Assembly (NCBI GenBank): GCA_021798975.1
Contig: JAJZBJ010000011.1
Location: 1-36,396, forward strand
DNA length: 36,396 nucleotides
Direction: 5' to 3'
Source: Bacillota bacterium
Lineage (GTDB): Bacteria; Bacillota; Sulfobacillia; Sulfobacillales; Sulfobacillaceae
Below are positions 1 through 36,396 of the stretch, in pieces. The notes under the pieces were generated by a model, which was not told the origin of the DNA, searched no databases, and saw only the letters and a program-made list of their open reading frames with translations. The translations under genes and the position numbers were made by a program. Each line of letters opens with the position of its first letter. Positions within the stretch are counted from its first letter, which is position 1.

Positions 1-431
1 AGGAAAAAGAAATGGCAATTCAGGATGTCGCGGTCCGTGCCCAAGGTTATGGGATTCCCGGCGTGGTGGTGAGGGGTTCGGATCCCCTCGAGGTGTACCA
101 AGTCGTCAGTGAAGCTCGTTCCCGGGCTACTCGCGGGGAAGGGGCCACCTTGATCGAAGCCAAGACCCACCGCTTTACCGCACATTCCAGCGACGACGAC
201 GATCGGTCGTATCGGTCGCGTGAGCTTTTGGCAGAAGAAAAAAAGGATGATCCCATTCCACGCATGCGGGAATGGATGGAAAGCGAAAAACTGTGGGACA
301 AGGAAGCGGAAGATGCGCTGATGAAGCGGATTAAGCATGAGGTGGATGATGCCACGGATTATGCGGAGGCCTCGCCGTTGCCCGCCGCAGAGACCATCTA
401 CGACCATGTTTATGGCTCCTCCCCAGCATAA
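1..431 (+). CDS. 2-oxoacid (branched-chain/pyruvate) dehydrogenase E1 component alpha subunit, C-terminal part (truncated by window edge)
   Basis: ORF runs off the left edge; MAIQDVAVRAQGYGIPGVVV...HSSDDDDRSYRSREL...DHVYGSS closely parallels the C-terminus of the next ORF. Confidence 0.9.
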   Translation, partial: EKEMAIQDVAVRAQGYGIPGVVVRGSDPLEVYQVVSEARSRATRGEGATLIEAKTHRFTAHSSDDDDRSYRSRELLAEEKKDDPIPRMREWMESEKLWDKEAEDALMKRIKHEVDDATDYAEASPLPAAETIYDHVYGSSPA

Positions 432-462
432 TAGCGAAGGAAGTTGAAAGGAGAGGGTGAGG

Positions 463-1443
463 GTGTCGGATAACGGATTAACCCCCGAGCTCATGTTGGA
501 CATGTACTATCATATGGCGTTGGCGCGTGCGGTGGACGACCGCATGTGGATTTTGAACCGTCAGGGCAGGGCCCCGGTGGTGTATACCTCCAATGGCCAC
601 GAGGCGGCGCAGGTGGGATCGGCGTTCGCGCTCAACCGGGGAGAGGACTGGATTGTACCCTACTACCGCGATCTAGCTCTGGTTTTGGCCTGGGGGATGA
701 CCCCGCGCGAGATCATGCTGCACCTGTTGGGCCGTGCTGATGATCCCAATTCTGGCGGACGTCAGATGCCGGCGCACTGGGGTCATGCCAAGTTAAACAT
801 TTTAACCACCGGGTCGGTTGTGGCCACCCAGGACATCCACGCTGCGGGATTGGCGCTGGCGTCCAAGGTGCTCAAAGACGGCCGCGTGTCGGTGGCATAC
901 TTTGGAGAAGGGTCGACCAGCCAAGGCGAGTTCCACGAAGCGCTGAACTTTGCCGCGGTGCACAAGCTGCCGGTCATTTTCTTCAACGAGAACAACGGCT
1001 ATGCCATTTCGGTGCCAAGCCGCAAACAAATGGCGGTGCAGGATGTGGCGGCGCGCGCGTCAGGCTACGGAATGCCGGGCGTGATTGTCGACGGCAACGA
1101 CCCTGTGAAGGTGTACGAAGTGGTCAAAGAAGCAGCCGACCGCGCCCGCCGCGGGGAGGGCCCGACCTTGGTGGAAGCCAAGACCTACCGGTTTGTTCCG
1201 CACTCCAGCGATGATGACGACCGGGCATATCGGTCCCGGGAAGAGGTGGCCGAGGCGAAAAAGCGTGACCCTATTATGATGTTTGAGGCACGGTTAAAGG
1301 AAGCCGGCATCCTAACCGACGAGAAACTGGCAGAAATGCAGAAGAAGATTAAGGACGCCGTCAACGACGCCACGGACTATGCGGAGAAGGCTCCGTTGCC
1401 GGACCCGGCTACGCTGGGCGACCACGTCTACGGAACTTTGTAG
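463..1443 (+). CDS. 2-oxoacid dehydrogenase E1 component alpha subunit (second copy)
   Basis: ThDP-binding E1alpha motifs (GEGSTSQGEFHEALNFAAVHKLPVIFFNENNGYAIS); AAAGGAG upstream of GTG 463 (457 also possible). Confidence 0.93.
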   Translation: MSDNGLTPELMLDMYYHMALARAVDDRMWILNRQGRAPVVYTSNGHEAAQVGSAFALNRGEDWIVPYYRDLALVLAWGMTPREIMLHLLGRADDPNSGGRQMPAHWGHAKLNILTTGSVVATQDIHAAGLALASKVLKDGRVSVAYFGEGSTSQGEFHEALNFAAVHKLPVIFFNENNGYAISVPSRKQMAVQDVAARASGYGMPGVIVDGNDPVKVYEVVKEAADRARRGEGPTLVEAKTYRFVPHSSDDDDRAYRSREEVAEAKKRDPIMMFEARLKEAGILTDEKLAEMQKKIKDAVNDATDYAEKAPLPDPATLGDHVYGTL

Positions 1444-1516
1444 GGATCGACGACGATCGAAACCAGATAAGGAGGGCAAAGGTCCGGCAGGCGAGGTTTG
1501 AGCCGGGCAAACGACT

Positions 1517-2500
1517 ATGGCGGAATTAAGCTATCTTGAAGCAATTCGGGAAGGTCTGCGTCAGGAAATGGAACGGGATTCCCGTATCATCTTGTACGGT
1601 GAGGACGTTGGCGTGCGCGGCGGGGTGTTCCGCGTCACAGAGGGTCTGCAAAAGCAATTCGGGGAGGATCGCGTCATCGACTCGCCGTTGGCTGAGGCAG
1701 CCATTGTGGGAACAGCCATTGGGGCCGCCGTCAACGGACTGCGGCCGATTCCGGAAATTCAATTTGCCGACTTCATTTTCCCGGCAATTAACCAGATTGT
1801 GCAGGAAGCGGCGCGTATTCGCTACCGCTCAAATGGTGCCTTTCATGTGCCTCTGGTGATCCGCGCGCCGTTTGGCGGCGGGGTCCACGGCGCGTTGTAC
1901 CACTCCCAGAGCGTCGAAGCGTTTTTCGCCCACGTTCCCGGTTTGAAGGTCGTTGTTCCGGGAACCCCATACGATGCCAAGGGTCTGTTGGCCGCGGCCG
2001 TGCAGGATGAAGACCCGGTGCTGTACTTTGAGCACAAAGCGGCCTATCGGTCGCTGAAGGGCGAAGTGCCAGAGGAGCGTTACGTGATCCCCATCGGCAA
2101 GGCCGACTTGAAGCGGGAAGGCAAGCATGTCTCCATCATCACGTACGGATTGATGGTCAGCTTCGCCCTCAAGGCGGCGGAAGAGCTGGAGAAGGAGGGC
2201 GTTTCGGTCGAAGTGCTTGACCTGCGCACCGTGCGTCCGTTGGATGTCGAGGCGATTTTGGAGACCAGCAAGAAGACCGGGAAAGTCTTGATTGTCCACG
2301 AAGACAACCTGACCGGCGGTATCGGCGGCGAAGTGAGTGCCCTCATTTCGGAACATGCGCTCTTTTATCTCGACGCGCCAATTGTGCGTCTCGCGGGACC
2401 GGAAGTGCCGGCCATGCCGTACAGCGCTCCTCTCGAACACGCCTTCATGGTGACTCCTGAGAAGATCCGCGACAAGGCGCGCGAATTGGCGAAGTTTTAA
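1517..2500 (+). CDS. 2-oxoacid dehydrogenase E1 component beta subunit
   Basis: ILYGEDVGVRGGVFRVTEGLQ, PLAEAAIVGTAIGAA, HEDNLTGGIGGEVSA. Confidence 0.95.
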   Translation: MAELSYLEAIREGLRQEMERDSRIILYGEDVGVRGGVFRVTEGLQKQFGEDRVIDSPLAEAAIVGTAIGAAVNGLRPIPEIQFADFIFPAINQIVQEAARIRYRSNGAFHVPLVIRAPFGGGVHGALYHSQSVEAFFAHVPGLKVVVPGTPYDAKGLLAAAVQDEDPVLYFEHKAAYRSLKGEVPEERYVIPIGKADLKREGKHVSIITYGLMVSFALKAAEELEKEGVSVEVLDLRTVRPLDVEAILETSKKTGKVLIVHEDNLTGGIGGEVSALISEHALFYLDAPIVRLAGPEVPAMPYSAPLEHAFMVTPEKIRDKARELAKF

Positions 2501-2527
2501 CGAGACCGCATACGAGGAGGAGAGGAC

Positions 2528-3799
2528 ATGGCAACAGAAGTTGTCTCGATGCCCCAGTTGGGCGAATCGGTCACGGAAGGCACCATTGGCCAGTGGCTGA
2601 AGAACGTCGGCGATCCGATCGAAAAATATGAAGCCCTGCTGGAAGTGACGACTGACAAGGTGAACGCGGAGGTCCCAGCCCCCGTAACCGGTACGGTCAC
2701 CAAGATTTTGGTGGACCCCGGCCAAACGGTTCCCATCGGCACCCCCATCTGTGAGATTGAGGTGGAGGGAACCGGCTCGGAGTCTGCCGAAGCGCCTCAG
2801 ACCTCGGCCGAGGAAGCGCAGACCGTCGAGGCTCAAACCGCGCCGGCGGCCCCTGCGGCGGCTCCGCAAGAAGGCCGGGGACGATATTCGCCCGCCGTGC
2901 GCCGGCTGGCGGAGGAACACGGCATTGATCCCGCGCGGGTCAATGGTACTGGCGCGGGCGGACGTGTCACCCGCAATGACATCTTGCAGGCGGTGGATCA
3001 TAAGGGAGCGGCTCCAGCCAAGACTGCTCAGCCCGCTCAGGCCGCGCCATCGGCCCCGGCGGCCAGCTTTGCATTGGAGTCTGCGCCAGCCGTCATTGAC
3101 GACGGTGACACGCTCGAACCGTTGGCTCCGGTACGCAAGGTCATCGCCGAGCGGATGGTTCGCTCCAAGCAGACCGTACCGCACGCGTGGCTGATGGTCG
3201 AGGTGGACGTGACGGGCCTGGTGGAACTGCGGGGACGGCTGAAGAATGAGTTCAAAGCGCGTGAAGGCGTGTCCCTCACCTATGTGCCCTTTATGATGCG
3301 GGCTATCGTGGAAGGGCTCCGAGCTGTGCCCGAGATGAACAGCCAGTGGAATGGCGACAGCATCGTCATCAAGAAGCGCATCAATCTGGGCATGGCCGCT
3401 GCGACCGACCGCGGCCTCATTGTGCCGGTGGTCAAAGACGCCGACCAAAAGAATATCGTGGGATTGGCGAAAGCCAGCCAAGACTTGGTCCAGCGGTCAC
3501 GCGCGGGGCGTCTGACCATGGATGACTTGTCGGGCGGCACCTTCACCTTGGACAACACCGGCGCTGTCGGTACGGTCTTGACCTACCCGGTTATCAACGC
3601 GCCTGAGGTGGGCATTGTCACCATGGAGTCCATCGTGAAGCGGCCCGTAGTGATTGGGAACACCATTGGCATTCGGGACATGGTCAATGTGTGTCTGTCC
3701 TTCGACCATCGCGTGGTGGACGGGGCGGAAGCAGGCAAGTTCCTGCAGGTCATCAAGAAGCATCTGGAAGGCATCGGACCAGATACCTCCATCTATTGA
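2528..3799 (+). CDS. dihydrolipoamide acyltransferase E2 component
   Basis: N-terminal lipoyl domain (EVTTDKVNAEVPAPVTG), peripheral subunit-binding domain, C-terminal catalytic LSFDHRVVDGAEAGKFL; GAGGAGAGG SD. Confidence 0.95.
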   Translation: MATEVVSMPQLGESVTEGTIGQWLKNVGDPIEKYEALLEVTTDKVNAEVPAPVTGTVTKILVDPGQTVPIGTPICEIEVEGTGSESAEAPQTSAEEAQTVEAQTAPAAPAAAPQEGRGRYSPAVRRLAEEHGIDPARVNGTGAGGRVTRNDILQAVDHKGAAPAKTAQPAQAAPSAPAASFALESAPAVIDDGDTLEPLAPVRKVIAERMVRSKQTVPHAWLMVEVDVTGLVELRGRLKNEFKAREGVSLTYVPFMMRAIVEGLRAVPEMNSQWNGDSIVIKKRINLGMAAATDRGLIVPVVKDADQKNIVGLAKASQDLVQRSRAGRLTMDDLSGGTFTLDNTGAVGTVLTYPVINAPEVGIVTMESIVKRPVVIGNTIGIRDMVNVCLSFDHRVVDGAEAGKFLQVIKKHLEGIGPDTSIY

Positions 3800-3821
3800 T
3801 GGTGTAGAGAAAGGGGAGAGC

Positions 3822-4724
3822 ATGATGGAGCCATTGCCGGTTGTGCAGCACAAGTCGCGAACTGCGCCGGGTCCTAAGCCACCGCCGTGGTTGAAGGTGC
3901 GGCTGACTCAGGGAGACAATTACCTGCAAATCAAAGACATGATGCGGTCGCAAACGCTGCACACCGTCTGCGAAGAGGCCCTGTGCCCCAACATCTACGA
4001 GTGCTGGGAAGCGCGCACAGCGACCTTCCTCATCCTCGGGGATATCTGCACCCGCAATTGTGGGTTCTGCGCCATTACCACGGGCCGTCCGACCGAATTG
4101 GACCGCTTAGAACCGCAACGGGTGGCTGTCACGACCAAGAACATGGGGTTGAAGCACGTGGTCATTACATCGGTGACCCGCGACGACCTTCAAGATGGCG
4201 GCGCAGAGATCTTTGTGGGCTGCATCGAGGAGATTCGGAAAGAGGTTCCCGGTTGCGGGGTGGAAGTTCTGATTCCAGACTTGCAGGGCAACTGGACGGC
4301 GCTGGAAAGCATCGTCAAGGCCCACCCCGACATCTTGAACCACAATACCGAGAGCGTGCCTCGGATGTACTCCTGGGTCCGCCCCAAGGCGAAATATGAG
4401 CAGACCATGGAACTCTTAAAGCGCGTTAAGCTCCAGGACCCGACGGTGGTGACCAAGTCCGGCATCATGGTGGGGCTGGGGGAGACGCGCGAGGAAATTC
4501 ATCAGGTGATGCTCGATATGCGGGACAGCCTCGTAGACGTGTTGACGGTCGGGCAGTATCTGCGGCCGGACCAGAAGCATCTTCCGGTGGAGAAGTATTA
4601 CACACCGGACGAGTTCCAGGAGATTAAAGCCGAGGCTCTCGAATTGGGATTCCGGCACGTCGAGTCCGGCCCCTTGGTCCGGAGCTCCTACCACGCGGCC
4701 TCGCAAGTGCCGCAGGGCGTGTAA
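3822..4724 (+). CDS. lipA: lipoyl synthase
   Basis: Radical-SAM CTRNCGFC, N-terminal CEEALCPNIYECW, RSSYHA C-terminus; ATG at 3822 after GGGGAGAG. Confidence 0.95.
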   Translation: MMEPLPVVQHKSRTAPGPKPPPWLKVRLTQGDNYLQIKDMMRSQTLHTVCEEALCPNIYECWEARTATFLILGDICTRNCGFCAITTGRPTELDRLEPQRVAVTTKNMGLKHVVITSVTRDDLQDGGAEIFVGCIEEIRKEVPGCGVEVLIPDLQGNWTALESIVKAHPDILNHNTESVPRMYSWVRPKAKYEQTMELLKRVKLQDPTVVTKSGIMVGLGETREEIHQVMLDMRDSLVDVLTVGQYLRPDQKHLPVEKYYTPDEFQEIKAEALELGFRHVESGPLVRSSYHAASQVPQGV

Positions 4725-4726
4725 CG

Positions 4727-5413
4727 ATGCCAGAGACCTATCTGGTGCGACTCGGGCGCATGCCTTATCAGGAAGCCTGGGACTTGCAACGGCAGGTGGG
4801 TGCGGGGGTGCTGGCAGGCCAGCTCCCCGACACCGTGCTGCTTGTCGAGCATCCGCCGGTCTATACTGTCGGGCGGGGCGCCCATGGATCATTGGATAAT
4901 CTCCTCTGGGACGAGGAAAAGCGCCGGCAGGAGCAGATTGAACTCTTCATGGTGGATCGCGGCGGAGACATTACCTATCATGGACCCGGCCAGCTGGTGG
5001 GCTATCCGATTTTGGATTTGACGCGCCACGGGCGGGATTTGCACGATTACTTGCGCCGCTTGGAGGAAAGCATTATCGCTGCCATTGGGGCATTTGGCAT
5101 TGACGGTCTGCGCATGCCGCCGCATACCGGCGTGTGGGTGGGCACGGAGAAGGTGGCGGCGATCGGCGTTAAGGCGACGCAATGGGTGACCCAGCACGGA
5201 TTTGCGCTCAACGTGGCGCCCAACTTGACGCACTTTACCGGCATCATTCCCTGCGGCATTCAGGATAAAGGCGTGACCTCCATGGAACGCTTGCTGGGGC
5301 GCCCAATAGGGCTCGAAGAGGTTCGGCCTGTGGTGGAACGCCATCTTGCCCAGACGTTTGGATTTGAATACCAGGTGGTTCAACCGGATGCCCTAAATGT
5401 TGAGATTTTGTAA
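4727..5413 (+). CDS. lipB: lipoyl(octanoyl) transferase
   Basis: RGGDITYHGPGQLVGYPILDL, GVWVGTEKVAAIGVKATQWVTQHGFALNV, IPCGIQDKGVTSM. Confidence 0.95.
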   Translation: MPETYLVRLGRMPYQEAWDLQRQVGAGVLAGQLPDTVLLVEHPPVYTVGRGAHGSLDNLLWDEEKRRQEQIELFMVDRGGDITYHGPGQLVGYPILDLTRHGRDLHDYLRRLEESIIAAIGAFGIDGLRMPPHTGVWVGTEKVAAIGVKATQWVTQHGFALNVAPNLTHFTGIIPCGIQDKGVTSMERLLGRPIGLEEVRPVVERHLAQTFGFEYQVVQPDALNVEIL

Positions 5414-5475
5414 AATTTCTTCACGTGTCTTTCTCACCCCGTGGTTCGCCGGTACAATGAAGGCGAGGTGAAACC

Positions 5476-6201
5476 ATGGCAGAGGGTGCAATAGCCCAAC
5501 AACATTCTGAAGCCAAAGTCCATACGCCGCGCGCGCGATCCATCCGTGAGGTGGTGTTCGGCGTAAACGATGGTCTGGTATCGATTACCGGCATCATTGT
5601 CGGTGTGACGTCGTCGCACATGTCATCCCATGGCATTATTATTGCCGGTTTGGCTGCGGTCATTGCGGCCGCCATTTCGATGGGGTTGGGCCAGTATCTC
5701 TCGACCGCCGCTCAAAATGAATATTTCTTAGCGGAACGTCAGCGCGAGTATCGCGAGGTCAAAGAGATTCCGCACGAGGAGCGCGCGGAAGTCGAGAGCA
5801 TCTACCGTGCCCAGGGCTTTGACGCGGATGAGGTTCAAATTTTAACCCGGAGGACAACCTCGGATCCGGACCGGTGGGTCGACTTCATGATGAAGGAAGA
5901 GCTGGGCATCCTGATGGACGCGCTCGACAATCCTTGGTCCAGTTCCTTAGTGATGGCGGGTGCCGTGGTCGCTGGGGCCGTTCCCCCCATTTTGCCCTAC
6001 TTGTTGACTCCACGCACAAATGTGGCTGAAGTGTGGGCTATCGCCCTTGCCGTCATCGTGGCATTTGGCCTCGGCGCCCTAAAGGCAAAGGTGGCGAAAT
6101 CTTCATGGTGGAAAAGCGGGACTCAGTTCCTTCTGGTGACAGCGGCAGCCGTGGTCGTGGGCATCGTGGGCGGCAATCTGCTGGGACACGTGTTTGCCTA
6201 G
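5476..6201 (+). CDS. VIT1/CCC1-family iron/manganese transporter-like membrane protein
   Basis: REVVFGVNDGLVSITGIIVGV, AAISMGLGQYLS, C-terminal TM helices. Confidence 0.85.
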   Translation: MAEGAIAQQHSEAKVHTPRARSIREVVFGVNDGLVSITGIIVGVTSSHMSSHGIIIAGLAAVIAAAISMGLGQYLSTAAQNEYFLAERQREYREVKEIPHEERAEVESIYRAQGFDADEVQILTRRTTSDPDRWVDFMMKEELGILMDALDNPWSSSLVMAGAVVAGAVPPILPYLLTPRTNVAEVWAIALAVIVAFGLGALKAKVAKSSWWKSGTQFLLVTAAAVVVGIVGGNLLGHVFA

Positions 6202-6328
6202 ACAGCGGGAACGCGCTCTATCGGCAGCTCCTGGACGACTTGGCGGACGAAGAGGACTCGGCGGGTGCCGAGTGGTTCCGGCCTGAGGCGATCTATGCCT
6301 CGCGGCGGGGTGCGGAAGTGAGCGGGTC

Positions 6329-7477
6329 GTGAGTTTCCGGTCCAAGCACTGGCGCCACGTGTACGTCTTGGCACTGGTCACCCTAACAGGCTTCGCCCTA
6401 TTTCTCAGCAGTTGGCGCCGCATCGTGGGGCCTTTCTTTGCGGCCGTGCAATGGACCCACATTGTGGGCGGTATTCTCTACGGGATCGCCATTATTGGCT
6501 GGTCCCGCTTTTTCTATCCCTGGCTTCCCAACAAGACGACTCAGCGTTCGCCGGCCTACACCCGATGGGGTTATTTCATCCTCGTGATGCTGGTCATCAG
6601 CGGAGCCGGGCTTTTGGTCGGTCCGTCGCCGACGCGGGCCATAGCCACGGTCTTGCATGGCATGGCGGCGGCTGCGCTGGTCATCTGGGCGGTATGGCAC
6701 TTGGTGACGCGCCTGCCGCTGTGGAAAAAGCCCAGCGGTGAGTGGCATTTGTCGCGCCGCCGGGCGCTCCGTTGGATGGCCGCTGCGGTGGTTACGGTGC
6801 CGGTGGTGGGTGGGATGCCCACCCTGCTGACGATGGTGTCGGGACGTCTGGCTGGACGCGGGCGAGCCAGCGGCGCCCTGCCGGGGTTTGTTCCCTATAC
6901 GGTGGTCAGTGGCTTTCCGGACATTCCCCGCCAGCATTGGCGGCTCTGGGTGCACGGCCTTTCCGCACCCCACACCTTTACCTGGGAGCAGTATGCGGCT
7001 TTGCCGCGCCGCGCCATCCGCGAGGACTTTCATTGCGTGACCGGTTGGGTTGTTCCCCATGTGGAATTTTCCGGGGTTGACCTGCTTGACTTCCTGACCT
7101 CTCTGGGCTGGGACTTCCAGACGCATCCTTGGGTGACCTTTTATTCCGGAGACGGCGTGTATACCGACACCTTGAACGTGGACCAAATCCGCCAGTACCG
7201 GCCCTTATTGGCCGACACGATCGACCACCAGCCGCTGCCGCGGGCGCAAGGCGCTCCGGTCCGGCTCTTGGTGCCCAACATGTATGGGTACAAGTCGGTA
7301 AAGTGGCTGGTTGGGATGGCGGTATCCGACCATGTCATCCCCGGCTTCTGGGAGCAGCGCGGCTATCCTCAAAATGCCTATCTGGGCTCCTATGGCCTAA
7401 GCTTTGGGCAGCCACAACCCCAGCCGCAGCAACAGCAACAGGTGAAAACGCACAAAAAACGCGGGCACCTGAAATAG
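6329..7477 (+). CDS. Membrane-anchored sulfite-oxidase-family molybdopterin oxidoreductase with N-terminal cytochrome b561-like TM domain
   Basis: N-terminal ~180 aa with about 5 hydrophobic helices and paired His (WTHIVGG, LHGMAAAALVIWAVWHL); C-terminal EDFHCVTGW (MoCo Cys) and VPNMYGYKSVKWL. Confidence 0.85.
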   Translation: MSFRSKHWRHVYVLALVTLTGFALFLSSWRRIVGPFFAAVQWTHIVGGILYGIAIIGWSRFFYPWLPNKTTQRSPAYTRWGYFILVMLVISGAGLLVGPSPTRAIATVLHGMAAAALVIWAVWHLVTRLPLWKKPSGEWHLSRRRALRWMAAAVVTVPVVGGMPTLLTMVSGRLAGRGRASGALPGFVPYTVVSGFPDIPRQHWRLWVHGLSAPHTFTWEQYAALPRRAIREDFHCVTGWVVPHVEFSGVDLLDFLTSLGWDFQTHPWVTFYSGDGVYTDTLNVDQIRQYRPLLADTIDHQPLPRAQGAPVRLLVPNMYGYKSVKWLVGMAVSDHVIPGFWEQRGYPQNAYLGSYGLSFGQPQPQPQQQQQVKTHKKRGHLK

Positions 7478-7494
7478 CCAATCACCCCCCGCCA

Positions 7495-9600
7495 CTACGG
7501 GATCGAATTCAAGATGGACTTCAGAATGCTTTGGGCGGTCGTGCCGATGCCAGACCCGACCCCGGGATTGGCTGAACCACCCGAGGATCCATTGCCGCAT
7601 CCGGGGCTTACCTTGGTGGGCTCATGCCCTTGGATAAACACTTCGGGGTAACTAGTGCAGCAGCCGTTGTCCAAGAGTCCGGTGTACATACAAACGGAGC
7701 GCGTGACGATGCCGCTGGGTTTCGCAAACCCGACGTTTGGCTGGTTCGCCAACGCGTCCGCCATAAAGTGCGCCCAAATCGGTCCGGCTCCCCGGTCGCC
7801 GGTCAGGCCGACCGGCGTATCATTGTCGTTGCCCACCCAGACGGCTGTCGCTAACTGCGGGGTGTAGCCTACCAGCCAACTGTCCCGCTGCTTGGAGGAG
7901 GTGCCGGTTTTGGCATCGACAATCCGTCCGCCCAAAATGGGTTCCAGATCGTGCGCCGTCCCGCCGGTGTTGACTAACGGCGCCCGAAAGAGACTATTGA
8001 CGACATAGGCGACCTGCGGCGTCAGCACGCGGGTGCGCTTGGGCGATGCGGTGTATACGACGCGTCCATTGGAATCGGTCACCTTCAAGACACCGATGGG
8101 ATCCACCCGGTATCCTCCGTTGGCCAAGGTGGAGACGCCCCGGGCCATTTCGAACGGTGTGACCGACGAGGAGCCCAACGCTGTGGTCAGATTGTTGGCC
8201 AAGGGGCTCGTAATCCCCATGGCGTGGGCCATGGCAATCATGGCGGTGGGGCCGACCGTATTCATCCATTTAAGGGCGACAATATCGTCTGACAGCGCGA
8301 TCGCCCGCCGGATGGTCAAGGGGCCGTTGTAGACATAGCCGTAATTGTGCGGCACGTACCAGGTGCCATTGCCCGCTGGGAATTTCACCGGTGCCGAGTC
8401 CTTGACGGCAGACGTCGCGTAGCCATCGTTGATGACCGTGCTATAAAGGTAGTATTTCATGGTCGAGCCGGGTTGCCGAGCTGCCAGCGTGGCGCGATCG
8501 AACTGCGAGTTTTTAAAGTTGTCCCCGCCGATAAGCGCTTCGACATACCCGTTTTGCGGGTTGATGGCGACCAACGCAGTTTGCGGCTGATACACGCCAT
8601 TGACTTTGCCGTTGATGGGCGCATAGGCGGCCACATCATTTTGGGCGGCCTGCTGTATGGGCCAATTCATGGTGGTCACGACCCGGTATCCCCCGGTGTA
8701 CAGGTTCTTCCCCACTTTGGGGTCCGCTTGACTTAACTGTTCAGCGACAAATTGAGTAAAGTAGGGAGCGCGGTTGCCCATGGGGGTGGCCGCGTTCAGC
8801 TCCAAGGGCATGGCTTGGGCCTGGGCAGCCTGGCTGGGCGTGATGTAATGCAGGGTGGCCATCTGCGACAGGACCACGTTGCGGCGCGCCATGGCGGCAC
8901 CGGGATTCACCAAGGGGTCGTAGTAGCTGGGCGCATTCACAACCCCGGCCAGAAGGGCGGCCTGCGGCAGGGTCAGGTTTGATACCGAGTGCCCGAAATA
9001 GCGCTCGGAAGCCGCCTGCACGCCGTAGGCGCCCTCCCCGAAGTACACGTCATTCAGGTACATGGTTAAAATCTGCTTCTTCGAATAGATGGTGGATAAC
9101 TTCAACGTAATGAACAGCTCTGCGAACTTGCGGCGGAAGGTGCGCTGATCGCTCAGATAGAGGTTCTTAGCCAGCTGCTGGGTAATGGTGCTGCCGCCCT
9201 GCAAGATTTGACGATGGGCCAGGTCGGTCACCGCAGCGCGCATGATGCCGACCGGGTCAATGGCCGGCTCTACCCAAAAGGTGTCGTCTTCGATGGCCAC
9301 CAGGGCGTTTTGCATCACGGCGGGAATTTGCTGATAGCTGACCGGCATGCGGTTCACGGTCGAATAGAGGACACTGACCAATCGGCCGTGCTGATCATAA
9401 ATGGTGGTGTCAGCGGGTAAATTCGGTGCGGGCATGAAGATCCAGGCGGTGGGCACCATGATGGCGCCAATCCCAATCACCAACGCAGGCAAGCTGACCA
9501 TGGCCCCGGTGTTGGACAAGCGGCGCACTAGGCGGTCCCATCGTTGGCGGAACCAACCGCCTTCGGATGATTTCTCATGACGGCCCCGGTGTTTGTCCAC
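7495..9600 (-). CDS. Class A penicillin-binding protein (transglycosylase/transpeptidase)
   Basis: IEDDTFW, QGGSTITQQLAKNLYLS, RKFAELFITLKLSTIYSKKQILTMYLNDVYFGEGAYG, PGSTMK, KTGTSSKQRDSW; GTG start after AAAGGAGG. Confidence 0.95.
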   Translation of the reverse strand: MDKHRGRHEKSSEGGWFRQRWDRLVRRLSNTGAMVSLPALVIGIGAIMVPTAWIFMPAPNLPADTTIYDQHGRLVSVLYSTVNRMPVSYQQIPAVMQNALVAIEDDTFWVEPAIDPVGIMRAAVTDLAHRQILQGGSTITQQLAKNLYLSDQRTFRRKFAELFITLKLSTIYSKKQILTMYLNDVYFGEGAYGVQAASERYFGHSVSNLTLPQAALLAGVVNAPSYYDPLVNPGAAMARRNVVLSQMATLHYITPSQAAQAQAMPLELNAATPMGNRAPYFTQFVAEQLSQADPKVGKNLYTGGYRVVTTMNWPIQQAAQNDVAAYAPINGKVNGVYQPQTALVAINPQNGYVEALIGGDNFKNSQFDRATLAARQPGSTMKYYLYSTVINDGYATSAVKDSAPVKFPAGNGTWYVPHNYGYVYNGPLTIRRAIALSDDIVALKWMNTVGPTAMIAMAHAMGITSPLANNLTTALGSSSVTPFEMARGVSTLANGGYRVDPIGVLKVTDSNGRVVYTASPKRTRVLTPQVAYVVNSLFRAPLVNTGGTAHDLEPILGGRIVDAKTGTSSKQRDSWLVGYTPQLATAVWVGNDNDTPVGLTGDRGAGPIWAHFMADALANQPNVGFAKPSGIVTRSVCMYTGLLDNGCCTSYPEVFIQGHEPTKVSPGCGNGSSGGSANPGVGSGIGTTAQSILKSILNSIP

Positions 9601-9718
9601 GGTGCTGGGCCTCCTTTCCCGACAGTTTCTTCAAGACGTAGTATGGCGTCGGAAAGGCAGGCTAACCTGTCAATTCTGTGCAAATCCCGGATGATTTGGG
9701 GGCACACTGTGAATGGCG

Positions 9719-9746
9719 TTGTGATTCTGGAAACGTCTGCTATAAT
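9719..9746 (+). promoter_or_regulatory. Sigma-A-type promoter with extended -10 for the arginine decarboxylase operon
   Basis: TTGTGA (9719-9724), 16 bp, TATAAT (9741-9746) preceded by TGC; 35 bp upstream of the SD-linked start. Confidence 0.65.
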
Positions 9747-9780
9747 AGCCAAGACTATGGCTGGACTAGGAGGCACGCAC

Positions 9781-10242
9781 TTGTTACCCACCCCCAAAAA
9801 ATTTACCGTGATGGCTGGCACCGCTGAGGGTCCCACCCGGCTCAACGCATTTGACAACGCGCTGTTGGCGGCAGGCATCGGCAATTTGAACTTGCTGAGA
9901 GTCAGTTCGATTTTGCCCCCGAACGCGGAAGAAGTGGAAACGTTTCAGATGGCGCCCGGCAGTCTCTTGCCGACCGCGTATGGAACGATTACCTCGGAAG
10001 AGCCGGGCGCCCTTATCTCGGCGGCGGTGGCGGTCGGTATTGGCCGGCCCGACGAATACGGCGTCATTATGGAGTTCTCAGGCCACTGCAGCCGCGAAGA
10101 GGCCGCCGCGACCGTGGAAATGATGGCTCGGCAAGCCTTTGAGCAGCGCGGCCGTGATTTGGAGCGGGTCGTTGTACGAGCGGTGGAACATCGGGTGGAA
10201 GCTATCGGCTGCGCCTTTGCGGCCGTTGCACTCTGGTATTAA
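9781..10242 (+). CDS. Pyruvoyl-dependent arginine decarboxylase
   Basis: NLLRVSSILPPNAEE self-cleavage-type Ser motif, GSLLPTAYGTITSEEPG; TTG start 9781 after CTAGGAGG. Confidence 0.9.
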   Translation: MLPTPKKFTVMAGTAEGPTRLNAFDNALLAAGIGNLNLLRVSSILPPNAEEVETFQMAPGSLLPTAYGTITSEEPGALISAAVAVGIGRPDEYGVIMEFSGHCSREEAAATVEMMARQAFEQRGRDLERVVVRAVEHRVEAIGCAFAAVALWY

Positions 10243-10260
10243 GTGGAGGACGACACGTAG

Positions 10261-11091
10261 GTGAAAAAGCGACAGACATGGTTCACGGAGTACCAGACCG
10301 ACTCCTTAAGCTTAGGGTTACGGATCGACGACATTTTGGCGTCGGAGACCACCGAGTTCCAGGACATGCTGGTGGCTCAGACGGAAACGTTCGGCCGCCT
10401 GTTGGTACTGGATGGTGCGGTGCAGACCACCGATAAAGATGAGTTTGTTTATCATGAGATGATTACCCACGTGCCCTTGTTTATGTTGGACGCCCCCAAA
10501 AAGGTGGCGGTCATTGGCGGCGGCGACGGCGGGGCCATCCGTGAGATTTTGAAGCACCCCACGGTTGACGAGGCCCACCTGGTCGAAATAGACCAGAAGG
10601 TAGTGGACGCGGCTCGGAAGTTTTTCCCGGCCATTTCTGTGGCGTTGGATGATCCCAAAGCCCATGTCCACTATACCGACGGCATTGAATGGGTGCGTAA
10701 CGCGCGCGACTTTGATGTCATCGTGGTGGATTCCACGGATCCCGTGGGACCTGCCGAAGGCTTGTTCCAAGCCGATTTCTACCAGAGCATTGCACGCGCT
10801 TTGACAGACCAGGGCATCTTGGTGGCGCAATCGGAATCACCCTTTCTCCACCAAGATTTGATTCGTTCGATGAAAGAGGGCATGAAGACGGCGTTTCCGT
10901 ACGTCACCCTGTATGTGGCGGCCATCCCCACCTATCCGAGCGGGTTCTGGAGCTTCATGATGGCCTCGAAGCAGCCTGTCAAGCCGGCGGATCGGGCGCG
11001 CACGGCCTCTATCGCGACGCGGTACTGGACGCCCGCCATTCAGGAGGCGGCTTTTGTGCTGCCGCGATTTGTGGGAGAGTTGCTGCAATGA
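10261..11091 (+). CDS. speE: Spermidine synthase-family aminopropyltransferase
   Basis: VQTTDKDEFVYHEMITHVPLF, GGGDGGAIREILKH, DSTDPVGPAEGLFQADFY. Confidence 0.93.
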   Translation: MKKRQTWFTEYQTDSLSLGLRIDDILASETTEFQDMLVAQTETFGRLLVLDGAVQTTDKDEFVYHEMITHVPLFMLDAPKKVAVIGGGDGGAIREILKHPTVDEAHLVEIDQKVVDAARKFFPAISVALDDPKAHVHYTDGIEWVRNARDFDVIVVDSTDPVGPAEGLFQADFYQSIARALTDQGILVAQSESPFLHQDLIRSMKEGMKTAFPYVTLYVAAIPTYPSGFWSFMMASKQPVKPADRARTASIATRYWTPAIQEAAFVLPRFVGELLQ

Positions 11092-11951
11092 CGGCTGATT
11101 TTACGAAGACCGATCGGTTCTTGGGGATGAATGCAGGCCAGACGGATGCCGATGTGGTGTATTTCGGTATCCCCATGGACTTTACGGTGTCCTTCCAGCC
11201 CGGATCCCGTTTCGGACCAGCGCGGGTGCGCGAAGCATCCTACGCAATTGAGACCTACTCCTTGGCACAAGACAAGGACTTAGAGGACTTGTCGGTATGC
11301 GATGCCGGGGATTTGGAGCTCCCGTTCGGAAATGTTCAAGAAAGTTTGGGGCGGATCCGCGCGGCTGCATCCTCCATCCTCAAGGCCAAGCAGCGGTTCT
11401 TTGCCCTGGGCGGCGAACATCTGGTGACGCTGCCGCTTATGCAGGCGGTGGTGGAAGAATACCCCGACGTCGCCGTGGTGCACTGGGACGCCCACGCCGA
11501 CTTGCGGGAGGAATACATGGGGGAGCCCTTGTCCCACGCGACGGTCCTGCGCCGCGTGTCGGAACTTTTGAAGCCTCAGCACTTGTATCAGTTCGGCATT
11601 CGGTCGGCCACGCGGGACGAGGTGGCCTACGCCAAAGAACATGTGAACTTCCACCCCCATCAGGTCCTCAGTCCGCTAAAAGCGTGTCTGGATGAGTTGA
11701 AGGACCGCCCGGTGTATGTCACCATAGACATAGATGTCATTGACCCTGCGTTCATGCCGGGAACGGGAACCCCTGAACCTGGAGGAATCTCTTCCGGCGA
11801 AGCTCTGGAGGCCATTCGTCTGTTGTCCCAGTTGAACGTGGTGAGTATGGACTTGGTGGAAGCGATGCCCGCCCATGACTTGTCGCAGCGTTCGGCCGTT
11901 TTGGCAGCCAAACTGGTGCGGGAAGGGCTATTGGCTATTTCAAAGGGTTGA
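11088..11951 (+). CDS. speB: Agmatinase/ureohydrolase family protein
   Basis: Mn ligands GGEH, HWDAHADLREEY, VTIDIDVIDPAFMPGTGTPEPGG; 4-bp overlap with speE. Confidence 0.93.
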   Translation: MTADFTKTDRFLGMNAGQTDADVVYFGIPMDFTVSFQPGSRFGPARVREASYAIETYSLAQDKDLEDLSVCDAGDLELPFGNVQESLGRIRAAASSILKAKQRFFALGGEHLVTLPLMQAVVEEYPDVAVVHWDAHADLREEYMGEPLSHATVLRRVSELLKPQHLYQFGIRSATRDEVAYAKEHVNFHPHQVLSPLKACLDELKDRPVYVTIDIDVIDPAFMPGTGTPEPGGISSGEALEAIRLLSQLNVVSMDLVEAMPAHDLSQRSAVLAAKLVREGLLAISKG

Positions 11952-11962
11952 GGAGGCGCGCG

Positions 11963-13627
11963 ATGCCGATTGTATCGCGGTTGGACGAGGCCCGCCAGCA
12001 TATTCGGCGGGTCATTTGCGATTTTCTGACCCAAGAGGGCCACGCAGGACTGGAAGAGTTCGTGCGGCTGGACGTTCCGACGGAACAGGGGCACGGCGAT
12101 TTGACGACCAGTTTTGCGCTCAAAGTAGCCAGTCGAACGAAAATGGCCCCGCGCCAGCTGCTGGACCGGCTTATCGCTGCCTGGCCGGGATTGGAGTCGG
12201 TGGAATCCTTAGAAGCAGCAGGCCCCGGATTCCTCAATTTCACGCTCAATACGGCCTGGCTGGCCGCGGTTGTTCCGGCCGTGCTGGCGGAGCCCGAGAC
12301 CTACGGCAACTCCGAATTCGGCCGCCGGAAGCGGGTCTTGCTGGAATACGTATCGGCCAACCCCACCGGGCCCATGGTGGTGGTGAGCGGGCGTGCGGCG
12401 GCGGTAGGCGACACCTTGGCGCGCACGATGGCTGCGGCCGGATTTGAGGTTAAGCGGGAATTTTACGTCAACGACGCGGGCAATCAGATCGCCACGTTTG
12501 GATGGGCCCTGGCTTTACGGCTTAAGCAATTGGCTGGGGAAACCGTGGAGTGGCCCGAAAAGGTCTATCCGGGTCAATACGTCGTGGACTTGGCCCAGGA
12601 ATATCAGGCACTCCACCCCGAAGTGGATCCGAAGACGCTGGCTGAAGATCAGTATGCGGAGCTGGGTGCTTGGGCCGCCGAGCGGATGCGGAAGTCGCAC
12701 GAAGCGGTGTTGCGCGAGTTCCGGGTCACTTTCGATCAATGGTTCTCGGAGCGGTCGCTGCGGGAAGCGGGCGCTCCCGAAGCGGTCGTAGAGCGGCTCC
12801 GGCAGCGGGGATCGATCGTCGAGCGCGACGGTGCCCAGTGGTTCACGTCGACCCAATATGGCGACGACAAAGACCGGGTGATGGTGAAATCGGACGGATC
12901 ATTCACCTACTTTGTGCCGGATGCCGCGTACCACGCGACCAAGTTCGACCGCGGATTCGATTATGTAATCGATTTGCTGGGCCCGGACCATCACGGGTAT
13001 GTGAGCCGGATGCGGGCCGTTGTGGAGGCCCTGGGATATCCCCCGGAGCGGCTCGAGATCCTCATCGTCCAACTGGTGCGTCTCTTGCGGGGCCAAGAGC
13101 TGGTGCGCATGTCCAAGCGGGGTGGAACCTTCGTGGCGCTCGAGGATTTGATTGAAGACGCGGGCGTCGACCCGGCACGTTTCTTCCTGCTTGAGCGGGC
13201 GCCGGAAACTCCCATGGACTTTGACCTCAACTTGGCGACGCTGAAAGGCTCGGACAATCCCGTGTATTACGTCCAGTATGCGGGCGCCCGCATTCACAGC
13301 ATCCTGCGTCAGTGGCGGGCGTCGGGAGACGCGGGGGTGCCGCTGGACGTGAGTCTCTTAACAGAGCCGGAGGAGAAGGACCTACTCGTCCTCACCGCCC
13401 GCTTTCCCGAGGTGGTGGTGCGGGTGGCGGAGGAACGGGCCCCCCAGCACCTGCCGAAGTTTTTGACGGAGTTGGCCAGCGCCTTTCATACCTTCTATCG
13501 CCAGCACCGCATCCTGGATGCGCCGCCAAAGGTACGGCAGGCCCGCTTGGCGCTCATCGAGGCAGTCCTGGCCACCAGTACGCGTGGTTTGGACCTGATG
13601 GGCATCTCCCAGCCCGAGGAGATGTAG
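11963..13627 (+). CDS. argS: Arginyl-tRNA synthetase
   Basis: EYVSANPTGPMVV, DYVIDLLGPDHHGYVSRM, VRMSKRGGTFVALEDL; ATG after GAGGAGG. Confidence 0.95.
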   Translation: MPIVSRLDEARQHIRRVICDFLTQEGHAGLEEFVRLDVPTEQGHGDLTTSFALKVASRTKMAPRQLLDRLIAAWPGLESVESLEAAGPGFLNFTLNTAWLAAVVPAVLAEPETYGNSEFGRRKRVLLEYVSANPTGPMVVVSGRAAAVGDTLARTMAAAGFEVKREFYVNDAGNQIATFGWALALRLKQLAGETVEWPEKVYPGQYVVDLAQEYQALHPEVDPKTLAEDQYAELGAWAAERMRKSHEAVLREFRVTFDQWFSERSLREAGAPEAVVERLRQRGSIVERDGAQWFTSTQYGDDKDRVMVKSDGSFTYFVPDAAYHATKFDRGFDYVIDLLGPDHHGYVSRMRAVVEALGYPPERLEILIVQLVRLLRGQELVRMSKRGGTFVALEDLIEDAGVDPARFFLLERAPETPMDFDLNLATLKGSDNPVYYVQYAGARIHSILRQWRASGDAGVPLDVSLLTEPEEKDLLVLTARFPEVVVRVAEERAPQHLPKFLTELASAFHTFYRQHRILDAPPKVRQARLALIEAVLATSTRGLDLMGISQPEEM

Positions 13628-13631
13628 CCGG

Positions 13632-14945
13632 GTGGATACCCCGAACGAACTGGCGCAGGCTTGGCATCAGTGGTGGGATGCCGGCGTTCGGCTGATTGCC
13701 GTCGAGACATGGGATGAGGAGTTGGTGCAGGCCGCCGCCAATGCGCTGGCGGAAATCCGCGAAGCGCCTCTTTGGCATTGGAGTGCCGTCTCGGGGCTAA
13801 TCCGGCCCGATGACCGGCTGGGCGGTGCGTTAACGCGGGATGCCGATGTGTTGGCGGAGAAAATCCTCGCCATGCCGGCAGGCGTGGTGCTGGCCCGGGA
13901 CCTATGGCACGCGCCCTTGGATTACCGGGCCTTGCGTGCCCTGCGGGATGCGGCCCATCGATCGGCCCCGGTCTTCGTCATTGCCACAGCCGTCCCCGGC
14001 GTAGAAATGCCGGAGCTGTTGCGCCACGATATGGTGCGCATGCAGGCAGGAGGACCCAAAAGCCGTTTCATCGACCGATGGGCTGAGAGCGGCATCCCGT
14101 CCCTGGAGACCCGGGTGCGCCAGCAAGAAACGCGAATTCCGGGACTGGATTGGCTTCGCGCCGACACCGATTGGAGTGCGGTGGGCGGCCTCGAACGGCT
14201 GAAGACGTGGGCGGCTGAGCGCCGCTTGGCGTTGGATCCGGCGCGCGGGCTGCCGTTTCCTCGCGGGGTGTTGCTGTATGGGATTCCCGGAACGGGTAAA
14301 AGCGCCTCGGTCCGCGCTTGGGCGGGATCCTGGCGTCTGCCTTTGCTGCGTTTAGACTGGGGCGGTCTGATGGGACGGTACGTGGGGCAGTCGGAAAGCC
14401 GCCTTGATGCCGCTCTGAAGGTGTCGGAAGACATGGCGCCGGCCGTTTTGTGGATGGATGAGATGGATAAAGGGGTGGGTGCCGATGCGGACGGACACGA
14501 CAGCGGCGTCAGCCGCCGATTGACGGGGCATCTCCTGACCTGGCTGCAGGAACACGAGGCACCGGTTCTCCTCATCGCCACGGCCAACAGCATGCACGGC
14601 CTGCCTCCGGAACTTTTGCGCCCCGGCCGGTTTGATGCCCTATTCTTCGTAGATTTGCCGGATGCCCGCGCGCGCCGGGAAATCTTGGCTATTCATCTAG
14701 CCCGCCACGGCGTAGACGACCCTATCCCGTATTTAGACATCGCCGACGGCCTCGCGAATTTCTCGGGGGCGGACTTGGCCTCCGCAGTGGTGGAATCCTT
14801 GTTCCGGGCGGCTGCCCGCCAGATCCCTCTGACACCGGCGGTCCTGGCCGAAGCGAGCGCCAGCATCGTCCCCTGGGCCCGAACCATGGGAGAGGAATTG
14901 GAACGGCGCCGGCGGTGGGCTAAAGGGCGCCTGCTGCCGGCTTAG
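13632..14945 (+). CDS. AAA ATPase, Ycf46-like
   Basis: Degenerate N-terminal region followed by a single AAA module: VGGLERLKTW, Walker A GIPGTGKS, LMGRYVGQSESRL, Walker B AVLWMDEMDKG, ATANSMHGLPPELLRPGRFDALFFVDLP. Confidence 0.85.
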   Translation: MDTPNELAQAWHQWWDAGVRLIAVETWDEELVQAAANALAEIREAPLWHWSAVSGLIRPDDRLGGALTRDADVLAEKILAMPAGVVLARDLWHAPLDYRALRALRDAAHRSAPVFVIATAVPGVEMPELLRHDMVRMQAGGPKSRFIDRWAESGIPSLETRVRQQETRIPGLDWLRADTDWSAVGGLERLKTWAAERRLALDPARGLPFPRGVLLYGIPGTGKSASVRAWAGSWRLPLLRLDWGGLMGRYVGQSESRLDAALKVSEDMAPAVLWMDEMDKGVGADADGHDSGVSRRLTGHLLTWLQEHEAPVLLIATANSMHGLPPELLRPGRFDALFFVDLPDARARREILAIHLARHGVDDPIPYLDIADGLANFSGADLASAVVESLFRAAARQIPLTPAVLAEASASIVPWARTMGEELERRRRWAKGRLLPA

Positions 14946-15526
14946 GGCACGAAAAATTCGCGGAACGGTTTCATATCGGACTTGAGGCGGGTGGCCGGCT
15001 CTTCCGGCGGATCGGGGCGGACGCGATCAATGTGATCGGCGTGGAACGCGACCCATACCTGCGCTTCTTCGCGGCTTAAGCAGGATGACAAAGGCCGGGT
15101 TCTGAGGGCGTCTTCGGCACGCTTCAGGGCCCCTTGCTCATCGTCCAAAATGCGCCGGATTACAGGATGCGTGGGACGGAATCCCGTCCATCGGACGAAG
15201 GTGCTGGGCAACGCGTTGTTGCGGCTGTGATTGCACGATCGGCAGGCAATGACACAATTGTCCAGGGCGGTCTGCCCGCCCCAGCAAACCGGGATGACGT
15301 GTTCTAGCGTGGATCCGGGACCTTGACACCAGGCGCATAACCATCCGTCGCGACGCTGGACTTGCCGATAGATGCGGCGGTGTGCCAGTGGACGGTAATT
15401 CAGGTGCAGAACCCCGTCGGGGCTCATGGTCGCCAGTCCGTCACGCAAATTTTGTTCAGCTTTTTCGATGCTGCACGGCGTCAGCGGCCTGCCGCCTAAG
15501 TCGACGACGGGCACTTGGCCGGACAA
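14942..15526 (-). CDS. Small HNH endonuclease with N-terminal PLMP/RRXRR-like segment (IshB-like candidate)
   Basis: N-term VPVVDLGGRPLTPCSIEKAEQNLRDGLATM; HNH CAWC...LEHVIPVCWGGQTALDNCVIACRSCNHSRNNAL; no RuvC motifs; TTG start, distant AAGGAGG so start uncertain. Confidence 0.75.
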   Translation of the reverse strand: MSGQVPVVDLGGRPLTPCSIEKAEQNLRDGLATMSPDGVLHLNYRPLAHRRIYRQVQRRDGWLCAWCQGPGSTLEHVIPVCWGGQTALDNCVIACRSCNHSRNNALPSTFVRWTGFRPTHPVIRRILDDEQGALKRAEDALRTRPLSSCLSREEAQVWVAFHADHIDRVRPDPPEEPATRLKSDMKPFREFFVP

Positions 15527-15573
15527 GACGGGACTTTGCGAACCAGCCGCCTCCTTACATTGTCTGTAGGGTT

Positions 15574-15582
15574 ATTATAGCA
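15574..15582 (-). promoter_or_regulatory. Extended -10 promoter for the HNH gene
   Basis: Minus strand TGCTATAAT; no good -35. Confidence 0.4.
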
Positions 15583-15593
15583 TGCGTTCTTTC

Positions 15594-17102
15594 CTACCCA
15601 GGGCGGCGAAACGGATGCACCTTGTCGCGCGAGCGCCGATCGGTTCGGTCCAGTCCTTCGTGGTGGAAGAACAGTGCGCGCGCATTCGCGTTTACGATGC
15701 GCTGAAAGGAATCCGGCGAAAGCTCTGCTTCCAGACGCTCCATCTTTTCCCACTCTTGGGCGAAGTCTTGCGCCGGTCCGCCGCTGCCAAACAGCACCCG
15801 CTCCGCGCCGGCCGTGCGAATCGCTTCTTTAATGGCTCCCACCGGCGCTCTCGAGGTCTCCAGGTACACTTGCGGATGCCGCTCAGCCAGCACCAGCGAC
15901 TCCTCCAGATAGGGTGAGCGCTGGCCCATGGAATGCACGATGACCGGGACTTTCGGAAACTCCATGAGAAACTCATCCCAAAGGGCGGGACTGTCAAAGC
16001 GCAGGGGGGCCGGGCCGGGGCCGCTGTGCACCAAGAGCGGCCGCCCGAACGAGGAGAGTACTTCGCCCAGCTGGCGCATTGAGTCCGACCATGGAAACGC
16101 GCGATCCAATCCCGGATAGCAAAAGGCCCCAACGGCCCCGGCATTCATCACGTGGGCCAGATCGGCCGCATGTCCCGGGCGGGCCGGAGCCAAGGCTGCC
16201 CAACGGGGATTGTCACGGGCCGCCGCCAGCAGTTCTTCGGCCGCCGTTGCCGGTTCCGGCGACACCAGCAGCCCCCAATCCACCACCACGCGGCGTTCCG
16301 CCTCGGGTCCCAGGGCCCGTTTGGCGTCTAACGGCCGTCCTTCCAGGGGACGCACCATGGGCAGGTAGGCGGTGATGTCGGTCACGCCCAGTTGGATCAG
16401 CGGGGCCTCGGGATCACCGGCGATGAGAATGGTCTCCTGCTCATCGGCCATGCCCAGGACTCGACCTTGGTGGGTGATGAGAGCTCCGCCCACATAGGTC
16501 GCGCCTGAGAATCGGCCAGACAGCGGTGCCACCACCACCGTCGCGCTGATTTGCTGGCTGCGGCGAATGGCCAGTTCCTGGACTAGACCCCGTTCAGCCA
16601 GGGTACGAGGATTGGCCGCCATGACCACCAGATCAGGTGCCAGTTCCAGCGTGCTGACCCAGATGTCCTCGTCTAATGCGTCTAGCCCGGGCAGAATGAC
16701 GATGCGGCCCCACCGGGTCGAAATGGCCGCGATGCCCGGGCCGGGTTCGAACCATGGCCGCTCGGTCGGCTGGAACAACAGCTTGGCGTGGGAACCGGCC
16801 AACGTTCCATCTGGCTCGATAACCAGGGCCCGTTGCTGCTTCTTGCCGCTTTCCGGTTCCAGGGCGCGGATGCTGCCCGTCACCACCATGAGGTTGAGTT
16901 CGCGGGCTGCGCGGCTTAATCGCTCGGTATGGCGGTTGGGCAGGACCTCGACGGGATTGAGGCCCAAAAACCACTCCGGAAAAACCATCACGTCCACGCC
17001 GCGGCTGGCGGCGTACCGGATTTGCTCCAAGGCTCGAGAGGCGGCGGCCTCGACATCGCGTATGTAGGGGGCTTGGGCGACAGCAATGCGGGGGGTGGCC
17101 AA
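15594..17102 (-). CDS. Fusion of nitrilase-like domain and amidohydrolase-2-like domain; both apparently catalytically degenerate
   Basis: N-term nitrilase-like (VAQAPYIRDVEAA, VFPEWF, SHAKLLFQPTERPWFEPG) with no Cys; C-term LLVHSGPG, PVIVHSMGQ, YLETSRAPVGAIKEAIRTAGAERVLFGSGGP; TTG after AAGGAGGG. Confidence 0.82.
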   Translation of the reverse strand: MATPRIAVAQAPYIRDVEAAASRALEQIRYAASRGVDVMVFPEWFLGLNPVEVLPNRHTERLSRAARELNLMVVTGSIRALEPESGKKQQRALVIEPDGTLAGSHAKLLFQPTERPWFEPGPGIAAISTRWGRIVILPGLDALDEDIWVSTLELAPDLVVMAANPRTLAERGLVQELAIRRSQQISATVVVAPLSGRFSGATYVGGALITHQGRVLGMADEQETILIAGDPEAPLIQLGVTDITAYLPMVRPLEGRPLDAKRALGPEAERRVVVDWGLLVSPEPATAAEELLAAARDNPRWAALAPARPGHAADLAHVMNAGAVGAFCYPGLDRAFPWSDSMRQLGEVLSSFGRPLLVHSGPGPAPLRFDSPALWDEFLMEFPKVPVIVHSMGQRSPYLEESLVLAERHPQVYLETSRAPVGAIKEAIRTAGAERVLFGSGGPAQDFAQEWEKMERLEAELSPDSFQRIVNANARALFFHHEGLDRTDRRSRDKVHPFRRPG

Positions 17103-17137
17103 GGTGCTCCCTCCTTCGACTCTATTTCGGTGACCTG

Positions 17138-17166
17138 ATTCTACCGGAAATAGAAAAAACTGGCAA
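17138..17166 (-). promoter_or_regulatory. Sigma-A-type promoter for the nitrilase-amidohydrolase fusion gene
   Basis: Minus strand TTGCCA-17 bp-TAGAAT about 36 bp upstream of the start. Confidence 0.55.
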
Positions 17167-17191
17167 TACGAACCGGGGCGGAAGCGCTGCG

Positions 17192-17456
17192 ATGAGGAGC
17201 GGGAGGGTCGAGGCCAGGGAGTCTTACCCGATTACACGCAGCGTGGATGCCAAAAATCTATCCTGTCCCCTGCCCATCATCCGCATGAAGAAGCCTTCGG
17301 GACGATTGAGGTGGGGGACGTCATTGAAGCGTGGGCTACCGACCCCGGTTCCCTCAGTGACGTGCGCGCTTGGACGCGCTGCGTAGGCCGCGACCTATTG
17401 GCAATAGACGAGGGCGAGGGTCCGGTGTTTCGGTTTGTGATACGGCGGAGCCATTA
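17192..17456 (+). pseudogene. TusA-family sulfur carrier protein with internal frameshift
   Basis: Frame 1 SVDAKNLSCPLPIIRMKK (Cys-Pro-x-Pro TusA motif), then frame -1 AFGTIEVGDVIEAWATDPGSLSDVRAWTRCVGRDLLAIDEGEGPVFRFVIRRSH* gives a full TusA fold sequence; 1-nt deletion at AAGAAG|CCTTC (about 17293). Start codon uncertain. Confidence 0.75.
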
Positions 17457-18487
17457 GATTCAAAGTCCCAGACTGTGTGCAAGAGGCTGTCAGCCCCCGG
17501 CCCTTTGGCGGCTTGGCTGGCCACCAGACTTTGCACCGCGTTTCCGGTGCGCCCCAAGATGCGGCTTTGGCCGTCAAAGTGAATATCCAAGAAATCCATC
17601 AGAAGTTGCGAATTGACCAGGACTTCGACGTTGCGGCACGCCGCCAGAGCCGTCAGGGATCCTTCCTCATCCCACTGCTGGCGGCGTAGACGGGCCGTTT
17701 CAGGCGGGTCGAAGGGCCACGGCTCGTCCCAGTACCAGGGATTGGCGGATGGCTGGGCCACCAGCCGGGCCCCTTTCTGGTCCAGCTTCTCCAGCACATT
17801 GACGAAATTCGGCTCGTTCGCGGTATGCGGTTTGACGAAGGCATCGTAGCAGATGGCGGTGGCCATCGGGATGTCGGTATCGGGCAGCCTAGTCACGGAT
17901 ACCGCTTGGTCCAGGGGGCCTGCCTTGAGCTCCAGCACGTCTTCTTGGGTGGGCACCAAGTTCACCTTTTTGGTGTGGTAGAACACATGGCCTTTGGGAT
18001 CGACGGTAAAGCTGAAGTTGTAAATCTTGGCGCTGCGCGGCTGGTAGCTATTGGTGTCGTATGTCCAGCGGCTCTCCGGGATGAGCGCGGACCCGGCCAC
18101 GACCGTCATGTTGTAGTCATGCGCCAGCCGGGACATGGTGCCGTGCCAGATGTGCCAGACGCGGGCTGCTCCATGCGCGAAGAAGGCCCGCTTGCTGCGA
18201 GTGGTGCCGTATTGAACCATGGTGCCTAAAAGCGGCCAGGTCTTCTTTTTGCCGATGGCCGTGAAGGCTTCCTCCAGGGTATGCACGCCCTGCAGCAAAT
18301 CTGGCTGGCCTTCGAGGAGCAAGAAGGTCGCGAGGTCTTCGGGAAACACGATCACGGCCGGACGGTCGGCCGTTCTCTGGGCTCGAGCGGCCTGAAAATA
18401 GCGATCAATCTTGTGATAGAACGCCTCTTTGGTGAAATAGTCGTCCGCACGCATGAAGGGTTGTGCACAAAAAATGTCGACGTCCAT
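17354..18487 (-). CDS. Nitrilase/carbon-nitrogen hydrolase family protein (catalytic triad present)
   Basis: VIVFPED (Glu), YHTKKVNLVP (Lys), ATAICYDAF (Cys); AAAGGAGA SD; Arg-rich C-terminal tail antisense to the TusA-like ORF. Confidence 0.85.
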   Translation of the reverse strand: MDVDIFCAQPFMRADDYFTKEAFYHKIDRYFQAARAQRTADRPAVIVFPEDLATFLLLEGQPDLLQGVHTLEEAFTAIGKKKTWPLLGTMVQYGTTRSKRAFFAHGAARVWHIWHGTMSRLAHDYNMTVVAGSALIPESRWTYDTNSYQPRSAKIYNFSFTVDPKGHVFYHTKKVNLVPTQEDVLELKAGPLDQAVSVTRLPDTDIPMATAICYDAFVKPHTANEPNFVNVLEKLDQKGARLVAQPSANPWYWDEPWPFDPPETARLRRQQWDEEGSLTALAACRNVEVLVNSQLLMDFLDIHFDGQSRILGRTGNAVQSLVASQAAKGPGADSLLHTVWDFESNGSAVSQTETPDPRPRLLPIGRGLRSASKRARH

Positions 18488-18533
18488 TGCTGGAATCTCC
18501 TTTAGGGGCTCCCGGCCCGGAGTGGCTTGGCTT

Positions 18534-18563
18534 ATTATATAGACGGAATGCGCGTTCCGGCAA
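18534..18563 (-). promoter_or_regulatory. Promoter for the intact nitrilase gene
   Basis: Minus strand TTGCCG-18 bp-TATAAT upstream of ATG 18487. Confidence 0.55.
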
Positions 18564-18581
18564 TTGGTGGGGGGTTATGGT

Positions 18582-20291
18582 ATGGACGAGCGGATGGACA
18601 CAGTCCTGCGCCAGCAAATCGACACGCAGGTGCGAACACGGCAAATTCGCGCCCTTCGGGGCACGCAGCTGGTCGCGAAAGGCTGGCCTCAGGAAGCTGT
18701 TCTGCGGATGCTCATGAACAACTTGGATCCCGAGGTGGCGGAGAATCCTGGTGAACTGGTGGTTTACGGCGGCCGCGGCAAGGCGGCCCGCAATTGGGAG
18801 GCCTTCGAAGCGATTATTGAGGCGCTGACGGAACTCGAGGATGATGAGACTCTCTTGATTCAATCCGGCAAGCCGGTGGGGATATTTGAAACCCATCCCC
18901 GGGCGCCGCGGGTGCTCATTGCCAACAGTCTCCTGGTACCGCGCTGGGCGACCTGGGACGAGTTCTGGAAGCTGGAGGCCATGGGACTGACGATGTATGG
19001 CCAAATGACGGCCGGCTCCTGGATTTACATCGGCAGTCAAGGCATTCTGCAAGGCACGTACGAGACGTTGGCGGAGGCAGCTCAGCAGCATTTTGGCGGA
19101 GACTTGCGCCATCGCATCGTGTTAACCGCTGGATTGGGCGGTATGGGCGGAGCTCAGCCCCTGGCCGTGACGATGAACGGAGGCGTCGCCTTGGTGGTGG
19201 AGGCGGACCCGGACCGCATCCGGCGCCGCTTGGAAACCCGTTACTTAGACCGCCAGGCGGTGGACTTGACAGATGCCTTGGCCCAGGCGGAAGCGGCCAA
19301 GAAGGCCGGCGAAGCGGTATCGATCGGAATTTTGGGCAATGCCGCGGAGATATTGCCGGAGCTCATCAAGCGCGGCTTCTATCCGGATATTGTCACCGAC
19401 CAGACCTCGGCCCACGATCCGCTGAACGGGTACTGGCCGGCGGGCTATTCGCTCGATGAGGCGCGGCGGCTGCGCCAGGCCGATCCGGAGCGGTATGTGC
19501 AGGAAAGCCGTGCGTCCATGGCCCGCCACGTGGAGGCCATGTTGGCCTTTCAAAAGGCGGGCGCAGTGGTATTCGACTACGGCAACAATATCCGCACGGT
19601 CGCCCGGGACGAAGGCGTGGCGGATGCTTTCCAGTTTCCCGGGTTTGTGCCGCAGTACATCCGCCCCCAGTTTGAAGAGGGCCGCGGCCCATTCCGCTGG
19701 GTGGCGCTGTCGGGGGACCCGGAGGACATCCGAAAGACGGACGCCAAAGTACTGGAGTTGTTCCCGCATGATACCCGGCTCCACCGCTGGATTACCATGG
19801 CCGAGGGCCGTGTGGCATTTCAAGGACTACCCTCGCGCATCTGTTGGCTCGGTTACGGAGAGCGGGCCAAGTTTGGGCTGGCGATTAACGAGATGGTGAA
19901 GAAGGGCGAGCTGAAGGCTCCCATTGTGATCGGACGCGACCATCTGGATTCGGGTTCCGTCGCATCGCCATTCCGAGAAACCGAGGCGATGAAAGACGGG
20001 TCGGATGCGATCGGCGACTGGCCTATCTTGAATGCGCTCTTGAATACGGCCGCCGGCGCCACATGGGTTTCGGTGCACCACGGCGGCGGCGTCGGCATGG
20101 GCAATTCTCTGCACGCCGGCATGGTCGTGGTGGCCGATGGAACGGAGGATGCCGACTGGCGTCTTTCGCATGTCCTGACCACCGATCCCGGCACGGGAGT
20201 GATGCGGCACGCCGACGCCGGGTACGAGAAGGCCCGGCGTGTGGCACGTGAGCGTGGGGTTAAAATCCCCATGCTGGATTCCGAGGAGTAA
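18582..20291 (+). CDS. hutU: Urocanate hydratase
   Basis: [80 protein letters not shown]. Confidence 0.95.
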
Positions 20292-20293
20292 GA

Positions 20294-21880
20294 ATGGAAG
20301 AGCGCATCAAACGATTTGAACTCGTGTCCGACATGTATCAATTTCTGCACGACCTGCCGGACGGGGTCGGCCGCCGCGAAATGGCCTTTCGCTGGTTGTT
20401 GAACTATGCCCGCATTGCGGACGAAAAGCTCATGTTGACGGTGGTGGACGCCGTCACGGGCACCATCAAGCCTGTCACCCAGGTCGGCGCCAGCCCGTCG
20501 GCCCGGGAGGCGTTTCGCGGCACATTTGTCGCGCATATCGAGGCGGCGCGCCAGACGCAGGCGCCGGTGATTGTTTCGCGTATCCAGGACAGTGACAATG
20601 CCCTCTTGAGGGAGTGGGCCCGGCTGGAGAATATTCGGACCCTGTGGACCTTTCCCTTAATCGTTCGTGGCACCGTCACCGGAACCCTGAGCGTGGGGTA
20701 CGCGGATGAGCGCGCCCTGACAGACTTCGCCGCCCAGTATTGGCGCCGCGTGAGCGAGTCGCTGGCCCTATTCGTGGCCATCGACGACCGCGGCAAGCAA
20801 TATCGCCTGCACCAGGGACGGTTGGAGGCAACCTTGGGACTCACGGGGTCGGGGGTCTTAGGTCTTTGGCCCACCGGCGACATTGCTTTTCACAACGAGC
20901 GCTTTCTGGAACTGTTCCATCTAGACCCGGATCAGGTGGTGGGACACTACACCAAGCTTTTGGCGCATCTGCGCAATCAACTGGTTGACCCGGACGCAGT
21001 GGAACGGACCATGGACGAGGTCAGCCGTCTAGCGTTAGAGCCGGTAGAGGTGGTCGCGGAGCTCAAAGGGCTGGTGCCGCGGTTTATCCGCATGCGGATG
21101 CGGCCGATGGGGGGGCAGGCCGGCCGCATGCAGGGGTGGCTCGCCATCTTCGATGACTACACGGATGAGCGCGACACGACCACCCGCCACCAAGCTTTTC
21201 TCTCGCTGGTGGCCCATGAGTTTCGAACCCCCCTGACCGTGATATCGGGCGTGGTGGAGTGGCTTTTGAGTGAAGGCATTGCCGATCCGGCGGTGGCTGA
21301 ACAGCTGCAAGTGATTTCCCGCGAGTCCACCCGGTTGACGCGCTTGATTCGTGAGGTCTGGATGAATGCGCACGTGGACGAACCGACCTGGCAGGGCCGC
21401 GAAACCAAGGTATCGCTGCTGGATTTGATTCGTGCGGAATTCAATCAGCGCCAGCTGATGGCGCCCGATCGCCACATGGTGTATGACGGTCCGGAACAGG
21501 TGGAAATCGTGGCCAATCCAGAGGTCGTCAATGCTATTGTGGCGGTGCTGGTCTCCAACGCGCTGCGCTTTTCGCCGTCCCATTCCGCGATTGACGTCGC
21601 GATCCGCGAAGACGCGGACATGGTGGAGCTCCAGGTAGCCGATCGGGGACCAGGCGTGGCTGAAGAGGTTGTGGAGGATTTGTTTGTGCGCATGCCGGAC
21701 CCGCGCCGTCGGTCAGCCGTGGGCGGTATTGGCATTGGTCTCTGGTTGTCGCATCAGTTTCTCAAGAAGATGGGCGGCCGCATTGAGTATCAGCCGCGCG
21801 ACGGGGGCGGGGCGGTCTTTACGGTGTGGTTTCCACGCCAATCGCTGAAGACCCGTGTGCGGCGATTGTCTCCTGAATAA
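20294..21880 (+). CDS. Sensor histidine kinase (GAF-like, PAS-like, HisKA, HATPase)
   Basis: LVAHEFRTPLTVISGVVEWLLSEG H-box, NALRFSPS N-box, VADRGPGV, GGIGIGLWLSHQFLKKMGG. Confidence 0.9.
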   Translation: MEERIKRFELVSDMYQFLHDLPDGVGRREMAFRWLLNYARIADEKLMLTVVDAVTGTIKPVTQVGASPSAREAFRGTFVAHIEAARQTQAPVIVSRIQDSDNALLREWARLENIRTLWTFPLIVRGTVTGTLSVGYADERALTDFAAQYWRRVSESLALFVAIDDRGKQYRLHQGRLEATLGLTGSGVLGLWPTGDIAFHNERFLELFHLDPDQVVGHYTKLLAHLRNQLVDPDAVERTMDEVSRLALEPVEVVAELKGLVPRFIRMRMRPMGGQAGRMQGWLAIFDDYTDERDTTTRHQAFLSLVAHEFRTPLTVISGVVEWLLSEGIADPAVAEQLQVISRESTRLTRLIREVWMNAHVDEPTWQGRETKVSLLDLIRAEFNQRQLMAPDRHMVYDGPEQVEIVANPEVVNAIVAVLVSNALRFSPSHSAIDVAIREDADMVELQVADRGPGVAEEVVEDLFVRMPDPRRRSAVGGIGIGLWLSHQFLKKMGGRIEYQPRDGGGAVFTVWFPRQSLKTRVRRLSPE

Positions 21881-22208
21881 GGGACTGCAATTGTGCCAGT
21901 TTGAAGGGTTTTTCAATATAGGCATGCACATCGGCCTTTTCTGCAGCTTGGGATAGTTCGGTCGATGCGGACATAAAGATCACCGGGACGGATGGATAAT
22001 GCGCGCGGATGTGCCGGGCTAACTCGACGCCTGGCATGTCGGGCAGGCGCAAGTCCATGAGGACCAAATCGGGGCATGTGGTCTCAAATTGTGCCACGGC
22101 GGCTTGGGCCGATGGGGCTTCGGCCACGGAGATGCCCACGCGCTCGAGGGCCAGCCGGACGACGTGGCGGATGCCAAACTCGTCATCGATGCATAGCACC
22201 AGCGGCAT
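21819..22208 (-). CDS. Single-domain response regulator (CheY-like receiver)
   Basis: LCIDDE, LVLMDLRLPDMPG, IFMSAST, YIEKPF; SD GGGAGGA. Confidence 0.92.
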   Translation of the reverse strand: MPLVLCIDDEFGIRHVVRLALERVGISVAEAPSAQAAVAQFETTCPDLVLMDLRLPDMPGVELARHIRAHYPSVPVIFMSASTELSQAAEKADVHAYIEKPFKLAQLQSLIQETIAAHGSSAIGVETTP

Positions 22209-22234
22209 AACGGGTCCTCCCTCGGTGAGTCAGG

Positions 22235-22262
22235 TTGTTTTCGAAATCAGATCCGGTATGAT
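22235..22262 (+). promoter_or_regulatory. Candidate promoter for the downstream membrane protein
   Basis: TTGTTT-16 bp-TATGAT. Confidence 0.4.
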
Positions 22263-22314
22263 TGTATAGACTTTGTTATCCTCGGGCAAGCATTTATTGG
22301 AAATGGGTGGTGCC

Positions 22315-23127
22315 ATGACGGTCATAAGGGATGCCTGGCAGGAACTATGGCAAAGGAATCGCGGGGGCGGGCTCTTGACCTTGGCTTTTTGGTATACCCT
22401 CATCACGACCGCGTATGAGTACATTGTGGTGAGCCGCATTGGGCCGTCTCTGCCGAAGAGTCTGCAGCAGATGTTCACCAATCCTGCGGCCGCCCCCGTC
22501 ATGCCGCACCTGGCCCCGCAACTCATCGTCCGCGTGGCATTGGCCTACCTGACCTTTTTGCTGATTGTTGTGCCGTTTTCCTTGGGCGGCCTATACGGCG
22601 GCATTGCGTCCGCCCTCCGGGAGCGCCCCACCTTTACCAACTTTTTGGCGTTCTTCCGCTTTGGATACCACAATTTTTGGCGTGCCCTCTCCCAGATCGT
22701 GCTATCCATTTTATACGCGGCGGTTCTGGTTCTGGCGACGTCGCTGTTGCTGTTGGGCCTCTCGCAAGTGCTGCATGCGGGGCCGGCGGTCAGCATCTTG
22801 TGGCTCATCTTGCTGGTGCTGGTCATGCTGTGGTTGGTAGCGACTGTGCTGTACTGGTTTGGATTTACCTTCTCGACCGGCGAAGCGCCTTTCCGGGGCC
22901 TAAGATTGGCGCTGCGGTGGGGGTGGGGCCACTTGGGCCAACTCTACGCGCAAACCATTTTGCTGGTGGGTCTGCTGTTGGCTGCGGTGATCGTGGTGGA
23001 GACCATCGTGCGGATGATTCCATTCTTAGGGGAACTGTTGGTGATTTTCGTGCTGGGGATGGTGATACCGGCATTCTTGGCCATCTATGCGCTCCTCGTG
23101 TTTCAGCAGTCCCAGGCAGGAAGCTAG
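22315..23127 (+). CDS. Uncharacterised multi-pass membrane protein
   Basis: Six or so hydrophobic helices; no specific family recognised. Confidence 0.75.
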   Translation: MTVIRDAWQELWQRNRGGGLLTLAFWYTLITTAYEYIVVSRIGPSLPKSLQQMFTNPAAAPVMPHLAPQLIVRVALAYLTFLLIVVPFSLGGLYGGIASALRERPTFTNFLAFFRFGYHNFWRALSQIVLSILYAAVLVLATSLLLLGLSQVLHAGPAVSILWLILLVLVMLWLVATVLYWFGFTFSTGEAPFRGLRLALRWGWGHLGQLYAQTILLVGLLLAAVIVVETIVRMIPFLGELLVIFVLGMVIPAFLAIYALLVFQQSQAGS

Positions 23128-23792
23128 CCTTTGGTGGACTTTTTAGGCGACCATTCCCGCAAGCTTTCGAGGAGACTCCACACTCCCGCCAATACCAGAC
23201 TGTAGGGCAGCAGCAAGAGCGCCAAGCATCCGAACCAGCGCCGCTTCCACAGGAGCTGGACCCCCAGCAGGGCCAGATAGATTAACACGGCAATCCCGAC
23301 ATCCAGCCCGGGCACCCCCAACGACCGAAGGCCAAAAATAATGGCGATGAGGGGTCCCCACTCCCTGAGCACGCGCAGGTGGCGTCCGCGGGCGGCGAAC
23401 TTCTGATAGTGGCGCGTGCACAAGGACTCCCGAATGCCTAAACATCCGAGGCAAATCGGCTGGTCGCACTTGCGGCAGCGCCGCACCGCCTGATAGCCGT
23501 GCTCCGGACAGACGACCGGAGGCTCCGGAGCGGGTCCGGGCCTTCCGGCGGCCGCATGGTGCACGCGGGCCGGGTCAGAGGAAGCCGCGGGCGGATTCTT
23601 CAAAGCCCACTGGTAGGCCTCGTTAATCCGCTTCATGTACTCTTCCTGTTGTCGATATCGTGCCGCATCGCGCCGAAACCGGTCGGGATGGTGTTGGCGC
23701 ACTTGGGACAGGTAGGCTTGGCGCAGCCGCTCTTTGTCGGCTGTGGGTGTAATGCCCAGCACCTTCCAAGGATCCCGGTCCTGCTCGGCCAC
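23124..23792 (-). CDS. J-domain protein with B-box-like zinc site and C-terminal TM helices
   Basis: DPWKVLGITPTADKERLRQAYLSQVRQHHPDRF (HPD); CPEH-x7-CRKC-x4-CLGC-x7-CTRH; two to three hydrophobic segments. Confidence 0.82.
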   Translation of the reverse strand: MAEQDRDPWKVLGITPTADKERLRQAYLSQVRQHHPDRFRRDAARYRQQEEYMKRINEAYQWALKNPPAASSDPARVHHAAAGRPGPAPEPPVVCPEHGYQAVRRCRKCDQPICLGCLGIRESLCTRHYQKFAARGRHLRVLREWGPLIAIIFGLRSLGVPGLDVGIAVLIYLALLGVQLLWKRRWFGCLALLLLPYSLVLAGVWSLLESLREWSPKKSTKG

Positions 23793-23897
23793 GCTTGTCC
23801 GTCCTCCTCCCCTGGGTCCGCTCTGAGTATAGCCGTCTCATGCAGGCCGGTGTGTCGATTGCGAACGTCAGTTGTTGGGGCCTGGCGTCGAATGATG

Positions 23898-23928
23898 AAA
23901 AAGCTCCGGATGGCGGGCCATCCGGAGC
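23898..23928 (-). terminator. Rho-independent terminator downstream of fabH
   Basis: Perfect 11-bp stem GCTCCGGATGG/CCATCCGGAGC, 4-nt loop, followed by TTTTT on the minus strand. Confidence 0.85.
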
Positions 23929-23943
23929 GCGGAAACGTCTTCC

Positions 23944-24975
23944 TCAGGCGGGAGACCCCGCGTGAAGGAACTTGGACGGGGGCACGGCGTCCACGTAGAA
24001 TAACTGCGATGCCCAGGAAAAGCCGGCGCCAAAGGCCACCGATAAGAGATGTTGGCCGGGCGCAATCAGGGATTGTTCCAGCATGTCCGCCAATGCCAGT
24101 CCAATCGATGCCGAACCGGTATTGGCGTAGTGCGCCACGTGCGAAAAAACGCGATCGCTGGCAATGCCGACTTGATGGGCGACAGCGTCGATGATGCGTT
24201 GGTTGGCCTGATGGGGCACCACCCAGTCGATTTGCGCCAACCCCAAGTGGGCTTCTTCCAGTACCCGGCGGCCAATGTCACTCATCATGGTCACGGCATG
24301 CTTGAAGACCTTTTGGCCCTCCATGCGAATGGTATGTAATTGTCCCTGGGCCACCAATTCGGGAGTGATGGGAAAGCGTGTGCCGCCATAGGGCTTGCCC
24401 AAAATGCCGGTTTGGCTGCCGTCGCTGCGAGAGAGTCCGTGGCCGACGCGAATCCCGTCGAAGCCGGCGTCAGAGGGGCCCATCAAAAAGGCGCCCGAGC
24501 CGTCCCCGAACAGCACAGCTGTAGCACGGTCGCTCCAGTTCATCGCGTGGGTGAGCAGTTCCGTTCCAATGACCAAGAGCTTTTTGCCGGACTGCGCCAG
24601 CGGACTGAGCATCTGCAGCGTCTGCAAAAATCCGGCGCAGCCGCCCGTCAAATCGATGGCCGATGCGCGCTTGGCGCCCAGCATATCCTGTACGAAGCAC
24701 GCCGTGGCCGGAGACCACATCTCGGGCGTGTCAGTGCAAACGAAAACCCAATCCAAATCCTCGGCGCTTACGCCGCGTGCTTCCAAAGCCGCACGTCCTG
24801 CTTCCACCGAGACCGTGGCAGTGGTTTCGTCGGGTCCGCCCGTCCGGCGTTCCCGAATTCCTGTGCGGGTGCGAATCCACTCGTCGCTGGTATCCATTTT
24901 CTCGCTCAACATCGTGTTGGTGATGATGTGCGGCGGGGCGTAACCGCCCACCGACCATATGGTTGCCTCAGCCAT
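23944..24975 (-). CDS. fabH: 3-oxoacyl-[ACP] synthase III
   Basis: DLTGGCAGFLQTL active-site Cys, VPHQANQRII, YANTGSASIGLAL. Confidence 0.94.
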   Translation of the reverse strand: MAEATIWSVGGYAPPHIITNTMLSEKMDTSDEWIRTRTGIRERRTGGPDETTATVSVEAGRAALEARGVSAEDLDWVFVCTDTPEMWSPATACFVQDMLGAKRASAIDLTGGCAGFLQTLQMLSPLAQSGKKLLVIGTELLTHAMNWSDRATAVLFGDGSGAFLMGPSDAGFDGIRVGHGLSRSDGSQTGILGKPYGGTRFPITPELVAQGQLHTIRMEGQKVFKHAVTMMSDIGRRVLEEAHLGLAQIDWVVPHQANQRIIDAVAHQVGIASDRVFSHVAHYANTGSASIGLALADMLEQSLIAPGQHLLSVAFGAGFSWASQLFYVDAVPPSKFLHAGSPA

Positions 24976-25215
24976 GTGTCAGTAAACCTCCCCGTTGCTC
25001 TTTCGCTTACGACGCGGGTTTCTCCTTCAAAACACTATTTTTGGGCAGGATCGATGTAATAAATCACAGGAGATAATCGTTTGTAGCGCGGAAGAGTTTG
25101 CGACGTGGATGACTATACCACGCTCCAAGAATTCGCGCCCATTATTTTTTGATTTTGTTTTTGGGCCAGGACGCGTAAAATATTACAATCAATAAAATAC
25201 CAGGGGGAGGTGAAC

Positions 25216-26091
25216 ATGATGTGGGAAGAGTACCTGAACCGTGCAGTCCAGGACGTGGGAGACAAATATCAGGCGCGCCGCTTAAAGGCCCAGGTGCGGG
25301 CCGATTTACTGGCCCGGCATGCGCAATTTCGCTCCCAGGGGTTGGATGACCAGGCCGCTATGGGACAGGCCATGGCGACCTTGGGAAATCCAGACGACCT
25401 GGCGATCCGGCTGGCGCAGCCTATCAAGCATCAGCACGGCTGGCTGTGGCTCTTGTCGGTAGCGCAATTAGTTCTCGGTGTGGGCATCGTGGCTTTCAGC
25501 CTCAAGACCGAATCCTTCGCCGCGTTGACGCTGGGGCGGGCGATGGCGCTGTGGGGAGTGTTGGCGACCGGACTGCAGACACGGCGCTCACGGCAGGTGA
25601 AAAATCACCTGCGGCTCTTGCGTGTCGAGATGCATCATGTTCGCCTGAAGGGCTCCTTGGGCGCTTTCGGACGCATGATAGCCGTAGGATTTGTTGCCGG
25701 ATTGTTGCTGGCGCTGGTCGCCAGTCTGCCGTGGAATGTTGTCAGCGCCAACATGTTCCACCCCGTGTTTGTGTCGACGACCAGCGCGTTGATTTTAAGC
25801 GGGTTTGTGGCAGGACTACCGTGGGCGTTGCTGCGGCGGCGCTTGGGACCAGCCTTTTACTTGGTGACCATGCAGGCCTGGGCAGCCCTGAGCGCGGCCT
25901 TGGGATCGACAGCGCTCATTTTGTGGCACCAGGGATTTGCACCGCCTCCCCTGTTTAATTGGCAGCCGGAAATGCTGGTTCTGGGCGGATGGCTGTTTCA
26001 CTTCGCGCTCTTGCGGCTGGTGGCGGTGGTGTCGGCGTTGAAAGATCGTGTCATGGTCGGCGTGGACGACGATCGTTCTCCGCTTTTCTAA
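25216..26091 (+). CDS. Membrane protein with N-terminal HAAS/permease-prefix-like domain
   Basis: N-term WEEYLNRAVQDVGDKYQARRLKAQVRADLLARHAQFRSQGLDDQAAMGQAMATLGNPDDLA; multiple TM helices; GGGGAGG SD. Confidence 0.72.
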   Translation: MMWEEYLNRAVQDVGDKYQARRLKAQVRADLLARHAQFRSQGLDDQAAMGQAMATLGNPDDLAIRLAQPIKHQHGWLWLLSVAQLVLGVGIVAFSLKTESFAALTLGRAMALWGVLATGLQTRRSRQVKNHLRLLRVEMHHVRLKGSLGAFGRMIAVGFVAGLLLALVASLPWNVVSANMFHPVFVSTTSALILSGFVAGLPWALLRRRLGPAFYLVTMQAWAALSAALGSTALILWHQGFAPPPLFNWQPEMLVLGGWLFHFALLRLVAVVSALKDRVMVGVDDDRSPLF

Positions 26092-26939
26092 TGGGCAAAG
26101 TGCTCATTGCCGGTGCCGGTCCTGCAGGGTTGGCCGCTGCTATCTGGGCCGCGCGCGTGGGCCTCGAACCGTGGCTCCTGGAACGATCCCACGGTCTGGG
26201 AGGCCAACTGAGCAGTTACACGCTGCCCATTGTGGATCTGCCCGGATTCGGCCCAGCGCCGGCTTTGGAACTGGCCCAAAAATTGCAGTTGGATTTGGAG
26301 CGTCTCCATATCCCCATTCAGTACGGTGCGGAAGCCGTGTCATGGAACGGGGGCCGTCTCGGGCTAACCGATGGGTCGACCCTGGACGGGGAGACCTTTT
26401 TTTATGCCCCCGGACTTCAGCCCCGAAATCTCGGCATTCCCGGAGAAGACCTGGCGTCGCCGGCCTCCATGAGTGAACTGGCGACGCTGCCGCCCCGCCG
26501 CGTTTTGGTGGTCGGCGGAGGCGATCGAGCTCTCGAAGGCGCCATCCGGCTTGCGGAGACCGGACACCAGGTGACGGTAGCGCTTCGCTCGGAGCACATG
26601 CGGGCTCGGCGTGAATATCGTGAACGCTTGGAGACCACCCAAGCGGTGGTGCTGACACGCGCGGTGCCGCGGGAATTGGACCGGCGCCGCGATCATGTGA
26701 TCATGTTCTGGGAACAGGGGACCGCTTGGGAAGGCGACCAGGTGCTGGTCCGGATTGGCATGGAACCGGCGGTGCACCCGAATTTGGCGCACGTGCATCA
26801 GGACCGCGCCTTTCCGAAGGCGCTCAACATGGCGGTGATTGGCGATGCGGCCTTGGCCGCCTGGGAACGCAGTCTCGTGACCAGCTTTGCATCAGCCATG
26901 CGAGCGGTCAAAAGCTATGTCCAGCGGAGGGAGGCGTAG
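26091..26939 (+). CDS. Thioredoxin-reductase-like FAD/NAD(P)-binding oxidoreductase lacking the CxxC
   Basis: VLIAGAGPAGLAAAIWAARVG, GLGGQL, VLVVGGGDRALEGAIRLAETGHQVTVALR; no Cys; start overlaps previous stop (TAATG). Confidence 0.87.
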   Translation: MGKVLIAGAGPAGLAAAIWAARVGLEPWLLERSHGLGGQLSSYTLPIVDLPGFGPAPALELAQKLQLDLERLHIPIQYGAEAVSWNGGRLGLTDGSTLDGETFFYAPGLQPRNLGIPGEDLASPASMSELATLPPRRVLVVGGGDRALEGAIRLAETGHQVTVALRSEHMRARREYRERLETTQAVVLTRAVPRELDRRRDHVIMFWEQGTAWEGDQVLVRIGMEPAVHPNLAHVHQDRAFPKALNMAVIGDAALAAWERSLVTSFASAMRAVKSYVQRREA

Positions 26940-26940
26940 C

Positions 26941-27471
26941 ATGGCGCTCCCGGATATTGTCATGCCCGGGTTGGATGTCCTGTTTGTGGGATACAACCCC
27001 GGTATGAAGTCGGCCGACACCGGCCACCACTTTGCCGGTCCGGGCAACCTATTTTGGGCGTTGCTGGCCGATTCCAACCTCACCGGACACCGCCTCACCT
27101 GGGCCCAAGATCATGAGCTGCTGGTTTGGCGCCTGGGACTCACCAACTTGGTGGAGCGTGAAACCCCCGGGTCTGCCGATTTGGTCCCAGACGAACGGCG
27201 CGCCGGGGCGGCGGTGCTGCGGCAGAAGCTGGTGCGCCTGAAGCCCAAAATTGTTGCTTTCTTAGGCAAGGACATATTCCGCGCCTATCGGCGCCTCACG
27301 GCTAGTTCGACGGTGTCTTGGGGCATCCAGACAGATGGGCTGGTAGACGGCGTCTGGGAGGCGGTTTTACCCAATCCCAGCCGGCGCTCCACCATGCCGT
27401 ATGACCTTCGATTGCGCTACTTCTCCGAGCTGAAGGGATTGGTGGAGTGGGGACCCCATCCGCGGTCCTAA
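26941..27471 (+). CDS. mug: G/U mismatch-specific DNA glycosylase (UDG superfamily, Mug-type)
   Basis: VGYNPGMKSADTGHHFAGPGNLFWALL motif A; LPNPSRRSTMPYD motif B. Confidence 0.88.
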   Translation: MALPDIVMPGLDVLFVGYNPGMKSADTGHHFAGPGNLFWALLADSNLTGHRLTWAQDHELLVWRLGLTNLVERETPGSADLVPDERRAGAAVLRQKLVRLKPKIVAFLGKDIFRAYRRLTASSTVSWGIQTDGLVDGVWEAVLPNPSRRSTMPYDLRLRYFSELKGLVEWGPHPRS

Positions 27472-28481
27472 GCCTGCCAGCCGGCCAACTTCTGCAAGTT
27501 ATTGCTCCCTTGCCAGATGAGTCCGCCCGGTCCTGTGCTGAAGATGCCGGGACTCAGGTTGAGCGGATGCATGGCCGAGCCGGAAGGCAAGAGCAGCAGG
27601 TTTCCGCTGCTTTCGGCATTGCCGATGGCAAAGACCCCGTGGACAACGCCGAGTTCCGGCATTGACGGGGAGACAAACCGGTACCACCAGATTTGCCTAC
27701 CCTGAATCTCAATCAAAAGCCAGGCGGGCAGCGCGCCGGGGCGCTCCAGCAGGAGCAACAGCCGGTTGCCGGAGGACTGCGCGGTGATGAGCTGGGGCCA
27801 CCGCGCCGCGCGGACGCGTGCCAACACCGCGGACCGTCCCGACGGGATGGCGAGGGATTCCAGCGTACCGCTATGGTCGACGATGAGGAGCCGGGCACCT
27901 TGGACAAAAGGATTGAGCGCGGCCGGCTTCCCGGGGATCTGCCAGGAAAGCGCATGCCCGGCCACGGAGACGTGCTGGCTGGCGATCATGACGAGTTGGT
28001 TTTGGCGGTTGAACTGGATGGCTCGGGCTTGGGGCCAGGCGAGGACCGGGCCGCGGCCGGCGGACAGTTGGAGAGCGCCGCCGTTGAGTGTCATCCAAGC
28101 CAGCGATCGGCCGTTGGCCGGATAGGCGATTTGCGCGTTGGGATTGCTGGGTGGGTTTCGCAACGTGCGGTGGCGGCCGTCGACAACCCATCGGGCTCGC
28201 CCATCATGTAAGATATAGGAGACGGCCGAGCGTGGGGTGATGGGAAGGTACCATTCGGCATTGGCCAGCGAGCCGGCCAGTGGCGAAATGGTCTGGGTCT
28301 CCGCACTCCAAGCGGCGCCCACATGAAGGGCGCGGCTGGGCGGCGAAATCACCGGATTCGGGGTCTTCCATGACGCCTCTGGCGGAGCCTCGGGGGCCGG
28401 GCTGCGGACGAGGTAAGCGGCCAGACCGGCCAGGCCGACGGCTACAACCAGTGCGAGAGCGTAGGATGGGCGAAATTTCAT
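27468..28481 (-). CDS. Uncharacterised exported or membrane-anchored protein
   Basis: N-terminal signal anchor MKFRPSYALALVVAVGLAGLAAYLV; Pro-rich linker; SD AGGAGGT before ATG 28481. Confidence 0.72.
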   Translation of the reverse strand: MKFRPSYALALVVAVGLAGLAAYLVRSPAPEAPPEASWKTPNPVISPPSRALHVGAAWSAETQTISPLAGSLANAEWYLPITPRSAVSYILHDGRARWVVDGRHRTLRNPPSNPNAQIAYPANGRSLAWMTLNGGALQLSAGRGPVLAWPQARAIQFNRQNQLVMIASQHVSVAGHALSWQIPGKPAALNPFVQGARLLIVDHSGTLESLAIPSGRSAVLARVRAARWPQLITAQSSGNRLLLLLERPGALPAWLLIEIQGRQIWWYRFVSPSMPELGVVHGVFAIGNAESSGNLLLLPSGSAMHPLNLSPGIFSTGPGGLIWQGSNNLQKLAGWQA

Positions 28482-28503
28482 GTGCGACCTCCTGATAGAG
28501 GTC

Positions 28504-28532
28504 AGCATACCGAAAGCCTGTCAGGCCTGCAA
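28504..28532 (-). promoter_or_regulatory. Promoter of the exported hypothetical gene
   Basis: Minus strand TTGCAG-17 bp-TATGCT. Confidence 0.5.
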
Positions 28533-28540
28533 CCGAGGCG

Positions 28541-28684
28541 TTACTGGGTTTTCAGCGAAAGTAGCAGCAGGGCCGTCAACCCGAGACCGGCTTCTACGCC
28601 GAGACGCAGCCAGTCGTCCATCGTGAGGCGCCAAGCGGCGATGCCACCCAACACTGTGGCTACCGAACCGAGTTTATTGTACAT
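28541..28684 (-). CDS. 47-aa small membrane protein
   Basis: MYNKLGSVATVLGGIAAWRLTMDDWLRLGVEAGLGLTALLLLSLKTQ; GGGGAGG SD 8 nt upstream of ATG. Confidence 0.5.
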   Translation of the reverse strand: MYNKLGSVATVLGGIAAWRLTMDDWLRLGVEAGLGLTALLLLSLKTQ

Positions 28685-28778
28685 ACAGTTCGCCTCCCCT
28701 GCGGCGTGAGCCTTTGCCAGGTACAACGCGACTGGGGAGCAAAAGGTTCCCACTGATTGGCCTAGAGGAGGAAAAAAA

Positions 28779-29852
28779 TTGCGAATCGCATCCATCCAGA
28801 AGGAACTCGCCCGCCTAGACGCGCTGTTGGCCCTGGCCCCGGGGCAGGATTTCCGCTATGCGGCGGGCTGGACGCCGATGGGGGACGAGCGGCTGACCTT
28901 TTTGTTGATTTCCCCGGACGGCGTGCAACTGGTTATTGCCTCTGTGAACGCCGAAGAGGCCGTGGCCCATCTGCGCGCGGCTGTGCCCGTTCACCGCTTT
29001 ACCGACGCTGCGGGACCGCGGGCTGTGCTGTCTGAGGCTCTCCGGTCGCTGAGCGGATCGCAGGTGTTGGTGTCGGACGACGCCCGCTTTGATCACGCCC
29101 AAATCCTGGCTGAGGTTGTCAAGCAGCCGCTGGGATTGGCCTCTCAGGTGATGGCGCCGCTGCGGATGCAGAAGGACCCGGAAGAATGCCGCCTGCTCGC
29201 GGAAAGCCAGCGGATTAATGACTTGGCCATGCAGGCGGCGTACCAAGCGATGCAGCCGGGCATGACCGAGTTGGAGTTGGCGGACGTGATTCGCCGGGCA
29301 TTCATCGCCAATGGAGCCGACAAAGAGGCGTTTATCATTGTGGCCTGCGGCGAGCACAGCGCGCTCCCCCACCACAGTCCGACCGATACCAAGCTGGAAC
29401 CTGGGCCGGTGTTGCTGGACATTGGCTGCTATTACCACGGCTATGCATCGGACATGACCCGGGTGGCGTATTTGGGCGAACCATCGGAAAAGTTCCGGGC
29501 TGTGCACCGGGTGGTCGAAGCGGCCGTCAAGGCTGCTCATCACGAGGCCAAGCCGGGCACACCCGCGGAGAACGTGGATCGCGCGGCGCGGCGCGTCATT
29601 GACGAGGCAGGCTACGGGGCAGCCTTTGTCCATCGGGTGGGCCATGGCATCGGGCTGTCGGTTCACGAACCGCCCTCCGTCATGGAAACCAACCAGTTGA
29701 GGCTTCCCGAAAACGCGGCATTCTCCATTGAGCCCGGCATTTACTTGCCCGGAGAGTTCGGGGTGCGGCTCGAAGAGGTGGTCATCAATCGGGCAGGCGG
29801 GGCCGAAATCTTGTCGCATGTCTCCCGAGACATCTTTGTGAAGCCCCTCTAG
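28779..29852 (+). CDS. M24-family aminopeptidase (Xaa-Pro peptidase-like)
   Basis: DIGCYYHGYASDMTR, VHRVGHGIGLSVHE, FSIEPGIYLPGEFGVRLEE; TTG start after AGAGGAGG. Confidence 0.92.
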   Translation: MRIASIQKELARLDALLALAPGQDFRYAAGWTPMGDERLTFLLISPDGVQLVIASVNAEEAVAHLRAAVPVHRFTDAAGPRAVLSEALRSLSGSQVLVSDDARFDHAQILAEVVKQPLGLASQVMAPLRMQKDPEECRLLAESQRINDLAMQAAYQAMQPGMTELELADVIRRAFIANGADKEAFIIVACGEHSALPHHSPTDTKLEPGPVLLDIGCYYHGYASDMTRVAYLGEPSEKFRAVHRVVEAAVKAAHHEAKPGTPAENVDRAARRVIDEAGYGAAFVHRVGHGIGLSVHEPPSVMETNQLRLPENAAFSIEPGIYLPGEFGVRLEEVVINRAGGAEILSHVSRDIFVKPL

Positions 29853-29857
29853 GCAAG

Positions 29858-29886
29858 TTGCCCGGGATTTGGGCTCGTGATATGGT
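29858..29886 (+). promoter_or_regulatory. Candidate promoter of the peroxiredoxin-nth operon
   Basis: TTGCCC-17 bp-TATGGT. Confidence 0.45.
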
Positions 29887-29925
29887 GCAGACAACGACGA
29901 CTGAGCGGAGTCAGGAGGGCCAATC

Positions 29926-30396
29926 ATGGAAGACGCATTGTTAGGGAAGGTAGCGCCGGATTTCACGCTGCCAGGAACCGATGGCACGGTGCACCTCAAG
30001 GATTTGTTGGGCCGTGTGGTGGTGTTGTATTTCTATCCCCGCGACAACACGCCGGGCTGCACCACCGAGGCATGTGACTTCCGGGATGCCTACGCGGGGT
30101 TCAGCGACAGCGGCGCGGTGGTGCTGGGGGTTAGCACGGATTCTTTGGCCAGCCATCAAAAGTTCCGAGCCAAGCACCAACTGCCGTTTCCTCTCTTGTC
30201 GGATGAGTCGGCCGAGGTCGCCAAGGCCTATGGCGTCTACAAGCAGAAAAACATGTACGGGAAGGTTTCGTGGGGCATCGAGCGGAGCACATTTGTGATT
30301 GATCCCGAGGGCATTGTGCGCAAGGTCTATCGCAAGGTGCGCGTGCCCGGCCATGTCGAAGGCGTGCTGGCCGAAGCGTCCCAGGTCCGTCAATGA
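29926..30396 (+). CDS. bcp: Thioredoxin-dependent peroxiredoxin (Bcp-type)
   Basis: APDFTLPGTDG, YFYPRDNTPGCTTEACDFRDAY. Confidence 0.94.
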   Translation: MEDALLGKVAPDFTLPGTDGTVHLKDLLGRVVVLYFYPRDNTPGCTTEACDFRDAYAGFSDSGAVVLGVSTDSLASHQKFRAKHQLPFPLLSDESAEVAKAYGVYKQKNMYGKVSWGIERSTFVIDPEGIVRKVYRKVRVPGHVEGVLAEASQVRQ

Positions 30397-31025
30397 GCCG
30401 CAAGATTCTCCGGATGCTGGACCAATTGGAATCTCTCTATCCGGACGCCACCACGGAACTGGATTTCTCTACGCCCTTCCAACTGTTGGTGGCGACCATG
30501 CTGTCAGCACAGTGCACGGACCGTCGGGTCAACATGATTACGCCGCGGGTGTTTGCCCGCTATCCCGATGCGCCGTCGCTGGCGTCGGCATCGGTGGAGG
30601 CAATCGAGGACCTGATACGGGATTGCGGGCTCTTCCATACGAAGGCGCGGAACATTGTGGCGACGGCCCGGCTTCTCGTGGAACGCTGGGGCGGTGAAGT
30701 TCCGCCGGATCGGGAGCAACTCATGACGCTGCCAGGGGTGGGGCGCAAGACGGCCAACGTGGTCGTGTCCAATGCTTTTGGCCAGGACGCGATTGCCGTC
30801 GATACCCATGTCTTCCGTGTCTCACACCGACTCGGATGGGCGGATGCCAAGGATCCGGACGGGACGGAAGAACAGTTGATGCGCGCCATTCCCAAGAAGA
30901 AGTGGTCCCGCGCCCATCATTGGCTCATTCTGCATGGGCGGCGGGTGTGCTTGGCGCGATCCCCGCAATGCGACACCTGCCTGTTGGCGCGGGATTGCGC
31001 CCAAGTGGGCGTGAAGTCATCATGA
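30393..31025 (+). CDS. nth: Endonuclease III
   Basis: LLVATMLSAQCTDRRVN, LPGVGRKTANVV, AVDTHVFRVSHRLG, 4Fe-4S C-x6-C-x2-C-x5-C. Confidence 0.95.
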   Translation: MSRKILRMLDQLESLYPDATTELDFSTPFQLLVATMLSAQCTDRRVNMITPRVFARYPDAPSLASASVEAIEDLIRDCGLFHTKARNIVATARLLVERWGGEVPPDREQLMTLPGVGRKTANVVVSNAFGQDAIAVDTHVFRVSHRLGWADAKDPDGTEEQLMRAIPKKKWSRAHHWLILHGRRVCLARSPQCDTCLLARDCAQVGVKSS

Positions 31026-31354
31026 TTCTCCTATTGGAAGACAATGTCATGTTCTCCATGCCCATTATGGAACTCGCCCGGCAACACGGTGAACCGGTCA
31101 TCGTGGCAGAACATGCGGCCCGCGCCCGGGAGGTTTTGGCGGAGCAGTCTGATCTGCGGGGCGTCCTGCTCGACATGCGGCTCGTGGACGATGAGCTGCT
31201 TCAGCAAATACCTGCGGCGTTGGCGGTTGCGGCCTTCGGCCCGCACGTCGAAGGCGGGTCCTTCCTGGCCATGCGGCAACGCGGGATTAAAAACGTGTGG
31301 CCCAACTCGAAGTTGCGGGAACGTTTGCCCGACTGGCTAAAGGCTCTCCCGTAG
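31022..31354 (+). CDS. Small pseudo-receiver-like protein
   Basis: MILLLEDNVMFSMPIMELARQHG...GVLLDMRLVDDE...; ATGA overlap with nth stop. Confidence 0.65.
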   Translation: MILLLEDNVMFSMPIMELARQHGEPVIVAEHAARAREVLAEQSDLRGVLLDMRLVDDELLQQIPAALAVAAFGPHVEGGSFLAMRQRGIKNVWPNSKLRERLPDWLKALP

Positions 31355-31391
31355 CACGCGTCTGATTGCCTTTTCCCTTACGTAAACTGTC

Positions 31392-32276
31392 GTGAGGGGT
31401 GATGGCGTGACGGTGTTGGTGCTAAGCGGAGGCGGGATCTGGGCGGTGGCCGGCATTGGGGCGGCAGCGGCGTTGCGCGATATGGACGTTGCGGTCGACG
31501 CCTATGTGGGGTCCTCGGCCGGTGCCCTAGTCGGGGTGCTGTTGGCTTTGGGCCACACCCCCGAAACGCTTGCCGATGCCGCCCAAGCGCTGAAATCGTC
31601 TCCGGTTCGGCCGGCCTGGCAGGCCTGGGCGGCCTCCCTGGTGCATGCCAAACTGCCGTTGGGTTTAGCCACCCCGGCCCGCCTCTGGGAGCGGTTGGCC
31701 GGGGTGCTTCACGACCGCGAGTGGGCCGATCTGGAGACCCCGGTATGGATTGTGGCGACCTCGCTCAGCCAACGGCAAGCCATGGTATTCGGCCCAGGGG
31801 AGGAACCGGTCCGGACAGACTTGGGGAGCCGCATGCACCTCGGCTGGGGCGGGACCAGCATTCCGCTGAAGACGGCTTTGAGGGCGTCCACGGCTGTTCC
31901 CGGACTGCTTGCGCCGGTATCGGCGTTGGGGCAGGTGTTGGTCGACGGCGGAGTGGTGGATGATTATCCGGTGGATGTGGCGGCCTGGATGGGGGCGACC
32001 CACATCATTGGTGTTTGGGTGGATGAGTCGCCGCGTTGGACGCTGCCCCGCTCCGGGCATTTGGGCCACTTAATGTCCGCCAGCCTCTCCACCATGATTC
32101 GCGAGCTCTCGGTGGTCCGTCAGCGCCAGGTGACAATTCCCCGAGTCGATATCCGCATCGAAATGGAAAACGGCCACCGCGTGTTTCATCGCACGGCTGA
32201 AATTGTCGAGCGCGGCTACCATCTGACACGCGATCACGGCCGTGAAATCCTGGAAGGCCAAGATCGCCGGGCTTAG
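31392..32276 (+). CDS. Patatin-like phospholipase (RssA-like)
   Basis: LVLSGGGIWAVAGIGAAAAL, GSSAG nucleophile, DGGVVDDYPV; GTG 31407 is an alternative start. Confidence 0.9.
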   Translation: MRGDGVTVLVLSGGGIWAVAGIGAAAALRDMDVAVDAYVGSSAGALVGVLLALGHTPETLADAAQALKSSPVRPAWQAWAASLVHAKLPLGLATPARLWERLAGVLHDREWADLETPVWIVATSLSQRQAMVFGPGEEPVRTDLGSRMHLGWGGTSIPLKTALRASTAVPGLLAPVSALGQVLVDGGVVDDYPVDVAAWMGATHIIGVWVDESPRWTLPRSGHLGHLMSASLSTMIRELSVVRQRQVTIPRVDIRIEMENGHRVFHRTAEIVERGYHLTRDHGREILEGQDRRA

Positions 32277-32740
32277 TGGCGGGCCGGATCGGGGCTGCCC
32301 GGGATTTTTGCGGCTGGGCGGGGCATCGCCAGTTTTCGGGCCTTGGAGACGGCCGGGTTGGCCATGACGCGGGCATCGACTTCGGTCCCTACCAGCGTGC
32401 CATGCTGTTCGGTGACCACGGCGCTCACAACGATTTGCGCTTTGCCGCTGAATAGTGCGGCGTCGGTACCTTGGGCCTCCATGTCAATGTGCGTCTGGGG
32501 CGTTAAGGTGACGGCGACGGTCTTTCCTTGAGCAGTCGCAATGCGGAGGAAGTGAAGGGCGCCTAACGAAAAGACGCCCGTCATGCCGCCCGATACGATG
32601 CCGTGGATGATTTGGCGGTGGGATTCATCATGCGCGTGGGGCTCCGCCAGGCTGTGCGACTGGGCCAAGGCCGCTCCCGGGACCAGCGCCAGCACGGCTG
32701 CGGCGCCGGCCATGGCGAGCGTGGATGGCGTGGATTTCAT
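32273..32740 (-). CDS. Secreted hypothetical protein
   Basis: Signal peptide MKSTPSTLAMAGAAAVLALVPGAALAQS; His-rich mature N-terminus. Confidence 0.68.
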   Translation of the reverse strand: MKSTPSTLAMAGAAAVLALVPGAALAQSHSLAEPHAHDESHRQIIHGIVSGGMTGVFSLGALHFLRIATAQGKTVAVTLTPQTHIDMEAQGTDAALFSGKAQIVVSAVVTEQHGTLVGTEVDARVMANPAVSKARKLAMPRPAAKIPGSPDPARH

Positions 32741-32826
32741 GGCACCAGGTCCTTTCCGGCATTCTGTGTTCCCTTACACCCTGACAGTTGGCTTCAACCT
32801 TGCATGGCCCGCCGCCGCCAAAGCCC

Positions 32827-34092
32827 CTAAAGGACCGTGGGTTCGACCTCTTTAAAGGCACGCCATTGTTCATGGCGAAGAATGTGCTCAAGAATGTCCA
32901 CGACGCCCAGGCAGTCGCGAAAGCGCGACGTGCTGGGAGCTGGAGCCAGCCGAATCATGTCGGGGAACCGAAAGTCGGGGACAACTTTCGCGGCGCGGAG
33001 TGCGAGACTCAGGGCGCGGCCTTCTTCATGGGCCAGGGCGATGTGTCCGCCCCGATCCTGCGGCGGTGTGACGACATCGACGCCATAGCGGGTCAAGCGC
33101 TCCCGCACTAGGGTGTCCAAAAATGCCGTCAGTGATTGCGAGCGGGTAAAGAGCGCGTCAATGCCGGCTTCCGCTAACAGCTCGACACTGCCCGCCAAGG
33201 CAGCCAACGACAGAATGCTGGGCGTCCCCATCTGCAGCGCGTGGGCATCGGAGGCGCCCTCGAAACCGAACGGCATGTGAAATTGACGTTCGTTGGCCGA
33301 TCCCCACCAACCGGCAAGACCGGGCGCGAGGGGATGCCGGCGCCGGTGTACAAATGCGCCGGCCGGAGAACCAGGTCCGCCGTTGAGATACTTATACGTG
33401 CAGAAGATGGCGAGATCAATCTCATCATGCAGGCGGTGCGGAATGAGTCCGGCCGAGTGGCAGAGATCCCATATCACGGGCACCCCGCGCTCTTTGAGCG
33501 CGGCCGTGATTTCCGCCATCGGCAGCATTTGCCCGGTGGTGAACACGACAGACGGCAGCACCGCCAGACCCACATGCTCATCCGCCGCGGCCAGCACATC
33601 CTGGCTGGTGATGAGACGGGTGCCGGATTGGGGCGGTACGACGACCAAGTCCGCATCAGAATGGTGTCCGCGGCTCTCGAGGAAGCTCGACACCGCGTAA
33701 CGGTCGGTGGGAAAGGCCAGCCCGTCGATGAGGATTTTGGGGCGCTCGCGCCCAGGCCAGAACGTGGCCAGCATCTGGTGCAGCATCACCGTGGTTGACG
33801 ACCCCAAAGTGATCTCGCCGGGCTGGGCCCCCAAGATCGGGGATAACGTGTCGGCAATCTCTTCGACCCAGGTAAACCAGGGCGGCGAGGTTTCATTCCA
33901 ACCCAGTACGCCTAGCTGAGCCCACTGGTCGAGGGCTTCTTCGACCCGCCGGCGGGCGCGCCGGCTCTCCAACCCCAGGGAATTGCCGTCAAAGTAGAGG
34001 CCTGGGGGATGGAAGAATTCCTCGGGGAGCCAGCGCAGAGGATCGGTTCGGTCCATGGTTTCGGCGTCGTGTGTCCAATTGCGGTCCTGCAT
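32827..34092 (-). CDS. kynU: Kynureninase
   Basis: YFDGNSLGLESRRARRRVEEAL, PVIWDLCHSAGLIP, AIFCTYKYLNGGPGSPAGAFVH (PLP Lys), GWWGSANERQFHM. Confidence 0.94.
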   Translation of the reverse strand: MQDRNWTHDAETMDRTDPLRWLPEEFFHPPGLYFDGNSLGLESRRARRRVEEALDQWAQLGVLGWNETSPPWFTWVEEIADTLSPILGAQPGEITLGSSTTVMLHQMLATFWPGRERPKILIDGLAFPTDRYAVSSFLESRGHHSDADLVVVPPQSGTRLITSQDVLAAADEHVGLAVLPSVVFTTGQMLPMAEITAALKERGVPVIWDLCHSAGLIPHRLHDEIDLAIFCTYKYLNGGPGSPAGAFVHRRRHPLAPGLAGWWGSANERQFHMPFGFEGASDAHALQMGTPSILSLAALAGSVELLAEAGIDALFTRSQSLTAFLDTLVRERLTRYGVDVVTPPQDRGGHIALAHEEGRALSLALRAAKVVPDFRFPDMIRLAPAPSTSRFRDCLGVVDILEHILRHEQWRAFKEVEPTVL

Positions 34093-34226
34093 GACGTGCC
34101 TCCCAAATTATAAGGTGCTGAGAAGTTCTCCCCGGCTTTGGCAAAATCCTGTCCCCGAGGCAGGATTCACGCGGCGGGGATCAGAAGATAGGGGAAAACG
34201 GACGCGAGTCAGAAAGAAGGAGCAGA

Positions 34227-35558
34227 ATGTTTCAGAGCGAATGGACGGCCGCTGAGGATGCTTTGGCGCCGGTGCAAGTCCGGCTGGCTCAGGAAGACCG
34301 CAGCCTTGATCGGCCGTGGGTTGAGCGTGATGGCGAGAGGGCTTGGGTCGTGGTTCCCCGGCGCGCTACGCTGAGAAAGACCCAAAGAGCGTTTAGGGAG
34401 GCACTGAAGCTTGCCGTGGGGCTGAAGCCCGCCCGCATCGGGCTTGACATCCGGGAACTGGAACCGGCGCTGCGGCGCGCCGCCCTCTGGGGCGCCGGTC
34501 AAGGGGTGTATCGGTTTCGGTTGACCGACCAAACGGTGACGGGTCCCACGGTCGCGGTAGCGCCTTATCCCGGTTTGGACCTCGACTTGGCGATTCTTCA
34601 GGGCCAATCCCGGGTTCGGGACTGGATTAATCTGCCATCCAACGTGAAACCTCCGGAGCGTTTGGCGGAGCTGATGCAAGCGGATGCCGACCACCGCATT
34701 GCGTGGACTGCCTATCACCAGAAGATGCTCGAGGAGATGGGAGCCGGCGGCATTCTGGGCGTGGGGCAAGGCAGCCATCGACCGCCCGTGTTGTTGGTGG
34801 GGCGTTATGAAGGCAAGCCGGACAGCCCTTGGATTGCCTTGGTCGGTAAAGGCATCACCTTTGACAGCGGCGGCATTAGCCTCAAGCCCGGCGACGGGAT
34901 GGGGCGGATGAAGGGGGACATGGGCGGAGCCGCGGCTGTGGCGGCTGCTTTCCGTACGGCGGCTGAGACAGGGCTGGCGGTCAATGTCATGGCGGTATTG
35001 CCGCTAGCGGAGAATTTGCCGGGCGGGGGCGCCTTCCGGCCCGGTGATGTTTTGACCATGATGGATGGGACCTTGGTGGAAGTTATATCCACTGATGCCG
35101 AGGGACGTTTGGTGCTGGGAGACGGCGTCACTTGGGCGATTCGGAACGGCGCCCAGGCGGTGGTCGATATGGCCACCCTAACCGGCGCCAACGTGGTGGC
35201 CCTGGGCGGTATTCGCAGCGCCCTCATCGCCAACCATGAGGGCCTCGCGGCCCTGGTGCGCGAGGCGGCCGACCGGGCGGCCGAGCCCACATGGGAGATG
35301 CCGCATGACGAAGACTATGCGGACTTAAACAAGACCACCGCCGCCGACATCAAGAACTCCGGCGGCCGCCCCGCAGGAACGGTGACGGCCGGGTTGTTCA
35401 TTGGCCACTTTGCCAAGGACGTGGCCTGGGCGCATCTCGACATCGCCGGGTTGTCGTTTGAAAGCGACGGCAGCGGCATCGGCGCGGGCGCGACTGGCTA
35501 CGGGGCGGCAACGCTGGTGGAAGTGCTGAAGGCCTTCGGCGAGCGCCCGCCGCTCTAG
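34227..35558 (+). CDS. pepA: Leucyl aminopeptidase (M17)
   Basis: VGKGITFDSGGISLKPGDGMGRMKGDMGGAA, STDAEGRLVLGDGVTWA; NLPSNVKPP. Confidence 0.93.
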   Translation: MFQSEWTAAEDALAPVQVRLAQEDRSLDRPWVERDGERAWVVVPRRATLRKTQRAFREALKLAVGLKPARIGLDIRELEPALRRAALWGAGQGVYRFRLTDQTVTGPTVAVAPYPGLDLDLAILQGQSRVRDWINLPSNVKPPERLAELMQADADHRIAWTAYHQKMLEEMGAGGILGVGQGSHRPPVLLVGRYEGKPDSPWIALVGKGITFDSGGISLKPGDGMGRMKGDMGGAAAVAAAFRTAAETGLAVNVMAVLPLAENLPGGGAFRPGDVLTMMDGTLVEVISTDAEGRLVLGDGVTWAIRNGAQAVVDMATLTGANVVALGGIRSALIANHEGLAALVREAADRAAEPTWEMPHDEDYADLNKTTAADIKNSGGRPAGTVTAGLFIGHFAKDVAWAHLDIAGLSFESDGSGIGAGATGYGAATLVEVLKAFGERPPL

Positions 35559-35561
35559 CGT

Positions 35562-36278
35562 CTAATGGCCAATCAGGTAAACCACCTTGATGCTGACCGA
35601 TTGGGTGGATTGGCCGGGCATAATGGGCGTACTCGGGGCTGAGGCAGCGGTTGCGTTCATCTCGAACGGCATGGGCGACGTGTTCTCATTCATGGACGAT
35701 ACGGACTTCACTCCGACAACCCGTTCGCCCATACTGGCGGCAATGGCGGATGCCTGACTCTGGGCATTCGCCATTGCTTGTTTGTAGGCGGTTTGATACC
35801 CGATGTTGGTCGGAACGGTAAAGTTGATTCCGTCCACCTGGTTGGCGCCCGCTTGCACGGCGGCGTCAACCGCCTTGCCGGCCTGGGCCGCCGTGGTGGT
35901 GATGTTGAGCGTATCGGTGACTTGGTATCCGGTAATTTTCGTCCCCCTCTGGTTGTAGACCGGGTTAATGTTGAGGCCGCCGGTGGCAATGGCGGATTGG
36001 GCCACGCCGAGCTGCTCGACCGCTTGGATGACGCGGTTAGCGGCGGCGTTGTTGGCGTTGAGAGCCGCTTGCGCCGTCGTCCCTTGATTGTTCACGCTCA
36101 CGCTGACTTGCGCGGTGGTCGGTGTGACGGAAATTGACGCGTTGCCATAAACGGTCACTAAGCTAGGCGCAGTCCCGGCCGCTTGGACGGGCGATCCGCC
36201 GGAGTTCAAGACAGCCACCATGCCGAAGGCGGCCGCTAAGGCTGCTGCGGCCCCCATTCCTATCACGGATTTTTTCAC
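35562..36278 (-). CDS. SIMPL-domain (DUF541) secreted protein
   Basis: Signal peptide then VTVYGNASISVTPTTAQVSVSV, YQVTDTLNITT; GTG 36278 after GAGGAGG. Confidence 0.88.
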   Translation of the reverse strand: MKKSVIGMGAAAALAAAFGMVAVLNSGGSPVQAAGTAPSLVTVYGNASISVTPTTAQVSVSVNNQGTTAQAALNANNAAANRVIQAVEQLGVAQSAIATGGLNINPVYNQRGTKITGYQVTDTLNITTTAAQAGKAVDAAVQAGANQVDGINFTVPTNIGYQTAYKQAMANAQSQASAIAASMGERVVGVKSVSSMNENTSPMPFEMNATAASAPSTPIMPGQSTQSVSIKVVYLIGH

Positions 36279-36396
36279 GGGTGAATTCCTCCTCATGTCT
36301 TTGCATCGGTTGGGAGAGCATTTGACAACCGCCATAACGGGCGCGGACAGCCAAATGTTTCTGGCTCATGATCAGGCGCTTCGTACCAACGTGGCG

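What the first reader, a model, noticed from the sequence alone, without database searches (positions are those of the whole stretch)
14942..15526. IshB-like protein: PLMP-type N-terminus plus HNH and no RuvC, in a non-mobile context
The 194-aa product begins VPVVDLGGRPLTPCSIEKAEQNLRDGLATM. By eye this aligns with the PLMP/RRXRR segment of IscB (pattern V.V....GKPLMP......LL..GKA.V). It is followed directly by a complete HNH (CxxC...EHVIP..GG...DN...C..CN..R) and no RuvC-I/II/III. That is the architecture reported for IshB, the RuvC-less IscB relatives. No IS200/IS605 TnpA is visible. Only 67 bp separate the ORF from the upstream gene, and its stop overlaps the AAA gene, so a free-standing omegaRNA of typical length does not fit unless it lies inside a neighbouring CDS. 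It may be a domesticated or guide-free PLMP-HNH nuclease.
Basis: partly seen in the sequence, partly recalled or inferred. Interest (0 to 1): 0.7.

Follow-up and report, generated by a model that had tools for sequence, protein, structure and literature searches.

The report
Chromosomal PLMP-HNH nuclease of Sulfobacillus relatives
A small predicted DNA-cutting protein carries the front domain of IscB, the probable ancestor of Cas9, but not its RuvC cutting domain; it is a fixed, single-copy chromosomal gene in a whole bacterial order rather than part of a jumping gene, and probably works without a guide RNA.

Summary
Window 14942-15526 (MINUS strand) encodes a 194-aa protein with an IscB/IsrB-type PLMP domain, then a complete HNH, then a short helical tail. 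There is no RuvC. The PLMP call is not chance: profile comparison with IsrB PLMP scores 61 against a shuffled maximum of 19, IsrB proteins match the window at this spot, and the predicted model matches IsrB over 42 columns at 2.2 A. The main alternative, the widespread 'VLNASYEPL' HNH family, gives no N-terminal signal above shuffles.

The gene occurs once per genome in 37 of 42 genomes of its order, mostly in one chromosomal place near argS-speB-speE, with dN/dS about 0.04. Diverged versions occur in five other families of the class. No HEARO omegaRNA lies at this locus or the sampled relatives, although IscB loci in these genomes have one. Leaders are short, and this order's PLMP has lost the strong positive charge of IscB/IsrB. 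The HNH does not descend from the IscB HNH clade. Best reading: a vertically inherited IshB-like PLMP-HNH nuclease, probably guide-free. Substrate and activity are untested.

The parts
14942..15526 (-). PLMP-HNH coding sequence (194 aa from TTG; stop codon included)
   Evidence: ORF; 32 further aligned homologues; dN/dS 0.036-0.042
15395..15514 (-). PLMP domain, residues 1-40 counted from the GTG at 15514 (VPVVDLGGRPLTPC...VLHLNY); motif PLTPC in place of PLMP
   Evidence: hhalign score 57.8-61.1 against null maximum 17-19; tblastn by IsrB-like proteins; Foldseek to 8dmb
15185..15382 (-). HNH domain, residues 45-110 of the same numbering, with C60, C63, H72, N86, C91, C94, N95 invariant in the alignment
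   Evidence: Pfam PF14279 and PF01844; invariant columns
14945..15184 (-). C-terminal helical tail, conserved within the order (S+EEAQ+W motif), replaced by other tails in other orders; last 10 residues disordered in the model
   Evidence: alignment A1, model helices 117-158, other-order tails
15572..15577 (-). TATAAT, candidate -10 box just upstream of the ribosome-binding site
   Evidence: exact TATAAT 51-80 nt before the PLMP start in 12 of 35 loci, 0.75 expected; no -35 match in the consensus scan
15545..15551 (-). AAGGAGG ribosome-binding-site-like sequence; spacing to the TTG is long
   Evidence: sequence

Best explanation
A stand-alone PLMP-HNH (IshB-like) protein that is a vertically inherited, single-copy chromosomal gene of its order. 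It most likely works as a small metal-dependent HNH nickase or endonuclease acting on cellular DNA without a guide RNA. The HNH would cut with H72 and the conserved asparagines, the four cysteines holding the fold. PLMP would serve as a structural or substrate-positioning module, and the order-specific helical tail would add protein or DNA contacts. Shown here: architecture, conservation, single copy, synteny, purifying selection, no detectable RuvC, HEARO or transposase, loss of PLMP positive charge. Inferred: nuclease activity, guide independence, chromosomal role.
For: PLMP homology well above shuffled controls, confirmed by tblastn from IsrB-like proteins and by structure. HNH residues invariant in 33 homologues and across orders. 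One copy in 37 of 42 genomes of the order, 28 of 30 good ones. Conserved place between nitrilase-type genes and argS-speB-speE over three families. dN/dS about 0.04. HEARO absent here and at relatives but present at 13 of 20 RRXRR loci, including the own genome's IscB. Short leaders with a recurrent TATAAT. No synonymous constraint hinting at a hidden RNA in the upstream CDS. PLMP net charge -1.2 against +7.0 in IscB. G013 and G027 have the gene and no detectable RRXRR protein.
Against: No activity has been shown. HEARO did not match the five loci I read as IsrB-like, so an unknown RNA, or one encoded elsewhere, is not excluded. The charge argument is indirect, and the same family in other orders keeps a basic PLMP (+7.1). 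PLMP could also still bind RNA unrelated to guiding.
Confidence: 0.7

Rival explanations
1. An RNA-guided or RNA-dependent IshB: PLMP binds an RNA encoded in trans (its own or an IscB omegaRNA) and the HNH cuts the RNA-defined strand.
For: PLMP contacts the terminal hairpins of omegaRNA in IscB and IsrB (PMC9581776, PMC9640706). Many genomes of the order hold IscB/IsrB copies. Other-order members keep a strongly basic PLMP.
Against: No HEARO at the locus or relatives; leader too short; acidic PLMP in this order; gene present where no RRXRR protein is detectable (G013, G027); RuvC, bridge helix and TI parts that hold guide and target are missing.
Confidence: 0.12
2. A restriction or anti-phage HNH enzyme (McrA-like, acting on foreign or modified DNA).
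For: HNH domain matches EcoKMcrA in structure (65 columns, 2.3 A); weak PADLOC HNH hits.
Against: Single-copy, syntenic and vertically inherited across an order, whereas defence genes are usually patchy; PADLOC hits cover only the HNH; the IetA-like AAA neighbour is convergent and present at only some loci.
Confidence: 0.1
3. An ordinary stand-alone HNH protein of the VLNASYEPL kind whose N-terminus only resembles PLMP.
For: Some VLNASYEPL proteins align with it from residue 4 at 28-32% identity; their N-terminus resembles PLMP weakly (score 27, null maximum 15).
Against: Direct N-terminal comparison is at the null level (13.2 against 13.9), whereas PLMP scores 58-61; the HNH tree keeps them apart on a 97/97 branch.
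Confidence: 0.05
4. A decayed IscB that lost RuvC by internal deletion.
For: PLMP and HNH both match IscB in the right order.
Against: The HNH falls outside the main IscB HNH clade (100/99); intact frame under purifying selection; no RuvC remnants; deep vertical inheritance over the class.
Confidence: 0.03

Closest known systems
IshB (RuvC-less PLMP-HNH relatives of IscB; Altae-Tran et al. 2021, as cited in PMC12477157)
   Same: PLMP then HNH, no RuvC, about 190 aa (the length of about 180 aa for IshB is from memory)
   Different: Here the gene is a syntenic single-copy chromosomal gene with an acidic PLMP and an order-specific helical tail; whether the published IshBs share this could not be checked
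IsrB (8dmb, DtIsrB)
   Same: PLMP domain is the best profile match (score 61.1) and structural match (2.2 A over 42 columns, 38% identity)
   Different: IsrB has RuvC, bridge helix, TI domain and an omegaRNA and no HNH; this protein has HNH and none of those
IscB
   Same: Has both PLMP and HNH; both match in order
   Different: No RuvC; no HEARO; HNH in a different clade; PLMP charge -1.2 against +7.0
VLNASYEPL-type stand-alone HNH proteins (cyanobacteria, actinobacteria and others)
   Same: N-terminal extension followed by HNH; small stand-alone proteins
   Different: N-terminus not significantly related in direct comparison; longer linker; separate HNH branch
Paenibacillaceae HNH protein (L070-L073, L251-L256)
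   Same: Linker and HNH close to other-order members of this family (model 15-108, E about 1e-22)
   Different: N-terminus not recognisable as PLMP

Membership tests
IshB | N-terminal PLMP domain | tested here: met
IshB | HNH directly after PLMP | tested here: met
IshB | No RuvC motifs | tested here: met
   RRXRR matches only model 1-31; no RuvC matches in or near the ORF
IshB | Falls in the published IshB clade | not tested
   Original paper not held; published sequences not available here
OMEGA RNA-guided system | Adjacent IscB-type omegaRNA (HEARO) | tested here: not met
   positive control
OMEGA RNA-guided system | Any cognate guide RNA | not testable with these tools
   Needs RNA sequencing; leader length argues against one on the same transcript
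OMEGA RNA-guided system | Association with an IS200/IS605 element | tested here: not met
   no Y1 transposase in the own assembly; conserved chromosomal synteny
IscB | Split RuvC with bridge helix | tested here: not met
VLNASYEPL-type HNH family | Family N-terminal segment | tested here: not met
   score 13.2 against null maximum 13.9
HNH nuclease superfamily | Conserved CxxC, D/E-H, GG, N, CxxCN residues | tested here: met
HNH nuclease superfamily | Nuclease activity | not testable with these tools
   Residues conserved; needs an assay

The most novel reading that the evidence does not exclude
The PLMP-HNH protein belongs to an old, guide-free cellular nuclease lineage of this class of Bacillota, independent of transposons. 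Such cellular proteins could be the source from which PLMP, or a PLMP-HNH pair, entered the IsrB/IscB line that led to Cas9. The basic PLMP in some orders and the acidic one here would show an RNA-contact surface being gained or lost.
Probability: 0.15. Interest if true: 0.8.

Novelty: new variant of a known kind. Interest (0 to 1): 0.55.

Why it matters
PLMP is known as an omegaRNA-contacting part of transposon-borne IscB and IsrB, and the origins of PLMP and of the IscB HNH are open. A deeply conserved chromosomal PLMP-HNH protein with no RuvC, no recognisable guide RNA and no transposon, present in cultured Sulfobacillus species, makes it possible to ask what PLMP does on its own and whether IshB-like proteins are RNA-guided at all. 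The charge difference in PLMP between orders is a ready-made natural comparison.

Tried and rejected
Folding z-scores of 160 nt upstream did not discriminate: the IscB omegaRNA positive control also had mean z near 0, so the test was discarded. Viral relatives match only the HNH; none of 82 matches starts within the first 10 model positions, so a phage origin was not pursued. PADLOC hits are HNH-only and weak. A hidden omegaRNA inside the upstream gene was considered: third-position divergence there is not lowered (one pair of genomes). The two-hexamer promoter scan found nothing in the window leader, so the promoter claim rests only on the recurrent TATAAT box. The Paenibacillaceae cousin was considered as a member, but its N-terminus is not recognisable as PLMP. 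A search in another phylum was not possible because that centre is not accepted.

Full report
What is there. The minus strand of window 14942-15526 encodes a 194-aa protein from a TTG start, or 190 aa from the GTG at 15514. Which start codon is used is uncertain.

The N-terminus is a PLMP domain. Single-sequence Pfam gives only a sub-threshold RRXRR match (E 0.21, model 1-31), but 21 of 33 family members match at E<=1, best 0.0019. I compared the first 50 alignment columns with IscB/IsrB PLMP segments taken mostly from genomes of the same order and phylum, plus the DtIsrB PLMP seed printed in PMC9581776. The score is 57.8 for the pooled set and 61.1 for IsrB. One hundred column-shuffled controls gave a mean of about 9 and a maximum of 17-19. 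IsrB-like proteins find the window at this position by plain tblastn, best E 0.001 at 43% identity. The AlphaFold2 model (mean pLDDT 88.7) matches DtIsrB over 42 columns at 2.2 A and 38% identity. IsrB has no HNH (PMC9581776), so this is most likely the PLMP part, although Foldseek did not print the range. The obvious alternative, the N-terminus of the widespread VLNASYEPL-type HNH proteins, scores 13.2 against shuffles up to 13.9.

The HNH is intact and the rest of IscB is absent. Cysteines 60, 63, 91 and 94 and H72, N86 and N95 are invariant in 33 family members and in 14 sequences across orders. RuvC is not detectable, with no remnants nearby. A helical tail with an S+EEAQ+W motif is conserved within the order and replaced by other tails in other orders.

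It is a chromosomal core gene. In the order, 37 of 42 genomes, and 28 of 30 good-quality ones, have exactly one copy. By my count, 20 of 35 loci keep both the nitrilase-type upstream neighbours and the convergent argS/speB/speE downstream, and 29 of 35 keep at least one side, across three families. dN/dS is 0.036-0.042. Identity falls with kinship: 69-95% in the genus, about 52-63% in the other families of the order, and 34-42% in five further families of the class. Among 399 genomes drawn from the phylum, only members of this class gave a full PLMP-HNH match; Paenibacillaceae carry a cousin without a recognisable PLMP. The own assembly has no Y1 transposase, and no transposase was found among the window ORFs scanned, which are mostly ordinary metabolic genes.

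No guide RNA is evident. Rfam's HEARO model, which describes IscB-type omegaRNA, finds 13 of 20 RRXRR loci from these genomes, including the own genome's IscB. It finds nothing in this window, at 11 loci of relatives or at 10 loci of other orders (one other-order locus is in both sets). HEARO did not match the five loci I read as IsrB-like, so this excludes only IscB-type RNA. The gap from the upstream gene to the PLMP start is 74-149 nt in most loci that share this neighbour directly, up to 310 nt in a few. Twelve of 35 loci have an exact TATAAT 51-80 nt before the PLMP start, against 0.75 expected. This leaves no space for a 200-nt RNA on that transcript. The upstream CDS end shows no extra synonymous constraint. 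Two genomes, G013 and G027, have the gene but no detectable RRXRR protein.

The PLMP has changed its charge. Net charge over about 40 residues is -1.2 in this order (range -4 to 1, n=32), against +7.0 in IscB, +6.7 in IsrB-like proteins and +7.1 in the same family in other orders. PLMP contacts omegaRNA hairpins in IscB and IsrB, so this suggests that RNA contact has been lost in this order. That step is inference.

Origin. The HNH tree has only 71 columns. It puts the family and nearly all class relatives on one side of a 97/97-supported branch and the IscB, VLNASYEPL and Paenibacillaceae HNH on the other; the main IscB clade is 100/99. So the protein does not look like a trimmed IscB. The tree cannot say whether PLMP came from IsrB/IscB or went to them.

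Verdict. The best name is an IshB-like PLMP-HNH protein. By architecture it meets the IshB features I could test; membership in the published IshB clade was not tested. It fails two tested features of OMEGA systems (HEARO, IS association). A guide-free HNH nickase or endonuclease in a chromosomal role is most likely (0.7). Its substrate, role and activity remain untested.

Noticed in passing
13632-14945 (+): AAA ATPase that overlaps the PLMP-HNH stop; best PADLOC match is IetA (2.9e-16). It is convergent and present next to the gene in only some genomes.
   Followed up: partly
15594-17102 (-): A 502-aa protein combining a CN_hydrolase (nitrilase-like) half with an Amidohydro_2 half; it is the usual upstream neighbour across the order.
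   Followed up: no
17354-18487 (-): A 377-aa nitrilase-looking protein conserved beside the locus across the order, with no Pfam match at E<=1e-5.
   Followed up: no
L237-L246 and L064 (other orders of the class): Diverged PLMP-HNH proteins with a strongly basic PLMP and unrelated C-terminal tails; no HEARO nearby.
   Followed up: partly
L070-L073, L251-L256 (Paenibacillaceae): A recurrent HNH protein with an N-terminal cysteine-rich segment (CxxC...CxxC), a long low-complexity middle and a linker-HNH close to this family.
   Followed up: partly
G000:C60 (L119): The own genome has one IscB-type locus with a HEARO RNA, followed by three tRNA genes on the other strand.
   Followed up: no
L001-L030, G001, G019 and others: Some genomes of this family hold up to about 26 RRXRR (IscB/IsrB) matches, many of them fragments.
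   Followed up: no
15553-15571: An imperfect hairpin in the leader (CCTTACATTGTCTGTAGGG on the + strand) overlaps the AAGGAGG; not seen in the nearest relative's leader.
   Followed up: no
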